From the NCBI GenBank assembly GCA_900320865.1, contig ONTT01000001.1, forward strand, positions 57,614 to 121,613: a stretch of DNA of 64,000 nucleotides, read 5' to 3'. Every line of letters begins with the position of its first letter. Positions within the stretch are counted from its first letter, which is position 1. Below, one piece after another: positions 1 through 64,000 of the stretch. The stretch is from an uncultured Bacteroidales bacterium. Lineage in GTDB: Bacteria > Bacteroidota > Bacteroidia > Bacteroidales > Paludibacteraceae. A model generated the notes under the pieces. That model was not told where the DNA came from. It saw nothing but the letters and a program-made list of their open reading frames with translations, and ran no database searches. Both the position numbers and the translations under genes were made by a program.

Positions 1-21
1 GTGTATGTAAAAAAAAAGTTG

Positions 22-29
22 TATCTTTG
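22..29 (+). promoter_or_regulatory. Bacteroidota-type promoter (-7 box), gene at 82
   Basis: The -7 box TATCTTTG lies at 22-29. The expected -33 box would end at base 1, which is a G followed by TGTATGTAA, as in the other promoters of the window. Transcription would start near 34, giving a leader of about 45 nt before the ATG at 82. Confidence 0.75.
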
Positions 30-81
30 CAGCCGATTTTATTATTTATAGTGTACATTCGATAAAAATGCGCGATATAGT

Positions 82-519
82 ATGGAAAAGAAAACGAAAA
101 TCATTGTGTGGACATCCGTGTCGCTGGGATTGGTGCTCCTGATAGCTGGATTTATCTTTTTTAAGTTCTGCTTTGTCTATAGCGAGGGCGTGAATGAAGG
201 CGATATCAATTATTTCCAGAAAGAGGGTTTTATCTTTAAGACCTATGAGGGTAAGATGATTCTGAATGGGTTTAAGGCGCCGAAGGGCGGAAACCTGCAG
301 TCCAATGAGTTGAAGTTCTCTGTGGCTAGCGAGCGCGTGGCACGTCAACTGGAGGAGGGCTCGAACGCAAATGTTAAATTGCATTGGAAGCGTTATCTGG
401 GTACATTGCCATGGCGTGGTAACAGCCAGTACGTGGTCGATAGCGTCTCGTATATGCACTCCAGCTCCGCTTCGGAGCATATCATTCCGATTACTAATAC
501 ACTGCCTATAACAGATTAA
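82..519 (+). CDS. Small membrane-anchored hypothetical protein
   Basis: A 145-residue protein of unknown function. It has a short basic N-terminus (MEKKTK), one hydrophobic segment at about residues 8-28, and a 115-residue soluble part that is probably extracytoplasmic, ending in a Ser/Thr-rich tail. I recognise no catalytic motif. Similar short single-pass proteins occur upstream of acyl-CoA ligases in Bacteroidales and are sometimes mislabelled as 6-phosphogluconate dehydrogenase; nothing here supports that enzyme. A promoter lies directly upstream and the stop is 4 bp before the acyl-CoA ligase, so it is probably the first gene of that operon. Confidence 0.7.
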   Translation: MEKKTKIIVWTSVSLGLVLLIAGFIFFKFCFVYSEGVNEGDINYFQKEGFIFKTYEGKMILNGFKAPKGGNLQSNELKFSVASERVARQLEEGSNANVKLHWKRYLGTLPWRGNSQYVVDSVSYMHSSSASEHIIPITNTLPITD

Positions 520-523
520 TGTT

Positions 524-2200
524 ATGATGCTGGAAGAGAAATACAATTTTGTCAAGATTTTCGAGCGTGCTCTGCGAGACAATTGGGAGCGCCCTGCTGT
601 GACGGATTATGGCACAGACGTAACCTTGACCTACGGCCAATTGGCTATAAACATTGAGAAACTGCACATTTTATTTAAGGCGTGCGGAGTAAAGAAAAAC
701 GATAAGGTAGCCGTGATGGGGCGCAATAACAGCAACTGGGTGGCGGTCTATCTGGCTACGGTTACATATGGTGCCATCATCGTGCCGATCCTTCAGGATT
801 TCCGGGCCAATGATGCCATTCATATCATTAACCACTCCGGGTCGAAGCTGCTCTTTATCAGCGATATCAACTGGGAGGGTATTGATTTGGATCAGATTCC
901 GAAGGTGTTGGCTGTCGTTAGTCTGAACGATTGGCATCCGATCTCTTTGGCATTGGATCCGAAGAAGATCAACTATGAGGCGATCGCGCAGCTGTTCAAG
1001 GAGAAGCACCCGGATGGTTACTGGGCTAAAGATGTGCATTTCGACGAGCGTGGTAATGACCAAATCGGTTCGATTAACTATACCAGTGGTACGACCGGTT
1101 TTAGCAAAGGTGTTATCATGCCGCTGAACGGTCTTGCGGGTAACATCCGTTATGCGCAGGAGCATCATCTGGTGAGTCCAGAGAGCCGCCACGTGACTTT
1201 CCTTCCTTTGGCACATGCCTATGGTTGTGCGTTCGATTTCCTCGCGTGTCTCTCCGCCGGAGGACATACCTATCTCGTAGGTCGTACCCCTTCTCCGAAA
1301 ATTTTGCTGAAGGCGTTTGCGGAGATTAAGCCGACCATCATCCTTTCTGTGCCTCTGATTCTCGAGAAGATCTATAAGAAGATGATTGTGCCGCAGATCC
1401 AGAAACCGCCTGTAAGCTGGGTGCTGAAAGTGCCATTCCTGGACGAGGTAGTATGCTCGAAGATTCGTGAGCAACTGATAGAGGCGTTCGGAGGTGAATT
1501 CAGGCAGATGATTATCGGAGGAGCTCCCTTGAACCCGGAGGTAGAAGCTTTCCTCTATCGCATCAAATTCCCGATGTCGGTTGGCTTCGGTATGACCGAG
1601 TGCGCGCCGCTGATTACCTTCACTCCCTATGATGAAGGCAGTAAATTGGGTTCGTGCGGTAAGCCGCTGGAGGGTATCATGGAGGTAAAGATCCTCGATC
1701 CGAATGAAGAAGGAATAGGTGAGGTAGTCGTTCGTGGCGAGAATACCATGCAAGGCTATTACAAGAAACCCGATGCTACTAAAGATGCCTTTACGGAGGA
1801 CGGTTGGCTGCGTACGGGTGATCTCGGCTGCCTCGATAGCGATGGCTTCCTCTATATCAAAGGCCGTTGTAAGACGATGCTCCTTGGCCCGAGTGGACAG
1901 AATATCTATCCGGAGGAGATAGAGGCGAAGATTAACAATATGCCGTTCGTGCTCGAGTCCTTAGTGCTGCAGCAGGAAGATAACCGTCTTGTAGCCTTGA
2001 TCTGTCCGGATTATAACGAAGTGGATGCCAGCGGTTTGACGCGGGAGCAACTGGATGAACTGATGGAGGACTCGCGTAAGCAAGTGAACTCCGAGTTGGC
2101 TGCTTACGAACAGATCTCTATCGTCAAACTTTATCCGCATGAGTTCGAGAAGACGCCGAAGAAATCCATCAAACGTTTCCTCTATACCAACATGGTATAA
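524..2200 (+). CDS. AMP-forming long-chain acyl-CoA ligase family protein
   Basis: A 558-residue member of the ANL superfamily (adenylate-forming enzymes), expected to activate a fatty acid with ATP and CoA in the cytoplasm. Motifs in order: P-loop-like YTSGTTG at about residue 186, GFGMTECAP at about 354, DGWLRTGDLG at about 426, and NIYPEEIE at about 460 just before the C-terminal lid domain. The usual PKG after the Thr/Gly loop reads FSKG. Two adjacent ATG codons (524, 527) can start it. It begins 4 bp after the small membrane protein and ends 3 bp before coaX, so these genes are likely cotranscribed. The acyl substrate cannot be read from sequence; acyl-ACP synthetase activity is an alternative. 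Confidence 0.9.
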   Translation: MMLEEKYNFVKIFERALRDNWERPAVTDYGTDVTLTYGQLAINIEKLHILFKACGVKKNDKVAVMGRNNSNWVAVYLATVTYGAIIVPILQDFRANDAIHIINHSGSKLLFISDINWEGIDLDQIPKVLAVVSLNDWHPISLALDPKKINYEAIAQLFKEKHPDGYWAKDVHFDERGNDQIGSINYTSGTTGFSKGVIMPLNGLAGNIRYAQEHHLVSPESRHVTFLPLAHAYGCAFDFLACLSAGGHTYLVGRTPSPKILLKAFAEIKPTIILSVPLILEKIYKKMIVPQIQKPPVSWVLKVPFLDEVVCSKIREQLIEAFGGEFRQMIIGGAPLNPEVEAFLYRIKFPMSVGFGMTECAPLITFTPYDEGSKLGSCGKPLEGIMEVKILDPNEEGIGEVVVRGENTMQGYYKKPDATKDAFTEDGWLRTGDLGCLDSDGFLYIKGRCKTMLLGPSGQNIYPEEIEAKINNMPFVLESLVLQQEDNRLVALICPDYNEVDASGLTREQLDELMEDSRKQVNSELAAYEQISIVKLYPHEFEKTPKKSIKRFLYTNMV

Positions 2201-2203
2201 ACT

Positions 2204-2956
2204 ATGAACCTCTGTATCGACCAGGGAAATAGTCGCACCAAAGTAGCGCTCATGACGGATGAGGGCAAGATGATCAACCAGTTCATCTATAAGTCCTTCT
2301 CCTCGGCCGATGTAGAGCGGTTGCTGGATTTGTACGATATCCGGGATTCGATAATCAGTTCGGTGGTCAATATTGAGCCGGCTATTGTCAATACCCTCCA
2401 TCGTCGCTCGCAGCATTTTGTGCTCTTTGATCATAATACTCCGGTGCCTATCATCAATCGCTATGATACGCCCCAAACGTTGGGTCAGGATCGTTTAGCG
2501 GCGGCCGTGGGAGCGAAAAGTCTCTGTCCGAATGAGAACTTGCTTATCATCGATGCAGGCTCGGCCATCACCTACGACTTCGTTTCCGAAGCAGGGGAAT
2601 ATCTGGGGGGAAACATTGCGCCGGGACTGAAGATGCGTCTGACGATTCTGCAGCGCATGACAAAGAAACTGCCGCTCGTCGAGGTGGATGAGAATGAGCT
2701 CATTCCGCTCTTTGGCAAAAATACCCGCGATGCGATAGCAGCAGGAGTGGTACGAGGTGTGGCGTATGAGGTGAAAGGATATATGCGAACCTTGCGCGAG
2801 AAAGTGCCGCATTTTCAGACTTATCTCACAGGAGGCCATGCGCCCTATATCCTCAATAACGTGCGAACTTCGCGCACAGAGAATCGAGTGATGCATCACG
2901 AGAAGCACCTGGTGCTAATCGGCCTGAATGAGATTTTAAGATTTAATAAACAGTGA
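2204..2956 (+). CDS. coaX: Type III pantothenate kinase
   Basis: A 250-residue cytoplasmic kinase that makes 4'-phosphopantothenate, the first committed step of coenzyme A synthesis. The type III (ASKHA fold) signature is clear: DQGNSRTK at residues 5-12 for phosphate binding, GQDRLAA at about 94, and DAGSAITYDF at about 117. Length fits the family. It starts 3 bp after the acyl-CoA ligase, a CoA consumer, so the pairing makes metabolic sense. An OM barrel gene follows 20 bp later. Confidence 0.93.
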   Translation: MNLCIDQGNSRTKVALMTDEGKMINQFIYKSFSSADVERLLDLYDIRDSIISSVVNIEPAIVNTLHRRSQHFVLFDHNTPVPIINRYDTPQTLGQDRLAAAVGAKSLCPNENLLIIDAGSAITYDFVSEAGEYLGGNIAPGLKMRLTILQRMTKKLPLVEVDENELIPLFGKNTRDAIAAGVVRGVAYEVKGYMRTLREKVPHFQTYLTGGHAPYILNNVRTSRTENRVMHHEKHLVLIGLNEILRFNKQ

Positions 2957-2976
2957 TATAAGGTCGTTCGATCGAC

Positions 2977-4203
2977 ATGATAAAAAACAAGAAAATATTT
3001 TTACTCCTCTTCGCCTTGGCATGGACCATCGGAGTGGCGGCTCAGAACCTGACGAGCTCGCCTTTCTCCCGTTATGCCTACGGAGATATGAATGATAACG
3101 TACCGGTGGGTTATCGCGCCATGGGAGGAGTAGGTTACGGTATGCGTAATAATCGCGCTATCAACCCTGCTCAGCCGGCTTCTTACACAGCCTGCGATAC
3201 CCTTACCTTCATGTTTGATATTGCGGCTAGTGCCAACTGGAGCCGATATAAAGATGTGGGCGGGAAGAAGAACAAAGCTAACGGAAACCTCGAGTATGTC
3301 ACCATGCAGTTCCCGCTCTATAAACAATGGATTGCGATGTCCATCGGTTTGCAGCCCTATAGTTCCGTAGGATACGACATCTCTGTTTCGGACTCTACGG
3401 CTGGAGGAGGATATCATTATACGGTGAACTATGGCGGCGAAGGAAACATCAGTCAGGTGTATGGCGGTTTGAGTTTTAATATCCGTAACTGGTTTGCGTT
3501 GGGTGCGAATGTCTATTATATGTGGGGCGAACTGAGTCACATGCGTATGTTGTCCTTTACCGAATCCAATGTGAACTCTACCATCCAATATGAGAACCTG
3601 AGTGTGAGCAACGTCCGTTTCCGTGCGGGAGCGCAGTTCTTCCATCGCTGGGAGAAACATGCATTCAGTATCGGTGCGGTCTTCGAACCCAAACTCAAAC
3701 TCCATAGTGAACTGCAGCTGTTTGAGACTCAAGGCGATACGGTCTATGTTATCTCCGGAGGATGGCAACTGCCGATGATGTGGGGTGTCGGAGGTAGTTA
3801 TAACTGGGCGAACCGCCTGACACTGGCCTTCGATTACGAATGTCAGTATATGGCTTCGGCCATGTATGGAGGTGAACCGGGTAGTGCCAGTGGCTTGCGT
3901 GATCGAAACCGCTATTCTTTTGGTGTCGAGTATCGCCATAACCCCGTTGGACGTAATTATGCAGAACGAATGCTTTGGCGCGCAGGTATTAACATCCAAG
4001 ATGAGTACGTGGCAATAGTGGGAGGAAAGAAGATAACTGCCAGCATCGGTCTCGGTTTTCCGCTCTGGTCGGTAGGTACAGTTATCAATACCACAATCGA
4101 ATACACCCATCGCGGTAATCCCGCAGGATTGGAAGACAATAGCCTGCGATTTACCATAGGCGCTTCCATCGCCGAGAACTGGTTCTTTAAGCGCAAATTA
4201 TAG
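2977..4203 (+). CDS. Outer-membrane beta-barrel protein, unknown function
   Basis: A 408-residue protein with an N-terminal signal peptide (hydrophobic LLLFALAWTIGVAA then QN). The rest is rich in alternating aromatic and polar residues and glycine, as in OM barrels, with an early stretch (YRAMGGVGYGMRNNRAINPAQPAS) resembling the N-terminal hatch of FadL/OmpP1-like proteins; that likeness is only suggestive. It ends in WFFKRKL rather than a terminal Phe. Genes of this sort are often found near lptC in Bacteroidales, and lptC is two genes downstream. Ligand or transport role unknown. Confidence 0.75.
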   Translation: MIKNKKIFLLLFALAWTIGVAAQNLTSSPFSRYAYGDMNDNVPVGYRAMGGVGYGMRNNRAINPAQPASYTACDTLTFMFDIAASANWSRYKDVGGKKNKANGNLEYVTMQFPLYKQWIAMSIGLQPYSSVGYDISVSDSTAGGGYHYTVNYGGEGNISQVYGGLSFNIRNWFALGANVYYMWGELSHMRMLSFTESNVNSTIQYENLSVSNVRFRAGAQFFHRWEKHAFSIGAVFEPKLKLHSELQLFETQGDTVYVISGGWQLPMMWGVGGSYNWANRLTLAFDYECQYMASAMYGGEPGSASGLRDRNRYSFGVEYRHNPVGRNYAERMLWRAGINIQDEYVAIVGGKKITASIGLGFPLWSVGTVINTTIEYTHRGNPAGLEDNSLRFTIGASIAENWFFKRKL

Positions 4204-4266
4204 TTTGGCATGAATTTTGAACCGGAATCCTCAGAATATTCAGAATTAAACTAAAATACAACGATT

Positions 4267-5682
4267 ATGAAATTCAAAAGTTTACTTGTAGTAGCGTTAG
4301 CAGCGGCTGTTCCTGCGCTGGCTTGCGCGAAGAAACCGAAGACTCCTGCTGCTCCCGCTGCGGCTGAGGCTGCTCCTGTAGTGGAGGAAGAAGAACCGAC
4401 GATCACCGAAGAGTGCGTTGTGAATGTATCCCTTTTCCACGAGTCGGTAAAGAATAAGATGTATGCCGATGCGTATGAACCGTGGTGGGATGTGTATCAG
4501 CACTGCCCGAATGCCAATAAGTCCATCTATTCTGATGGAGCAAAGATCGTAGAGGCCCTCTATGGCGCTACGACCGATGCAGCGGAGAAAGCACGTTTGG
4601 CGAACCTCGCTATTGAGATGCAGGACAAGCGTATCAAGTATTTCGGCAACGATCCGAAGTATCCGAAGTCCTATATCTTGGGTGAGAAGGGTCTGGCTTA
4701 TATCGATTTCTTCGGAGATACCAAACTCAAAGAGGCACGCGAGTGCTTACGCCAATCGGCAGAAGGCATGGGGCCGGCTAGCAAGATTATGGTGCTCGTG
4801 AAACTCGTAGATGTTTCTTATGCGCTCTATAAAGAGAATCCGAACGCTTTGGCTGAGCAGTTCATCGCAGACTATGAGATTGCTTCCACGCTTCTCAACG
4901 AGCAAGCTACCAACCCGAATAATAAAAATGCAGAGATTGCAGGCAAGCAGAAGGATTATGTAGATAATATCTTCGCTATCTCCGGAGCTGCTGATTGCTC
5001 GAAGTTGGATGAGATCTATGCGGCTGCTGTGAAAGAGAACAGCGCGAACCTCGATATGCTTCATAAGATCGCAAAACTGTACAAGCGCGTTCGTTGCACC
5101 GAAAGTGACGTGTACTTCGAGGCTTGCGAATTGGCGCATAAACTGCAGCCGACCGCAGAGACCGCAGCAGGTTGTGCTTCCATGGCCGCTAAGAAAGGTG
5201 ACTACGAGGCAGCTATCTCGTACTATGATCAGGCTATCAAACTGGCTATGGTAGAGGATGCTCTTGAGGATGTTGCGGACTATCAGTACAACGCAGCGTT
5301 CTACAGCTATAACAACCTCAAGAAATACGCTGAGGCACGTAAGTACGCGTTGGCTTCGATCGCTTCCCTCCAGAGTCTGGGTCTGAACAAAGGTCAGGGT
5401 CGTTGCTATATCATCATCGGTATGTGCTACGCGTCCACACAACTCTATCCGCAGGATGCTAAGGGTCGTATCTTGAATAAGACCGTTTACTGGGCTGCTG
5501 TAGATAAGTTCGTGAAGGCAAAACAAGTAGATCCGTCGGTAGAAGTTCAAGCGAACGAGTTCATCAACTCCTATAGCAAGTACTTCCCCTCCAAAGAGGA
5601 GCGTTTCGACTTACCGAATGAGTTCTCGGGCTCGACCTACTACGTAGGAGGTTGGATTGGTGAGACCACGGTTATTCGATAA
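4267..5682 (+). CDS. Exported tetratricopeptide-repeat protein
   Basis: A 471-residue protein with an Ala-rich signal peptide (residues 1-20, ending near ALACA). A low-complexity Pro/Ala/Glu linker (about 25-46) follows, then a long helical region. Repeats of TPR character are clearest around residues 255-400 (PTAETAAGCASMAAKKGDYE then AISYYDQAIKLA). A Cys within LACA could serve as a lipobox, so it may be a lipoprotein. TPR proteins are scaffolds; with the OM barrel upstream and lptC downstream, a role in envelope assembly is plausible but unproven. Its 3' end overlaps the start of lptC. Confidence 0.8.
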   Translation: MKFKSLLVVALAAAVPALACAKKPKTPAAPAAAEAAPVVEEEEPTITEECVVNVSLFHESVKNKMYADAYEPWWDVYQHCPNANKSIYSDGAKIVEALYGATTDAAEKARLANLAIEMQDKRIKYFGNDPKYPKSYILGEKGLAYIDFFGDTKLKEARECLRQSAEGMGPASKIMVLVKLVDVSYALYKENPNALAEQFIADYEIASTLLNEQATNPNNKNAEIAGKQKDYVDNIFAISGAADCSKLDEIYAAAVKENSANLDMLHKIAKLYKRVRCTESDVYFEACELAHKLQPTAETAAGCASMAAKKGDYEAAISYYDQAIKLAMVEDALEDVADYQYNAAFYSYNNLKKYAEARKYALASIASLQSLGLNKGQGRCYIIIGMCYASTQLYPQDAKGRILNKTVYWAAVDKFVKAKQVDPSVEVQANEFINSYSKYFPSKEERFDLPNEFSGSTYYVGGWIGETTVIR

Positions 5683-6223
5683 GCTAAGCATGGCGAGCAT
5701 CCTTGGGGTGCTCGCTATGTTTCTGCTCGCTTGCTCCGATAAGTCTATCGGATGTGAAGAGACAGAGTCGCGGCAAGAGATTGCGGCACTGTGGACGGAT
5801 AGTGTGACTACCCTTATCTCAGATTCCGGCATCACGCGCTATCGCATCTCTTCTCCCCAATGGTTGGTATATGATAAGACCGATCCTCCCTATCAGGAGT
5901 TTCCCAAAGGCGTCTATCTCGAGCAGTTCGATATCAACCTGACTGTACAAGCTTCGCTGGAAGCCGATTACGCCCATTACGATGAGAATCGTCAGATATG
6001 GATGCTGCGTGGAAACGTGCATGCCCTTAATCGCAAAGGCGAACAGTTCGATACACCGCTTCTGTTTTGGAACCAGAAGACCCATCGCGTCTATTCGGAT
6101 ACCACGATTCATATCACCCGCGAGAAGAGTATCATCTATGGTGTAGGCTTCGATTCTAACGAAGAGATGAGTCAATATACCATCCTCAATCCGACCGGAG
6201 TCTTCCCCATTAACGAAGATTAA
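5660..6223 (+). CDS. lptC: LPS export periplasmic protein LptC
   Basis: LptC is a bitopic or lipid-anchored periplasmic protein that takes lipopolysaccharide from the LptBFG transporter to LptA. The body (about 140 residues) matches the family: hydrophobic beta strands, and a middle segment (ASLEADYAHYDENRQIWMLR then GNVHALNRKGEQFDTPLLFW) typical of LptC/LptA jellyrolls. Start choice: GTG at 5660 (or TTG 5657) gives a basic n-region RPRLFDK before a hydrophobic core and lipobox LLAC, a proper lipoprotein signal. ATG at 5690 would lack positive charges. The chosen start overlaps the TPR gene by 23 bp. The stop abuts the fabG ATG. Confidence 0.85.
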   Translation: MRPRLFDKLSMASILGVLAMFLLACSDKSIGCEETESRQEIAALWTDSVTTLISDSGITRYRISSPQWLVYDKTDPPYQEFPKGVYLEQFDINLTVQASLEADYAHYDENRQIWMLRGNVHALNRKGEQFDTPLLFWNQKTHRVYSDTTIHITREKSIIYGVGFDSNEEMSQYTILNPTGVFPINED

Positions 6224-6976
6224 ATGCCATCATCTATGTTATTAGAAAACAAAGTGGCCCTCATCACGGGCGCTACACGAGGAATAGGAAAACAGATCGC
6301 CTTGGCGTTTGCGCGCGAAGGAGCACAAATCGCCTTCACGGGTCGATCGCTCAACGAGCACGCTATCGCTACACGCGAAGAACTGACGCAATTGGGTGTC
6401 AAAGTGCAGTTCTACCCGTCTAATGCCGCGGATTTTAATGCTGCACATCAAGTGGTAGAGCAGGTCCTCAAAGACTTCGGCCACCTGGATATCCTGGTCA
6501 ATAACGCAGGCATCACGCAGGATACCTTACTCATGCGTATGACCGAGCAACAATGGGACCAAGTGATCGATGTGAACCTCAAGTCGGTCTTTAATTTCAC
6601 GCACGCGGTTACGCCTATCATGATGCGTCAACGCAGCGGTTCCATCATCTCGCTCAGTTCCGTCGTAGGCATCAACGGCAATGCCGGACAAGCCAACTAC
6701 GCCGCGTCCAAAGCAGGTATCATCGCGCTCATGAAATCGGTCGCAAAGGAATTAGGTCCGCGTGGTATTCGGGCCAACGCGATTGCACCGGGTTATATCC
6801 TAACTGATATGACAGCAGCTTTGAACGAGGAGACACGCAACCAGTTCATCTCCATCATTCCGATGCGCCGAGCGGGTGAACCCGAAGAAATAGCGAAAGT
6901 AGCGCTCTTCCTGGCCTCAGATCTTTCTTCTTACGTCTCCGGACAAGTGATTCAAGTCAACGGAGCAATGGCATAA
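6224..6976 (+). CDS. fabG: 3-oxoacyl-ACP reductase FabG
   Basis: A 250-residue short-chain dehydrogenase/reductase that reduces 3-oxoacyl-ACP with NADPH in fatty acid elongation. Seen: nucleotide-binding GATRGIG at residues 16-22, NNAG at about 91, catalytic Ser in ISLSSVVG (about 145), and YAASK with Tyr/Lys near 159 and 163. The C-terminal motif GQVIQVNGAMA is classic FabG. ATG 6224 directly follows the lptC stop; an internal ATG at 6236 (MLLENK) is an alternative start nearer the usual FabG length. Last gene of this operon; a terminator follows. Confidence 0.93.
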   Translation: MPSSMLLENKVALITGATRGIGKQIALAFAREGAQIAFTGRSLNEHAIATREELTQLGVKVQFYPSNAADFNAAHQVVEQVLKDFGHLDILVNNAGITQDTLLMRMTEQQWDQVIDVNLKSVFNFTHAVTPIMMRQRSGSIISLSSVVGINGNAGQANYAASKAGIIALMKSVAKELGPRGIRANAIAPGYILTDMTAALNEETRNQFISIIPMRRAGEPEEIAKVALFLASDLSSYVSGQVIQVNGAMA

Positions 6977-6979
6977 ACA

Positions 6980-7010
6980 ATAAATCCCGAACGGTTGGTT
7001 CGGGATTTAT
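6980..7010. terminator. Bidirectional Rho-independent terminator
   Basis: A perfect 13-bp stem (6980-6992 with 6998-7010) around the 5-nt loop GGTTG. The stem ends are A/T-rich, so transcripts from either strand finish with a short U tract. It separates fabG (+) from the convergent amylase gene (-). Confidence 0.85.
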
Positions 7011-7013
7011 TAT

Positions 7014-7027
7014 AAACTCTAAACTTT
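7014..7027. repeat. Degenerate heptamer repeat, 2 units
   Basis: Two 7-bp units, AAACTCT and AAACTTT, lie between the terminator and the stop of the amylase at 7033. The same units recur near 50551 and 58731; see the heptamer finding. Confidence 0.45.
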
Positions 7028-7032
7028 ACACC

Positions 7033-8373
7033 TTATTTCTCCAAGATCTTAAACTGCCAGGGCTTGAGCGTGAAGCTTTGCTCTGCTGCTAACTCGATCT
7101 CCTTGCCGCAGGTACAGCGGTATTTTCCGTCCATGCCGGTCAGATCCAGCGTTACGGTCTGCTCTTCACTGCTCATATTCATCACAGCAATCACGGTGTT
7201 CGTATGCCATTTACCTTTTTTGATGCGAGCGCAAGCGAAGATGGCCTCGTTGTCGGCAGGAATACGTGTCATCGGGGCACCAACCTCCGGACTGAACAAC
7301 GCTTTGTTACGAACGCGCAAGGCATTCAGTTGTTGATACAACGCCGCTTGTGCATAGGCTTCGTCCTTATCGATCAGATCTTTCTCAAAGAACTCCAGAC
7401 GGTGATGATTCCCGCTTAACTGACCCGTGTAGATCATTGGCATACCAGGTACTACGTAGCAGAACGCTGCGAACAGATTAACCGCATCGCCCATACGCTC
7501 TTGCTCTGTACCGTTCCAACTGTTCTCGTCGTGATTCGAGATGAAGTTCATGCGAATAGCCTCAGGACGAATCGTCGTGTCTGCTTTCGCAAAATATGCC
7601 CACAAATCCTCAACCGTTGCCTTACCTTGCGCCACGTCGTTCATAATATGATGCAGCGTCCAGCCGTAATACATATCGAACGCGCTCTCGGTCAACTCTT
7701 GCGCTTTGTCCTCATCTTCCGCCAAAGTGAACATATCCGGATGAGTCAGACGAAGATCAGCCATAGCCCAGTTCCAGAAATCGGTCGGTACTTCTCCTGC
7801 TACGTCGCAGCGAAAACCGTCAATACCGATGCTGTCCATCCACCAATGCATTGCCTTCAGCATTTCGGCGCGCATGTCCTGGTTCTCATAATTCAACTTG
7901 CTGATATCAGTCCAGTCATATTGAACCATCAGGTTGCCTAAGCTGTCGCGATAGTGCCAGCCTTCGTTCTTCGTCCACTCGCTATCCGGCGCGGTGTGGT
8001 TCGCAACCCAGTCCAGAATCACCTTGAAGCCCTGCTTATGAGCTTCCTTGAGGAAATGCTCGAAGTCTTTTCGGGTACCAAACTCCGGATTGATCGCGCA
8101 GTAGTCGATAATCGAGTAGTAACTGCCTAACGTTCCTTTGCGAGTGATCACGCCAATCGGCTGACAAGGCATTACCCAAATGATGTCGATTCCGTTCTCG
8201 CGAAGGGTGGGGAGGAGTGCTTCTGCAGCCGCAAACGTACCTTCCTCTGTCGCTTGACGGGTGTTTAACTCATAAATCGTTGCGTCATATGCCCATTTCG
8301 GGTGTCGTAACTCTTCTTGTGCGCAACTGACCATCATCAAGGCCGCTGCAATAAAAAGTAAACTTTTTTTCAT
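7033..8373 (-). CDS. GH13 alpha-amylase family lipoprotein
   Basis: A 446-residue glycoside hydrolase family 13 enzyme that should cleave or rearrange alpha-1,4 (or 1,6) glucans. Signal MKKSLLFIAAALMMVSC has lipobox VSC, so it is an OM or periplasmic lipoprotein. GH13 regions: DWVANH (region I), GFRCDVA with nucleophile Asp190, acid/base Glu219 in TLAEDED, and NHDEN with Asp282. The catalytic domain starts almost at once after the signal and ends in a small beta C-domain; there is no obvious starch-binding module. It starts inside the end of the other amylase gene (ATGA overlap), so translation is probably coupled. Exact specificity is not readable. Confidence 0.9.
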   Translation of the reverse strand: MKKSLLFIAAALMMVSCAQEELRHPKWAYDATIYELNTRQATEEGTFAAAEALLPTLRENGIDIIWVMPCQPIGVITRKGTLGSYYSIIDYCAINPEFGTRKDFEHFLKEAHKQGFKVILDWVANHTAPDSEWTKNEGWHYRDSLGNLMVQYDWTDISKLNYENQDMRAEMLKAMHWWMDSIGIDGFRCDVAGEVPTDFWNWAMADLRLTHPDMFTLAEDEDKAQELTESAFDMYYGWTLHHIMNDVAQGKATVEDLWAYFAKADTTIRPEAIRMNFISNHDENSWNGTEQERMGDAVNLFAAFCYVVPGMPMIYTGQLSGNHHRLEFFEKDLIDKDEAYAQAALYQQLNALRVRNKALFSPEVGAPMTRIPADNEAIFACARIKKGKWHTNTVIAVMNMSSEEQTVTLDLTGMDGKYRCTCGKEIELAAEQSFTLKPWQFKILEK

Positions 8374-10412
8374 TCTTCTGTAATATTATAGCTTAATTCT
8401 TTGCGATTAATGGTGACAATTACTTTTTTGCCTAAATAGATTCGCGCATACTTGATCTCATCCTCGTTGCTCTCCAGAACAATGAAATCTCCATATAGCA
8501 ACGGCATTGAACTCCGACGCATTTGAATCAGTTCCGCTACTTTCGCGCGCATCTCTTGCTCGGCCTCGTTCAAACCCTCAAAACGCATCATATGTCGGTT
8601 ATCCGGATCATTCGCTCCCACTTCGCCGTATTCGTCGCCCTGATAGATACACGGTACACCCGGCAAGGTCATGTTAATTACCTCAAGAAGCAATGCACGT
8701 TTGTAGGCTTTCTCCGCATCGCCGATACCTATCTCTTGCGTCCAGCCTTCCTCTTTGCCGTTTACGTGCAGGTCGATTGCCTCGCCTGCAATCGACGCAA
8801 AACGAATCTGGTCATGATTGCCGCTGATATTTCCCATTGTGTGATGCGCTCCGTAGGTATGTAGCGAAGTCAACTCGTTCTCTACCACTTCGTTCATGCC
8901 CTTTAACCCACATAAGGCCTCACGCGTCGTGAAATAGACGTTGAAGTCAAACTGTGCATTCAGCATACCGCTCTTTACGTAACTGCCGATTAACTCCGGA
9001 CTACCGTACGTCTCACCGATCATCCAGATATGTCTACCCGGCCAACGGGCTGCAATCTTCTGGCCTAAGATACGCCAATACGCCTCTGGGATATGCTTGC
9101 ATGCATCGTGACGATAGCCGTCTAACTCGTAGTTCTCTAACCAATACAAGGCACTGTCTGTCATGGCTTCGCATACCTCCGGGCGCTCCAAATCCAAAGT
9201 AGGGATATGTTTGTCGAACCAAGTTGTCAAACGTGCTTCGTCCCATAACTCGAAGTTACGTCTTCCGTCCGGTAGAATTGAATCGGTATGCCAATCCGGG
9301 TGCTCCTGCAGCGTCGGAGAATTGATATGCATATGATTCGCTACATAATCCAAAATCACGTTGATTCCATGCGCGTGTGCGGTAGATAATAAGGTGCGGA
9401 ACTCTTCCGGCGTAGCAAAGCGACTGTCTAACTGCGTTGCATAGATAGGCCAGTAACCGTGGTAACCGCTGAATTTCGTATACGTTTTCGTACTATCGTA
9501 TTTATTGCCGTGCTCGAAAGTATAGCATCCCCATGCATCCCATGGATTCTGGGTTATCGGACTGATCCACAGCGTGTTAACGCCTAACTGATCAAAATAT
9601 CCTTCCTCAATCTTTGCCGTAATACCAGCGATGTCTCCGCCCTGATAATCGACGATATCCAGCACTTCTTCGCTGTTCATCTTCCAGTCGTTAGACGCAT
9701 TGCCGTTATAGAAACGGTCAATCATCAAGGAATATAATACTTGTGCCTGCTGGTCATGACGATTCAGTTGCGCTGCGTCGGTAATGATCTTTCCGTCCTG
9801 CAAGGGTAACAATAAATCATTAAACAAATACGTCTCATCCTCCGCATAAATCCGCAAATATGTGCGTCCTTGTAACCCGTTATCTGTAACCTGTAACCCA
9901 TCCAGATCCAATGTCCACGTTCCGTCCTCGTTTTCTTGCCATAAAGTATGGTCAATCAGGGTATTTTGGATGTACGCTGCAAAACTCGGATTGCTGACCG
10001 GTTCGCAAAAACCAACCTGCAGTTTATCCTCTGCATAGCCCAATGAAATCAAGTTCTGTTTCACCGGTTTATCCGGCAAAACGGGAATAGCGAAACTACC
10101 GCTTTTATCAAGAAAAACCAAGGCGTGAAGCGAGTTGTCGCGGCTCACTAGATCCATCTCCTCTACGATCGGTGAACCCTGCAGATTTACGCACTCTATC
10201 GCATCTGCCGTCGACCATTTCAAACCCTCCCAAAGCTCCGGATTGCCATACAGCACAGGCACATAATCGGTTAACACGATATGCGTTGTGTCGCCGCTCA
10301 TTCGAATCGGCATAATAGGATCGGATTTAGCAATAGTAGACGCTACTTGACTGCCCGAATTGCAACCGGCAATCAGCAGCACGATTGCACTCAAAAGAAA
10401 CATTTTTTTCAT
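8370..10412 (-). CDS. GH13 alpha-amylase/neopullulanase-like lipoprotein
   Basis: A 680-residue lipoprotein (signal MKKMFLLSAIVLLIAGC, lipobox IAGC). An N-terminal beta region (about residues 25-220) resembles the Ig-like or CBM-type modules of neopullulanases; the GH13 barrel follows. Catalytic regions: DYVANH at 355-360, GYRHDA with nucleophile Asp436, acid/base Glu467 in IGETYGS, and NHD with Asp534. Start choice: ATG 10412 begins the signal peptide and sits about 15 nt after a predicted transcription start. The open frame runs 262 codons further upstream, but that part is antisense to the next gene and lacks coding character. First gene of a two-gene operon. Confidence 0.92.
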   Translation of the reverse strand: MKKMFLLSAIVLLIAGCNSGSQVASTIAKSDPIMPIRMSGDTTHIVLTDYVPVLYGNPELWEGLKWSTADAIECVNLQGSPIVEEMDLVSRDNSLHALVFLDKSGSFAIPVLPDKPVKQNLISLGYAEDKLQVGFCEPVSNPSFAAYIQNTLIDHTLWQENEDGTWTLDLDGLQVTDNGLQGRTYLRIYAEDETYLFNDLLLPLQDGKIITDAAQLNRHDQQAQVLYSLMIDRFYNGNASNDWKMNSEEVLDIVDYQGGDIAGITAKIEEGYFDQLGVNTLWISPITQNPWDAWGCYTFEHGNKYDSTKTYTKFSGYHGYWPIYATQLDSRFATPEEFRTLLSTAHAHGINVILDYVANHMHINSPTLQEHPDWHTDSILPDGRRNFELWDEARLTTWFDKHIPTLDLERPEVCEAMTDSALYWLENYELDGYRHDACKHIPEAYWRILGQKIAARWPGRHIWMIGETYGSPELIGSYVKSGMLNAQFDFNVYFTTREALCGLKGMNEVVENELTSLHTYGAHHTMGNISGNHDQIRFASIAGEAIDLHVNGKEEGWTQEIGIGDAEKAYKRALLLEVINMTLPGVPCIYQGDEYGEVGANDPDNRHMMRFEGLNEAEQEMRAKVAELIQMRRSSMPLLYGDFIVLESNEDEIKYARIYLGKKVIVTINRKELSYNITEE
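9872..9899. repeat. Heptamer repeat within the amylase gene, 4 units
   Basis: Units GTAACCC, GTTATCT, GTAACCT, GTAACCC in tandem, inside the N-terminal beta region of the 680-residue amylase. In the protein they give part of GLQVTDNGLQG, a likely surface loop. Confidence 0.55.
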
Positions 10413-10433
10413 GGTAGTACACAATTTTCGGTG

Positions 10434-10465
10434 CAAATTTACAACTTTTTTTTTATATATGCAAG
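10434..10465 (-). promoter_or_regulatory. Promoter of the amylase operon
   Basis: Read on the minus strand: -33 box CTTG (10462-10465) followed by CATATATAA, a 20-nt spacer, and -7 box TAAATTTG (10434-10441). The leader before ATG 10412 is about 15 nt. Confidence 0.8.
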
Positions 10466-10481
10466 ATATTTCATAGAAATA

Positions 10482-10513
10482 TTTGTATATGTCATTTTTT
10501 TTTAGTACTTTTG
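10482..10513 (+). promoter_or_regulatory. Promoter of the WalJ-like hydrolase operon
   Basis: -33 box TTTG (10482-10485) followed by TATATGTC, a 20-nt spacer, and -7 box TACTTTTG (10506-10513). It is back to back with the amylase promoter. Predicted leader before ATG 10530 is only about 10-12 nt. Confidence 0.82.
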
Positions 10514-10529
10514 TGGCCGATTTTGTAGT

Positions 10530-11360
10530 ATGGAGCAAAACGGGCTCATATTTAGGTGCTTTGCGAGCGGTAGTAGTGGCAATTGTTACTACCTCGGTAC
10601 GCATCAACGGGGAATACTCATTGATGCGGGTATCTCTGCGCGTCAGATTCAGAAGTGTCTGCGTGAGATGAACCTCGATTTCCAAAATATAATGGGTGTG
10701 CTCATTACGCACGACCATGCCGATCATATCCGCGCCGTAGGTACGTTGGGTGAACGGGTTAAACTGCCGATCTACACTACCGCCGAGATCCATGCCGGTA
10801 TTGATCGTAACTATGGCGTAAGGGAGAAACTGCGTACCAGTCGTCGTTATTTCGAGAAAGGGAAGGAATGGCAACTGTTCGGTATGACCATCAATACTTT
10901 TGGTATTGAGCATGACTCTACTGACTGCCTCGGTTACTGCATCGATTATAATGGTCAACGCTTTGTACTCATGACCGATTGCGGGTCGGTGAACGATCAG
11001 ATGGAGGAGTATATCCGAACGGCTAATCACTTGGTGATTGAGGCGAATCACGACGAGCACATGTTGCTCAATGGTCCGTATCCTACCTATCTCAAGGAGC
11101 GAATCCTCTCGCCCCGCGGACACCAGTCGAATGATGTGTGTGGCGAACTGCTGGAGCGTAACTGGCATCCGGATCTGCGGAACGTATGGCTTTGCCATCT
11201 TTCTTTGGAGAATAACGATCCGGAAGTGGCGTACGACACCGTTAAGTCCTATCTCGAGGAGATTGAGATTATGCCCGGCCAGGATATCTTCCTCAAGGCC
11301 CTTGATCGTACCACACCCAGTCCTGTTTATGAATTAAATGATCAAATGATAAAGGAGTAA
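10530..11360 (+). CDS. MBL-fold metallohydrolase, WalJ/YycJ-like
   Basis: A 276-residue metallo-beta-lactamase-fold hydrolase, cytoplasmic. The metal-binding motif HDHADH sits at about residues 61-66 after the opening FASGSSGNCYYL, which is typical of the YycJ/WalJ branch (a Dnase or RNA-processing MBL group of uncertain substrate). Further ligands are likely His in GIEHDSTD, Asp in MTDCGS and His near LCHLS. The gene opens a three-gene operon; the GT2 gene follows after 1 bp. Confidence 0.85.
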   Translation: MEQNGLIFRCFASGSSGNCYYLGTHQRGILIDAGISARQIQKCLREMNLDFQNIMGVLITHDHADHIRAVGTLGERVKLPIYTTAEIHAGIDRNYGVREKLRTSRRYFEKGKEWQLFGMTINTFGIEHDSTDCLGYCIDYNGQRFVLMTDCGSVNDQMEEYIRTANHLVIEANHDEHMLLNGPYPTYLKERILSPRGHQSNDVCGELLERNWHPDLRNVWLCHLSLENNDPEVAYDTVKSYLEEIEIMPGQDIFLKALDRTTPSPVYELNDQMIKE

Positions 11361-11361
11361 T

Positions 11362-12096
11362 ATGGAAAGACTAGTCATTATTCCTACTTATAACGAAAAA
11401 GAGAATATCGAAGCGATTATCACGGCGGTGATGGAACTGCCGTTGGAGTTTAATGTGCTTGTGATTGACGATGGTTCGCCCGATGGTACAGCCGATATCG
11501 TAAAGGACCTCATGGCCGGTAAATACAAAGGACGTGTGCATATCGTGGAGCGCTCCGGTAAACTCGGTTTGGGGACGGCCTATATCGCCGGATTCAAATG
11601 GGCGATTGAGCACGAAGCGGATTATATCTTTGAGATGGATGCTGACTTCAGCCATAACCCCAACGACCTGCTCAAACTCTATGACGCCTGTGCGAACCAG
11701 GGGGCAGATCTCGCAATCGGTAGCCGTTATATCACGGGTGTGAATGTAGTCAACTGGCCGATGGGACGCGTACTGATGTCGTATTTCGCCTCGAAATATG
11801 TGCGTACTGTCCTGGGTGTGAAGATCAAAGATACCACGGCCGGTTTCGTTTGCTATAAGCGTCATACCCTCGAGACGATGGAGCTCGATAAGATTCGCTT
11901 CAAAGGCTATGCCTTCCAGATTGAAATGAAGTTCACAGCCTATAAGTGTGGCGCCAAAATCATCGAAGTACCTATCATTTTTGTTAACCGCGTCCTGGGA
12001 ACGTCCAAGATGAGCGGTGGCATTTTCTCCGAAGCGCTCTTTGGTGTCATTCGTCTCAAAATATCTTCGTGGTTCAGAAAATATCCTAAGTTATGA
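11362..12096 (+). CDS. GT2 polyprenol-phosphate mannosyl/glycosyltransferase
   Basis: A 244-residue glycosyltransferase family 2 enzyme like polyprenol monophosphomannose synthase. It would transfer a sugar from a nucleotide donor to undecaprenyl phosphate at the cytoplasmic face of the membrane. Seen: IPTYNE (residues 5-10), DDGSPDGT (about 37-44), and the metal-binding DADFSHNP (about 93-100). No transmembrane helices follow the catalytic domain, as in DPM1-type soluble members. The stop overlaps argS by 4 bp (ATGA). Confidence 0.88.
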   Translation: MERLVIIPTYNEKENIEAIITAVMELPLEFNVLVIDDGSPDGTADIVKDLMAGKYKGRVHIVERSGKLGLGTAYIAGFKWAIEHEADYIFEMDADFSHNPNDLLKLYDACANQGADLAIGSRYITGVNVVNWPMGRVLMSYFASKYVRTVLGVKIKDTTAGFVCYKRHTLETMELDKIRFKGYAFQIEMKFTAYKCGAKIIEVPIIFVNRVLGTSKMSGGIFSEALFGVIRLKISSWFRKYPKL

Positions 12097-13871
12097 CATT
12101 AGAACAACAATTATCGGTATTAGTCAAATCCGCTGTCAAAGCGCTCTATACTATTGAGGTCGAGGACAGCCAGATCCAATGGCAAAAGACCCGTCCGGAG
12201 TTCGAAGGAAACATCACGCTTGTGGTCTTTCCCTTCGTTAAATTGGCGCGCAAAGCCCCGGCTCAGATTGCTACGGAGATAGGAGAATGGTTAACGGCTA
12301 ATGGCGAAGGGCTTGTTGCTAAATTCAACGCCGTACAAGGATTCTTAAACCTCGTGATCGACGATGCGTTCTGGATTCGTCAACTTCAGGCCATCGATAC
12401 GGATGCCAACTACGGTCAGCAACCCGATCGCCATCAACTCATGATGGTCGAGTATAGTTCTCCGAATACGAATAAGCCTTTGCACCTTGGTCACGTACGT
12501 AATAACCTCCTCGGCTATTCCATCGCGCGTATCCAAGAGGCGAATGGATGGAAGGTTGTGAAGACCAATATCGTCAACGATCGAGGCATCCATATCTGCA
12601 AATCCATGCTCGCATGGCTCAAATATGGGAATGGCGAGACGCCCGAATCGTCCGGTAAGAAAGGCGATCACCTCATCGGCGATTACTACGTTCGTTTCGA
12701 TAAAGAATACAAAACGCAGATAGCCGAACTCATGGCCGCAGGCAAAGATGAGGAGACCGCGAAACGCGAAGCGCCGCTCATGCTCGAAGCGCAGGAGATG
12801 CTTCGCAAATGGGAAGCGAACGATCCCGAAGTGCGTGCTCTCTGGGCGAAGATGAATAGTTGGGTGTATGCCGGTTTTGATGAGACGTACCAACGCATGG
12901 GCGTTTCGTTCGATAAGATCTATTACGAATCGAACACCTATCTCGAGGGCAAATCCGAAGTGGAGAAAGGTTTGGCAAGTGGCGCTTTCTATCGCCGCGA
13001 AGATGGGTCTGTTTGGGCTGATCTTACCAAAGACGGACTGGATGAGAAGCTCCTCCTTCGCTCCGATGGTACTTCGGTCTATATGACGCAAGATATCGGA
13101 ACGGCCAAACTGCGTTTTCAGGATTATCCGATTGATAAGATGGTCTACGTGGTGGGTAACGAACAGGAGTACCATTTCAAAGTGCTGTCCATCCTGTTGG
13201 ATCGCCTCGGATTCCCCTTCGGCAAAGAACTTGTCCATTTCTCCTATGGTATGGTCGAACTGCCGAACGGTAAGATGAAATCACGTGAAGGAACCGTAGT
13301 CGATGCCGATGACCTGATGGATAAGATGGTAGAAGACGCAAAGGAGATTTCCAAAGATAAAGTGAATACGCTGCAGGGTATCACGGAAGAAGAAGCGAAT
13401 GAGATTGCACGTAAAGTGGGTCTCGGTGCTTTGAAATATTTCATCCTCAAGGTGGATCCGCGGAAGAATATGCTCTTCAATCCGGCCGAGTCGATTGACT
13501 TCAACGGCAACACGGGTCCCTTTATCCAATACACCTACGCCCGTATCCAAAGCGTATTGCGCAAAGCAGAGTCCCAGTGGACTCTAGGTTCTCTAGTGTC
13601 TCTAGATCCGAAAGAGTTGGCTCTCATCCAACGTCTTTGCGAGTATCCCGCTATCGTTCGCAATGCCGGAGAGAACTTCTCGCCTGCTGTGATCTGTAAC
13701 TATGCGTATGATCTCGCGTGTGATTTCAACTCGTTCTATCACGATCTCTCGATCCTGAACGAACCGGATTCGAATAAACGAGCTCTTCGTCTTTTGCTTG
13801 CCAAGAACGTAGCGAAAGTCATCCAATCCGCTCTCGGGCTATTAGGCATCGAAGTTCCGGAAAGAATGTAA
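12093..13871 (+). CDS. argS: Arginyl-tRNA synthetase
   Basis: A 592-residue class I aminoacyl-tRNA synthetase that charges tRNA-Arg. Seen: HLGH at about residues 131-134 in the sequence NTNKPLHLGHVRNN, the KMSKS equivalent KMKSR near 394, an N-terminal ArgRS-specific (Add1) domain before it, and a C-terminal helical DALR anticodon-binding domain ending near GIEVPERM. A 9-bp tandem repeat sits near residue 497, between the catalytic core and the DALR domain. Last gene of the operon, followed by a terminator shared with murG. Confidence 0.95.
   Translation: MTLEQQLSVLVKSAVKALYTIEVEDSQIQWQKTRPEFEGNITLVVFPFVKLARKAPAQIATEIGEWLTANGEGLVAKFNAVQGFLNLVIDDAFWIRQLQAIDTDANYGQQPDRHQLMMVEYSSPNTNKPLHLGHVRNNLLGYSIARIQEANGWKVVKTNIVNDRGIHICKSMLAWLKYGNGETPESSGKKGDHLIGDYYVRFDKEYKTQIAELMAAGKDEETAKREAPLMLEAQEMLRKWEANDPEVRALWAKMNSWVYAGFDETYQRMGVSFDKIYYESNTYLEGKSEVEKGLASGAFYRREDGSVWADLTKDGLDEKLLLRSDGTSVYMTQDIGTAKLRFQDYPIDKMVYVVGNEQEYHFKVLSILLDRLGFPFGKELVHFSYGMVELPNGKMKSREGTVVDADDLMDKMVEDAKEISKDKVNTLQGITEEEANEIARKVGLGALKYFILKVDPRKNMLFNPAESIDFNGNTGPFIQYTYARIQSVLRKAESQWTLGSLVSLDPKELALIQRLCEYPAIVRNAGENFSPAVICNYAYDLACDFNSFYHDLSILNEPDSNKRALRLLLAKNVAKVIQSALGLLGIEVPERM
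13579..13605. repeat. 9-bp tandem repeat within argS, 3 units
   Basis: Units GGACTCTAG, GTTCTCTAG and TGTCTCTAG. They encode part of QWTLGSLVSLD, a probable interdomain loop. The period keeps frame, unlike the 7-bp family elsewhere, but the CTCTA core is similar. Confidence 0.5.
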
Positions 13872-13872
13872 T

Positions 13873-13905
13873 AAAAAATGCGACCATCTGGCCGCATTTT
13901 TTTAT
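13873..13905. terminator. Bidirectional terminator between argS and murG
   Basis: Ten base pairs (13873-13882 with 13893-13902) plus an inner CC/GG pairing. A runs on the left and T runs on the right serve both strands. The right arm ends on the last base of the murG stop codon (13902-13904). Confidence 0.85.
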
Positions 13906-14972
13906 TTCTTCGCTAACGCAATCACTTCTTCTGCGATTCGTTTCGCGGAGTCTTTCTGCGCTAACTTCAGCACATTCGTATGCAGCGTCTTCAATCGCTT
14001 TGGATCATTTAACAGTTCCAACGCGGTCGCAATCAACTTCTCTGCGGCCTCTGCATCGCGTACCAGCACCGCTGCATCCTTATTCACGAGCGCCATGGCA
14101 TTATGTGTTTGATGGTCTTCGGCTACGTTGGGCGAAGGAACCAATATCGCCGGTTTACCTAACAAACAAATCTCGCTGATGGACGAAGCACCTGCTCGTG
14201 AGATAACCAGATCGGCATTGGCATAACGATCCGGCATGTCGCTCAAGAAATCCAGACACTCGATATTGGCCGGGCTACCTGCTGCCTCCCATGCTGCCTT
14301 GCATTTCTCGTAATACACTTTTCCTGTCTGCCAAACCACCTTAATTCCTTCATTCATTAATTCCTTCAGTCCGGCAATTACGGCTTCGTTGATGGTTCGT
14401 GCTCCTAATGAGCCGCCGATAATAAGAAGCGTCTTTCGACCATCGTCTTTCGACTTTCGACCATCTAAAAGGTTCTGCCTTACCGGGTTTCCGGTCAGGA
14501 TAATCTTATCGGCAGGGAAGAACTTCTCCATGCCTTCGTAGGCCACGCAAATCTTCGCCGCTTTGTCCTTGAGGATCTTATTTGTCACGCCCGCAAAACC
14601 GTTCTGTTCCTGTAGTAGGATGGGGATGCCCATCTTCGCCGCAGCCCACATCGCTGCGCCAGAAGCGTAACCGCCTACGCCTACGCCTACGTTCGGCTTG
14701 AAGTCGCGAATGATCTTCTTCACTTGCCGAATTGACTTTGACAGGTCGATTAATACAGACACGTTCTTCCATGGTTTCTTGCGGTCAAAACCCCGAACAG
14801 GCAGACCCACAACCTCATATCCTGCTTGCGGCACACGCTCCATCTCCATGCGACCTAACGCACCCACAAACAAGATCTCTGCCTCTGGATCCAAGTCCTT
14901 CAGCGCATTGGCGATACTAACGGCAGGGAAGATATGTCCACCTGTTCCTCCGCCGGAAATCAAATAACGCAT
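13902..14972 (-). CDS. murG: UDP-GlcNAc:lipid I N-acetylglucosaminyltransferase MurG
   Basis: A 356-residue GT28 enzyme that turns lipid I into lipid II on the cytoplasmic face of the inner membrane. Seen: GGGTGGH at residues 7-13, GVGGYASGA (about 99-107), LLQEQNGFAG, GGSLGAR (about 187), and SRAGASSISE in the C-terminal UDP-GlcNAc site. It is not in the usual dcw (mur-fts) cluster; it ends an envelope gene set 3 bp after an antiporter gene. A run of five 7-bp repeats (14431-14465) encodes DGRKSKDDGRKT between the two domains. Confidence 0.95.
   Translation of the reverse strand: MRYLISGGGTGGHIFPAVSIANALKDLDPEAEILFVGALGRMEMERVPQAGYEVVGLPVRGFDRKKPWKNVSVLIDLSKSIRQVKKIIRDFKPNVGVGVGGYASGAAMWAAAKMGIPILLQEQNGFAGVTNKILKDKAAKICVAYEGMEKFFPADKIILTGNPVRQNLLDGRKSKDDGRKTLLIIGGSLGARTINEAVIAGLKELMNEGIKVVWQTGKVYYEKCKAAWEAAGSPANIECLDFLSDMPDRYANADLVISRAGASSISEICLLGKPAILVPSPNVAEDHQTHNAMALVNKDAAVLVRDAEAAEKLIATALELLNDPKRLKTLHTNVLKLAQKDSAKRIAEEVIALAKK
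14431..14465. repeat. Heptamer repeat within murG, 5 units
   Basis: Units GTCTTTC, GACCATC, GTCTTTC, GACTTTC, GACCATC. They lie at the interdomain linker of MurG (about residues 170-181), a region where MurG lengths vary. Confidence 0.6.
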
Positions 14973-14975
14973 AGT

Positions 14976-16322
14976 CTATTCTTTTTTGTCGTTTTCACTC
15001 ATGTTCTTGATGAATAGGTTCACCACACGCTTCGTGATGAAGGTCTTACGAACGGCATGCTGCACCTTATCGGCTACACTCGGACCGTTCTCTTCCGCTC
15101 TGCTCGCTTGTTCGGCAGCAGCCACAGCCGCTTCCCGTGCATCCAGTTTCGCTTTAAAGCGCTCTGACGCGTGTTTATACAGGAAGTTATAGCACGGTAC
15201 AGAAGCCTTCATGATATACGGTGTGAGGAAGGTCGTTACAACTGATGCGGCTACGATAATCGGGTAGATAGCCGGGTGGAGTACACCTAAAGTACCACCC
15301 AAACCGGCGATGATAAAAGAGAACTCACCGATCTGAACGAAAGAGAAGCCGGTTTGCATCGCATCGCGCATCGTCTCGCCTCCCCACCAGCAGCCAAGCG
15401 TTCCGAACAGAATCATACCGATGATGATAACGGCGCAGATCAGCAAGATACTCGGCCAGTATTCCACTAAGTTACCCGGGTTAATCATCATACCTACCGA
15501 TACGAAGAAGATTGCGGCGAATACGTTCTTCAGCGGCGTCATCAAGTGCTCAATACGATGTGATTCCACGGTCTCAGCCAAGATCGTACCCATCACGAAA
15601 GCACCTAACGCGCTACTGAATCCGGCTTCCTCGGCTGTCAATACCATGCCCAGACACAGACCTAAAGACAGGATGATCAAGGTCTCGTCATTCAGGTATT
15701 TCTTCACCTTGCGCAGTAGGGTCGGAATAATCAGAATACCTACGATGAACCATACGACCAGCGTGATGGCCAGCACACCTACTTTCTTGAGCAACTCCAC
15801 GCCTTCGAACTGGTGCTTGATCGCGATACTCGATAGCAAAACCATCAGGACGACGGCTACCACATCTTCGATAATCAGAATACTCGTCGCGCCCTTCACA
15901 AAACGCTCTTTACTCAAGCCCGCTTCGTCTACGGCTTTCATCACAATCGTCGTACTGGACATACAGAGCATACCGGCTAAGAACAGCGAGTTCAGCATGT
16001 CCATCTCTGCCCATTGTCCGACGCCAAATCCCAGCAGCATCATTCCGCCGATGATGGTCAATGCACCGATAGCTGCTACTTTTCCACTCGCAATCAGATT
16101 CTTGATGCGGAACTCCAGACCGATGCAGAACAGCACGAACAGCACGCCGATATTACCCCATGCTTCTACGTTGTGGGGATCTACTAGCGTCTTTCCAAAT
16201 ACGTACGGACCAACCAGCACTCCTGCCACGATGTAACCCAGCACTACAGGCTGTTTGAGCAACTTAAACAGCAGACTTACAACACCTGCCGTAATCATCA
16301 AAATGTAAAGATCTTGTACCAT
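14976..16322 (-). CDS. CPA2-family cation:proton antiporter (Kef/GerN-like)
   Basis: A 448-residue integral inner-membrane protein with about 12 hydrophobic segments from residue 6 to about 390, and a charged cytoplasmic tail (about 400-448). Family features: the opening QPVVLGYIVAGVLVGP, then LFCIGLEF and the pore-region SLGLCLGMVLTAEEAGFS. It would exchange Na+ or K+ for H+. It lacks the RCK/TrkA-N nucleotide-binding domain of KefB/KefC, so it is closer to short NapA/GerN-type antiporters. Located between the TamB fusion (50-bp gap) and murG (3 bp). Confidence 0.88.
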   Translation of the reverse strand: MVQDLYILMITAGVVSLLFKLLKQPVVLGYIVAGVLVGPYVFGKTLVDPHNVEAWGNIGVLFVLFCIGLEFRIKNLIASGKVAAIGALTIIGGMMLLGFGVGQWAEMDMLNSLFLAGMLCMSSTTIVMKAVDEAGLSKERFVKGATSILIIEDVVAVVLMVLLSSIAIKHQFEGVELLKKVGVLAITLVVWFIVGILIIPTLLRKVKKYLNDETLIILSLGLCLGMVLTAEEAGFSSALGAFVMGTILAETVESHRIEHLMTPLKNVFAAIFFVSVGMMINPGNLVEYWPSILLICAVIIIGMILFGTLGCWWGGETMRDAMQTGFSFVQIGEFSFIIAGLGGTLGVLHPAIYPIIVAASVVTTFLTPYIMKASVPCYNFLYKHASERFKAKLDAREAAVAAAEQASRAEENGPSVADKVQHAVRKTFITKRVVNLFIKNMSENDKKE

Positions 16323-16372
16323 ATATTATAAATTTAAAATAGTGTACTATGTATAAATTATTTACCATCTGC

Positions 16373-19300
16373 CTAGAACGGATACCCAATTCCGAAGTTC
16401 ACGCGCACAGCATCGAGCGCCGAGGGAATATTAAAGTACGAGTTGATCGGCTGTGTCTTATCCGGCGTCCAGTCTTTCTTGTTGTAGCGATAGGTCTGAT
16501 ACGGCGCATGGATTGCTACGCCGATATCGAGTCGAATCACCAAGCCATCCAAGTCCAATCGCAAACCCGCACCAGTTCCTAACGCAATCTGCTTCGCCAG
16601 ATACGGATTATCCAGAATTCCATCGTATAGATCCTCGCGCAACTGCAAGGCCTCCTTGTAATCCGTAATACCTTCCTCCTCGTATGCCTTCACCGTGCTG
16701 TACCAGTTCCATACGTTGCCTGCATCTACAAACGCCGCGCCGAATAGTTTCCAAACGATCGGGAAACGGAACTCAAAGTTACCCTCTAATTTCACATCGC
16801 CCGCATGGAAGAAATTCTGGTTGTATTTCTCGCTGTAGAAGTTACCGGGACCGTAGGCATAAGGCGAAGCTGCACGCATGTTATTGGGTCCACCGGCATA
16901 GAACGCTTCTGATAGCGGCGCGAAATCCGAGTTACCCATTGGGATGTTCGAGCCCGCATACAAGCGCGTAGCGATGCATATCTTATCCGTAAAGTTGAAT
17001 TTATTGCGCAACTCCAGATGTACTTTCACATACTGGTTAAACGTCGTCGAACCCAGTGGTTTCTTCTTATCGTTCCATTTATAGCCGAAGAGGCAGTAGA
17101 TACCGTTCAGGATATTACCAGATTCCTTCACACCTGCCTCGAACATTGTGTTCACAGCGCGTTTCGAGCGGTAGTCGTTGTACATGAAGGTATAGCCGAT
17201 GGATGGCGATAACTCATTGCTCGCCAGAATCTTAATCAACTGCGGGTATTCGGCGGCTTTGTTCGACAGACTGTCCGTCTCCGCATTCACGCGCACAAGC
17301 GCCAAAGAGAAAGGCGTGAAGGCATGTGTGATGAACTGCGACGACTTGATGAAATAGGTCATCGACCCGGTCACTTTATGAATGCCATAGCCACCTGCAA
17401 TGTTCTCGTATTGATAGCTCAGCAGGTATCGCGTGTCGCCTTCCGGATTGTTCTTACCGGTCCAATGCAGGTATGGGAACACGAGCGTGGACGTCACACC
17501 GAATTTGTACGTATCGGTCTTCTTCGGGTCACCAGGATGTCTGCCGCGCAGCGCCCAGTAATACGCACCATTACCCTTGATTGTGAAGGTCTCTCCGTTG
17601 CCTAACAGGTTACGGATGTTTGAGGTCAAGGTCAAGTTCGGACCCAAACTGTTATTCGATCGCCACGCCACATCGGCATCTGCAATCAAGCCGTACGTTC
17701 GGTTGATGCTGTCCTTCTCCAGTTTTGCGCGTAACTTATCGCTCTTGATGGCCTCGCGTTTCTTCCAGTCCTTCTTCGCGCGAACGCCGATACCCGACTT
17801 ATACAACTCGCCTTCGAAGATGTTGTTGTAGTCGCGTTGTGCGAAGGCACGAAGCAACACATCGCCCGCTTTGGTTAACTTATACTCGGCTGTCAGGTTA
17901 TTGAAGAAGCCGCTCGCCTGGTTAATCTCCGGGTTATCGGTCAGCGTCGAACCCACGGTCACGCGCAATCGGTCTTTGAAGAACGATTTACTGATGGCTA
18001 TATTCAGGTCATTCGTGTTACCGCCTGCATGCTCGGTCTGCGCGCTACTCAGGTCGATATCAACCACCTTGCCTAATTTCGAATTGGCCATCGCTGCGTT
18101 CACGCGGCTGTTCACAATCGATGATAAGGCATAGCCGCTTCGTTGTGCCGCTACGTTGCTCTCGCCTATGTACATTCCGGTCGCCAACAGCGTCGCTGCC
18201 AAGCCTTCCCGCGTGTCCTCGTCTAACGATGCTAACTCGCGCGTTATCTCTTCGTCTTCCGGGGCTTCCAGGAAGAAATCGATACTGTTCAAACCGATCG
18301 AGTCCACTTCGCCTTTAACCCGCACACCTGTTCTGAACTCCACGCGTCGGGTTTCTTCGTCTTCGGACTCTACGTCCGCTTTCACTTTCTGTGAGGCGGA
18401 GACATTCAACATCGTCTTCCCTACCGGACCGTGGAACGACACATGACTGCCCGAATCCACATGGAACGGCATAATAGGGTACGCTTTCGGCGAATAGCGT
18501 ACGAAGCCTTCATCCACGTTCACCCGGCCTCCAAGACTCAAGTCACCATTGCCCGTACGGTATTTCACGTTCACCTTACCGTGCGGCTTCACTTGCGCTA
18601 AGTTCTTCTTATCGATCGGGTAGGTGATATCGGTTGTCGGCAGGATATGTACCCCCACATCTGCCACGATATCATCCAGTTGACCGGTCACTTTTCCGTC
18701 TATATCCAGCGCCAGATCGCCATATACAGGAAGAGTTCCGCCTTGCTCTAACTTCATCGGCGCAAAGCTGTCCGCCTTCAGCGCAATATCCAAACCCATT
18801 GTATTCAGGTCCAGTCCGCCCGTCAACGCCAGATACGTACTATCCGCTCCGTAGATTGGCAGACCGTTAAAGTCTACATGATTATGCTGCATCACGATGG
18901 GCGTCTCACCCAATCCGATCTGTACGCTATACGGTTTGTACAACGCCGAGACTTGCAGCGGCAACACTTCGGCCGAGAGGTCCATCTGAGCGGGCAAACC
19001 GTCCACACTCGCTTGAGCACGAATAGCGCCTTTCAGCTCCAAGTCTGCCATTCCGATGATGCTGTCCGCTATCTCCAGCGGGATGTCATCCAATTGCACA
19101 TTGGCGCGCAAACCGTTCTTATAGTTCTCCGAACGAGCGATATCCATCTTCATTTCCCGACTGCCGAAATACATGTCGCTGAAGTGTAAGTCATCCATCT
19201 TCAGCAATCCTTCGCCATGCAGATCATTTGCCTCACGTGCAAGACCGATTTGCAAGTCCACGTCGGTCTTCAGACCATGCAGCATCATCGCTCCGTCGGT

Positions 19301-21208
19301 TAACTTCGTCTTGGCGGCCAGACCAACCTCCGTAGTGCCATCGGCCATCTTCAGTCGCATACCTGCTTTGGCGGCCGGTAAACGCATAGCCGTGCTGTCC
19401 TCCGGATGTTCTATCTTTGGTATCGCTGCATCCAGCGCCAACAGCGTGCTGTCCGTGTCGGAATGTAACGATAAATCTACATTCTTAATGTCCAGACCTG
19501 TCTGATCAATCAAATGCTGGGCCGGACTGCCGTGTCGTAACGCAATCTTTGCGTCCATCGCCGGAATAGCGCTTCGTAAGGTATCCAATATTGTCATGTC
19601 TGCTAACAAACGATTCACTAATGAGTCCTGACCGGTCACTTTCGTCACCGCTGTACCCATCTGCCCCAATTCATCCACGAACTGCATCACGTGCATCGGG
19701 GTATTCAGATCGATATCCAAACCGTCCGTGTTCACGTTCAGTCCGGTAGTCTCATCGGTCGTAAAATGCAGGTTCAGATGACTCGCTTGGAAGGTCTCTC
19801 CGCCGGTTTGTACACGCACGTCGCGCATCTGAGTCGAGTAATCGACAGCCATCTGATTCGGCTTCAGAAAATCCTTCACCTTAAACTGATGTTCCGTCTG
19901 TGCCTGTACGGCCAAGTCGCCTTCTTTCATCTTCAGCGGCAGATGCAGCGTACCGTCTACGGTCTTGTTTGCTAAGGTCGCATCGAGGCGCATACCGGAA
20001 ACCTGAATACCGTTGTATATCGCGTCGCTCAGGTTCACTTTTATCTTACTCCGCATCGCGCTCGAGTTGATGTCGATACCCTTGCCGCTCGCCTCAATCG
20101 TTCCGGCCACTATGACCTTCGTGCTGTCTTTGAGAAAGGGCGAGAGATCCACCCGTTCGATCTGCACATGGGCATCATATGCCTCGTCGTCGATGTCGTA
20201 ATGCGCCCGTAGCTTCGCCTTACTGCCTTTGAAATCCGCATCGCCCTCCACGTCCACTTGCATCGTCTCGAGGTTCATTTCCGTGGCTGCTAAGTCTGCT
20301 CGCGCGCCCATCTCGTCCGTGCGTACATGAAGGCCGTTGCTTGTGATCAACTGGTTATTCAGATCGACCCGCGCATCGCCATAGAGGGTATCTATCGGCA
20401 TGGAAAAACCACCAATCGCAAACTGCGTCTTACCGATGTCTATCCTCCGGGCGTCGTATAGGTTCGCACTTACGTCGGCCAGTACGTTCACATCCAATGA
20501 AGTGGTCAAATCCAGACCTATAGGCGTTAATCGAAATCGTATATTCCGTAACTGTCCGTCGGGCACATCAAAGGCCATCAACGTAGGTGTCGTGTCCCGT
20601 TCCGTCGTATCGGGAGGCATCTCGCGTAAGTCAATGCCAACGTACGTATCGTTTAACCGCAGACCGTGTAGCGGGAACTTCCCTTCCGAAATCACGATGC
20701 CGGGACTCGTCACGTTCAGTTCGCCTACTATCACATCAATTCCAACCGACGCAATCATCGTATCCGAATGGAATGTCGTTCCCTCAATCCCCAATTCCTC
20801 TACAACTATTGGCATTGCCAATAACTCTCGACTCTCGCCTTTTGATTCTCCACTCTTTGCAATCGCTTTCAGCCTCAATCGCTTCACGCAAGCAAGCGTG
20901 TCTTCGCCTTTATGTCCGACGAATAAGCTGTCGATGCGTACCTCAATCGGCAAATCGGCTTTTCCTTTCCAAGCGCGTAGCAGTTTTCCGGGTGAGTGAT
21001 GGAAGGGCGAGAGATAGATATCGCCAATCTCAATCTCCAAATCCATCTTCTCCTCGGCCACGCTCACACCTTTGGCTACCGCTTTCTTGCGTATTCCCGG
21101 CACATATAGCACACTTGCCACTACGATCAGTAGCAGCAACACCAGTCCCAGCAGTCCTCCAACCACTCCCACCGGTATCTTCCAATATAGTGCCTTCTTA
21201 TCCGCCAT
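16373..21208 (-). CDS. tamB: TamB-Omp85 fusion protein
   Basis: A single 1611-residue frame. Residues 10-32 are one hydrophobic anchor. From about 40 to 1060 it is a long repetitive beta-rich AsmA/TamB-type region, a periplasmic groove that in known TamB proteins carries lipids or OM proteins. The TamB (DUF490) signature region is about 880-1130: VDEGFVRYSP, then the helical REGLAATLLATGMYIG, then DIDLSSAQTE and FFKDRLRVTVGS. After a Lys/Glu-rich linker (about 1140-1163) come about 445 residues of Omp85/TamL barrel: the L6 motif AGGPNNMRAAS (Arg1445), FVDAGNVW at about 1493-1500, and the terminus GIGYPF with final Phe. No POTRA domain is visible. It starts on the TAATG of the upstream barrel gene. 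A degenerate 7-bp repeat is at 20824-20858. Confidence 0.85.
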   Translation of the reverse strand: MADKKALYWKIPVGVVGGLLGLVLLLLIVVASVLYVPGIRKKAVAKGVSVAEEKMDLEIEIGDIYLSPFHHSPGKLLRAWKGKADLPIEVRIDSLFVGHKGEDTLACVKRLRLKAIAKSGESKGESRELLAMPIVVEELGIEGTTFHSDTMIASVGIDVIVGELNVTSPGIVISEGKFPLHGLRLNDTYVGIDLREMPPDTTERDTTPTLMAFDVPDGQLRNIRFRLTPIGLDLTTSLDVNVLADVSANLYDARRIDIGKTQFAIGGFSMPIDTLYGDARVDLNNQLITSNGLHVRTDEMGARADLAATEMNLETMQVDVEGDADFKGSKAKLRAHYDIDDEAYDAHVQIERVDLSPFLKDSTKVIVAGTIEASGKGIDINSSAMRSKIKVNLSDAIYNGIQVSGMRLDATLANKTVDGTLHLPLKMKEGDLAVQAQTEHQFKVKDFLKPNQMAVDYSTQMRDVRVQTGGETFQASHLNLHFTTDETTGLNVNTDGLDIDLNTPMHVMQFVDELGQMGTAVTKVTGQDSLVNRLLADMTILDTLRSAIPAMDAKIALRHGSPAQHLIDQTGLDIKNVDLSLHSDTDSTLLALDAAIPKIEHPEDSTAMRLPAAKAGMRLKMADGTTEVGLAAKTKLTDGAMMLHGLKTDVDLQIGLAREANDLHGEGLLKMDDLHFSDMYFGSREMKMDIARSENYKNGLRANVQLDDIPLEIADSIIGMADLELKGAIRAQASVDGLPAQMDLSAEVLPLQVSALYKPYSVQIGLGETPIVMQHNHVDFNGLPIYGADSTYLALTGGLDLNTMGLDIALKADSFAPMKLEQGGTLPVYGDLALDIDGKVTGQLDDIVADVGVHILPTTDITYPIDKKNLAQVKPHGKVNVKYRTGNGDLSLGGRVNVDEGFVRYSPKAYPIMPFHVDSGSHVSFHGPVGKTMLNVSASQKVKADVESEDEETRRVEFRTGVRVKGEVDSIGLNSIDFFLEAPEDEEITRELASLDEDTREGLAATLLATGMYIGESNVAAQRSGYALSSIVNSRVNAAMANSKLGKVVDIDLSSAQTEHAGGNTNDLNIAISKSFFKDRLRVTVGSTLTDNPEINQASGFFNNLTAEYKLTKAGDVLLRAFAQRDYNNIFEGELYKSGIGVRAKKDWKKREAIKSDKLRAKLEKDSINRTYGLIADADVAWRSNNSLGPNLTLTSNIRNLLGNGETFTIKGNGAYYWALRGRHPGDPKKTDTYKFGVTSTLVFPYLHWTGKNNPEGDTRYLLSYQYENIAGGYGIHKVTGSMTYFIKSSQFITHAFTPFSLALVRVNAETDSLSNKAAEYPQLIKILASNELSPSIGYTFMYNDYRSKRAVNTMFEAGVKESGNILNGIYCLFGYKWNDKKKPLGSTTFNQYVKVHLELRNKFNFTDKICIATRLYAGSNIPMGNSDFAPLSEAFYAGGPNNMRAASPYAYGPGNFYSEKYNQNFFHAGDVKLEGNFEFRFPIVWKLFGAAFVDAGNVWNWYSTVKAYEEEGITDYKEALQLREDLYDGILDNPYLAKQIALGTGAGLRLDLDGLVIRLDIGVAIHAPYQTYRYNKKDWTPDKTQPINSYFNIPSALDAVRVNFGIGYPF
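20824..20858. repeat. Heptamer repeat within the tamB fusion, 5 units
   Basis: Units ACTCTCG, ACTCTCG, CCTTTTG, ATTCTCC, ACTCTTT. The encoded segment AKSGESKGESREL is near residue 120 of the protein. The ACTCTCG unit is the same as at 21883-21938. Confidence 0.55.
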
Positions 21209-21996
21209 TAAAAACTCTTCTGCACGCCGAACTTAAGTCCGTAAAGACCCGGTGTAAAGTGATTCGCTATCAGGTTGCGTAATTTTCCCGAGAAGATAAT
21301 CACGTCGTTCGTATACTCTCTGTATCGATTTCCCGTATCAGGATCCTGATAGAAGAACGTCGTTCCGCTGTAACCCGCCGATAGAATTGAGAAGAAAACC
21401 TGGAACGTACTCTTCTTATTGAACTGATATGTGATCACAGGCGAAACTTGGAATCCGTAGGTCGCACTATGCCGCAAGCCGTTGTAATCAGTGCCTTTGA
21501 TGTCTCCGTCCGTCACGCGCGGAAACTCCATACCTGCGTACAGGTGCGTCTCTATCCAAATACCTAATTTCCCGTTGAACACGGTCTTCAAACGATAACG
21601 CATATAGGGCGTCACATTCCAACTGCCTTGCCGAACGCGAATATTTTCCGATATCGTCTTTCCGTCGCTCTCGTAACTATAAGTCGTAAACAAATCCTGA
21701 TAACTTCCGCCAACACGCAGACCGAGATAGATACGCTCTTTCAAACGCCAACCGATCTCCGGTTCCAGGGCAATGGACCAACCGTTCTCTTTCTTGTTCG
21801 TACGCGTGTCATGGTGAAAATAGATATCGAAGTTATAGCCATAGTACAACTTCTTCTTCCATTCCGGCACTTCCAATTTAATACTATCCACTCTCGTCTC
21901 TCCACTCTCCACTCTCGACTCTTGACTCTCGACTACCTGTGCCCACGCACTCACGGCACATACCATGGCCGCTATAATAAAGATTGTTCGTTTCAT
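21208..21996 (-). CDS. Outer-membrane beta-barrel protein, unknown
   Basis: A 262-residue protein with signal peptide MKRTIFIIAAMVCAVSAWAQ, then a short repetitive acidic segment (about residues 20-35, encoded by heptamers), then alternating strands rich in Tyr/Phe and Gly (LYYGYNFDIYFHHDT, MRYRLKTVF). The C-terminus GLYGLKFGVQKSF ends in Phe, as needed for BAM recognition. ATG 21996 starts the signal peptide; a TTG 12 bp upstream is less likely. Its stop overlaps the start of the TamB fusion by one base (TAATG), so the two are probably translated together. Function unknown. Confidence 0.8.
   Translation of the reverse strand: MKRTIFIIAAMVCAVSAWAQVVESQESRVESGETRVDSIKLEVPEWKKKLYYGYNFDIYFHHDTRTNKKENGWSIALEPEIGWRLKERIYLGLRVGGSYQDLFTTYSYESDGKTISENIRVRQGSWNVTPYMRYRLKTVFNGKLGIWIETHLYAGMEFPRVTDGDIKGTDYNGLRHSATYGFQVSPVITYQFNKKSTFQVFFSILSAGYSGTTFFYQDPDTGNRYREYTNDVIIFSGKLRNLIANHFTPGLYGLKFGVQKSF
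21883..21938. repeat. Heptamer repeat within the OM barrel gene, 8 units
   Basis: Eight tandem 7-bp units (ACTATCC, ACTCTCG, TCTCTCC, ACTCTCC, ACTCTCG, ACTCTTG, ACTCTCG, ACTACCT). The longest run of this family in the window. It codes for the Glu/Ser/Arg-rich segment just after the signal peptide. Confidence 0.65.
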
Positions 21997-22020
21997 ATAT
22001 TTTAGCAAAAAATGCTCTTG

Positions 22021-22722
22021 TTATTCGATAGGGAAATCGAAATAAGTGTCAGGGTAGGGCTCGTCAACAAGGGTGAAATGCCACCACTCGCTGTCAAGCA
22101 TCGTGAAACCATGGCGGAGCATGGCATCCCAAAGGATTTGGCGATTCTTGCGGATTCGACCCCATTTGCCGTCTTCCTTCAGAGGACCGCCCATATAATC
22201 CGGATGGCTCTCGATACCAAACCAATCGAACGGACTGCCCATGTCCAGTTCCTTGCCTGTTGATGCATCTACCAGCGTCAGATCAACTGTCGAACCTCTG
22301 CTGTGACCCGAGCGCGCAAAGATATAACCCTGCTCAAAGAGCAGACTCTTGTCCACCATGGGGTAGAAGACGCTCTTCATGGTCGTGTCCTGCAGGTCCT
22401 CAGCCCAGCGGATGAAATGGTTCACGGCGCGTTGAGGCCGATACGCATCCCAAATCTTCAAGTAATAGCCCTGCGCTTTCAGTTCGTCGTTCACTACCTT
22501 GAGCGAGTCCGCTGCTTGACGTGTCAGCAGGGCCACAGGCGCATTGTAACCTTCTACGCGCGCACCAAGAAAATTATAGGTGCTGTAGTACCGAATCTCA
22601 AGTATCGCGTCCGGCACGACATCGGTTATCAACACGAAATCAGACCGATCCATCGTCGGGTCTGTCTGTTTTGCGCAGCCGATCAAAACGACCGCTACGC
22701 AAGCAATGAAGAGGCGTTTCAT
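22021..22722 (-). CDS. D-alanyl-D-alanine dipeptidase lipoprotein, VanX/DdpX type
   Basis: A 233-residue M15D metallopeptidase that hydrolyses the D-Ala-D-Ala dipeptide. Signal MKRLFIACVAVVLIGC gives a lipoprotein (lipobox IGC), so it acts in the periplasm. Zinc ligands: His140 and Asp147 in SGHSRGSTVD, and His215 with catalytic Glu212 in EWWH. YRPQRAV carries the substrate-binding Arg. No VanS/R/H/A genes are nearby, so it is a housekeeping peptidoglycan-salvage enzyme rather than vancomycin resistance. Start overlaps the upstream membrane protein stop (ATGA). Confidence 0.93.
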   Translation of the reverse strand: MKRLFIACVAVVLIGCAKQTDPTMDRSDFVLITDVVPDAILEIRYYSTYNFLGARVEGYNAPVALLTRQAADSLKVVNDELKAQGYYLKIWDAYRPQRAVNHFIRWAEDLQDTTMKSVFYPMVDKSLLFEQGYIFARSGHSRGSTVDLTLVDASTGKELDMGSPFDWFGIESHPDYMGGPLKEDGKWGRIRKNRQILWDAMLRHGFTMLDSEWWHFTLVDEPYPDTYFDFPIE

Positions 22723-23378
22723 GATTCTTCTGCCACGTTGATGGTAGGAGTCTCTTCGTCGATGATCTCACCGGAAGTGAGCTGTTTGTAGATCGATGCT
22801 TCTACGCCATAGAGGGCCGGAATAGTGAAGAGGATGATAAGCCCAACGATGATATTTCCGATCACTTCGAGAGCTTGTACATCACCCATATGGGTGAGGA
22901 CAATGACAAGGATAACAATCAGATTGATGACCGGACCCAGAAGGAACTCTGCACCGAAGATACGCCACTTGTTGCCATAGGTAAGGGTATTGGATTCGCG
23001 AAGTGCTTCCAGCGCGCCTTTGTCCTTATCCACAAATAACGGAGCAGCCAACGACCAAGCGATAGAGATCACGATGCCCGGGATGATAAGGAAGGTAAAA
23101 CCAACATAGATACCCAGGGTCATCAGGGCGATGAGGATGAAGTACTCGCCTATGTTACGACGATACTTACCCTCGAAGATAAAGAGCGGATTGATTACCT
23201 TGCCTTTTGCCAACTCAGCCGGCAGAGACGACATTGCAATCGTAGTGCCGACATTCAGATACGGAATCCAGATCGTGAGGATGTACAGGATCGTAGCCGC
23301 GATGAGGCTGAGGAAGTTTACCAACGCAATACGCAGACCATCCTGGATGGTTGCGAGCATATTCAGTTTCTTTGTCAT
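22719..23378 (-). CDS. Multi-pass inner-membrane protein, unknown
   Basis: A 219-residue protein with about five hydrophobic segments: around residues 18-40, 76-105 (LIALMTLGIYVGFTFLIIPG), 145-165 and 175-195. A Pro-containing pattern IIPGIVISIAWSLAAPLFVDKDKG, then ALEALRES, resembles the membrane domain of the DUF975/GdpP-type or YciC-like uncharacterised membrane proteins. The C-terminus is acidic and soluble. No enzymatic motif. It precedes the VanX-type gene by a 4-bp overlap. Confidence 0.78.
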   Translation of the reverse strand: MTKKLNMLATIQDGLRIALVNFLSLIAATILYILTIWIPYLNVGTTIAMSSLPAELAKGKVINPLFIFEGKYRRNIGEYFILIALMTLGIYVGFTFLIIPGIVISIAWSLAAPLFVDKDKGALEALRESNTLTYGNKWRIFGAEFLLGPVINLIVILVIVLTHMGDVQALEVIGNIIVGLIILFTIPALYGVEASIYKQLTSGEIIDEETPTINVAEES

Positions 23379-23389
23379 GATATGAAATA

Positions 23390-23411
23390 TTAAAGATTAA
23401 TTAAAGATTAG
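23390..23411. repeat. 11-bp direct repeat at a gene end
   Basis: TTAAAGATTAA and TTAAAGATTAG in tandem, directly after the membrane protein start region and overlapping the stop of the small lipoprotein at 23408. Confidence 0.4.
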
Positions 23412-23602
23412 TCTTTCTCGTAGTAATCGGAGAAACTGCTGTCGTCTCCTTTGTAGAGGTTATTATCGTCCGGCGTGTCGAAACTTACGGCAGGATCGGG
23501 AGCTGGGAAACCATCTGTGTTCGGAGCTTTCGGATTGGAACATGAAACCAGAACGAAAGTTGAGAAAAGAATCGCAAATGCAAAGAAAATTTTTGTTCTC
23601 AT
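23408..23602 (-). CDS. Small lipoprotein
   Basis: A 64-residue protein with a lipoprotein signal (MRTKIFFAFAILFSTFVLVSC, lipobox VSC) and a short acidic, Asp/Pro/Ser-rich mature part (about 43 residues) ending in DYYEKD. No fold or function can be assigned. It has its own promoter, divergent from the RNA candidate, and stands 29 bp before the membrane protein gene, so it may lead the whole envelope operon down to murG. Confidence 0.72.
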   Translation of the reverse strand: MRTKIFFAFAILFSTFVLVSCSNPKAPNTDGFPAPDPAVSFDTPDDNNLYKGDDSSFSDYYEKD

Positions 23603-23626
23603 AACGGTAGTGTTTAAAATTCGCTA

Positions 23627-23658
23627 CAAAATTACTACAAAAAATTTGAATATGCAAG
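23627..23658 (-). promoter_or_regulatory. Promoter of the small lipoprotein operon
   Basis: Minus strand: -33 CTTG (23655-23658) followed by CATATTCAA, a 20-nt spacer, and -7 TAATTTTG (23627-23634). About 20 nt of leader precede ATG 23602. Confidence 0.78.
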
Positions 23659-23674
23659 AAATGAAAAGATTTTT

Positions 23675-23706
23675 TTTGTACATATCAAAAAAAAGAAGTA
23701 TCTTTG
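23675..23706 (+). promoter_or_regulatory. Promoter of the candidate ncRNA
   Basis: -33 TTTG (23675-23678), a 20-nt spacer, and -7 TATCTTTG (23699-23706). Downstream there is no credible coding frame before the terminator at 23903. Confidence 0.78.
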
Positions 23707-23711
23707 CGCAA

Positions 23712-23932
23712 AATTTCGTTAGAAGGAATGAAAAGAAAATTATTTATATCAATTGTGAGTTCCTCAAGCCTCTGGCTTCGAATATAAAGAGTTGGATCGT
23801 ATCCAAGAAATTCTCTTTGCAAGAGTTTACGGACTTGCTGGGAACAGGTAATGGCCCTGGCCAATGAGAGTCAATAACTGTAAAAAAAACATAGCTTATC
23901 TCAACGCATCGCTTCTGCGGTGCGTTTTTTAG
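23712..23932 (+). ncRNA. Candidate structured noncoding RNA (about 220 nt)
   Basis: A promoter, a structured middle and a terminator with no convincing ORF. Helices: an outer stem GUUCC/GGAAC (23759-23763 with 23841-23845); a hairpin AAGCC/GGCUU (23766-23770 with 23774-23778); a two-part hairpin AAAGAG/CUCUUU (23786-23791 with 23813-23818) enclosing UUGGAU/AUCCAA (23792-23797 with 23801-23806); and UGGC/GCCA at 23852-23863. Length and lone-gene setting fit 6S-like RNA, which is known in Bacteroidales, but I see no conserved sequence proving that. tmRNA, RNase P and SRP signatures are absent. A short leader-peptide reading (ATG 23729) cannot be excluded. Confidence 0.55.
23903..23930 (+). terminator. 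Rho-independent terminator of the ncRNA
   Basis: Ten pairs including one G-U: AACGCATCGC (23903-23912), loop TTCT, GCGGTGCGTT (23917-23926), followed by a T tract to 23930. Confidence 0.82.
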
Positions 23933-23934
23933 GA

Positions 23935-24082
23935 TTTATCATATAATGTACTTATAAAATCGTATGATAACCGTATTATTCGCGCAGGATAGCCATATGA
24001 TAAAATGCCATTTTTAGCAAAAAAATAACTCTTACTATATATATACTCTGTATATATATACATTTTGATTTTTTTGTTAAAA
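23935..24082. other. AT-rich intergenic region with an 11-bp perfect dyad
   Basis: Between the terminator and the endonuclease promoter. An inverted repeat TATATATATAC (24036-24046) / GTATATATATA (24050-24060) has a 3-nt spacer and ends 23 bp before the -33 box. It could be an operator or just an AT cruciform. No coding sequence seen. Confidence 0.4.
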
Positions 24083-24114
24083 TTTGCATATGTCAAAAAA
24101 AAGCATTACCTTTG
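24083..24114 (+). promoter_or_regulatory. Promoter of the endonuclease I gene
   Basis: -33 TTTG (24083-24086) followed by CATATGTCA, a 20-nt spacer, and -7 TACCTTTG (24107-24114). Leader before ATG 24136 is about 15-17 nt. Confidence 0.82.
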
Positions 24115-24135
24115 CACCGTTAAATCGTTTATACC

Positions 24136-25206
24136 ATGAAAAATCGATTCTTTTTATTACTCCTTTTGATGAGTGTGCTCTTGTCCGCGGCAGCGGAACA
24201 AATGCCCGAGAATTATTACGATGCTATCAACGGAAAGAAAGGCGAGGTGCTGAAAGGAACGTTGAAAACGGTTATTCGCGCCCATACCGTCATTCCGTAT
24301 GGTAGCGGAAACCCCTCTTCTTGGTACGTATTCTATTTTTCTGACCGCGATGAGAACGGCTACTGCATGGATATGTATTGCGATGATTGGAAACAGTTTG
24401 GCTCGCCCGGAACGGCTGTTTCAGGTTGCAATATCGAGCATAGCTTTGCGAAGTCTTGGTGGGGTGGCAAAGATCATGATCCGTACAAGGACTGCTTTCA
24501 TCTCAACCCTTCGAATTCGACGGCTAACAGCGCACGTAGTAACTTCCCGCTCGGCGTGCCCGAGAAAGATGTGTTCACATCCGGCTCCTTGCGCATCGGT
24601 AAGATCCACCATGACTCGCTGAATGTCGATTTCTCGGTCTTCGAACCCAAAGATGAATATAAAGGAGACTTTGCACGAGCGTATTTTTATATGGTTACTT
24701 GTTACGGACGAGATCTGAACGGTGACTATCCGGACCTGCCTATCTACGGCAAGAAGAAAACGGTAGGATGGCGTCTGGATAATAAAGATGTGGGATCACG
24801 TTTTGCTATGCAAAATGATAATTACCTGGAGTTCCAACCCTGGGAACAAGCCGTGCTCATCGCTTGGCATCGTGCGGACCCGGTTTCGGTGAAGGAAATC
24901 AACCGTGCGGATGCCGTGAGCGATTTCCAACATAACCGCAATCCTTTCATCGATTACCCCTATCTGGCAGAGTATATTTGGGGCGAAAAAGCCCATGAGA
25001 CGTTGGACATGGCAAACCTGATGGCTTCCTCTGACCCCGAATTCATACCTGGTAAAAGCAATGGTTGGCGCGACTCGCAACCCTCCGATATTGACCAAGC
25101 CTTCAATGACCAATCGCCCATCACGAGTAAGGTCATAAAGAACGGCCAAATCTTCATCCTCCGCGGTGATCGAACTTATACCCTCACCGGACTGGAAGTA
25201 AGATGA
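24136..25206 (+). CDS. Secreted endonuclease I family nuclease with T9SS-like tail
   Basis: A 356-residue secreted nuclease. Signal peptide at residues 1-20 (MKNRFFLLLLLMSVLLSAAA). The His-Me finger (beta-beta-alpha metal) core is visible: NIEHSFAKSWWGG with catalytic His102, and DCFHLNPSNSTANSARSN near 119-136 with metal-binding Asn. It would cut DNA and possibly RNA outside the cell, for nutrient scavenging or DNA removal. The last 25 residues (KVIKNGQIFILRGDRTY then TLTGLEVR) match the short C-terminal beta tail of T9SS cargo in Bacteroidales, suggesting surface delivery. Single-gene unit with its own promoter. Confidence 0.9.
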   Translation: MKNRFFLLLLLMSVLLSAAAEQMPENYYDAINGKKGEVLKGTLKTVIRAHTVIPYGSGNPSSWYVFYFSDRDENGYCMDMYCDDWKQFGSPGTAVSGCNIEHSFAKSWWGGKDHDPYKDCFHLNPSNSTANSARSNFPLGVPEKDVFTSGSLRIGKIHHDSLNVDFSVFEPKDEYKGDFARAYFYMVTCYGRDLNGDYPDLPIYGKKKTVGWRLDNKDVGSRFAMQNDNYLEFQPWEQAVLIAWHRADPVSVKEINRADAVSDFQHNRNPFIDYPYLAEYIWGEKAHETLDMANLMASSDPEFIPGKSNGWRDSQPSDIDQAFNDQSPITSKVIKNGQIFILRGDRTYTLTGLEVR

Positions 25207-25251
25207 TTGATAGAAAAATGCAGTAAAATCTGCAAAAAAATGGCATACACT

Positions 25252-25283
25252 CTTGTGTATGTCATTATTTTTTTGTACTTTTG
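25252..25283 (+). promoter_or_regulatory. Promoter of the AspT-like transporter operon
   Basis: -33 CTTG (25252-25255) followed by TGTATGTCA, a 20-nt spacer, and -7 TACTTTTG (25276-25283). Leader before ATG 25318 is about 30 nt. It likely drives the long overlapping run to 37286. Confidence 0.8.
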
Positions 25284-25317
25284 CAGCCGCTTTTAGTGTA
25301 TACATGCATTTACGCGT

Positions 25318-26985
25318 ATGGAATGGATCAATAATTTAATCTTTGGAACGGGTATCGCGCACTCGATCGTCGTGCTGGCTTTGGCCATCGCGGTAGGTAT
25401 CTGGTTGGGCGAGAAGTTGAAGTTCAAAGGCATCACATTAGGTATCACGTGGATCTTGTTCTGCGCTATCGCCTGCAGTCATTTCGGCATGCGCTTGGAT
25501 CCGTTGGTGGAGAGTTTTGCGAAGGACCTCGGTCTGATTCTTTTTGTCTATTCGATAGGTCTGCAGGTTGGTCCGTCTTTCTTCTCGTCTTTCGGTAAGG
25601 GTGGTATCCGCTTAAACGCTTTGGCGGCGGGTATCGTACTATTGGGCTGTTTGACCGCCGTAGCAATCCATTATATCTTTAAAGTCGAGACGCCGGTTAT
25701 CACAGGTGTACTCTTCGGTGCGGTTACGAACACGCCTGGTCTGGGTGCAGCCGAGCAGACCTTCCAGGACATCACACAAGGTGCCGACTCGTCGGTGATT
25801 GCAAGCGGATATGCAATGGCGTACCCCCTTGGTGTGGTAGGAATCATCTTCTCGCTTCTGCTACTCCGCTGGATATTCCGTATCCGCGTTGAGAAAGAGG
25901 AAGAGAAAGTGCAAGCTGAGCAGGGTGAACAAAAGACGATATCGCGTTACGACATGACGCTGACCAATCCGCAGATAGAGGGTCTGCGTGTACACGAACT
26001 GAGTCTGCTCACGCATGTGACGATCGTTGTGTCGCGCGTGATAGATAAAGAAGGCAACGAGTTCATGCCGGATGCCGAGACCATTCTCCACGTCGGTGAC
26101 CAGGTGCGGTTCATAACGGATCATCAGAACGAACGCACGGTGCTGCTGCTCGGTCAACTGACGGATGTGAAATGGGAGGAGCAGGAGAAGCAAGTACATC
26201 TTGTCAACCGCCATATCATCGTCACCAAACCGAAACTGAACGGTAAGCGTATCATGGACCTGCGTGTGCGTGAAGCGTTTAACATCACTATCACGCGTAT
26301 TCGTCGTGCGGGTGTGGAACTGTTGGCGACGCCGGAGTTACGGTTGCAGATGGGAGACCGTCTGACCGTAGTAGGCGAGCAGGAAGCGGTGGATAAGATG
26401 GCGAAGGCTTTCGGTAATTCTACCAAGAAACTTGATGCGCCGAATCTGGCATCGCTCTTCTTCGGTATCGTCTTAGGTGTGGCCTTAGGTATGTTGCCTA
26501 TTGCTCTGCCGGGGCTGGGACAACCGTTTAAGTTAGGTCTGGCGGGTGGCTCGCTGATTGTAGCGATCCTTATGGGAGCTTTCGGAACGAAGTATCATGT
26601 TGTGACTTATACCACCACTTCGGCGAACCTGATGATTCGTGAGATTGGTATCGCACTCTTCTTGGCGTCCGTCGGTTTCGGAGCCGGAAAGAGTTTTATT
26701 CCTACTTTGTTGGGTGGCGGATATGTATGGATCGGTTACGGTGTGCTCATCACCTTGTTGCCGCTCCTCATCATCGGCATCATTGGACGCAAGTGGATGA
26801 AGTTGGATTACTTCACCCTGATGGGACTTATCGCAGGTTCGACAACCGATCCGCCTGCATTGGCTTACGCTACCTCGCAGAGTAGCTCGAATGACCGTGC
26901 TGCCGTAGCGTACTCCACGGTTTACCCGCTGACGATGTTCCTGCGCGTACTCACGGGACAACTAATGATCTTGTGCTTCCTGTAA
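25318..26985 (+). CDS. AspT/YidE-family transporter with RCK-C domains
   Basis: A 555-residue inner-membrane transporter of the aspartate:alanine exchanger (AAEx) family. Two membrane halves (about residues 10-190 and 375-555, five or so helices each) flank a cytoplasmic regulatory part (about 205-370) with two RCK-C/TrkA-C repeats: LRVHELSLLTHVTIVVSRVI and MDLRVREAFNITITRIRRAG. The AAEx sequence FGAVTNTPGLGAAEQTF and its second-half counterpart GLIAGSTTDPPALAYA are present. Substrate unknown; family members exchange amino or dicarboxylic acids. The MATE gene starts inside its 3' end. Confidence 0.88.
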   Translation: MEWINNLIFGTGIAHSIVVLALAIAVGIWLGEKLKFKGITLGITWILFCAIACSHFGMRLDPLVESFAKDLGLILFVYSIGLQVGPSFFSSFGKGGIRLNALAAGIVLLGCLTAVAIHYIFKVETPVITGVLFGAVTNTPGLGAAEQTFQDITQGADSSVIASGYAMAYPLGVVGIIFSLLLLRWIFRIRVEKEEEKVQAEQGEQKTISRYDMTLTNPQIEGLRVHELSLLTHVTIVVSRVIDKEGNEFMPDAETILHVGDQVRFITDHQNERTVLLLGQLTDVKWEEQEKQVHLVNRHIIVTKPKLNGKRIMDLRVREAFNITITRIRRAGVELLATPELRLQMGDRLTVVGEQEAVDKMAKAFGNSTKKLDAPNLASLFFGIVLGVALGMLPIALPGLGQPFKLGLAGGSLIVAILMGAFGTKYHVVTYTTTSANLMIREIGIALFLASVGFGAGKSFIPTLLGGGYVWIGYGVLITLLPLLIIGIIGRKWMKLDYFTLMGLIAGSTTDPPALAYATSQSSSNDRAAVAYSTVYPLTMFLRVLTGQLMILCFL

Positions 26986-28277
26986 ATAGGGACATATTAA
27001 AACTTGCTGTGCCGAGTATCTTGGCGAACTTCACCATTCCCTTGGTGGGAATCGTAGATACAGCAATTGTCGGGCATCTGAGTGACGCCGCTGCGATAGG
27101 CGGAATAGCCATCGGCACAATGCTCTTTGATTTATTGTATTGGAACTTCGGTTTTCTCCGCATCAGTACCAGTGGCCTTACGGCTCAAGCGTTCGGAAGG
27201 GGTACGGGAGTAAAGGATGAATGCGGGAAGATTCTGACCCAGAGCGTGAGTATTGCGCTCATGGGAGCGGCATTCGTTTGGGCTATCCAATGGCTGTTCG
27301 TAACGGCTGTATTGGCGGTTGTACCCTGTTCGCCGGAAGTGGCAGAAGTAGCGCGTTCGTATTTCTTCGTTCGTATTTGGGCTGCTCCGGCTACCTTGAG
27401 TCTGATGGCTCTGAAGGGTTGGTTCATCGGCATGCAGGATACGAAGAGTGCGATGGCGGTAGATATCGTGGTGAACGTTATCAACATGGCAGCCAGTTAC
27501 TACCTGGCTGTCTATACGCCGCTGGGCGTAGTGGGCGTCGCATGGGGAACGCTGATCGCGCAGTACTCGGGATTGATTCTGGCCGTTTTTATAGTGGTTG
27601 TTGGTTATAGATTACGAGTCGCGGCTCATTGGAAAGAGGTACTGCGATGGTCGGAACTGAGACGTATGATGGCGCTGAACGGCAACCTGTTTATTCGTTC
27701 GCTCTGTTTCATGGTGGTCTATGTGGGCTTCACGTCCTTGGCCAGCCGATACGGAGATACAGAACTGGCAGTAAGCAGTATCATCATGAAGCTGTTTATG
27801 TTCTTCTCCTATTTCGTGGACGGCTTTGCCTATGCAGGAGAAGCGTTGGTAGGGAAGGCTATAGGAGAGTCGAAAGGTAAGAGTGAAGAAGTAAGAGGAG
27901 TCGTCCGGGCGCTGTTCTATTGGGCCATCGGTGTAGGCTTAGTGTTCACGGTAATTTATGCCGTCTGGGGACAAGAATGTATGGCCTTGATGACCAATGA
28001 TGCTACGATACTGAGTGCGGCGAAGAAATACACGGGTTGGCTGGTAGCCATGCCTATCGTCAGTGCCCTGGCGTTTATGTGGGATGGTATCTATGTGGGT
28101 GCCACCGCAGGAGTTTCAATACGAAATGCGATGATATGGGCGGCAGTCGGATTTGTGCTGCTGTATGTAGCAACCTATCGATGGGTAGGCGCACAAGCCC
28201 TCTATATCGCTTACTTTGCACATTTAATTGCACGAGTTATATATTTATCTGTAGAATGGAAAAAATTACCTATATAA
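26973..28277 (+). CDS. MATE-family efflux transporter
   Basis: A 434-residue, 12-helix inner-membrane exporter of the multidrug and toxic compound extrusion family (DinF-like branch), using Na+ or H+ to expel cationic compounds. Seen: VDTAIVGHLSDAAAIGGIAIG near residues 28-48, the two-fold repeat of the MATE fold, and WDGIYVGATAG in the C-terminal half. GTG 26973 is the best start: it overlaps the preceding gene by 13 bp and gives the normal N-terminus VNRDILKLAVPSILANF. The adaptor gene overlaps its 3' end by 22 bp. Confidence 0.88.
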   Translation: MLPVNRDILKLAVPSILANFTIPLVGIVDTAIVGHLSDAAAIGGIAIGTMLFDLLYWNFGFLRISTSGLTAQAFGRGTGVKDECGKILTQSVSIALMGAAFVWAIQWLFVTAVLAVVPCSPEVAEVARSYFFVRIWAAPATLSLMALKGWFIGMQDTKSAMAVDIVVNVINMAASYYLAVYTPLGVVGVAWGTLIAQYSGLILAVFIVVVGYRLRVAAHWKEVLRWSELRRMMALNGNLFIRSLCFMVVYVGFTSLASRYGDTELAVSSIIMKLFMFFSYFVDGFAYAGEALVGKAIGESKGKSEEVRGVVRALFYWAIGVGLVFTVIYAVWGQECMALMTNDATILSAAKKYTGWLVAMPIVSALAFMWDGIYVGATAGVSIRNAMIWAAVGFVLLYVATYRWVGAQALYIAYFAHLIARVIYLSVEWKKLPI

Positions 28278-29263
28278 TTCTCTTGTCTCTCGCCCTGATG
28301 GCGTGCAGCAAGACTGAAAGCAAGCATGCTGAGCGTGCTGCGATTCCTGTTCGTACCGTCATCATCGCGCAACAGACCAATAATGCGGTAGCGCGTTATG
28401 TCGGAGTAGTTGAACCCGCCCAAGAGACGCCGCTGAGTATGCATACGGCAGGTAGAGTAGTGTCCGTAGAGGCGAAGAACGGTCAACGAGTGTTTAAAGG
28501 TCAGACGATCCTGAGCGTCGATAACACCCAAGCGCTGAATACCCTTCAGTCGGCTGAGGCAACCTTCCGTCAAGCGGAGGACGCATATAATCGCGTGAGT
28601 AAAGTGCATGATAAAGGCGTGGTGTCCGACCAAAAACTCGTGGAGATTGAGAGTCAGTACACCCAGGCAAAAGCCCTCTATGCGGCAGCCAAAGAACATC
28701 TGCAGGAGTGCACCCTTTCCGCACCCTGCGATGGTGTGTTGAGTGGGCTGAACGTATCGGTTGGTCAGTCGATAATCCCGGGTACCAAACTCTGTTCGAT
28801 ATTGGATATCTCGGGTTTCACCGTTCGTTTCACCGTACCTGAGGCCGAAGTAGGTGACTTATCCGAAAAGGGCGAGATGGAGTGTGCGGCCGTCAACCGG
28901 AATTTCCCTGTTCGCTTGAGTTCGAAGAGTGTGACGGCTAATCCTCTCACGCACACCTACGAAGCAGTAGCACGTGTAGAAGGCGGTAAAGACATCCTGC
29001 GAACAGGTATGGTAGGTATCGTATGTCTGCCTGTACTGCGCAGCGAAGCCACCGTCGTGCCGGCGAAGTGCATCCTTCTCAAACCCGAAGGTGCTACCGT
29101 ATGGATCAAACAAGACGACCAGGCCACGAGACGTCTGATCACTGTAGGAGGTTACGAAGCAGACGGTGTACGCGTGCTCAATGGATTGGAACCCGGTGAT
29201 GTGGTCATCACGGAAGGATATCAGAAACTTTACGAAGGTTGCAAAGTAAGTGAAAACAAGTAA
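28256..29263 (+). CDS. RND efflux periplasmic adaptor lipoprotein
   Basis: A 335-residue membrane-fusion protein that would bridge an RND pump to an OM channel. Signal MEKITYIILLSLALMAC has lipobox MAC. Domains in order: a lipoyl half (AGRVVSVEAKNGQRVFKGQ), a coiled-coil hairpin (about residues 90-145), the second lipoyl half (LSAPCDGVLSGLNVSVGQSI), then beta-barrel and membrane-proximal domains. ATG 28256 starts the signal; upstream in-frame sequence lies within the MATE gene. Immediately followed (14-bp overlap) by its pump. Confidence 0.9.
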   Translation: MEKITYIILLSLALMACSKTESKHAERAAIPVRTVIIAQQTNNAVARYVGVVEPAQETPLSMHTAGRVVSVEAKNGQRVFKGQTILSVDNTQALNTLQSAEATFRQAEDAYNRVSKVHDKGVVSDQKLVEIESQYTQAKALYAAAKEHLQECTLSAPCDGVLSGLNVSVGQSIIPGTKLCSILDISGFTVRFTVPEAEVGDLSEKGEMECAAVNRNFPVRLSSKSVTANPLTHTYEAVARVEGGKDILRTGMVGIVCLPVLRSEATVVPAKCILLKPEGATVWIKQDDQATRRLITVGGYEADGVRVLNGLEPGDVVITEGYQKLYEGCKVSENK

Positions 29264-32200
29264 ACACATAGAAATAGCGATGCGGAGGCACGGTCTTGTG
29301 ATCGCGCTGTTCCTCATCCTTATGGCCTTCGGTATCTATTCGTTGCCGAAGATGAACAAAGATGAGTTCCCGCAGTTCACCCTCCGTCAAGCTTTAGTAG
29401 TAGCCCTCTATCCGGGTGCTACCGCCAGTGAGGTGGAGCAGCAGGTGACCATACCCCTCGAGGATTATATCAATTCCTTCGAAGCAGTCGATAAATCCCT
29501 TACGTATAGTAATAGTGAGGACGGTTTTGCCTACGTCTATGTCATGCTACGCATGCACGGCGTAGATGGCGATAAGGCATGGAATAGGATTCGTGCCGGC
29601 CTACCACTGTTGCAGAAGACTCAACTGCCGCAAGGTGTTCTCCAGACCTTACTCATTGATGATTTCGGGAACACGTCCTCTCTGCTTATTGCGGTGGAGA
29701 GTGCGGAACGCAGTCCCCGTGAACTGGAGCAGTACGCCAAGCAAATCTGTTCGACTCTACGCACTATCCCCGAGATGGGTAAACTGCGCATCATGGGTCA
29801 GCAGACCGAAGAGATAGCCATCACCATCAATCCGGAACGTCTATCGGCCTACGGCATCAGTCCGTCTGTTCTCGAAGCACAAGTAGCCCTGCAGGGGCTG
29901 CGCACCATAGGAGGCGACAACGATGCCAGCGGTGCGCTGCAAGTGGTGATCCCCTATCAGTCGGAATACGAACTGCAGGAACAGATCGTCTGGTCCGATC
30001 CTGCTACCGGTGCTACCATACGCCTCAAAGACATTGCGACGATCGAACGGCGCTATCAGAAGCCCAAACAGTACGTCGAGTTTGACGGAGCACCCTGTCT
30101 GATCCTGAACATGGAAATGGTGCCCGGGAATAACATCGTGGCCTTTGGCCAAGAAGTAGATAAACAACTGGCTCAAGCCGCTGCCATGCTGCCGCCCGAT
30201 ATACGGTTCCATCGTATCACAGACCAGCCGAAGGTAGTAAACGACTCCGTCGTGTCGTTCTTACGAGACATCATCATCTCTATCCTCGTGGTGATAGCCG
30301 TCATGCTGATGCTTTTCCCGTTACGTACGGCCCTCGTAGCGGCGACAGGTCTACCTGTCTGCACTGCAATCTGTATCGGACTGATGTTTGTCACGGGTAT
30401 CGAACTGAATACGGTAACGCTGGCGGCATTAATCTTTGTGCTAGGAATGATTGTCGATGACTCGGTTATCGTCATTGACGGCTATACGAACCAGTTAGCT
30501 CGTCGTCACTCACGCTGGTACTCCGCTGTGGTCAGCACCAGTATCTTGTTTGTCCCGATGTCCTTGGCTACCATGGCGATATGCGGTATGTTCTTCCCGA
30601 TGACCCGTATCATCACCGGTCCGTTAGGTGAGTTCGTACAGCTTTTCCCTTGGGCTGTCCTCTTTGCCTTAGTAGCCAGTATCTTCTATGCGACTTGGGT
30701 GACACCGTACCTCTCCTTCCGCTTCATTCGCGAACGCAAAGAAGAGGAACTGAACCGCTTCGAACGAATCCAGAATAAGTTCTTCACCTGGTTGCAGGAT
30801 AGTTATAAGAAACTGCTGCAGCGTTGTTTCGACAAACCGATTATTGTTTGGTGTATGTTAGGCGGTGCCTTAGGTATTGGTATCTTCCTGCTTACCCGCT
30901 TGAACCTGCAACTGCTGCCGAAAGCAGAACGGGAGTTCTTTGCCGTAGAGATTCATTTACGCGACGGAGCACCACTCGAAGAGAGTGCAGCAGTAGCGGA
31001 CAGTTTAGCGACCATCCTGCGTGCCGATCGGCGTGTGACGAGTGTGACGTCCTTCATTGGTCAGTCTTCCCCGCGTTTCCATGCAACTTATACGCCGCAG
31101 ACACCGGCTACCAATTACGCACAGCTCATTGTGAACACGAAGTCCAGCCATGCTACCGGACAGGTCCTCAAAGAGTACAGCCGTCGCTATGAGAATTATT
31201 TCCCGAACGCTTATGCGCGTTTCAAACAACTGGACTATCAGTCTGCGAGAAACCCGCTGGAGGTGCGTGTGCAAGGCGACGACTGGGAGAAGATGGCACC
31301 TATTGCCGATAGTATCTTCCGATTCATGATGGAGCAACCGGAACTCCAATGGGTGCACTCCGATTACAATAATATGGCACCTTCAACGCGTATCGTGCTC
31401 AAACCCGACGAGGCGACACGTTTAGGTATCACCCAGACTGTTCTATCCCTATATCTGCGTCAGGCTACGCAAGGCGCCACCATCACAACCTTGTACGAAG
31501 GTTCTTACAGTGTACCTGTTGTACTCTATACGGCCGGTGTGAGCGAGATGAACACAGATGAGTTAGGTGCAATTCAGGTACCTACCGCTATTCCCGGGAT
31601 TTGGGTGCCGCTGCGGCAGGTAGCCTCTATCGAACCCACTTGGCATCATACCCATCTCGAACGTCGAAATGCCGTACGAACTATCACGGTGGGTTCCGAC
31701 CTACGCGGCTCGACCAGTCAGGTATCTGCTGAAAAGAAAGTGCGCGAATGGGTGGATAAGCATGTTACGGATTTGCCCGAAGGGGTAAGCATCACTTACG
31801 GCGGCTTAACGGAGATTAATGGTATGATACTCCCACAGATCTTCTGGTCTATTGTGGCTGCATTGGCTGTGATGTTGATCTTACTGCTGTATCACTTTGG
31901 TAAGATCGGTCTGGCGCTGCTGGCCCTTTCCAGTTCCGTACTCTGCGTCTTCGGCGCGATGTTAGGTTTGTGGATATTCCAACTCGATATATCCATCACA
32001 GCTGTGTTAGGTATTGTCAGTCTGATCGGTATTATCGTCCGAAATGCCATCATGATGTACGAATACGCTGAGGACTGCCGGAAATACAAACATCTCACCT
32101 ATCGTGAAGCCGCTTTCTATGCCGGTCAACGACGTATGCGACCGGTCTTCCTCACCAGTGCTACTACAGCCCTCGGTGTGCTGCCAATGATTATTGCGGC

Positions 32201-32333
32201 TACGAGTCTCTGGATGCCGATGGGGGTGGTGATTTGTTTCGGTACGATCTTCACCCTCCCGTTGACTGTAACCATCCTTCCTGTAGTATATTGGAAAGTA
32301 TATGCGCATAAAGATGAAGAGTTGAAAGGGTGA
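29250..32333 (+). CDS. RND-family inner-membrane efflux pump
   Basis: A 1027-residue resistance-nodulation-division permease. Two halves, each with one helix, a large periplasmic porter/docking loop, and six helices. The proton-relay Asp pair is in GMIVDDSVIVIDG (around residue 408). It is closer to HAE-1/HAE-2-like pumps than heavy-metal pumps by the GMxxDDxxIVID pattern, though substrates cannot be read. GTG 29250 starts it, overlapping the adaptor by 14 bp. No TolC-type channel gene is nearby, so the channel must come from elsewhere. Confidence 0.92.
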   Translation: MKTSKHIEIAMRRHGLVIALFLILMAFGIYSLPKMNKDEFPQFTLRQALVVALYPGATASEVEQQVTIPLEDYINSFEAVDKSLTYSNSEDGFAYVYVMLRMHGVDGDKAWNRIRAGLPLLQKTQLPQGVLQTLLIDDFGNTSSLLIAVESAERSPRELEQYAKQICSTLRTIPEMGKLRIMGQQTEEIAITINPERLSAYGISPSVLEAQVALQGLRTIGGDNDASGALQVVIPYQSEYELQEQIVWSDPATGATIRLKDIATIERRYQKPKQYVEFDGAPCLILNMEMVPGNNIVAFGQEVDKQLAQAAAMLPPDIRFHRITDQPKVVNDSVVSFLRDIIISILVVIAVMLMLFPLRTALVAATGLPVCTAICIGLMFVTGIELNTVTLAALIFVLGMIVDDSVIVIDGYTNQLARRHSRWYSAVVSTSILFVPMSLATMAICGMFFPMTRIITGPLGEFVQLFPWAVLFALVASIFYATWVTPYLSFRFIRERKEEELNRFERIQNKFFTWLQDSYKKLLQRCFDKPIIVWCMLGGALGIGIFLLTRLNLQLLPKAEREFFAVEIHLRDGAPLEESAAVADSLATILRADRRVTSVTSFIGQSSPRFHATYTPQTPATNYAQLIVNTKSSHATGQVLKEYSRRYENYFPNAYARFKQLDYQSARNPLEVRVQGDDWEKMAPIADSIFRFMMEQPELQWVHSDYNNMAPSTRIVLKPDEATRLGITQTVLSLYLRQATQGATITTLYEGSYSVPVVLYTAGVSEMNTDELGAIQVPTAIPGIWVPLRQVASIEPTWHHTHLERRNAVRTITVGSDLRGSTSQVSAEKKVREWVDKHVTDLPEGVSITYGGLTEINGMILPQIFWSIVAALAVMLILLLYHFGKIGLALLALSSSVLCVFGAMLGLWIFQLDISITAVLGIVSLIGIIVRNAIMMYEYAEDCRKYKHLTYREAAFYAGQRRMRPVFLTSATTALGVLPMIIAATSLWMPMGVVICFGTIFTLPLTVTILPVVYWKVYAHKDEELKG

Positions 32334-32929
32334 AAGTAGTTGTTTTTGATAGGATGGAAGAGGCAACGGACGAAGAGGTACAATGTTTATTACCGCTCGT
32401 CAGTGCCCAACGGCGAGAACAGGCCTTGCGCTACAAGCATACCTTTGGTCAGTTCTGCTGCTTGAAGAGTTGGTTTTTGTTGCAACAGCTGATAGGTGAA
32501 GTAGAAGATTTTGAGTATAACGAGCACGGAAAGCCTTTTTTGCCGAATGGACCATTCTTCAGTATCAGTCATTGCAAAGAAGGAATAGCCGTCGCTATTG
32601 ACGACCATCCGATAGGTATTGACATCGAAGCGATCCGCCATGCCGACGACGACCTGATTGCTCGAACGATGAATGAATTAGAGCAATCAAAAATCAAAAA
32701 TCAAAAATCAAAAATCGAAAGCGATAGGGAATTCACACGCTTGTGGACGCAGAAAGAGGCCATCGTCAAAGCACAGGGAGTAGGGATACAATCGTTTGAA
32801 CAATTGCAAACGATAATCGATAATCGAGAATCGAACATCGAGACCTTTGAAAAAGAGAAATATATATACAGCATAGCATATGGAAAATTATGTAGTATCA
32901 GCGCGAAAGTACAGACCACAGAACTTTGA
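32330..32929 (+). CDS. 4'-phosphopantetheinyl transferase superfamily protein
   Basis: A 199-residue transferase that moves phosphopantetheine from CoA to a carrier protein Ser. Seen: FSISHCKEGIAVAI (about residues 77-90), GIDIEAI at about 97 with metal-binding Asp, and WTQKEAIVK near 139 (the W-x-x-KEA motif). GTG 32330 shares the GTGA with the pump stop. Two 7-bp repeat runs interrupt it (32687-32721 and 32812-32839), adding QSKIKNQKSKIES just before WTQKEA and IIDNRESNIE after it. The last 50 bp overlap dnaX in another frame. Confidence 0.85.
   Translation: MKVVVFDRMEEATDEEVQCLLPLVSAQRREQALRYKHTFGQFCCLKSWFLLQQLIGEVEDFEYNEHGKPFLPNGPFFSISHCKEGIAVAIDDHPIGIDIEAIRHADDDLIARTMNELEQSKIKNQKSKIESDREFTRLWTQKEAIVKAQGVGIQSFEQLQTIIDNRESNIETFEKEKYIYSIAYGKLCSISAKVQTTEL
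32687..32721. repeat. Heptamer repeat in the phosphopantetheinyl transferase gene, 5 units
   Basis: Four perfect TCAAAAA units and one TCGAAAG. The A-rich tract could undergo strand slippage. Three units keep reading frame. Confidence 0.65.
32812..32839. repeat. Second heptamer repeat in the same gene, 4 units
   Basis: Units GATAATC, GATAATC, GAGAATC, GAACATC, about 90 bp after the first run. Confidence 0.6.
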
Positions 32930-34613
32930 GTCGGTGGTAGGTCAGCAAGCGCTTACTCAGACGCTGCAGAACGCGATTCGCCAGAATCATCTGGCGCATG
33001 CGTACCTGTTTTGCGGTCCGCGTGGAGTAGGTAAGACCACTTGCGCCCGTATCTTCGCTAAGACCATCAACTGTCTTAACCCGCAAAACGGTTTTGATGC
33101 ATGTAACGAGTGCGAGAGTTGCAAGGCCTTTAACGAGCAGCGTTCGTTTAATATCCACGAACTCGATGCGGCGTCTAACAACTCGGTTGAGGACATCCGT
33201 TCGCTCATTGATCAAGTGCGTATTCCGCCGCAGATCGGTAAGTACTCCGTTTATATCATCGACGAGGTACACATGCTCTCTGCCGGTGCATTCAACGCCC
33301 TGCTCAAGACACTGGAGGAACCCCCTTCGTACGCCATCTTCATTCTTGCTACAACGGAGAAGCACAAAGTGCTGCCGACTATCCTCAGTCGCTGTCAAGT
33401 GTACGATTTCAATCGTATCACCGTACCCGATACCATCGCCTACCTGCAGAAAGTAGCTGCAAACGAAGGTATCACGGTGAGTGAAGAGGCCCTGAACGTA
33501 GTGGCCCAGAAAGCCGATGGCGGTATGCGCGACGCACTCTCTATCTTCGATCAGTTAGTGGCGTTCTGCGGAAGCACTATCACCTACGAACAGACAATAG
33601 CCGTACTGAATGTACTCAATGCCGACTATTACTTCACGCTGGTCGATAAAGCCTTGGCGCATGATGTGGCAGGAGCATTACTGCTATTCAATGACGTGCT
33701 CAATCATGGTTTCGATGCCGGACATTTTGTGATTGGTTTTGCGCAACACCTACGTGATGTGCTGGTTAGCAAAGATCCGCAGACACTCTCGTTGTTAGAG
33801 ACAGGCGATTCGATTCGTGCACGTTACGGAGAACAGGCTAAGCGATGCCATCCTATCTGGATCTTCCAAGCCCTGGATATCCTCAATACCTGCGATATCA
33901 ATTACCGCACAGCGCGAAATAAACGCTTAACGGTGGAACTGGCGCTCATCAAACTATGCCAAATTGGTGTGGCTCAAGTTGTACCTCAACAGGCACAGCC
34001 TGCACCGCAAACTAAATCGGCACAGACAAATAAACCTTCTACATCGGCGCAGCCGACTACACCTCCTAAACAGGCTCCAACAGAGCCTACTACACCGCCG
34101 CAGCCTACTACACCGCCGCAAGCGGCTTCCACTCCTTCCATCCCTAAGATGCCGAGGATAGGTTTGGCTTTCGGTGCGAAGAAAGAAGAAAAGGTTGCTC
34201 CGGCTCCTCAAGAAGCAGCACCCGTTACAGAAACACCGAAAGAGGAGTCTAATCGCCCTTTTACAGCTGACCAACTCAGAGACGCGTGGGTTGGTCTTGC
34301 GGCTGCCCATAAAGAGGAACTGCGTCTGAAAGAGTTGATGGAGATTTATGCTCCGCAACTGATTGCTGAACAACAAGCGCAGATCGTCCTGCCTAACCCA
34401 TGGCAATTGGCTGAAATGCGCAAAGCGCTGCCTAGCTTACTACGTCAATTGCGTGCTCAATTACATAATGAGCACCTGAGTATAGAACTGATTCAAGCGG
34501 AGTTTAATCAAGAGCAGATGGCGTTTACCGCAGAAGAGAAATATGCGCTGATGGCCGAACAAAACCCTGCTTTGGCGCTACTCAAAGAGACATTGGATTT
34601 ACAAATTGACTGA
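32880..34613 (+). CDS. dnaX: DNA polymerase III subunit gamma/tau
   Basis: A 577-residue clamp-loader ATPase that opens the sliding clamp onto primed DNA. Seen: the usual N-terminus VSARKYRPQNFESVVGQQ, Walker A GPRGVGKTT at about residue 47, a zinc-binding cluster (Cys in INCLNP, CNECESC, residues 67-84), Walker B/sensor DEVHMLS at about 128, and arginine-finger region LSRC. After about 365 comes a Pro/Thr/Gln linker with 15-bp repeats (34050-34130), then a small C-terminal domain. The start is fixed by homology and lies inside the end of the preceding gene. No A-rich slippery site like that of E. coli dnaX is seen. Confidence 0.95.
   Translation: MENYVVSARKYRPQNFESVVGQQALTQTLQNAIRQNHLAHAYLFCGPRGVGKTTCARIFAKTINCLNPQNGFDACNECESCKAFNEQRSFNIHELDAASNNSVEDIRSLIDQVRIPPQIGKYSVYIIDEVHMLSAGAFNALLKTLEEPPSYAIFILATTEKHKVLPTILSRCQVYDFNRITVPDTIAYLQKVAANEGITVSEEALNVVAQKADGGMRDALSIFDQLVAFCGSTITYEQTIAVLNVLNADYYFTLVDKALAHDVAGALLLFNDVLNHGFDAGHFVIGFAQHLRDVLVSKDPQTLSLLETGDSIRARYGEQAKRCHPIWIFQALDILNTCDINYRTARNKRLTVELALIKLCQIGVAQVVPQQAQPAPQTKSAQTNKPSTSAQPTTPPKQAPTEPTTPPQPTTPPQAASTPSIPKMPRIGLAFGAKKEEKVAPAPQEAAPVTETPKEESNRPFTADQLRDAWVGLAAAHKEELRLKELMEIYAPQLIAEQQAQIVLPNPWQLAEMRKALPSLLRQLRAQLHNEHLSIELIQAEFNQEQMAFTAEEKYALMAEQNPALALLKETLDLQID
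34078..34125. repeat. Tandem repeat coding the DnaX Pro/Thr linker
   Basis: Imperfect 15-18 bp units give repeated PTTPP and QPTTPPQ in the disordered linker between the ATPase core and the C-terminal domain. Confidence 0.55.
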
Positions 34614-36324
34614 CCTGCTCAAATATTTACCTACCACCCGCAAAGAGATGGAGTTACGCGGCTGGGATGAAGTGGACATTGTCTTCTTCACCGGTGATGC
34701 GTATATCGACCATCCGTCTTTTGGTGCGGCCGTGTTGGGTAGAGTATTGGAGGCAGCGGGGTATCGAGTAGCAATCGTTCCGCAACCGGATTGGCATGGG
34801 GACTTCCGTGACTTTAAGAAATTCGGTAAACCTCGTATCTACTTCGCTGTCTCTGCCGGTTCGATGGATTCGATGGTAAACCATTATACGGCGGCTAAAC
34901 GCAGACGTTCCGATGATGCCTATACCCCGGAGGGAAAAGCAGGGGCACGACCGGATTATTGTACCATCACCTATTGTAAGATCCTCAAACAATTATACCC
35001 GGATGTACCGATTGTAATTGGAGGTATTGAGGCTTCCATGCGGCGCCTCACCCATTATGACTACTGGCAAGATAAACTGATGCCATCCATCCTCGTGGAC
35101 AGCGGAGCAGATATGTTGGTCTACGGCATGGGAGAACAGGCTATGACGGAGATTGCTAATCGAGGCTTCGTACACGATATCCCGCAGACAGCATTCTTAA
35201 CAAGCGATAAATCGGAGATTCCGGAGGATGCGATTATGCTCGCTTCGCACGAAGAGGCGCTGCGCGATAAACGCAAGCATGCGGAGAACTTCCGTCTGAT
35301 GGAGATCGAGTCGAATAAGATTCATCAGACTACCCTCGTGCAGCCCGTAGGAAAACAATGGGTGGTAGTGAACCCATCATATCCACCGATTACAACTGAA
35401 CAACTGGATGCCATCTATGATCTGCCGTATCAATATGCCCCGCACCCGAAATACAAGGACAAGCATATACCGGCCTACGAAATGATTAAATGGTCCGTAT
35501 GCATGCACCGCGGTTGTTTCGGAGGCTGTTCCTTCTGTACCATCTCGGCGCACCAAGGCAAACAGATCGTCTCGCGCTCGAAAGCCTCTATCTTACGACA
35601 GATTGAGAAACTGAGTCAGTTACCCGACTGGCATGGTGTCATATCGGATCTAGGTGGTCCGTCAGCGAATATGTACGGCATGCACGGCAAAGACATGTCG
35701 CTTTGCGAGAAGTGTGCACGCGCCAGTTGTCTGCAACCCAATATATGCAAGAATCTCAATCAGGATTTTGAGCCGGTGCTGGATATCTATCGCACGGTGG
35801 ATAAACTGCCATACGTCAAGCATGCATTTGTGGGCTCGGGTATTCGTTACGACCTAATGAACGAAGCCTATGCTCGCCAACTCATCACGCGCCATGTGTC
35901 GGGACGACTGAAAGTGGCACCGGAGCATTGTTCCGATAACGTACTCAAAGTGATGCGCAAACCCGCATGGACCAATTACCTGCGTTTCAGAGACCTGTTT
36001 CTGCGTATCAATGAAGAGGCGGGACTGAAGCAACAACTCATTCCGTACTTCATCTCCTCTCATCCGGGGTGTACGAAGCACGACATGCAAGTCTTGGCGG
36101 ATGAGACGAAACGGATGCATTATAAGCCGGAGCAGGTGCAGGATTTCACGCCGACACCGATGACATTATCCACGACGATGTTCTATACAGGCATCAATCC
36201 TTACACGCGCGAACCTATATATGTCGCGCGCACACCCGAAGAGAAAAAACAACAAAACCAATACTTTTTCTGGTATAAACCGGAGAAAAGTTACCCATCG
36301 AAAGATAAAAATAGAAAAAGATGA
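34606..36324 (+). CDS. YgiQ-family radical SAM protein
   Basis: A 572-residue YgiQ (UPF0313) protein, an uncharacterised radical S-adenosylmethionine enzyme. An N-terminal B12-binding-like region (about residues 1-190; WDEVDIVFFTGDAYIDHPSFG) precedes the cluster-binding CxxxCxxC in HRGCFGGCSFC near 299-310. A Cys pair CxxCxxxxC (LCEKCARASC) about 60 residues later resembles the second metal site typical of this family. TTG 34606 gives the family N-terminus LLKYLPTTRKEMELRGW, overlapping dnaX by 8 bp; ATG 34636 or 34648 would cut it. Reaction unknown. Confidence 0.9.
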   Translation: MTDLLKYLPTTRKEMELRGWDEVDIVFFTGDAYIDHPSFGAAVLGRVLEAAGYRVAIVPQPDWHGDFRDFKKFGKPRIYFAVSAGSMDSMVNHYTAAKRRRSDDAYTPEGKAGARPDYCTITYCKILKQLYPDVPIVIGGIEASMRRLTHYDYWQDKLMPSILVDSGADMLVYGMGEQAMTEIANRGFVHDIPQTAFLTSDKSEIPEDAIMLASHEEALRDKRKHAENFRLMEIESNKIHQTTLVQPVGKQWVVVNPSYPPITTEQLDAIYDLPYQYAPHPKYKDKHIPAYEMIKWSVCMHRGCFGGCSFCTISAHQGKQIVSRSKASILRQIEKLSQLPDWHGVISDLGGPSANMYGMHGKDMSLCEKCARASCLQPNICKNLNQDFEPVLDIYRTVDKLPYVKHAFVGSGIRYDLMNEAYARQLITRHVSGRLKVAPEHCSDNVLKVMRKPAWTNYLRFRDLFLRINEEAGLKQQLIPYFISSHPGCTKHDMQVLADETKRMHYKPEQVQDFTPTPMTLSTTMFYTGINPYTREPIYVARTPEEKKQQNQYFFWYKPEKSYPSKDKNRKR

Positions 36325-37286
36325 AAAAACACTATCGTATCAACCCCGAGACGCTGCAATTAGAGCGTATTGAGCATGGCTTCCGATACTGGCTACGTCG
36401 GTCCGGAGGTTATATCATCGGCGGTGTATGTTTAGGCGTATTGTTCTTCTACGTCTTCTTATATTTCTTCCCCTCACCCCGTGAGGCCTCGTTGATGCAG
36501 TATAACCGCAACTTATCTGCTCAAATGGAGGTGCTGGAAAAACAAGTGGACCAGATGCAGATTGTGATGGCAGACCTGTCGCAGCGTGATGATAACTTAT
36601 ACCGCGCGATGTTAGGTGCCGAGCCGATTCCTCTCAGTGCACGTCTGGGTGCGGCGCAGCAAGTGTCGTATTATGACTCCTTGGCGCGAATGACCAATAC
36701 GCAGTTGGCGGCCGATATCCAGCGGAAAGTGGATATCCTCGAGAAAGAACTGTATGTGCAGGCCCGTTCCTACGATGAGATATTGGAATTGGCGAAGAAT
36801 CAGGAAGTGCGTATGGAAAATATTCCGGCTATTCAACCGGTGCTCAATAAGGATCTTAAACGCATGGCTTCCGGTTACGGATGGCGTGTAGACCCGGTCT
36901 ATCATATTCGTCGTTTCCACGAAGGTATGGACTTCTCTGCTCCTGTCGGAACGGATATCTTCGCTACTGGTGATGGCGTGGTGACCTATTCGGGTTGGCG
37001 TCAAGGTTACGGAGAGACTGTGGAGATCGACCATGGCTTTAACTATGCTACCCGCTATGCACACTGCTCGAAACGAAAAGTGAAAGTAGGGCAGAAAGTG
37101 AAACGTGGTGACGTCATTGCCCTGGTAGGAAACACCGGTAAATCAACCGGTCCGCACTTGCATTACGAAGTGCATTATATGGGACGACCCATCGACCCAC
37201 GTAACTTCTATTTCTATGATCTCAGTCCCGAGGAGTATGACTTGATGGTACAGATATCCTCTAATATGGGTAATATGATGGATTAA
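36321..37286 (+). CDS. M23-family peptidoglycan metallopeptidase
   Basis: A 321-residue membrane-anchored cell-wall endopeptidase or its degenerate regulator. One transmembrane helix (about residues 29-50), a coiled coil (about 58-90 and 120-150), and a C-terminal LytM domain. Zinc ligands are in HEGMDFSAPVG (His about 200, Asp about 204) and HLHYEV (His about 279 and 281), so the active site is intact. It cleaves peptide cross-links in the periplasm. Starts on ATGA of the YgiQ stop; last gene of the run. Confidence 0.92.
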   Translation: MKKHYRINPETLQLERIEHGFRYWLRRSGGYIIGGVCLGVLFFYVFLYFFPSPREASLMQYNRNLSAQMEVLEKQVDQMQIVMADLSQRDDNLYRAMLGAEPIPLSARLGAAQQVSYYDSLARMTNTQLAADIQRKVDILEKELYVQARSYDEILELAKNQEVRMENIPAIQPVLNKDLKRMASGYGWRVDPVYHIRRFHEGMDFSAPVGTDIFATGDGVVTYSGWRQGYGETVEIDHGFNYATRYAHCSKRKVKVGQKVKRGDVIALVGNTGKSTGPHLHYEVHYMGRPIDPRNFYFYDLSPEEYDLMVQISSNMGNMMD

Positions 37287-37317
37287 AAAAAATCGCCAAT
37301 TACGGCGATTTTTTTTT
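37286..37317. terminator. Bidirectional terminator, M23 / Crp genes
   Basis: Eleven pairs: 37287-37297 with 37304-37314, loop AATTAC, A tract on the left and T tract on the right. Serves the (+) operon ending at 37286 and the (-) operon ending at 37321. Confidence 0.85.
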
Positions 37318-37320
37318 GTC

Positions 37321-38019
37321 TTATCCTAAACGAGATATTTTTTCCAATTCCTTCTCGTCCAGAATCTGGATGTGTCGGCCGTTAAGTGTCAACAAGCCTT
37401 CTTGTGCAAATTGACTCAACGTGCGGATGGCATTGCTGGTGGTCATATTGCTCATATTAGCTAAGTCTTCGCGCGGCAGTAACATCGCTATCGTTCGCCC
37501 GTCCTGTTCATAACCGTAGTTCTTCAGAAGCAATAACAGACTCTCTGCCAATCGGCCGCGAATATGTTTCTGCGTGAGGTTTACAGTCTGACGTTCTGAC
37601 ACCGCTAAGTCGCGCGCGATCATCAATAGAATCTGATAGCATAATGCACCGTTGGTCTGCACCAACTGGTTAAAGATCTCTCGGTCTAAGCGATAGAGGT
37701 TACATGCCTCCACCGCACTGGCGCTTGAGTTATATACATCGCGGGAGGTACAAGCGCGATAACCGAAGATATCGTAGGGTTTCAGCAAACGAATAATCTG
37801 CATACGTTGACCGATACCCTCTTTGAAAATACGTACTTTCCCGCTCAGCAACATCCAGATATACTGCGATTCCTCGCCTTCATTACGGATCTGCTCGTTC
37901 TTCTCGTACTGAACGATCTCCACATGTTGCGCTACAATCTTGCGCTCCTCTTCTGTTAACGTCGCCCAAAGGGGATTGAGTTCCCACATCGGGATGAATT
38001 TTTCTGTTAAATGCTTCAT
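37321..38019 (-). CDS. Crp/Fnr-family transcription regulator
   Basis: A 232-residue regulator with an N-terminal cyclic-nucleotide-binding-like beta barrel (about 20-140) and a C-terminal winged helix (about 150-225; LPREDLANMSNMTTSNAIRT is the recognition region). No CxxC-type Fe-S cluster cysteines are seen, so oxygen sensing by cluster is unlikely; effector unknown. It starts on the TAATG of the prmA stop and is the last gene of a minus-strand operon that contains dnaE. Confidence 0.87.
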   Translation of the reverse strand: MKHLTEKFIPMWELNPLWATLTEEERKIVAQHVEIVQYEKNEQIRNEGEESQYIWMLLSGKVRIFKEGIGQRMQIIRLLKPYDIFGYRACTSRDVYNSSASAVEACNLYRLDREIFNQLVQTNGALCYQILLMIARDLAVSERQTVNLTQKHIRGRLAESLLLLLKNYGYEQDGRTIAMLLPREDLANMSNMTTSNAIRTLSQFAQEGLLTLNGRHIQILDEKELEKISRLG

Positions 38020-38837
38020 TATCTATTGCTTGTTTTTTGCAATTGTATCATGCGCCATTCATGATTGGCATGCGTGGCAATGGGCGCTAATCCTTGCGCT
38101 TTTGCTGCTTCTATCAAAGCCTCGCAATCTGTTTCATAGAATCCGCTGAGCCATACCTGTCCGCCTTGTTTCAGATGCGCTGCATACGAGGCCATGTTCG
38201 CCAGTAGGATATTCCGATGGATATTGGCTAATATCAAATCGAAAGTACCTGCGTCTTCCGGAATTCGATCTCCTAACCGCACCTCTATCTCTTCTCCGTT
38301 CAGCGCTGCGTTCTCCTGCGCATTGACCACACTCTTCTCATCGATATCAATAGCCAATACGTGTGTAGCACCTAAACGTTTTGCGAAAATCGCCAGCACA
38401 CCGGTGCCTGTACCATGGTCGAGAACCTGTCCGAAGGCTGAAGACTGAATACTGAAAGCTTTCATTAAGGCCTCTATCATCATGGATGTCGTCTCATGAT
38501 GTCCGGCTCCGAACGCACAATGGGGTACGATGCGAATGCCTAATGGCAATTCCTCTATCGGATGCTCTGCTTCCCATGTCTCATTCCAGTTCTTATCCTC
38601 GCAAGCCTCTACGCCTATTAGCGTTGTACCTTCTGTGCTCGCGCATAGCGCCTCGATCTCTGCTTGTACACGTTCCCAGATTTCAGACTGAATATAATAA
38701 TCCGCATGGCTAACCTGCACCGATTCTAAACCGGGGTCTATTGTATCCACGCCTAACTCGCATATCTGCTGGTCGAATAGGTCTTTCTGCCATTCTTCGG
38801 CAAAAGCCGTCTTAATATGTAAAACGTGATATAGCAT
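38019..38837 (-). CDS. prmA: Ribosomal protein L11 methyltransferase
   Basis: A 272-residue class I SAM-dependent methyltransferase that trimethylates ribosomal protein L11. Seen: FGAGHHETTSMMIEAL (about residue 103), the SAM loop DHGTGTGVLAIFA at about 129, DIDEKSVVNA, and the catalytic-region LANIHRNILL in place of the usual DxxxANI. Its start overlaps the folC stop by 26 bp. A 7-bp repeat run (38434-38461) adds AFSIQSSAFG just before the SAM loop. Confidence 0.9.
   Translation of the reverse strand: MLYHVLHIKTAFAEEWQKDLFDQQICELGVDTIDPGLESVQVSHADYYIQSEIWERVQAEIEALCASTEGTTLIGVEACEDKNWNETWEAEHPIEELPLGIRIVPHCAFGAGHHETTSMMIEALMKAFSIQSSAFGQVLDHGTGTGVLAIFAKRLGATHVLAIDIDEKSVVNAQENAALNGEEIEVRLGDRIPEDAGTFDLILANIHRNILLANMASYAAHLKQGGQVWLSGFYETDCEALIEAAKAQGLAPIATHANHEWRMIQLQKTSNR
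38434..38461. repeat. Heptamer repeat within prmA, 4 units
   Basis: Units AAGGCTG, AAGACTG, AATACTG, AAAGCTT, coding KAFSIQSSAF next to the SAM-binding loop. Confidence 0.55.
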
Positions 38838-40047
38838 CTGATACTAAGTAATTACTTCCTCCGATAAAGATGGCGTCCTCTTCTGCTGCATGCTCCTGTG
38901 CGAACTGAATAGCTTCTTTGGAATTTTCGATAGCGATACCCTCTTTGCCCCATATTTCTAACATCTCCTGTGCGCTGCGTGCTCGCTGTGTATTCGGTGT
39001 CGTGAAGATATAATGATATCGCTCGCCATGAGGCATAAGGCGCATCACCACCTCCGTGTCTTTATCATTGACCATCCCGAATACAATCCATATATGCGGG
39101 TGGGGTAGTGCCTCCAGTTGACGCGCTACGTATTGCAGTCCATGGCTGTTATGTCCCGTGTCGCATATCGTCAATGGTCGTTCTTGTAACGTCTCCCATC
39201 GGCCTCGCAACCCCGTCATACGACATACGTTTGCAAAACCCTCTGCTATCGCCTCGTGCTTGATATGCAAAGCACGTAGGGCCACAAAAGCCGTCTGTAG
39301 GTTATGTTCCTGATACAGTCCTTTGAGTTCGCATTCATAGGCATAGCGTACTCGGCACTGACGCAAATACTCGCATTGGTCGGCAAAGACGAGTTCTGCT
39401 TCACACGCCGCTGCTCTTTCCCTAAACACCGGCTCTGTCTCTTCGTTCCTCTCACCGATGATGCAGGTCACGCGTGGCTTGATGATCCCTGCTTTCTCAC
39501 TGGCAATAGCCGCCAAGGTAGTACCTAAAAACTCCGTATGGTCCAAACCGATATTGGTGATGACGGATAGAATAGGGTGCAGCACATTTGTGCTGTCCAG
39601 CCGTCCACCTAAACCGACTTCCACTACGGCGATATCCACCTTTTCGCGTACGAAATACGCAAAAGCAAGGGCTGTCATCGTTTCAAAGAACGAAGGTTGC
39701 AAGGCGTCTAAAAACTCCTTGTGCTTCGTCACAAATGCCGCTACGTCCGCTTCCGGTATGGGCTGCCCATTGATGCGAATGCGTTCGGTCAAACTTACCA
39801 AATGCGGACTGGTGAACAACCCCACTCTCAGTCCCGATGCCTGCAATGCTGCGGCGATAAGGTGACAGGTAGAACCCTTTCCGTTCGTTCCGGCTACATG
39901 TACAGCACGCAGTTGCTCATGCGGATTACCGAAGTGCTCCATCAACCGGAGCGTGTTCTCCAATCCCGGTTTATAGGCTGCTGCACCCACCATATGAAAC
40001 GGTGGACGAGACGCATACAGATATGTGACAACTTCGTTATAATTCAC
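38812..40047 (-). CDS. folC: Bifunctional folylpolyglutamate/dihydrofolate synthase
   Basis: A 411-residue Mur-ligase-family enzyme that joins glutamate to dihydropteroate and extends polyglutamate tails. Seen: the ATP loop HVAGTNGKGSTC (about residues 50-61), SPHLVSLTERI, GGRLDSTN (about 148), and the C-terminal domain with DTGHNSHG. Starts 4 bp after dnaE. Part of the dnaE operon. Confidence 0.93.
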   Translation of the reverse strand: MNYNEVVTYLYASRPPFHMVGAAAYKPGLENTLRLMEHFGNPHEQLRAVHVAGTNGKGSTCHLIAAALQASGLRVGLFTSPHLVSLTERIRINGQPIPEADVAAFVTKHKEFLDALQPSFFETMTALAFAYFVREKVDIAVVEVGLGGRLDSTNVLHPILSVITNIGLDHTEFLGTTLAAIASEKAGIIKPRVTCIIGERNEETEPVFRERAAACEAELVFADQCEYLRQCRVRYAYECELKGLYQEHNLQTAFVALRALHIKHEAIAEGFANVCRMTGLRGRWETLQERPLTICDTGHNSHGLQYVARQLEALPHPHIWIVFGMVNDKDTEVVMRLMPHGERYHYIFTTPNTQRARSAQEMLEIWGKEGIAIENSKEAIQFAQEHAAEEDAIFIGGSNYLVSDAISRFTY

Positions 40048-40051
40048 CGCT

Positions 40052-43000
40052 CTATTTCTCTGCTACAGCAAAATCCAGTACGTCTTCTGCGCGCTTGCGT
40101 ACCAACCATTTATAGAACCGCGGAGTGACATGAATCGGAAGGGATCGACTGGTTAACGCAACCTGCTGTTTATTCAGCGGGTTAAATACCGTCACATGCA
40201 GTCGGCCTTGACCCGGGTTTTCTTTGATTTTATCTGCTAATTCATCGATCAGTTCCGGTGTAACAGCCTCTAACGCTAACCGAATCTGAATACCTTCACT
40301 GCGTTTCTTCTGTGTCTCATTGAGTGTCTCCACGCTTTGCACCACGAACTCAAACTCCGCTTTCTCATCAGGCCCTTCTCTGAACCATTTTTGTCCGGCT
40401 CCACGCTGTTGAACAACGCCTTGCACGAGCACATACAGGTCTTTGAGTAATAGGTGGCCGAAATTGGTATAGGCATTGCCGAAGAGCGCAAACTCATAAC
40501 TGCCGCTATAGTCCTCTATCGTGTAACGTCCGTACGGATTACCTTTCTGACTGATGCGTTGTTCCGCCGAAGTGATAAGTCCGCCTAAGAGACAAGCTTG
40601 ATTCTTATGCGCTGCGATAAACTCCGAAGGAATGATAGGACGTTCGTCCATTTCTTCATCGTTCTCTGCCAACTCAATTTTAATGCGTTTCTCTGCTTCT
40701 GCACGTTCCTCCGGTTTACGCCATTTCTCGAATTGCGACAACTCATTCGTCGTTACATTGCAAAGTTCGCGCAATTCGAATTCGAACTCATCCAGCGGGT
40801 GCGCAGAGAGGTAGATACCAATCAGGTCTTTCTCTTTGTTAAGTCGTTCAATCGTGTCCCAGCGAGGTACTTGAGGCAGATCCGGATGTTTGATCTCAAT
40901 CGCATCGGCTAAGTCGCCGAAGAGCGAATTGGAATTAACTGCTTTGTCGGCCTGCCATTTATTGCCGTAGTTCATTAGCAACTCCATACCAGTGTTACCG
41001 ATTTCATCTGTGCCGAAGAACTGTTCTCGGTAGATGTCATCGAAGCATTCGAAAGCACCCGCTTTAGCCAGATTTTCAATAGTCTTCTTATTACAACTTT
41101 GCAGGTTCACACGCTCGAGGAAATCAAAGATACTGGTGTATTTACCGTTTTTCTCCCGTTCGCTGATGATGGCATCTACTGCTCCTTCACCTACACCCTT
41201 GATGCCACCCAGACCAAATCGGATTGCACCCTTGCTATTTACCGTAAACGATAACTCGGATTCATTCACATCGGGCTCTAATACACTCAGACCCAAAGCA
41301 CGACACTCGTCCATGAGTTTCGTCACTTCCTTGATATCGTCTTTGTGGACGGTGAGGTTCGCTGCCATGAACTCAGCAGGGTAGTGCGCTTTGAGGTATC
41401 CTGTCTGATAAGCCACCCAGGAGTAGCAAGCGGCATGCGACTTATTAAATGCATAGGAGGCGAATTTCTTCCAGTCTTCCCATATTTTCGTCAGCACCTT
41501 TTCGTCGTGTCCGTTCGCCTTGCCGCCGGACATAAACTTATCCTGCAGTGACGCCAATACATCCATCTGCTTCTTACCCATAGCCTTACGGAGTTTATCA
41601 CTCTCACCGCGGGTGAAGTTAGCCAGCAATCGACTCAGCAACATCACTTGCTCCTGATATACCGTCACACCATAGGTGTCTTTGAGGTATTTCTCCATCA
41701 CTGGTATATCGTACGTCACAGGCTCGATACCCTGTTTACGCTTGATGAACTGCGGGATATAATCCATCGGTCCCGGTCGATAAAGGGCATTCATGGCGAT
41801 TAAGTCACCGATTACGGTTGGCTGCAGTTCGCGCAGGTATTTCTGCATACCTGCCGACTCAAACTGGAACACTGCTACCGTTCGTCCCTCTTGGAACAAC
41901 TTATAAGTCAACTCATCATCAATGGGTATATGATCGATGTCGATATCAATACCGCGTGCTTTCTTGACGTTTCGCAGACATTCCTTGATGATGGTCAAGG
42001 TGATGAGGCCGAGGAAGTCCATCTTAATTAGACCAACACTCTCCACCACATGTCCGTCATATTCCGTTACCAGCACACGTTTCTTGCTGTTCTTATCTTC
42101 TACCGAACTCAGCGGCGCGAAGTTGGTCAAGTCATCCGCGCCGATGATCACTCCGCAGGCATGCACACCTACTTGACGGATCGTACCTTCTAGGCGAGCC
42201 GCGTATTCCAACATCGAGCGGGTATTCGGATCACCTGTCTCGTACTCGCGTTTTAACTCATCGATGTACTTATAGCAGTTTTTCAAGTTCACCTTCGGCT
42301 TCTTGGCGCCGGGAGGTAGACTCTTTAATACCGTATCCGGGAAATCACGATCTGGTACGTAGCCCTTTAATTCATTCACAAAAGCAAGGGGCACCTGTTG
42401 CACACGTCCTACATCCGCCAAAGCCGATTTGGTTGCCATCTTACCGTATGTCACGATATGTGCCACATGCGTCTCGCCGTATTTGCGACTCACGTAATCC
42501 AGCACTTTACCGCGCCCGCAATCTTCGAAGTCCGTATCGATATCCGGCAAAGAGATACGGTCCGGATTCAAGAATCGCTCGAACAGTAAATCATATTTCA
42601 GCGGATCCAGGTCAGTGATCTTCAAACAGTACGCTACTACCGATCCGGCAGCCGATCCACGTCCGGGCCCCACACTGACATCCAGTTCTTCACGGGCCGC
42701 ACGAATGAAATCCATCACGATCAGGAAATAGCCCGGGAAACCCATCGAGATGATGGTGTTCAACTCGAATTCAATTCGCTCTTTGAGCACCTCATCGGTC
42801 TCCAATCGCTCTTTGCCGTAGCGCTCCAGCGCGCCTTCCATCGTCAAGTGACGCAGGTATGCGGCTTCGAAAGCCAGTCGATCCGGATAATCTTCCTCTT
42901 TACCGAACGAAGCCGGGATATCGAACTTCGGCATGATAGGATCGTGATCGATATTGTATATCTCTACCTTATCTGCGATCTCCTGTGTATTCGTGATAGC

Positions 43001-43879
43001 TTCGGGTATATCGTTGAAGATAGCCTCCATTTCCTCCGGTGTCTTAAGCCACTCCTGCTTCGTATAGTGCATACGATTGATATCATTCACATAGTGGTTT
43101 GTGCTGAGGCATATCAATCGATCATGCGCCTCTGCATCCTCTTCATTCACAAAGTGACTATCGTTGGTGGCAATGATCTTCACGCCGTGTTTGCGTGCTA
43201 ACTCAATAAGCACAGGGTTGACCTGTTTCTGACGTTCATATACCTCTTGGTCTCCACCTGGTTTCTGCGTCTCATGGCGCTGTAGCTCAATGTAATAGTC
43301 TTCGCCAAAGAGGTTCTTAAACCATTGAATAGTCTCTTCCGCTTCGCTGAAGTCATTCTTCGCAAGGCCATCCAATACTTTCTGGGGTAACTCGCCACCC
43401 AAACAGGCCGAACTGCAGATAATCCCCTCGTGCCATTTCTCCAATAGCTCTTTATCGATACGTGGCGTATGATAGAAAGCATCTGACATGTAGCCATGCG
43501 ATACCAATCGGCATAAGTTATGATAACCCTCCATGTTCTTCGCCAGTAGGATCAGGTGCCAACCTGAACGATCGATGACATAGGTGCGCCCTTCTGCGTT
43601 CACCGCTTTATCCTCTTTCTTGGATAAACGGCCGCGACGAGCACAGTATGCCTCGCATCCTACGATTGGCTTGAATGGCTCTAAACCATCCTCTTTACGC
43701 GCTTTGTTGATTTTCTTGCAATAGTCAAGCAGATCCTTGATTCCGTACATGTTACCATGGTCGGTCAATGCCACCGAGTTCATCCCGGAGGCAATACACT
43801 TATCAACGATCTCCTCGACTTTAGACAAGCCGTCTAAGAGCGAGTAATGAGAGTGGACATGTAAGTGGGTAAAACTCAT
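40052..43879 (-). CDS. dnaE: DNA polymerase III subunit alpha
   Basis: A 1275-residue replicative polymerase. Seen: PHP domain opening HLHVHSHYSLLDG (residues 5-17), the catalytic PDIDTDFED near 440-450 with the Asp pair, the third Asp further on in FNKSHAACYSW-flanked palm region, beta-clamp binding region, and a C-terminal OB fold (ACLLGGLITSAEQRISQKGN, about 1090). Its first codons overlap the stop of an upstream lipoprotein gene (ATGA), so this core replication gene sits at the 3' end of a secretion gene cluster. Ends in FAVAEK. Confidence 0.96.
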   Translation of the reverse strand: MSFTHLHVHSHYSLLDGLSKVEEIVDKCIASGMNSVALTDHGNMYGIKDLLDYCKKINKARKEDGLEPFKPIVGCEAYCARRGRLSKKEDKAVNAEGRTYVIDRSGWHLILLAKNMEGYHNLCRLVSHGYMSDAFYHTPRIDKELLEKWHEGIICSSACLGGELPQKVLDGLAKNDFSEAEETIQWFKNLFGEDYYIELQRHETQKPGGDQEVYERQKQVNPVLIELARKHGVKIIATNDSHFVNEEDAEAHDRLICLSTNHYVNDINRMHYTKQEWLKTPEEMEAIFNDIPEAITNTQEIADKVEIYNIDHDPIMPKFDIPASFGKEEDYPDRLAFEAAYLRHLTMEGALERYGKERLETDEVLKERIEFELNTIISMGFPGYFLIVMDFIRAAREELDVSVGPGRGSAAGSVVAYCLKITDLDPLKYDLLFERFLNPDRISLPDIDTDFEDCGRGKVLDYVSRKYGETHVAHIVTYGKMATKSALADVGRVQQVPLAFVNELKGYVPDRDFPDTVLKSLPPGAKKPKVNLKNCYKYIDELKREYETGDPNTRSMLEYAARLEGTIRQVGVHACGVIIGADDLTNFAPLSSVEDKNSKKRVLVTEYDGHVVESVGLIKMDFLGLITLTIIKECLRNVKKARGIDIDIDHIPIDDELTYKLFQEGRTVAVFQFESAGMQKYLRELQPTVIGDLIAMNALYRPGPMDYIPQFIKRKQGIEPVTYDIPVMEKYLKDTYGVTVYQEQVMLLSRLLANFTRGESDKLRKAMGKKQMDVLASLQDKFMSGGKANGHDEKVLTKIWEDWKKFASYAFNKSHAACYSWVAYQTGYLKAHYPAEFMAANLTVHKDDIKEVTKLMDECRALGLSVLEPDVNESELSFTVNSKGAIRFGLGGIKGVGEGAVDAIISEREKNGKYTSIFDFLERVNLQSCNKKTIENLAKAGAFECFDDIYREQFFGTDEIGNTGMELLMNYGNKWQADKAVNSNSLFGDLADAIEIKHPDLPQVPRWDTIERLNKEKDLIGIYLSAHPLDEFEFELRELCNVTTNELSQFEKWRKPEERAEAEKRIKIELAENDEEMDERPIIPSEFIAAHKNQACLLGGLITSAEQRISQKGNPYGRYTIEDYSGSYEFALFGNAYTNFGHLLLKDLYVLVQGVVQQRGAGQKWFREGPDEKAEFEFVVQSVETLNETQKKRSEGIQIRLALEAVTPELIDELADKIKENPGQGRLHVTVFNPLNKQQVALTSRSLPIHVTPRFYKWLVRKRAEDVLDFAVAEK

Positions 43880-45240
43880 AACCTCTTCAGCTTAGCAGGA
43901 GCAGAAGCAGACACTTGTTCAATAGGCGTGGTACCTACTAAATGGATATCCGAACCATTACGAGCGTGTCCTACCAGTTCCCATCCCTCTTCTGTAATGG
44001 TGAGTGTACCATCTGCAATCATCCATGTCGCCTTTGGATCCAGATAACCTTGTCTGTATGAACTTCTTCCGGTGTAATAGAAGATACATCCTTCCAATTG
44101 CTGAAGCTCATCGTTGCGATAACCGGCGTATGCCGTTCCAATTTGACCCGAACGATTCAACTCATACGTGCCTGTCGGAAGAGTAGTGGCATCCGAAGCA
44201 ACATATAAATATAGACATACAAACGGAATACAACGCGTTCCGTTTACCTTAACATTACCATCCGGATTTGCAGCAATGATGGTCCATTCATTGATATCTG
44301 ACTCGCGTCCGGTAATCGCTGTTTGAGAGATGGTCAGGGTATCGGCTTCTTTTCCCGAATACGCACTGGGGCCATACGTGGCATTGGGCTCCGGGTAATA
44401 GTCGGCTACAGGAACCGGAGTTACTCCTCCGTGTGTGATATCCGAGCCTCCTTTGCTTCCCGCTACAACCGGACGTTCCTCCGCCTGAATAACCGGCTTG
44501 AAGTTCTCGCTCAGAATAGCAACAACCATACAGTTCTCCGGAACCCAGTTATCATCCAATACCACCGAGTATTCAGTTTCGTAACGTTGCTTTTTTATCG
44601 TAACTACATCACCCTTGGCGTCCGTCAGAAAAGCGCGAACAGCATTGGTATGACGGAATTCTTTCCAACCTTCGAAACTGCCATCGTAGTCAGCCTGAAC
44701 ATCCAGCATGCCGGACTCTTTGACCATAATAGTCAGATACAATTCCGGATGATCATTGGTGCAAACTGCACCCGAGATACGTGCTGTCAGCACACGCGAA
44801 TCGGGATTGTAACTGTTCTTTATCTCTATGGATGCATAGGTCGTGGTAGCAAACTGAGCCTTATCTGTCGTAGGCAGATAACCCGGGTGGAAAACCGTTT
44901 GGTTGCCGTCTTCGGTCTTGGTCTTTGCACGATCAATGGTCATACTCGGTGCACCGTTTACGCCTAAAGTATTGGTGATGGTTTTACTGCCGCTCACCGT
45001 AAAATGATCTTGTTTGTAACCGTAGTGGTGCAGTACAACGATGAAATTGGTGTCATTGGCTGTGAAATCACTGATACAATTCATACCAGAAGGGCAATAA
45101 CCACAGTCTTGACCCGTGAATTCTTCAATCAAGTGTTTCTTCGGGAACGAATCAGGGATCGGTCCGTCTGGATTGTTAGTGTTACATGCTGTGAATGTCA
45201 AAGCGGCTACGCTCATCAGAGCAAAAAATAAACGTTTCAT
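43876..45240 (-). CDS. Omp28-related lipoprotein with CxxC motif
   Basis: A 454-residue lipoprotein (signal MKRLFFALMSVAALTFTAC, lipobox TAC). The N-terminal domain holds a thioredoxin-like redox motif Cys46-Gly-Tyr-Cys49 in EEFTGQDCGYCPSG, typical of the Bacteroidota Omp28 family. The C-terminal region is beta-rich and has no obvious T9SS tail (ends SASAPAKLKRL). ATG 45240 starts the signal; an in-frame extension upstream is only translated repeat. The stop overlaps the dnaE start. A role in periplasmic or surface thiol chemistry is inferred from the CxxC and neighbours. Confidence 0.82.
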   Translation of the reverse strand: MKRLFFALMSVAALTFTACNTNNPDGPIPDSFPKKHLIEEFTGQDCGYCPSGMNCISDFTANDTNFIVVLHHYGYKQDHFTVSGSKTITNTLGVNGAPSMTIDRAKTKTEDGNQTVFHPGYLPTTDKAQFATTTYASIEIKNSYNPDSRVLTARISGAVCTNDHPELYLTIMVKESGMLDVQADYDGSFEGWKEFRHTNAVRAFLTDAKGDVVTIKKQRYETEYSVVLDDNWVPENCMVVAILSENFKPVIQAEERPVVAGSKGGSDITHGGVTPVPVADYYPEPNATYGPSAYSGKEADTLTISQTAITGRESDINEWTIIAANPDGNVKVNGTRCIPFVCLYLYVASDATTLPTGTYELNRSGQIGTAYAGYRNDELQQLEGCIFYYTGRSSYRQGYLDPKATWMIADGTLTITEEGWELVGHARNGSDIHLVGTTPIEQVSASAPAKLKRL

Positions 45241-45258
45241 ATCTATAAAAATTATTAA

Positions 45259-45286
45259 ATTACCAATTACCAATAACCAATTACAA
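45259..45286. repeat. Heptamer repeat at a gene end, 4 units
   Basis: Units ATTACCA, ATTACCA, ATAACCA, ATTACAA. The last unit contains the final Leu and stop codon of the small secreted protein at 45281; the first lies before the Omp28-like lipoprotein start. Confidence 0.65.
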
Positions 45287-45811
45287 ATGATATACCTTAT
45301 CATCTTTGATGATAATCACTACACCGTCCTTCAGTATCTTCTGCGTACCCTTGTAGGTATCGGAAACTTGCTCCACGTCCTGCGATTCGTAGTTAAAGTG
45401 CACCGTCAGCGTCAGGCTGCCTTCTGTATCCTTGAAGGTATAAGTGATGGTTTCATTCGATCCTGCTGCCGGATTATAATGTATATACCAGGTCGCAAAA
45501 CCCGACGGATTATAATTTAAGATCTCTGTTGTCTCGCCGTTACCGGTTTTGCACTGGCCGCAGCAGAATTCATCCGTGATGCCGGCGTTCGAACGGGTGA
45601 TGTTTACCGTCAACGCACCATTGCTAATCAAGGTGCCCGTTATTCTCATCACAGGGAGACCCGAAAGCGGGTCAATACTGGCCTCATTCACGGTGAACTC
45701 CAGGCCTTCTCCTTCCGGCACTTCTCCTTGTCCGTCTACTTCCACTTCGATGGCCTGTGCACTCATAGCCATCATGCATAGTACTGCACTAATCATCCAA
45801 ATTCGTTTCAT
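45281..45811 (-). CDS. Small secreted protein with T9SS-like tail and CCGQC
   Basis: A 176-residue secreted protein (signal MKRIWMISAVLCMMAMSAQA). The mature part is an Ig-like beta domain with a cysteine-rich spot Cys83-Cys84-Gly-Gln-Cys87. The last residues (QKILKDGVVIIIKDDKVYHL) match the tail of the endonuclease I but stop short, before the usual TG..V residues; the stop codon lies in a heptamer repeat. It starts 23 bp inside the end of the upstream Omp28-like gene. Probably T9SS cargo or once was. Function unknown. Confidence 0.75.
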   Translation of the reverse strand: MKRIWMISAVLCMMAMSAQAIEVEVDGQGEVPEGEGLEFTVNEASIDPLSGLPVMRITGTLISNGALTVNITRSNAGITDEFCCGQCKTGNGETTEILNYNPSGFATWYIHYNPAAGSNETITYTFKDTEGSLTLTVHFNYESQDVEQVSDTYKGTQKILKDGVVIIIKDDKVYHL

Positions 45812-46589
45812 AAGCTTGTAATATTCGATAGTTATTTTGATCTAATAATAATGCCACTACTTGGCAGTTCTTTATATTGCATCGATCGGGTATCGGCATT
45901 GTGTACCTATACTGCGAGGCCGAATTCTGCAACAATATCGGCTCTCCCCATGGGCATCCGTTCATAGCAGCCCGTAGCACATGACGATGGAAATAATCGG
46001 TGTTAACCGACCCATCCGGCATCGCTTGAGCACCATGGATACTGTCTTCTACCAACCAGATTGCCAGGCGAGTATCAAAGGTCTGTTCGGCATATGCCAA
46101 TACCTCTACGTCTATCGTCCGCTTTTCGAGATCCGTCGCGGTGGTTACGCCTAAATACGGCCATATCGTATCTTGCTGCATGGCGCGAATCAACTCTCCT
46201 GACCACTCGTTGTAGTCATAGAAATATCGATTATCGGTCGCTTGCAGGTCGATGTTCCCCGCAGGGAATGGTGTGGTGGCTGTGCCGCCCATATAGAGGT
46301 ATAAACTGTCTGCTTCCGGACAGGTGTAATCATATAAACCCTGCGTGAAAGGATTCGAAGCCGGATGCAGTGCGACCACTATCAACTGCTCGTCATATAA
46401 CTCCTGCAGCGCTTGTGCGGTTTGTGCTGCCGTAGGACAGTTGACGCAGCGGAAGCCCGTGTACTCCAATAGCACATGCGTGCGACTATTGGTCACAGGG
46501 GTAGGAACCGGAATCAACCGATCTTCCTCCTTGATCACTTCGCAACTGCAAAGCAGACCAATCACCATGTAAAGGAATAACTTGCGCAT
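45789..46589 (-). CDS. Omp28-related lipoprotein, second copy
   Basis: A 266-residue lipoprotein (signal MRKLFLYMVIGLLCSC, lipobox CSC). The same fold as the 454-residue protein: LLEYTGFRCVNCPTAA with Cys48-Val-Asn-Cys51 at nearly the same position. The protein is short and ends in TNLDD. ATG 46589 begins the signal; the 15 codons upstream look non-coding. Overlaps the DUF6029 gene by 28 bp and the small secreted gene by 23 bp. Likely a paralogue acting with the same partner. Confidence 0.8.
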   Translation of the reverse strand: MRKLFLYMVIGLLCSCEVIKEEDRLIPVPTPVTNSRTHVLLEYTGFRCVNCPTAAQTAQALQELYDEQLIVVALHPASNPFTQGLYDYTCPEADSLYLYMGGTATTPFPAGNIDLQATDNRYFYDYNEWSGELIRAMQQDTIWPYLGVTTATDLEKRTIDVEVLAYAEQTFDTRLAIWLVEDSIHGAQAMPDGSVNTDYFHRHVLRAAMNGCPWGEPILLQNSASQYRYTMPIPDRCNIKNCQVVALLLDQNNYRILQAYETNLDD

Positions 46590-48232
46590 ACGCCTTCTTG
46601 TTTCGGTACATAGCGACAAACACCTCCCGCGCATTGAAAACCTTCTTGCGTCTTCGTATAACCCACCATTGCGCGATGTGCACCATGGGTGTAGGTCAAC
46701 GCCGCCGTGTAGAAGTGTTCATGGGTTGCCTCTGCCGCACCACCTATGTTATACTTCCATTCACCACTGATCATCCAGTGATGATAGAGACTTAATTCAT
46801 ATAATGCAAACACCCACTGTCCCCTGTAATCGGGTGAATACATGTATTGCAACTCTCCTCGCATGGAGATGTTGTTGTTCACTTGAAAACGAGCGTCTAC
46901 AACCGCAATACCGGAACGAATAAAACTACCATGCCCTTCAATAATCTTCTGGTTGTAATTCTGGTACATCAGCATCGCGTTAAGCCACCAGCGTTTCGCC
47001 AAGCGTTTATTTAACTCGATATTGACGTCGGTATAGTACTCGCCTTCTTTCGTCTTATCGATATCCCAACTGCCGGGTGCAGCTAATCCACGGATATGAG
47101 CCGCACTCACTTTTAGCGTCGTGCCGTATTTACCACCCATCTTCGTCTTGCGCGGCCAGGTATAGCGCATCGTCGCTTGAAAGGCCCACTCGCCGCTGTT
47201 GTACTGCGTTACGTAGGGATACATCGCCGCTAAGGCATACGTGTGTTGCTCCGCAAAAGCCGGCATGTGATTCAGTCGTCCGGTAATACCCGTCCGCATA
47301 CGTTCGGAGCGAAAAGCCATGTTATCCGTACGCTTTATTTGCGCCAATACGGAAAATCCCTTGCGAGAATAACCGGCACTGATAAATAAGGCCTCACCAT
47401 CGCGATAACTGAATCCGTTGTCTAAGCACGGATCATTGGCTTTGCGTGCGTACTCGACCAATAGGTCCACGCCCTTCATCTGCCATTGCGTTCGTACATC
47501 TCCGGCTCCTACCCAGCGAGGTAGGTTATACATGTATAATGCCCCGGCTTGCGGCACAATAATGGTATCCGGTGCTTCGTATTTCGATACATAACTGCCG
47601 CCGATCATCCAACGCATATCCAACGCTAGCATCTTCGGCACCCATTGCTCGATATGTATCTCTGCATCGCCGCCGATCGTCGCATCGCGGGTGTAGTTCC
47701 AACCCCATGCATGGTCTTTATAGCAACTCCAGTAACGCCGCTGTTTACCGCCTATCAATTGCAACTGAATACCTTTGTACGGTTGCACTTCTATCTTCGC
47801 ACCGCGTAGCGCTCCATCGATACCGATGCCACGGTCCTCATATAAATCCAGAATCAGACCTGATCCGAACTGCCCATACACATCGCCTATCGTGATTTCA
47901 CCCCATGTGAAAGCAGCCTCTAAACTCAAGTGCCCAACACCGTGTCCGCCGAAATCACTCTCGTAACCCAATAGCGGCCATTGCGTTAACTCCAGTCGAG
48001 TGGTAGCGCGCAATTCCCGAAAAGTCTTGCGTTCGGCTTGCCAGTGTACACTCAGGTCCAGATAACTGTTGCTGTGGTACTTCACAGGACTCCAATCCAG
48101 CAATCCGTCATGTTGCAGTCCGCCGCTTACAAACACCGTGTCATTGGCATAAGAATAGGAAAACGGACAACATAGCAGAGCAAGGACCATCAGCCCTAAC
48201 CATCTCCATCCTATTTCCCGTGTCTCGTTCAT
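46562..48232 (-). CDS. DUF6029 family exported beta-rich protein
   Basis: A 556-residue protein with a signal peptide (MNETREIGWRWLGLMVLALL region; cleavage near SYAND). Long stretches of alternating aromatic/polar strands (GHLSLEAAFTWGEITIGDVY; WLNAMLMYQNYNQ) and a C-terminal YSFTW suggest an OM barrel. Matches DUF6029-type proteins that sit beside TlpA and Omp28-like genes in Bacteroidales; this is recalled, not searched. ATG 48232 follows the TlpA gene by ATGA overlap. Function unknown. Confidence 0.78.
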   Translation of the reverse strand: MNETREIGWRWLGLMVLALLCCPFSYSYANDTVFVSGGLQHDGLLDWSPVKYHSNSYLDLSVHWQAERKTFRELRATTRLELTQWPLLGYESDFGGHGVGHLSLEAAFTWGEITIGDVYGQFGSGLILDLYEDRGIGIDGALRGAKIEVQPYKGIQLQLIGGKQRRYWSCYKDHAWGWNYTRDATIGGDAEIHIEQWVPKMLALDMRWMIGGSYVSKYEAPDTIIVPQAGALYMYNLPRWVGAGDVRTQWQMKGVDLLVEYARKANDPCLDNGFSYRDGEALFISAGYSRKGFSVLAQIKRTDNMAFRSERMRTGITGRLNHMPAFAEQHTYALAAMYPYVTQYNSGEWAFQATMRYTWPRKTKMGGKYGTTLKVSAAHIRGLAAPGSWDIDKTKEGEYYTDVNIELNKRLAKRWWLNAMLMYQNYNQKIIEGHGSFIRSGIAVVDARFQVNNNISMRGELQYMYSPDYRGQWVFALYELSLYHHWMISGEWKYNIGGAAEATHEHFYTAALTYTHGAHRAMVGYTKTQEGFQCAGGVCRYVPKQEGVCASYSFTW

Positions 48233-48699
48233 TTGAGATATTTCACTACTTCTGTTTCGTCGCCTTCGGTATATCCGACATGCTGATAGACGAGTGCGCC
48301 TTTGCTGTCGAATACAAACATATGCGGGATATTCTGAACACTCATCGCGCGTTTGAATGTACCGTTCGGGTCCAGTAATACATGGTATTCCCATCCGTTA
48401 CCGTCCACTAATGGACGCACTTTATGTTCGTCCTGCGCTTGGTCGATTGAGACGATATACATCTCTACACCCGTCTCGTCTTGCCAATCCGGATAGACAT
48501 CATGAATCGCTTTTAACTCACGCATACAGGGTTTGCACCAGGTCGCGAAAAACGATATCACAACCGGTTTTCCGCTCTGCGTCAGTTTTGCTACATTCAC
48601 GCTGTGCCCGTCAAGATCTTTGATTGTCACTTCCGGCAGTGTTGCCCATAACTGCAATCCGCAAAGGGCAAGGATGATACAAACAATAGTCCGTTTCAT
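48229..48699 (-). CDS. TlpA-like thiol-disulfide oxidoreductase
   Basis: A 156-residue periplasmic thioredoxin-fold protein. Signal peptide about residues 1-19, then catalytic FFATWCKPC with Cys55 and Cys58, and a cis-Pro loop near NIPHM (about 122). TlpA/ResA types reduce disulfides in exported proteins. It heads the Omp28/DUF6029 set with 4-bp overlap and follows apbE with one base between; a natural reductant for the CxxC lipoproteins downstream (inference). Confidence 0.88.
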   Translation of the reverse strand: MKRTIVCIILALCGLQLWATLPEVTIKDLDGHSVNVAKLTQSGKPVVISFFATWCKPCMRELKAIHDVYPDWQDETGVEMYIVSIDQAQDEHKVRPLVDGNGWEYHVLLDPNGTFKRAMSVQNIPHMFVFDSKGALVYQHVGYTEGDETEVVKYLK

Positions 48700-48700
48700 A

Positions 48701-49723
48701 TTATTCTTTTATTTGCTCTTCCCAGTTCGGAGAAGAAATCGTTATTAAACTGTCATTTTGCGCCACGATGAAGTAGCATGCGGCATCTCCGGCACGCGCG
48801 ATCATGTCCATGCCTTCCTCCGCACCTAACACCATGCATGCGGTGGCTAATGCGTCCGCGCGCATACAAGTGCTGCTGATTACGGTAGCACTCAGTAGCG
48901 AGTGCTGCACAGGATATCCCGTACGAGGGTCGATTGTATGACTCCTGCGCTCGTCTCCGGCATAATAAAAATTGCGGTAATTACCACTCGTCGCCATGCA
49001 TACATCGCTCACGGCTAACACCTCTTGCAGGTCCTGTTGCGCACCTTCGTTATTCAGATTCGGTTTGGTAATACCGATATGCCAGCGCTCACCGCGTGGG
49101 TTCATTCCGTGACAAACCACTTCTCCTCCAATATCTACCAGATAATTTGTGCAACCGTTGCGAGCCAACAAATCGGCAATCATATCGCATGCTTGACCCT
49201 TAGCTACCGCACCGCCGTCTAACTGCACACGCGGGTCCTGTTTAATCACTCGATGATCTCTCAGCTCCACTTTCTCAAACCCTACAAACTCTCTTAGCGA
49301 ATCGATGGTCTGTGAACTGATTTCAGCATACTGATCACTCTTTTTGCCAAATCCGAACGCCTTTACCAACGGCGCTACCGTGATGTCGAACGCTCCGTCC
49401 GATAAAGCATGTACCCGTTCCGCTTCTGCCCACATCGCCTCAAAGGCCGCATCGGTCACAGTGTCCCGATTGGCATTGATGGCGGAAAGCGTGGAGTAGG
49501 GATTAAACATACTCAAACTCTTATCGAAAGCCGCGAAGGACGCCACAACACTATCCTTCAGATCCTTCGATGCTTCATAGCGAATGTTGTAGTAAGTGCC
49601 GAAAACAGAACCTTCATTATGGTAGAACTGCTTTTTCGGCTCTTCCTTCCATAACACCAGAAATAGCGTTGCAATTATCAACGCTACCAGCGCACTGATC
49701 GTATGTTTTTTGCTGATCTTCAT
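48701..49723 (-). CDS. apbE: FAD:protein FMN transferase
   Basis: A 340-residue ApbE that attaches FMN covalently to Ser/Thr of exported or membrane flavoproteins such as Na+-NQR and Rnf subunits. N-terminal anchor about residues 8-26 (single hydrophobic stretch, no lipobox Cys). Seen: GSVFGTYYNIRY, LDGGAVAKG (about 166), SGNYRNFY, HTIDPRTGYP, and DALATACMVLG with metal-binding residues. ATG 49723 gives a TAATG overlap with the upstream barrel gene. No Na+-NQR, Rnf or SGA(S/T)-motif protein is in this window, so its target is elsewhere or unrecognised. Confidence 0.92.
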   Translation of the reverse strand: MKISKKHTISALVALIIATLFLVLWKEEPKKQFYHNEGSVFGTYYNIRYEASKDLKDSVVASFAAFDKSLSMFNPYSTLSAINANRDTVTDAAFEAMWAEAERVHALSDGAFDITVAPLVKAFGFGKKSDQYAEISSQTIDSLREFVGFEKVELRDHRVIKQDPRVQLDGGAVAKGQACDMIADLLARNGCTNYLVDIGGEVVCHGMNPRGERWHIGITKPNLNNEGAQQDLQEVLAVSDVCMATSGNYRNFYYAGDERRSHTIDPRTGYPVQHSLLSATVISSTCMRADALATACMVLGAEEGMDMIARAGDAACYFIVAQNDSLITISSPNWEEQIKE

Positions 49724-50532
49724 TAGAACCAAATACCCAAGCCCAGAACGGCATTCAGCTTCTGGTTGTACAGTTTGTCCTCACCTGCTGCACCAATAAA
49801 AGCTGTCTGCGTCGTCAAACCATCCGTATTCAGCGTACCCTGTGCATACAGGTCCAAAGTAACCACATCAAACTCCCATTCCTTGTTGATCTTCAGCGTG
49901 ATGTTGGTTAAAGCAAACTTCTCATTGCCGTACACGTCACTGGCCCACGGCGACATACCTAACTGCGCACCTAAGGTGATACCCTTGTCCTCAAACGTGT
50001 AGTCATAACCCAACTCCAGATAACTGCTCCAAGCGCGGTGAGCTACGTCGTTGTCGTCATACACGAAGTCATCTCCGGCAACCATGGTGTACCAATTGAT
50101 GTACGCACCTACACCGAAGAAATGATCGAAGTTATAACCAACCCAAACCTCCGACTGATGCGTACTACCATTATCGCAATAGTAATACTCAGTGAAACCG
50201 GCGCTGGCACCATAAGCCGTAACAGAAGCCATAAAGTCTACCTCCGGCATAAACATCGTATACCCTCTGCCGTCACCTTTGTTGGCTTTCCACTGCCAAT
50301 CCGAAGCACCTAAATTGGCCCACACACCTGCGCGGAACTGAATAGCCTCGTCCAGTGCGTTAAAACCAACTAAACCTTCCGGCTGAAAACTTAAACCACC
50401 GTTGTACTGGCCGCGCCAGATATACGAACTAACTACATCCGCTCCGGCCTCATACGCAAATTCTACTTTGCTCTCTGCCGAAACAAATACCGCCATCATC
50501 GTAGCGGCTACTAATACTAATACCTTTTTCAT
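49723..50532 (-). CDS. Outer-membrane porin-like barrel (SYIWRG type), copy 2
   Basis: A 269-residue barrel protein: signal peptide MKKVLVLVAATMMAVFVSA, then SSYIWRGQYNG near residue 36, as in the TorF-like putative porin family (vsSdYxfRG). Strands alternate; the C-terminus GLGIWF ends in Phe. It shares patterns RAWSSYLELGY and ANITLKINKEW-like (TNITLKINKEW) with the next protein upstream, so the two are paralogues. Between 51463 and apbE in an operon. Ligand unknown. Confidence 0.78.
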   Translation of the reverse strand: MKKVLVLVAATMMAVFVSAESKVEFAYEAGADVVSSYIWRGQYNGGLSFQPEGLVGFNALDEAIQFRAGVWANLGASDWQWKANKGDGRGYTMFMPEVDFMASVTAYGASAGFTEYYYCDNGSTHQSEVWVGYNFDHFFGVGAYINWYTMVAGDDFVYDDNDVAHRAWSSYLELGYDYTFEDKGITLGAQLGMSPWASDVYGNEKFALTNITLKINKEWEFDVVTLDLYAQGTLNTDGLTTQTAFIGAAGEDKLYNQKLNAVLGLGIWF

Positions 50533-50550
50533 TTTGATTTTTTTATCTTT

Positions 50551-50578
50551 AAACTATAAACTTTCAACTTTATTTCAA
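50551..50578. repeat. Heptamer repeat at a gene end, 4 units
   Basis: Units AAACTAT, AAACTTT, CAACTTT, ATTTCAA, overlapping the stop codon of the upstream barrel gene at 50570-50572. Confidence 0.55.
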
Positions 50579-51463
50579 GTAAACTCCCAAACCTACATTG
50601 ACGTTAATAGACTGAGTAGTCGGATTGAATGAGTGCCATTCTATGGATGACTTATCGGTTGCCATCAGATATGGGTTCATCGTCAATTGACCCATCAGCA
50701 TCATACCGCAGTGCTTACTCAGACTCCAGTCTTTACGCAAACAAATCGTGATGTTCGTTACGGCAAAATCACCCTTATATTTCGTGTAGCAACTCTTCCA
50801 CGGCGTGAAACCCACAGCTCCGTGCAGACTCAGGTCGTACGGCAAATTCTGCGTGTAAAAGATCTCTGCGTAACTCGACCATGCACGTACCATATCGCCG
50901 GTGGTATTCGGGTATCCGTCGCTCGCGGCTACGCGCGTAGCCCAATGAATTCCAAGCGGCAACTTGCTGCTTATGGTGTATTTTACATTGATCTCCAAGC
51001 GATTTCCCTTGTCTGGATAATTGTGGAAATCGAAGAAACCGCAATTGAAATTATAAATATAGAGCATGTATACATTCAATCCCCAGCGGGCAAAACCTAA
51101 ACTGAAGTCCACCTCCGGCTGGAAGGTCTTGAAGTTCCATTGCTCTACGCCGACATTCCACCACATATCCAGATATAATCCGCCGTAACCCACATTGGCA
51201 CTGGCTTGTATATTGGCGGCTCCGACAGACATACCGCGCCATACATACGCTGTTTGCAGAACAGCTTGCGCGTTGTAGGTCAGCCCGACCGGCTTACGGT
51301 AGTCGTCTAACCATTTATTCTCTTTTTTTACTACCTCCTGCTCCTCCGCTGCACTTATTCCGTCCGCACACACGCGCGCGCCGAACAAAAAAGGTATTGC
51401 TCCAACAAAAACTGTCAGAGCAATTACCTTTTGGAGCATCGACCTGAATCGATCCTTCAGCAT
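50570..51463 (-). CDS. Outer-membrane porin-like barrel (AYVWRG type), copy 1
   Basis: A 297-residue barrel protein. A basic n-region (MLKDRFRSMLQK) and hydrophobic core ending near ARVCADG form the signal. TAYVWRGMSVG near residue 72 matches the SYIWRG motif of the next gene, as do RAWSSYAEIFY and TNITICLRKDW. Its N-terminus carries an extra acidic EEQEVVKKENKW segment. It ends YLK rather than a terminal Phe, where a heptamer repeat begins. Starts 12 bp after the HTH-like gene. Confidence 0.78.
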   Translation of the reverse strand: MLKDRFRSMLQKVIALTVFVGAIPFLFGARVCADGISAAEEQEVVKKENKWLDDYRKPVGLTYNAQAVLQTAYVWRGMSVGAANIQASANVGYGGLYLDMWWNVGVEQWNFKTFQPEVDFSLGFARWGLNVYMLYIYNFNCGFFDFHNYPDKGNRLEINVKYTISSKLPLGIHWATRVAASDGYPNTTGDMVRAWSSYAEIFYTQNLPYDLSLHGAVGFTPWKSCYTKYKGDFAVTNITICLRKDWSLSKHCGMMLMGQLTMNPYLMATDKSSIEWHSFNPTTQSINVNVGLGVYLK

Positions 51464-51475
51464 ACGCCTTCGTAA

Positions 51476-51715
51476 TTAAAGCGCATTTTGTGCTTCCCAA
51501 GCGCGACGCAGGGCAACCTCCAAGATGCGCGTGTTGGTCAAGTCAACAATGCCACCGTCAAAACCCGGCTCCAGATGATAGTCTGCCGTGCCCTCTCCGT
51601 TGAAGAAAGCGCGTACCTCATCTCCCGTTAAACCCAGCTCTGCTGCAATAGCATCCATACTACCATGGGGAAGACTGTCCTTTACTGCACGAAGGCGATT
51701 AAATGTTGTTCGCAT
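51476..51715 (-). CDS. Small HTH-like protein
   Basis: A 79-residue protein of unknown function. The segment DAIAAELGLTGDEVRAFFNG (residues 21-40) fits a helix-turn-helix or MarR/ParB-like small DNA-binding helix pair; the rest (TNTRILEVALRRAWEAQNAL) is helical. It has its own promoter, divergent from mnmE, and leads the barrel/apbE operon, so it may regulate that operon or be a structural partner. Function is a guess. Confidence 0.7.
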   Translation of the reverse strand: MRTTFNRLRAVKDSLPHGSMDAIAAELGLTGDEVRAFFNGEGTADYHLEPGFDGGIVDLTNTRILEVALRRAWEAQNAL

Positions 51716-51768
51716 AACTCAAATGTGTTTTTATGTAGTTTATAAATGTGATTTATCGAAATTCGGTG

Positions 51769-51800
51769 CAAAGATACAAAAATATTTTTATATATGCAAA
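51769..51800 (-). promoter_or_regulatory. Promoter of the HTH/barrel/apbE operon
   Basis: Minus strand: -33 TTTG (51797-51800) followed by CATATATAA, a 20-nt spacer, and -7 TATCTTTG (51769-51776). Leader to ATG 51715 is about 50 nt. Confidence 0.8.
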
Positions 51801-51824
51801 TTATTCGTGCTTTTTATTAATTTT

Positions 51825-51856
51825 TTTGCGTATGTAAAAAAAAAGTGTTATCTTTG
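51825..51856 (+). promoter_or_regulatory. Promoter of mnmE
   Basis: -33 TTTG (51825-51828) followed by CGTATGTAA, a 20-nt spacer, and -7 TATCTTTG (51849-51856). Transcription would start near 51861, only about 7 nt before ATG 51868. Confidence 0.82.
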
Positions 51857-51867
51857 CGCTCGATTTG

Positions 51868-53199
51868 ATGTCCATGTCTACGATTTGCGCTATATCGAGC
51901 CCCTTTGGTATGGGAGGTGTTGCACTCATCCGCGTGAGTGGCCCTCAGGCTGTCCCTGTCGTGGACTCGCTTTTTCAAGCGAACCATTCGCTTGCTGAGG
52001 CGAAACCAAATTCCGTCCATTTTGGTCGTATTCAGCGTGCATCCGACATCCTCGACGAAGTCCTCTGCTCGGTCTTCCGTGCTCCGCATTCTTTTACCGG
52101 AGAAGATACGGTGGAGATAGCCTGTCATGGTAGTCTCTATATCCAGCAGACCTTGCTCGAATGGCTTATCGATGCGGGCTGCAAAGCGGCGGAACCTGGT
52201 GAGTTCACCCGTCGCGCTTTCCTCAATGGGAAGATGGATCTTACCCGTGCGGAGGCGGTGGCTGACCTGATTGCTGCGCAGTCCAAAGCAGAGAAAGACT
52301 TGGCGCTCAGCCAACTCCGAGGTTCCGTGTCCAATGAACTCAATGCTTTGCGAGATCGGTTGCTGCAGTTCACATCCCTTGTGGAGTTGGAACTCGACTT
52401 TGCCGATCATGAGGAACTGGAGTTTGCCGATCGCTCGGAACTGAAGGCGCTGGCTTCCGAGATAGAAACCCATCTTGGAGAACTCATGCGTTCGTTCCGC
52501 ACAGGGAATGCCATCCGAAATGGTATTCCTGTCGCGATTATCGGAGCGCCGAATGTCGGTAAATCCACGCTCCTCAATGCCTTGCTGGGCGAGCAGCGAG
52601 CTATCGTGAGTGATATCCAAGGAACTACCCGCGATACCATCGAAGATACCATCCTTATCGAAGGCATTCTCTTCCGTCTTATCGACACAGCCGGATTGCG
52701 CGAAACGGCTGACCAACTGGAGAATATGGGAATCGAGCGAAGCCGAAAGGCCGCTCGTGATGCACAAATAGTAATCTTGGTTCTGGATCCTACCAAAAAC
52801 GTACCAATCCTAGACTTTAGTCCTACTCAAGTAGTACTTAAGACCTATAACAAAGCGGATCTCCTGACGCCCGAAGAACGAACCAAAGACACCGATGGCA
52901 TCTACATCTCCGCTAAGTTAGGCGAGATAGAACCGCTCAAATACGAACTCGTTCGTATTGCCCGCGAATCGATGCATACCTCCGCTGTCATGCTCTCCAA
53001 TGCACGTCATTACGAGGCCGTTACACGAGCGCATCAGGCTATCGAACGGGTGCAGGCGGGACTTCATAACGGCTTGTCCGGAGAACTCCTCTCGCTCGAT
53101 TTGCAGGATTGTCTCTCTGCGCTCGGCGAAGTCACAGGCCAGATAACCAACCAGGAAGTATTAAGTAACATTTTCTCTAAATTCTGCATCGGCAAATAG
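51868..53199 (+). CDS. mnmE: tRNA modification GTPase MnmE
   Basis: A 443-residue GTPase that, with MnmG, makes 5-carboxymethylaminomethyl-uridine at the wobble position of tRNA. Seen: the formyl-THF-binding N-terminal domain (TICAISSPFG, RVSGPQA), Walker A GAPNVGKST (about residue 226), TTRDT (about 252), DTAGLRE (about 272), and the exact MnmE C-terminus IFSKFCIGK. ATG 51868 gives the expected N-terminus MSMSTICAIS; ATG 51874 is also possible. The leader is nearly absent. Confidence 0.95.
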   Translation: MSMSTICAISSPFGMGGVALIRVSGPQAVPVVDSLFQANHSLAEAKPNSVHFGRIQRASDILDEVLCSVFRAPHSFTGEDTVEIACHGSLYIQQTLLEWLIDAGCKAAEPGEFTRRAFLNGKMDLTRAEAVADLIAAQSKAEKDLALSQLRGSVSNELNALRDRLLQFTSLVELELDFADHEELEFADRSELKALASEIETHLGELMRSFRTGNAIRNGIPVAIIGAPNVGKSTLLNALLGEQRAIVSDIQGTTRDTIEDTILIEGILFRLIDTAGLRETADQLENMGIERSRKAARDAQIVILVLDPTKNVPILDFSPTQVVLKTYNKADLLTPEERTKDTDGIYISAKLGEIEPLKYELVRIARESMHTSAVMLSNARHYEAVTRAHQAIERVQAGLHNGLSGELLSLDLQDCLSALGEVTGQITNQEVLSNIFSKFCIGK

Positions 53200-53200
53200 A

Positions 53201-53228
53201 ATTAATAATTACCAATCACCAATATAAA
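53201..53228. repeat. Heptamer repeat downstream of mnmE, 4 units
   Basis: Units ATTAATA, ATTACCA, ATCACCA, ATATAAA immediately after the mnmE stop. The ATTACCA unit is shared with 45259-45286. Confidence 0.6.
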
Positions 53229-53232
53229 ATCT

Positions 53233-54126
53233 ATGATTTTATCAATGACCGGCTTTGGGAAAGCCGAAACACCATTCCGCGGACATAAACTCATTTGCGA
53301 GATCCGCTCTCTTAACTCCAAATCCATGGATCTGTCCGTTCGTCTGGCTGCGCCGCTGCGTGCTCACGAATGGGAACTCCGTACCATCGTTAACCAGCGT
53401 CTGGAACGCGGGAAAGTGGACCTGGCTATCTACGAGGATTCCGAAACCAAAGATTCCGATGCCGGATATACTCCCGTGAACTGGGAAGTGGCGAAGATCT
53501 ATGCGGAGCAGTATAAGACTCAGTTTGCCTGTGACGCTGTTCCAGAAGCCGTAATGGCGGCTATCCTCCGTTTCCCCGATGTGCTGAAGATCCAGGAAGA
53601 TCATACCGATCTCTCTGACGACGAGTGGAGTAGTGTGCAAAATCTCCTGAATCAAACCATCGATGCTTTCATCGCGTTCCGCACACAAGAGGGAGCTGCG
53701 CTACAAGCGATGTTCACCGAGAAACTGGATGGTATTGCCGATCTGTTATCGCAAGTAGAACCTTTCGAGAAAGGTCGCGTAGCGAAGATCAAAGAACGGC
53801 TGGAGCAAAACCTGGCCTCTCTCAGCGCACAACTTTCCGCAGATATCGACCATAACCGATTGGAACAGGAGATGATTTATTACCTCGAGAAACTCGATAT
53901 CACCGAAGAGAAAGTGCGCCTCACCAATCATATCAAATATTTCCGTGAGACCATGGCATCCGAAGGAAGCGGAGTCGGCAAAAAACTCGGCTTTATAGCC
54001 CAGGAAATGGGCCGCGAAATCAATACTCTCGGCTCCAAATCCAATCAATCCGAGATGCAAATCATCGTGGTCAAGATGAAAGACATCCTCGAGCAAATCA
54101 AAGAACAAGTCCTCAACGTTTTATAA
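53233..54126 (+). CDS. YicC-family endoribonuclease-like protein
   Basis: A 297-residue YicC/YloC family protein. Seen: the family opening MTGFGKAE and SLNSKSMDLSVRL, and the C-terminal DUF1732 domain (EEKVRLTNHIKYFRETMASE and GKKLGFIAQEMGREINTLGS, residues 224-270). Family members are reported to act in RNA metabolism (endoribonuclease activity for YicC). The reading frame is complete. Followed by gmk after 40 bp; the spacer has a short GTTCC/GGAAC hairpin at 54129-54141 without a U tract. Confidence 0.9.
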   Translation: MILSMTGFGKAETPFRGHKLICEIRSLNSKSMDLSVRLAAPLRAHEWELRTIVNQRLERGKVDLAIYEDSETKDSDAGYTPVNWEVAKIYAEQYKTQFACDAVPEAVMAAILRFPDVLKIQEDHTDLSDDEWSSVQNLLNQTIDAFIAFRTQEGAALQAMFTEKLDGIADLLSQVEPFEKGRVAKIKERLEQNLASLSAQLSADIDHNRLEQEMIYYLEKLDITEEKVRLTNHIKYFRETMASEGSGVGKKLGFIAQEMGREINTLGSKSNQSEMQIIVVKMKDILEQIKEQVLNVL

Positions 54127-54166
54127 ACGTTCCAACGGAACACTAAACGCCGTAAGGCAATAAACT

Positions 54167-54733
54167 ATGATATATATCTTCTGTGCGCCTTCGGGCAGCG
54201 GTAAATCAACCATGGTGAAGCACTTGCTTACCAAGCATCCGAACCTCTTTGAACTCTCGGTTTCCTGCACCACGCGCCCTCCGCGTGGACAAGAAGTGAA
54301 TGGCAAAGAGTATTACTTCATCTCGGTCGAAGAGTTCCAGAAACGCATCGAACATAATGACTTCATCGAGTTTGAACAGGTCTATGAAGGCCTCTACTAT
54401 GGTACCCTCAAAGAAGAGATCGATCGTATCGAAGCAGCCGGTCGGCAAGTGCTCTTTGATGTGGATGTCAAAGGCGGATTGAACCTCAAGCGAATCTTGG
54501 GTGACCAGGCTACGTCTATCTTTATCTGTCCGCCCTCCATTGAGGAACTGCGTAAACGGCTCGAAGGACGCGGAGATACTTCTCCCGAGATGATTGAGAA
54601 ACGTCTCGCAAAGGCCGAAGAAGAACTGTCGTACAAACCGCAGTTTGATCGCGTCGTCATCAACGATGACCTTCCTCATGCGTTCCAACAATTAGACGCT
54701 ATCATTGATGAAAATTGGAATATACGGCGGTAG
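54167..54733 (+). CDS. gmk: Guanylate kinase
   Basis: A 188-residue cytoplasmic kinase converting GMP to GDP with ATP. Seen: P-loop APSGSGKST (residues 7-15), GMP-binding SCTTRPPR (about 35-42), and EGLYYG (about 75). Usual length. Overlaps nadD by 26 bp, which is expected for this gene pair in the phylum to be close though the overlap is unusually large. Confidence 0.94.
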   Translation: MIYIFCAPSGSGKSTMVKHLLTKHPNLFELSVSCTTRPPRGQEVNGKEYYFISVEEFQKRIEHNDFIEFEQVYEGLYYGTLKEEIDRIEAAGRQVLFDVDVKGGLNLKRILGDQATSIFICPPSIEELRKRLEGRGDTSPEMIEKRLAKAEEELSYKPQFDRVVINDDLPHAFQQLDAIIDENWNIRR

Positions 54734-55220
54734 TTTCAATCCTGTGCATTTCGGGCACGTCGGATTGGCGAAATGGGTGATCGAGAACACCGATCTGGAT
54801 GAACTGTGGTTTCTCGTCACACCCAATAACCCGCTTAAACCGGCCGACACCCTCGCTCCGGAGAACGAACGCTTGGCTGCAGTGCGCGAAGCAGTCAAAG
54901 AGATCCCGCATGTGGTCGTTTCCGACTTTGAGTTCTCTCTCCCTCGCCCGTCGTATACGGCCAATACCTTGCGCGAACTGCAAAAAGCCTATCCGGATCA
55001 CCAATTCACTCTTGTGATAGGCGAGGATAACTTAACCATTTTCCCCCAATGGCGCGAATACGAATTCATCCTCTCTCATTTCCGTATTTTTGTCTTCCCG
55101 CGTCATTCCACGGAATCCCGTCATCCAGTATCGTTTAACAATGCGAAGGATCTCCGTTTCCTTAGCGAAGCACCCTATTTCGATATTTCCTCCACAGAAA
55201 TTAGAAATAAAAATTCCTAA
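54708..55220 (+). CDS. nadD: Nicotinate-nucleotide adenylyltransferase, short C-terminus
   Basis: A 170-residue enzyme making deamido-NAD from nicotinate mononucleotide and ATP. Seen: GGSFNPVHFGH at residues 7-17 (nucleotide-binding GxFxPxHxGH), RPSYTANTL near 83, GEDN and the SSTEIR loop near 160. The frame ends at STEIRNKNS, about 25 residues short of typical NadD, which continue with a helix and a LLPxxVxxYI-type end. The stop is four bases upstream of the next promoter. It may still work, since ATP-binding residues are intact, but the missing end is unusual. ATG 54708 is preferred over TTG 54705. Confidence 0.88.
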   Translation: MKIGIYGGSFNPVHFGHVGLAKWVIENTDLDELWFLVTPNNPLKPADTLAPENERLAAVREAVKEIPHVVVSDFEFSLPRPSYTANTLRELQKAYPDHQFTLVIGEDNLTIFPQWREYEFILSHFRIFVFPRHSTESRHPVSFNNAKDLRFLSEAPYFDISSTEIRNKNS

Positions 55221-55223
55221 AAA

Positions 55224-55255
55224 CTTGCATATTTGCAATTTTTGTTGTACTTTTG
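55224..55255 (+). promoter_or_regulatory. Promoter of the DUF4836 lipoprotein gene
   Basis: -33 CTTG (55224-55227) followed by CATATTTGC, a 20-nt spacer, and -7 TACTTTTG (55248-55255). It directly abuts the nadD stop. Leader before ATG 55293 is about 33 nt. Confidence 0.82.
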
Positions 55256-55292
55256 CAGCGCATTTATTTACTAACCCTTAAATAATTGTAGT

Positions 55293-56888
55293 ATGAATAA
55301 GAATTTCTCTTTCCGTGGCTTGCTACTCTCCTCCCTTGTGGTGCTGGCTGCCATGTTGAGCTCTTGCTCAAAATCCGCGTACAAGAAAGCCATTCCTGCC
55401 GATGTACCCATCGTTCTGGAGTTGGACGTCAAGAACATCGGCCTCAAATCGGACTTCTTAGCTCAGAAAGACGATATTGCGGACCTGATTCTTTCCATTG
55501 ATCCGGAGGATGCCGACCTCAAGAAACTGGCGGACATGCTGCGTACCCCGCAGGATATGGGTCTGGATATGCTTAGCCCGATGTATTTCTTTACCCCCTC
55601 GTCGATGGAAGAAGGCTATATCCTCGCTTCCGTGCGCGATAAAGAAACCGTGGCGAAGAAACTGGCGACGATTTCCGAAGCTGTTGAACTCTCGGAATCC
55701 GGTGACATCACATGGGTAGAAGAGCATGGTCGTCTCGTGGCTGCGCTTACGCAGAAGAGCCTCCTTCTCGGTTCGTCTAACAACCGTAATGATTACCGCG
55801 ACCTGCTCGAGAACGATAAGTCCTTCTTCTCTACTGATGCCGGTAAGTTCTTTAAGAAGAATACGGCAGATATCACGGCTACGATCAATATGGAGAACCT
55901 CTCTCGCAAAGCAAAACGCGAGATTCGTTCGGAGGTAGAGCATCAGTTCCGCGACTTGCGCCCGTATCTCACGGAGGAGGTATGGGAGAAACTATTCGAG
56001 ATACAATGTGTGGCTAATCTCGATTTCAAATCCAGTGAGTTTGACATTAACTTCTTTGTGGACGGATATGACGACGATGACAACAACTTGCTTATCAAGA
56101 AAGTGTCGAAAGAGACCCTCAAACTCATTCCGGAGCGTAATCTCCTTGCCCTCGTAGCGCTGGGTATTGACGGCGAAGAATACTGCAAGGCTATTGATAA
56201 AGCAATGGAAGAGACCGGTGCTAGTTTCAGCGGTGAAGAGAAGATGATCTATAATATGGTGAAGCAAATCCTGCGTAAGACCGACGGAACACTGGCTGCT
56301 GCTGTAGCGGGTAAGAACTTCGACTCCGATCCTGATTTCCTCTTTATCATGCCGACGCCGTTCAGCGAGATCAAACCGATGCTTGATATCTTTGGCGACG
56401 AGATTCCGAAGGACATCTATATCGACGGCGATAAGAAAGCCTTCTCGGTAACCAACATCCGCACCTATACCTACGGAGATGCGAAGCCGGCTTTCGAGAA
56501 AGCCGGTAATGCTACCTCGTCTTATGCGTATGCTTACGTGGATGCAGAGCCCATCGTAGATGCGTACTTCACGGAGCGTACACGTCGTACCATTCCGGAG
56601 GAGGTTCGTTTCCTCAATGCATGGCGTCGTCTCGCCGACCTGTTTGACTTCGCGCAAGCAAAAGTGGAGAAACGCGATGCGGCTTCTATCGAGTTTATTC
56701 TCAATGATGACTCCAAGAACTCCCTCGCACTCTTCCTGGAGCAGGGTATCAAGGTCGGAGTTGCCTGCATCGAGTACGATAAGGTACGCGCACAGCGTTA
56801 TAACTATGACTACCTGCTCGACGAGGACTACTACGATTTCGAAGTAGTGGAAGCCGTCGATGCAGAAGAACCGGCCCCCGCTGAATAA
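55293..56888 (+). CDS. DUF4836 family lipoprotein
   Basis: A 531-residue lipoprotein (signal MNKNFSFRGLLLSSLVVLAA, lipobox LSSC with Cys25). The mature part begins KSAYKKAIPADVPIVLELD, then alternating beta/helix modules as in DUF4836 proteins of Bacteroidales, and ends in a long acidic Glu/Asp/Pro-rich tail. No catalytic motif. Role unknown; often present near cell-envelope genes. A short run of Tyr/Asp (DEDYYDFEVVEA) is near the C-terminus. Confidence 0.8.
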   Translation: MNKNFSFRGLLLSSLVVLAAMLSSCSKSAYKKAIPADVPIVLELDVKNIGLKSDFLAQKDDIADLILSIDPEDADLKKLADMLRTPQDMGLDMLSPMYFFTPSSMEEGYILASVRDKETVAKKLATISEAVELSESGDITWVEEHGRLVAALTQKSLLLGSSNNRNDYRDLLENDKSFFSTDAGKFFKKNTADITATINMENLSRKAKREIRSEVEHQFRDLRPYLTEEVWEKLFEIQCVANLDFKSSEFDINFFVDGYDDDDNNLLIKKVSKETLKLIPERNLLALVALGIDGEEYCKAIDKAMEETGASFSGEEKMIYNMVKQILRKTDGTLAAAVAGKNFDSDPDFLFIMPTPFSEIKPMLDIFGDEIPKDIYIDGDKKAFSVTNIRTYTYGDAKPAFEKAGNATSSYAYAYVDAEPIVDAYFTERTRRTIPEEVRFLNAWRRLADLFDFAQAKVEKRDAASIEFILNDDSKNSLALFLEQGIKVGVACIEYDKVRAQRYNYDYLLDEDYYDFEVVEAVDAEEPAPAE

Positions 56889-56925
56889 GGGGAGAAAGTA
56901 GTTTGGTAATAATCGCCCTGTTTGA

Positions 56926-57522
56926 ATGATTTCCGATATCCATATAGGATTCTCACATCCGATGCACTTCGAGCGCGGTAAAAACTACTGCGTCGAGGCT
57001 GCATCGGGTATCGGTAAATCATCCCTCTTGCATTTTATCGGTGGTTTTCGTTCCGATTATATCGGTACTATCACCCTCGATCAACGCGATATACGCGATT
57101 TCACACCCCGTGAACGCGCACTTTTATATCGGACCGAATTGGCGTATGTCTTCCAGGACCTGCGCCTTTTCCCGAACCTCACGGCCTTCGAGAATGTGCA
57201 GATAGTCAACCAGCAGACTTCCTTTCGTTCCGAAGAAGAAATCCGTGCGCTCTTTGAGCAGGTCGGCCTGTCTGATAAATGGGATCAACCGGCACGAATC
57301 CTCTCTTGGGGACAGCAGCAGCGTGTGGCTTTTCTGCGCGCCTTATGCCAACCTTGTTCCTTCCTGCTCATGGATGAACCCGTCAGCCATCTCGATGATG
57401 CCAATGCACGTATCATGGCCGATATTGTGACGCGCGAACAAACCAAACGAGGCTTTGGAATCGTCGTCACATCTCTTGGTAAGACACTTCCTATTCATTA
57501 CGACCAACATCTGCAGTTATGA
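56926..57522 (+). CDS. ABC transporter ATPase, FtsX/LolD type
   Basis: A 198-residue ABC ATPase. Walker A reads AASGIGKSS (residues 25-33; the first Gly of GxxGxGKS is Ala), Q-loop YVFQDL, signature LSWGQQQR (Trp replaces the second Ser/Gly of LSGGQ), Walker B FLLMDEP, and D-loop SHLDD. It lacks an N-terminal membrane domain; the partner is the next gene (ATGA overlap). By analogy with MacB/LolCDE/FtsEX it would drive envelope lipid or antimicrobial peptide transport. Confidence 0.87.
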   Translation: MISDIHIGFSHPMHFERGKNYCVEAASGIGKSSLLHFIGGFRSDYIGTITLDQRDIRDFTPRERALLYRTELAYVFQDLRLFPNLTAFENVQIVNQQTSFRSEEEIRALFEQVGLSDKWDQPARILSWGQQQRVAFLRALCQPCSFLLMDEPVSHLDDANARIMADIVTREQTKRGFGIVVTSLGKTLPIHYDQHLQL

Positions 57523-58703
57523 GACTTATCTGGAAAGTGTTACGCCAAAACCTGTCCATAGGACAGCTCATAGGATTTATCATCGCGAATATCATCGGAC
57601 TTACCATCATCGTGTTGGGTGTCCAACTATACCGCGATATACAACCGATTCTCTCCAATAAAGCCGGCTTTATGCGACCGGACTTCATGGTCCTTACCAA
57701 ACCCGTTTCTACCCTCGATGCCATCTCCGGAACGAAACCGGCATTCGAACCCGAAGAGATAGAAGAACTCAGACAACAGCCCTTTGTGGAGCAACTTGGA
57801 ACCTTCACGGCTGCACAATATCGTATATACGGACAATTGGTTGTGAAAAGTTACGGTATTGATGTCGGATCGGATTTGTTCTTCGAAGCCGTACCCGATG
57901 ACTTCATCGATGTCGAATCGGAGGAATGGACCTTTACCCCCGGAGATACCAAGGTGCCGATCATCGTGCCGCGCACCTATCTCAATCTCTATAACTTCGG
58001 TTATGCGCCTACTTCGGATTTTCCCGCTATCTCCGAATCCATGGTCAATAAGGTCGTGCTCAACCTTACCCTCTGGGGCAATGGACGTTCGGCTCAACTC
58101 AAGGGACGAATCATCGGTTTCTCCTCGCGCATCAATACCATCCTGGTGCCGCAGACCTTTATCGAATGGTCTAATGCGCAGTTTGCCCCGTATCGCCATC
58201 AGGGTGATGTATCACGTCTCATTCTGCGCGTCTCCAATCCGACTGATGAACGAATCGCTACCTATTGTAAGGAACATGAACTAAATATAGAAGGCGATAA
58301 CCTGAATGCCTCCAAGGCTTCATGGCTTATGCGCATTCTGGTAGCTGTCGTGCTGGTTATTGGTCTCATCATTTGTCTTTTGGCGGCTTACGTACTGATG
58401 CTTTCTATCTTCCTGCTCATGCAGCGTAACCAGGAAGCGATTCGTAACCTCAAAGCCATCGGTTATACCTCGCATTATCTGGCGCGACCCTACCAATTGC
58501 TGGTCTTCCTGACGAACCTTGTCTCGGTCGGATTTGCCATGCTGATCTTAAGCTTCTCTCGGTATACCTATTTAAAATACCTCATCGGTTTGGCGCCGGA
58601 CTTGCGTCCTGCCTCGCTCGCTGTGGCATGGCTCGTCGCGCTCCTCTTTGCCATCGTCCTCTCGGCCTTCTCGGCGCGTGTCATCTATCGCTCTATACGA
58701 TAA
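57519..58703 (+). CDS. FtsX-like ABC permease
   Basis: A 394-residue integral membrane protein: helix 1 near residues 18-40, a large periplasmic domain (about 45-270), then three helices (about 275-300, 325-345, 355-385). This is the 1+3 helix type VII/MacB-FtsX topology. Helix 2 shows ILVAVVLVIGLIICLLAAYV. Works with the ATPase upstream; the transported molecule is unknown. Last gene of its operon. Confidence 0.87.
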   Translation: MRLIWKVLRQNLSIGQLIGFIIANIIGLTIIVLGVQLYRDIQPILSNKAGFMRPDFMVLTKPVSTLDAISGTKPAFEPEEIEELRQQPFVEQLGTFTAAQYRIYGQLVVKSYGIDVGSDLFFEAVPDDFIDVESEEWTFTPGDTKVPIIVPRTYLNLYNFGYAPTSDFPAISESMVNKVVLNLTLWGNGRSAQLKGRIIGFSSRINTILVPQTFIEWSNAQFAPYRHQGDVSRLILRVSNPTDERIATYCKEHELNIEGDNLNASKASWLMRILVAVVLVIGLIICLLAAYVLMLSIFLLMQRNQEAIRNLKAIGYTSHYLARPYQLLVFLTNLVSVGFAMLILSFSRYTYLKYLIGLAPDLRPASLAVAWLVALLFAIVLSAFSARVIYRSIR

Positions 58704-58726
58704 AAAAACGGAGCATTTCAGCTCCG
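58701..58726 (-). terminator. Terminator for glycyl-tRNA synthetase
   Basis: CGGAGC (58709-58714) pairs with GCTCCG (58721-58726), loop ATTTCA. On the minus strand a run of seven T follows (58701-58708 as A on plus), so it stops the glycyl-tRNA synthetase transcript; on plus only CTTT follows, so it is weaker for the ABC operon. Confidence 0.8.
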
Positions 58727-58730
58727 CTTT

Positions 58731-58758
58731 ACTCTAAACTCTCAACTCTCATCTACTC
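58731..58758. repeat. Heptamer repeat between two convergent genes, 4 units
   Basis: Units ACTCTAA, ACTCTCA, ACTCTCA, TCTACTC. It spans the stop codon of the glycyl-tRNA synthetase (58753-58755). Confidence 0.6.
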
Positions 58759-60324
58759 GATAGAGTCCTCCATCGAATCGCCTACGATCTTGCGATACAA
58801 CTCCTTCGGATCGGTTGCCTTGCGAATGATCTCGTGCAGGTCTTCGATCTTCACGCGATCCTGCGCCATCGTATCGCGATAACGTACGGTTACGCAACCG
58901 TCTTTCTCTGTGTCGTGATCTACGGTGATGCAGAACGGTGTACCTACGGCGTCCTGACGACGATAACGTTTACCGATACTGTCTTTCTCATCATATGCCA
59001 CCTTGAAATCGAACTTCAACTCGTTCATGATCTCGCGTGCTTTCTCGGGCAGGCCGTCTTTCTTGACGAGCGGCATGATGCAAGCCTTCACCGGAGCCAG
59101 TACGGCCGGTAAGTGCAATACTACACGCGTGTCGCCGCCTTCGAGCGCCTGCTCTTCGTAACTCGAGCACATTACGCTCAGGAACATACGATCTACACCA
59201 ATACTGGTCTCGATCACGTACGGTGTGTAACTCTGATTCAGTTCCGGATCGAAGTATTCGATCTTCTTACCTGAATACTTCGCATGACTGCTCAGGTCGA
59301 AGTTGGTACGGCTGTGAATACCCTCTACCTCCTTGAACCCAAACGGCATCAAGAACTCGATATCGGTTGCGGCATTTGCGTAGTGCGCCAACTTATCATG
59401 GTCGTGGAAGCGGTATTTCTCGTCACCCAAGCCCAGTGCCTTATGCCATTTCAGACGGAATTGCTTCCAGTGCTCGAACCATTTCAACTCCTCACCCGGA
59501 CGAACGAAGAACTGCATCTCCATCTGCTCGAACTCGCGCATACGGAAGATGAACTGACGAGCGACAATCTCGTTACGGAATGCCTTACCGATTTGCGCAA
59601 TTCCGAACGGAATCTTCATACGGCCCGTCTTCTGCACGTTCAAGAAGTTCACGAAGATACCTTGTGCCGTTTCCGGACGAAGATAAATCTTCATTGTGCC
59701 GTCTGCCGTCGAACCCATCTCTGTCGAGAACATCAGGTTGAACTGACGTACGTCGGTCCAGTTGCGCGTGCCGCTAATCGGACAAACGATCTCCTCATCC
59801 AGGATGATCTGCTTTAACTCGTCCAGGTTGTTATCGTTCATCGCCTTGGCAAAGCGTGCATGCAGCGCCTCGCGCTTGCTCTTTAATTCTTTCACCCGTT
59901 CATTCGTTTCAACGAACATCTCCTCGTTGAAACTCTCTCCGAAACGCTTGCGGGCTTTCTCTACCTCCTTTGCGATCTTCTCGTCGTATTTAGCAATCTG
60001 ATCTTCAATCAGCACGTCTGCGCGATAGCGCTTCTTGCTGTCGCGGTTGTCGATCAACGGATCATTGAAGGCGTCTACGTGTCCCGATGCTTTCCATGTT
60101 GTCGGGTGCATGAAGATAGCCGCATCAATACCTACGATATTCTCGTGCAGCAGCGTCATGGAGTCCCACCAATAACGCTTGATGTTGTTCTTCAACTCTA
60201 CGCCATTCTGACCATAGTCATACACAGCGCCCAGACCATCGTAGATCTCACTACTCGGAAAAACAAATCCGTATTCCTTGCAATGCGCTACGATCTTCTT
60301 AAATGTTTCTTCTTGTGTTGCCAT
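58753..60324 (-). CDS. glyQS: Glycyl-tRNA synthetase, single-chain type
   Basis: A 523-residue class II aminoacyl-tRNA synthetase of the alpha-2 (eukaryote-like) type. Seen: FVFPSSEIYDGLGAVYDYG at residues 20-38, class II motif 2 region IPFGIAQIGKAFRNEI, EFEQMEMQFF, motif 3 with GVDRMFL, and the C-terminal anticodon-binding domain. No beta-subunit homologue is needed. The stop is in a heptamer repeat. Transcribed alone from a promoter divergent from glnN. Confidence 0.95.
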   Translation of the reverse strand: MATQEETFKKIVAHCKEYGFVFPSSEIYDGLGAVYDYGQNGVELKNNIKRYWWDSMTLLHENIVGIDAAIFMHPTTWKASGHVDAFNDPLIDNRDSKKRYRADVLIEDQIAKYDEKIAKEVEKARKRFGESFNEEMFVETNERVKELKSKREALHARFAKAMNDNNLDELKQIILDEEIVCPISGTRNWTDVRQFNLMFSTEMGSTADGTMKIYLRPETAQGIFVNFLNVQKTGRMKIPFGIAQIGKAFRNEIVARQFIFRMREFEQMEMQFFVRPGEELKWFEHWKQFRLKWHKALGLGDEKYRFHDHDKLAHYANAATDIEFLMPFGFKEVEGIHSRTNFDLSSHAKYSGKKIEYFDPELNQSYTPYVIETSIGVDRMFLSVMCSSYEEQALEGGDTRVVLHLPAVLAPVKACIMPLVKKDGLPEKAREIMNELKFDFKVAYDEKDSIGKRYRRQDAVGTPFCITVDHDTEKDGCVTVRYRDTMAQDRVKIEDLHEIIRKATDPKELYRKIVGDSMEDSIE

Positions 60325-60344
60325 AAAAATTATTTGCGATTTGA

Positions 60345-60365
60345 CTAATTACTAATTACTGTCTG
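60345..60365. repeat. Heptamer repeat in the glyQS leader, 3 units
   Basis: CTAATTA, CTAATTA, CTGTCTG in the leader upstream of glyQS. Of the same AT-rich group as 45259 and 53201. Confidence 0.45.
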
Positions 60366-60388
60366 ATGCCTTTGCACCAAACTGGCTG

Positions 60389-60420
60389 CAAAGGTAATGC
60401 TTTTTTTTGATATACGCAAG
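60389..60420 (-). promoter_or_regulatory. Promoter of glycyl-tRNA synthetase
   Basis: Minus strand: -33 CTTG (60417-60420) followed by CGTATATCA, a 20-nt spacer, and -7 TACCTTTG (60389-60396). The leader is about 60 nt and contains the heptamers. Confidence 0.8.
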
Positions 60421-60459
60421 GCTTTTATGGAAAAAAAATCATTCAATTTACATTTTTTA

Positions 60460-60491
60460 CTTGCATATTCCAAAATTTTGTTGTACTTTTG
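60460..60491 (+). promoter_or_regulatory. Promoter of glnN
   Basis: -33 CTTG (60460-60463) followed by CATATTCCA, a 20-nt spacer, and -7 TACTTTTG (60484-60491). It fixes the glnN start downstream: leader to ATG 60544 about 47 nt. Confidence 0.82.
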
Positions 60492-60543
60492 CCGTCGATT
60501 TTTAAATTTAATCGGATTAAAAACGAAAAACAACGTCAAAAGT

Positions 60544-62730
60544 ATGAGTAATCTTCGTTTTGAAGCGTTAAAAACTGCATTTGAACATAAAACCACGGCG
60601 GTTGAGATGCCGGAAGGTAAAGTGAAGGACTATTTCGCGCAAAATGTCTTCACGCGTGAGAAAATGAAGGAATACATCGCCCAAGAAGTGTTGGATCAGT
60701 TATTTGATGATGTGGATAATGGCCGCACGATTCATCGCGACATAGCCAATGTGGTGGCTATCGGTATTCGGAAATGGGCGATGGATCACGGAGCTACCCA
60801 TTTCACCCATTGGTTCCAACCCCTCACCGGAGGTACGGCGGAGAAACACGATGCGTTCTTCACCCTTAAGAACGGTGCATTGATGGAGGAGTTCAGTGGA
60901 GATAGCCTCTACCAGCAGGAACCGGACGCTTCGTCCTTCCCTTCGGGAGGTATCCGAAATACCTTCGAGGCACGCGGTTACTCCGCTTGGGATCCTTCGA
61001 GCCCTGTCTTCTTAATCGGTGACACGCTCTGTATCCCTACTGTCTTTGTGGCATATACCAGCGAGGCACTCGATTATAAGACGCCGCTGATTCGTTCTAC
61101 GGCTGCCCTGTGTCACGCCGCGCGCGAAGTGTGCGCGTACTTTGATAAACAGGTAAAACACGTGCACGCGAACCTCGGTTGGGAGCAGGAGTATTTCCTC
61201 GTGGATGAATCGCTCTATACGGCGCGGCCGGATCTTTTACTTACCGGACGAACACTCATGGGCCATAACAGCGCTAAGTCGCAGCAGCTCGAGGACCATT
61301 ATTTCGGGGCTATCCCTGCGCGTGTATTGGCCTTCATGCGCGAACTCGAATACGAAGCGCTCAAGGCCGGTATACCCGTTAAGACGCGTCATAACGAGGT
61401 GGCGCCTAACCAGTTTGAGATGGCGCCGATCTTCGAGGATGTCAATTTGGCCAATGACCATAACTTGCTCGTCATGTCTATCATGGAGCGTGTGGCGGAG
61501 AAACATCATTTCCGCGTGCTGCTGCATGAGAAACCCTATGCGGGTGTGAACGGAAGTGGTAAGCATTGCAACTGGTCGATGTCCACCAATACGGGTGTTA
61601 ACCTGCTTGCACCGGGTAAGAATCCGTACCAGAACCTGCAGTTTATCACTTTCCTCGTCACCGTCCTCATGGCCGTGCAACGTCATAACGGACTGCTCAA
61701 AGCCTCTATCGTCAGTGCAACCAACGAACACCGTTTGGGTGCGAACGAGGCACCTCCCGCTATCATCTCTGTTTTCCTCGGAAAACAAATCAGCGCTGTG
61801 CTCGACAAACTCGAGCATGCCAAGGCCGAAGAGGCCATTATCATCAACGCCAAGAAAGAGATGAAACTCGGCGTAGCGAATATACCCGAGATCCTGTTGG
61901 ATAATACCGATCGCAATCGCACTTCACCTTTTGCCTTTACCGGCAACCGCTTCGAGTTCCGTGCTGTCGGTTCTTCTGCGAACTGCGGAGCTGCGATGTT
62001 GGCGCTCAATGCGGCTGTGGCCGAACAACTCATGCTCTTCAAAAACGAAGTGGATGCACGTATCGAGAAAGGCGAAGCCAAGGAGCGTGTGCTCTTCGAT
62101 GTCATCAAGAAATATATTATGGCCTGCAAAGCCATACGTTTCGATGGAAACGGCTATTCTGAGGAATGGAAAGCCGAGGCTGCAAAGCGTGGTTTGGATT
62201 GCGAGACCAGTGTGCCGAAGATCATTGATAATTATGTCCTCCCGTCCTCGATTCAGATGTTTGAGACGACCGGTGTCCTCAGCGCTGCGGAACTCCATAG
62301 CCGCAGTGAAGTGAAATGGGAAACCTACGTCAAAAAACTGCAAATAGAGAGTCGTGTCATGGGAGATCTTGTGGTCAACCATGTTCTCCCTGCCGCCAAG
62401 CGCTATCAGACTATGTTGCTGCAGAATGTATTGGCTGTCAAACAGGTCTTCTCGGCGGACGAGACGGCGTCGCTCAACGCCATGGACTATAGTATCATCA
62501 AGCAGATTGAGGAACACTCGGGTGCTATTCTCGAAGGGGTAGAGCATATGACTGACGCACGCCATAAAGCCAATCGTCAACCCGATGAGCGCAGCAAAGC
62601 AATCGCTTATCATGACAACGTCCTGCCGCTCATGGCGGACATCCGTGACCATGCCGATGCCCTCGAACTCATTATCGACGATGAGATGTGGACCCTGCCT
62701 AAGTACCGCGAACTGATGTTCATTCATTAA
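60544..62730 (+). CDS. glnN: Type III glutamine synthetase (GlnN)
   Basis: A 728-residue glutamine synthetase that makes glutamine from glutamate, ammonia and ATP. Seen: AFFTLKNGALMEEFSG, FPSGGIRNTFEARGYSAWDP near residues 132-151 (type III signature), HANLGWEQEYFLVDESLY, NEVAPNQFEMAPIFE (about 283), and NGSGKHCNWSM (about 336). The frame could be extended 49 codons upstream, but that would run through the promoter; ATG 60544 (MSNLRFEALKTAF) is the start. Followed 13 bp later by an aminotransferase. Confidence 0.95.
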   Translation: MSNLRFEALKTAFEHKTTAVEMPEGKVKDYFAQNVFTREKMKEYIAQEVLDQLFDDVDNGRTIHRDIANVVAIGIRKWAMDHGATHFTHWFQPLTGGTAEKHDAFFTLKNGALMEEFSGDSLYQQEPDASSFPSGGIRNTFEARGYSAWDPSSPVFLIGDTLCIPTVFVAYTSEALDYKTPLIRSTAALCHAAREVCAYFDKQVKHVHANLGWEQEYFLVDESLYTARPDLLLTGRTLMGHNSAKSQQLEDHYFGAIPARVLAFMRELEYEALKAGIPVKTRHNEVAPNQFEMAPIFEDVNLANDHNLLVMSIMERVAEKHHFRVLLHEKPYAGVNGSGKHCNWSMSTNTGVNLLAPGKNPYQNLQFITFLVTVLMAVQRHNGLLKASIVSATNEHRLGANEAPPAIISVFLGKQISAVLDKLEHAKAEEAIIINAKKEMKLGVANIPEILLDNTDRNRTSPFAFTGNRFEFRAVGSSANCGAAMLALNAAVAEQLMLFKNEVDARIEKGEAKERVLFDVIKKYIMACKAIRFDGNGYSEEWKAEAAKRGLDCETSVPKIIDNYVLPSSIQMFETTGVLSAAELHSRSEVKWETYVKKLQIESRVMGDLVVNHVLPAAKRYQTMLLQNVLAVKQVFSADETASLNAMDYSIIKQIEEHSGAILEGVEHMTDARHKANRQPDERSKAIAYHDNVLPLMADIRDHADALELIIDDEMWTLPKYRELMFIH

Positions 62731-62743
62731 ATTGAAATCTGAA

Positions 62744-63904
62744 ATGCAGATCGCTCATAGAATACAACAGATAGCAGCCTCACAGAGTCTGACTATGGCA
62801 GCGAGAGCCGGGGAGATGAAGGCGGCAGGGATAGATGTGATCAGTATGTCGCTGGGAGAACCGGATATGGACACACCTGTACATATCCGCGAGGCAGCGA
62901 AGAAGGCTATCTCGGACGGTTGGTCGCATTATGGTGCGGTGCCAGGAATAGCCTCGTTGCGTGCCGCGATCGCCACACAGCAAAACAGCATTGCTGGAAA
63001 TCAGATTGCATGGGAAGCGAATGACGTGATGGTTTCTGTGGGCGCAAAGATGTCGATATATAATGCGATTCAGACCGCGATAAACCCGGATGACGAAGTC
63101 ATTATCCCGATGCCGAGTTGGGTGAGTTACAGTGAGATGGTTAAGTTGGCGCAAGGCAAAGTGGTGGCTGTGCATACGAAGTATGAAGACAACTATTGCA
63201 TCACCCCGGAACAACTGCGCACGGCTTTGAGCGAGAAGACACGCATGCTGATTCTTTGTTCTCCTAACAACCCTACGGGTGCCATTTACAATCGAGAGAA
63301 GTTAGAGGCGATAGTGACCGTGTTGCGTGATTATCCTAATGTAATTGTGCTCTCGGATGAGATATATGCATCTTTGTCATACGATATCTCTCCCGTGACT
63401 CTGGCGGCCTTCGAACCCTTATCAGACAGGTTGATTATCGTGAATGGCGTCAGTAAGGCATATGCTATGACGGGATACCGGATAGGGTGGCTCTTGACCA
63501 AGAACTGGCCGTTCTTAAATGCCTGTATCCGTTTGCAAGGGCAACAGTTGACGTGTCCGGCAATGGTGGCGCAGAAAGCCGCCGAAGCCGCATTGACAGG
63601 TTCGCAAACATGTATGGAAGAGATGCGAGAGGTATTTGCACAACGACGGGAACTGATCTGTCGTTTGGCAGCAGATATCCCAGGATGGAAGTTCAATAAA
63701 CCGCTGGGAGCATTCTATCTCTTCCCGGATGTGAGCGCGATAGGTTCCGGTGATGTCGTTGCAGAGATGTTAATGGAGAAAGCACATGTGGCTGTTGTGC
63801 CTGGTTCGGCATTCGGTTGCCCGGAGTGTATCCGTTTGTCGTACGCCATATCCACCGAGGAGATCGAAGAAGCCATGCGGCGAATTAAAAATGTATTCAT
63901 GTAA
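62744..63904 (+). CDS. PLP-dependent aminotransferase, aspartate type
   Basis: A 386-residue fold-type I, class I/II aminotransferase (aspartate aminotransferase I-gamma/1b group). Seen: [12 protein letters not shown] near residue 34, [20 protein letters not shown] (Asn for PLP), and the lysine motif [15 protein letters not shown] (Lys near residue 230) with ILSDEIY before it (Asp and Tyr ligands). It would interconvert aspartate/2-oxoglutarate, a sensible partner of GlnN in nitrogen assimilation. ATG 62744 is preferred to TTG 62732. The pyrG start overlaps its stop (TAATG). Confidence 0.92.
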
Positions 63905-64000
63905 TGGAAACGAAGTATATCTTTATTACCGGAGGTGTAGCTTCGTCGTTGGGTAAGGGTATCATCTCGGCATCCTTGGGTAAGTTACTCCAGGCGCGTG
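63904..64000 (+). CDS. pyrG: CTP synthase (partial, runs off the window)
   Basis: Only the first 32 codons are present. They begin [19 protein letters not shown], the diagnostic CTP synthase N-terminus with its P-loop ([10 protein letters not shown]), followed by [13 protein letters not shown]. The enzyme converts UTP, ATP and glutamine to CTP; it sits directly after the aminotransferase and glnN, a nitrogen-using neighbour. The start overlaps the previous stop (TAATG). Truncated by the window edge. Confidence 0.9.

Follow-up and report, generated by a model that had tools for sequence, protein, structure and literature searches.

The closest described relatives of the protein analysed here are pairs of separate proteins. 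Passages of PMC12045153 describe, in F. johnsoniae, a TamL and a TamB that are separate and essential, together with an accessory TamB2-TamL2 pair (Fjoh_1899-Fjoh_1900) whose genes overlap and which can be deleted. The accessory pair was found in 20 of 30 Bacteroidota species, and its function is called unknown by its authors. Both halves of the TamB2-TamL2 operon are homologous to the fused protein described below and stand in the same gene order; the overlap between the two genes in F. johnsoniae is also seen in three of the six split pairs that we examined. The operon, however, encodes two proteins, a TamB2 whose groove is about 400 aa longer and a TamL2 that is a lipoprotein with POTRAs, whereas the fused protein is one chain with neither a lipid signal nor a POTRA. 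The canonical Bacteroidota TamL and TamB belong to the same superfamilies but are encoded by separate genes in the same genome, and the fused barrels fall outside the TamL group.

Similar to the fused protein, the E. coli TamAB complex, as described in passages of PMC12800296, has a TamB groove whose end meets strand 1 of an Omp85 barrel. There, TamA and TamB are separate proteins and three POTRAs contact TamB, whereas in the fused protein the joint is covalent and POTRAs are absent. POTRA-less barrels have been described as ‘noNterm’ Omp85 proteins (Heinz and Lithgow 2014, PMC4104836, in the passages on this class), which are without an N-terminal extension; the N-terminus of the fused protein, in contrast, is TamB. 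Passages of the same paper also offer a precedent for a barrel with a partner-like domain, an Omp85 protein with a WD40 domain likened to a BamA-BamB fusion, although the partner differs. We found no description of a one-chain TamB-Omp85 fusion in the open-access PMC literature. As a separate observation, the genome from which our sequence comes also encodes, on another contig (C45, L052, 4217-5728), a 504-aa Omp85 protein with a signal-like start and a front too short for TamL-like POTRAs, which resembles the ‘noNterm’ class.

Within the window, which is the whole 64,000-nucleotide stretch of DNA analysed, positions 16373-21208 of the minus strand form one open frame of 1611 codons with an ATG start and zero internal stops, as given by the ORF list and the translation. 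A sequence-only reading had described this frame as an uninterrupted join of TamB and an Omp85 barrel, which is borne out. The parts follow one another in the order membrane anchor, TamB-type groove, TamB C-terminal domain, connector and Omp85 barrel, and relatives have the same architecture. Together, the comparisons detailed below show that TamB2 and TamL2, the accessory TAM pair of Bacteroidota, are fused in the product of a single gene. Elsewhere TamB2 and TamL2 are encoded by two neighbouring genes, and TamL and TamB are separate in the same genome.

The TamB half begins with a hydrophobic signal-anchor at residues about 12-34 (21107..21175, minus strand; residue limits set by eye), which is also present in those relatives whose start was kept and agrees with the membrane anchor noticed earlier. 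An HMM built from TamB2 matches this end of the protein at residues 15-67 (E 1.3e-6), and the anchor would by its sequence sit in the inner membrane. The groove follows at residues 35-866 (18611..21106, minus strand), delimited by hhalign to TamB2 and TamB, the aligned ranges and the HMM segments, and the TamB C-terminal domain at residues 867-1149 (17762..18610, minus strand). This domain is matched by the TamB2 HMM at 867-1149 (E 4.2e-44) and by the TamB HMM at 876-1157 (E 1.6e-24), and has two helices and six strands when counted by eye and compared with passages of PMC12800296, where the C-terminal domain of E. coli TamB has six strands and two helices. It does not lie at the very C-terminus, since an Omp85 barrel of about 440 residues comes after it.

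TamB homology spans residues about 14-1147 when the protein is aligned by hhalign with profiles built for this analysis, with 100% probability and E 3.9e-48 against six split TamB2 proteins and 99.6% probability and E 3.2e-24 against ten canonical TamB proteins. Pfam PF04357 (TamB/DUF490) has no match in the 1611-aa protein even at E 10, and the TamB assignment therefore rests on those profiles; the same family matches two of eight fused proteins scanned (best E 1.3e-17). The TamB-like groove proposed by the sequence-only reading stands as TamB homology, whereas the DUF490 signature that it placed at about residues 880-1130 is not recovered by Pfam. Residues 19-1146 of the fused protein align to 22-1572 of the split TamB2 L042, so that the fused groove is some 400 residues shorter than that of a split TamB2. 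We note that groove length also varies within the genus: in five relatives (L025-L028 and L030, from G030, G026, G003, G015 and G018) the match breaks near window-protein residues 400-473, and about 70 groove residues are missing.

The two halves are joined by a connector of 23 residues (1149-1171; 17696..17764, minus strand), lying between the Trp that closes the final TamB strand and the Tyr with which barrel strand 1 begins. A Lys/Glu-rich linker at about 1140-1163 had been proposed; a connector of 23 residues is indeed present here, but such a linker is not a general feature. Among 50 relatives (57 rows minus seven second copies), the connector has 14 residues in 38, 16 in four, 11 in three, 21 in two, 23 in one and only three in two, these last cases, KNK in L017 and KKK in L186, being few and both from draft genomes. 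Because three residues leave room for little more than a hairpin turn, we infer that strand 1 of the barrel neighbours the last strand of TamB. An AlphaFold model of residues 835-1611 from six alignment rows gave no usable fold of the joint (mean pLDDT 31.3).

The barrel occupies residues 1172-1611 (16376..17695, minus strand). Pfam Omp85 (PF01103) matches residues 1368-1609 with E 2.9e-16, and the NCBIfam model lipo_TamL (NF052279) scores 308.8 bits (E 8.7e-92), short of its cut-off of 400 bits. Profile searches of the PDB with a fused and TamL2 barrel profile match BamA and TamA chains (E 9.9e-10 to 5.7e-5). The last 446 residues, modelled from seven rows, form 16 main strands (mean pLDDT 58.5, pTM 0.59), and in the best 50 of 104 Foldseek rows at E <= 0.001 this model finds entries for TamA, BamA/BAM and mitochondrial SAM (query TM-scores 0.32-0.45). 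The idea that these C-terminal residues, about 445 in number, might fail as an Omp85 barrel thus finds no backing, at the modest confidence of the model. The elements that had led to the proposal of a complete barrel are in place, namely the loop-6 motif AGGPNNMRAAS at residues 1438-1448 (16865..16897, minus strand), FVDAGNVW at 1493-1500 (16709..16732, minus strand) and a final Phe. In the window protein, Omp85 is found by Pfam, and TamB by hhalign profiles but not by PF04357.

In TamL2 proteins, a further part precedes the barrel. Counted from the preceding stop codon, it measures 340-432 residues in 20 TamL2 proteins and has no counterpart in the fused proteins. Two HMMs, one built from what precedes the barrel in TamL2 and one from the same part of TamL, match none of 28 fused rows (including two near-copies) at E <= 1e-3. 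At this threshold they match 34 of 34 controls, 20 and 14 of which had served to train the respective models. When the threshold is relaxed to E 10, the TamL2 model matches seven of the 28 fused rows and the TamL model 24, with a best E of 0.21. Where a model of the whole TamL2 (777 positions) is matched to fused proteins, the match starts at model position 360-365 in five of six printed cases and at 322 in L017. A POTRA hidden between the halves was considered and rejected: the lipo_TamL match does begin at residue 1054, yet the POTRA-only models find none at E <= 1e-3. Nor was a POTRA recognised by eye in a neighbouring gene among the ORFs of the 64-kb window.

The lipoprotein signal is likewise missing. 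The signal anchor at the N-terminus of the fused protein contains no Cys. In 29 of 31 fused proteins, the window protein included, Cys is also missing from the 110 residues ahead of the NNSxGP motif, so that a second lipobox is lacking too. Both earlier statements, that neither a POTRA domain nor a second signal lies between the parts, are upheld by these searches. They show a TamL2 half that has neither its lipoprotein signal nor its POTRA domains, joined to a TamB2 half that keeps its anchor and C-terminal domain on a shorter groove.

Both halves point to the accessory pair as the source. A barrel tree built from 74 rows unites the 30 fused rows in one clade (support 100/100), which stands apart from the TamL group (57/98). 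TamL2 rows do not form one clade in this tree (3 changes). Their label was given by match strength, and in 13 of the 23 rows L061-L083 TamB2 is also matched on the same contig; the TamL label of L090 is unsure. Copies and fragments (L002, L003, L007, L031-L038, L040, L047 and L056) were left out. The exact sister of the fused clade is unsure, because its stem is long (1.85) and the nearest row, L077, was flagged as a possible long-branch artefact. For the TamB half, the best relative is the split TamB2 L042 (E 7.2e-40), the genome's own TamB reaching 1.4e-9; by phmmer, the six split TamB2 proteins range from 7.2e-40 to 6.9e-11 and the canonical TamB proteins from 4.7e-13 to 3.3e-8, so that the ranges overlap.

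The six split pairs inspected all have tamB2 followed by tamL2. The two genes overlap in three pairs and are separated by 3-9 nt in two and by some 220 nt in L046; the split-pair row L047 is cut by contig ends. Each of the six TamL2 proteins starts, by eye, with a lipoprotein-like signal ending in Cys. The genome that carries the fusion retains the canonical proteins elsewhere: a search for a separate TamL gene, which had been advised, turned up a TamL lipoprotein (L050) and, at E 6e-45, a canonical TamB (L005/L049), both on other contigs, and canonical TamL keeps a lipobox-like start and POTRAs. This canonical TamB (a 1550-aa frame) ends otherwise than the fused protein, so the possibility that TamB proteins of the group routinely end in a barrel does not hold for the canonical TamB of this genome. 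On these homologies, the fused gene is derived from the second, accessory pair TamB2-TamL2, not from the TamB/TamL pair. We file the fused protein as neither TamL nor TamB because the defining features fail, namely POTRA, lipoprotein signal and separate chain for TamL, and a C-terminal DUF490 for TamB. We class it instead as a fused descendant of TamB2-TamL2, with a probable TAM-like mode of action.

Judged by a match to residues 862-1611 at E <= 1e-80, 96 of 151 genomes of the genus carry the fusion; when only the 61 with a completeness of 90% or more and a contamination of 5% or less are counted, 40 do. In 95 of the 151, the matched stretch spans both the TamB C-terminal domain and the barrel within a single frame, a few of these frames being cut by contig ends; the match in G647 starts at residue 1132, at the end of a contig, and covers the barrel and the end of the TamB part. 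Within a set of 37 genus genomes that includes our own, the fusion is present in 25 (in G024 as two contig pieces) and absent in 12. At the level of the order, 5 of 295 sampled genomes have it: two of the genus, our own included, two of family f101 and one of f2. In the same sample, TamB2-like and TamL2-like matches in separate frames of one contig occur in 19 of 295 genomes (E <= 1e-30). Our own genome is the sole match among the 296 of a phylum sample, with none in the 295 others at E <= 1e-25; these searches detect relatives of the present fusion, and an unrelated TamB-Omp85 fusion could be missed. A search of genome contigs returned five loci, four from an uncultured Bacteroidales bacterium and one from Bacteroidales bacterium UBA4353, and a search of viral contigs returned one relative, on a single contig.

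The matches therefore show that the fusion is patchily present and absent in one Bacteroidales genus and occurs in two other families, which also answers the earlier call to look for the same gene in related genomes. In the barrel tree, the f2 and f101 rows (L104-L106) are nested within the genus, and their fused genes stand in other gene surroundings; position and surroundings together suggest horizontal transfer of the fused gene alone. Two further observations concern individual drafts. G714, G715 and G721 each match the fused gene twice (in G714 one match is partial) and likewise match the small gene described next twice, and mixed strains are possible in these drafts. One copy (G717:C112:4752-6986) carries an in-frame TGA and is possibly decaying.

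Just upstream of the fused gene, on the same strand, lies a gene for a small outer-membrane protein of 262 aa (21208..21996, minus strand). By eye the protein has a signal peptide, and its conserved C-terminus ends in Phe. The TAA stop of the small gene and the ATG of the fused gene share 1 nt (TAATG). For the small protein, no Pfam family exceeds its cut-off (best E 0.036). The small gene is inherited with the fusion: it is found in 23 of the 25 fusion carriers and in none of the 12 other genomes in the set of 37, and among the 151 genus genomes both are present in 89 and neither in 49, leaving 13 discordant genomes (fusion only in seven, small gene only in six). Fisher's test on the 151 genomes gives p 3e-25, uncorrected for kinship. 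Kinship enters with a TamL tree of 32 of the 37 genomes, those with a TamL match (the TamL of G025 is a fragment). On this tree the fusion needs eight gains or losses, six of which well-supported branches make unavoidable. The small gene changes in the same way in 5.6 of six independent pairs (median p 0.031).

In 67 of the 89 genomes with both genes, the small gene lies upstream of the fused gene on the same strand at neighbour distance; in six it is otherwise placed on the contig and in 16 on a different contig, at least one of these (G024) being a contig break. This adjacency in 67 of 89 means that one deletion can remove both genes, which explains part of the co-occurrence. In G007 and G021, other genes occupy the stretch upstream of the fused gene. 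The fusion genomes of f2 and f101 have no close copy of the small gene (none in G254, 28% identity in G137 and 27% in G322), and a distant relative (28%) occurs in G077, which has no fusion match. By its genomic association, the small protein is the best candidate for a client or partner of the fused protein.

How might such a protein work? According to passages of PMC12800296, E. coli TamAB has two states, one of them a hybrid barrel in which the last strand of TamB pairs with strand 1 of TamA, and POTRAs 1-3 contact TamB. The crosslinks TamA267-TamB1258 and TamA269-TamB1256, reported in the same passages, have equal index sums; in our reading the pairing is therefore antiparallel and places the C-terminus of TamB beside the start of TamA strand 1. 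The fusion joins the very two ends that, on this reading, adjoin in E. coli TamAB.

Taken as a whole, the explanation that we consider best, and on balance probable, is a one-chain TamB2-TamL2 envelope bridge with a permanent, hybrid-barrel-like joint and, more tentatively, the small outer-membrane protein as its main client. The fused chain would stay in one piece and span from the inner to the outer membrane, the last TamB strand running through a hairpin turn into barrel strand 1. The barrel would thus be permanently in, or next to, the hybrid-barrel state of E. coli TamAB, and the covalent joint would replace POTRA docking in holding the halves together. Hydrophobic cargo could then be delivered by the groove to a lateral gate that is always supplied. 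With less weight, we propose that the main client would be the co-inherited small protein, making the fused protein a near-dedicated insertase, and that the separate TamL and TamB of the same genome would do the general envelope work. The strictest form of this proposal, a POTRA-free one-chain TAM locked as a hybrid barrel, with the last TamB strand hairpinned to strand 1, acting as a client-dedicated two-membrane insertase, is put forward tentatively and is the more doubtful version. Deletion of POTRAs 1 and 2 of E. coli TamA leads to death or severe growth deficits (PMC12800296, in the passages on these deletions), and so the loss of POTRAs could equally mean a changed function.

In a rival reading the protein would be a bridge for lipid, its barrel serving mainly as outer-membrane anchor and exit for a groove carrying phospholipid or another lipid, protein insertion having been lost. 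The aromatic residue two places past the loop-6 Arg is missing in 29 of 30 readable fused proteins, and the disappearance of the POTRAs would fit the same idea. The barrel nevertheless ranks among the better conserved parts of the protein (L008-L031, L038 and L039 are 55-79% identical to the window protein there), the loop-6 Arg and the terminal GYPF are invariant in the 32 rows of alignment A2, and an outer-membrane protein gene is co-inherited with the fusion, so we regard this reading as unlikely.

Less likely again is a polyprotein from which a periplasmic protease, cutting the basic connector, would release an ordinary TamB2 and a POTRA-less barrel. The connector could indeed be cleaved: it is Lys/Arg-rich and variable, with 27-60% identity where aligned and lengths of 3-23, and it lies between strongly conserved flanks. 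The KNK and KKK connectors of two species, however, leave a protease little target, no POTRA was found that could rebind TamB, and the missing Cys in 29 of 31 proteins argues against a second lipobox on a released barrel. Finally, an assembly artefact or a chance in-frame join of two genes, conceivable in a draft of 65 contigs and once placed at a frameshift or junction near 17700-17800, is of negligible probability and ruled out by relatives, as the same junction is shared by genomes across the genus and of two further families, and the TamL2 head is missing rather than merely joined.

In sum, the interpretation of a permanently joined groove and outer-membrane barrel given by the sequence-only reading is supported, and its one-protein bridge from the inner to the outer membrane is a proposed arrangement that would apply to an uncleaved chain. 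To this the present analysis adds the descent from TamB2-TamL2, the shortened groove and the co-inherited outer-membrane protein.

These results touch on whether the TamB-Omp85 partnership is a stable bridge or a transient complex, and on the role of the POTRAs. A natural fusion kept across many species indicates that a permanent joint is compatible with function, and suggests that POTRAs are perhaps dispensable once the joint is covalent. The fusion further shows which ends of the TamB and barrel halves meet, and offers a one-chain target for structural study. For the accessory TamB2-TamL2 system, the small outer-membrane protein provides a concrete candidate client.
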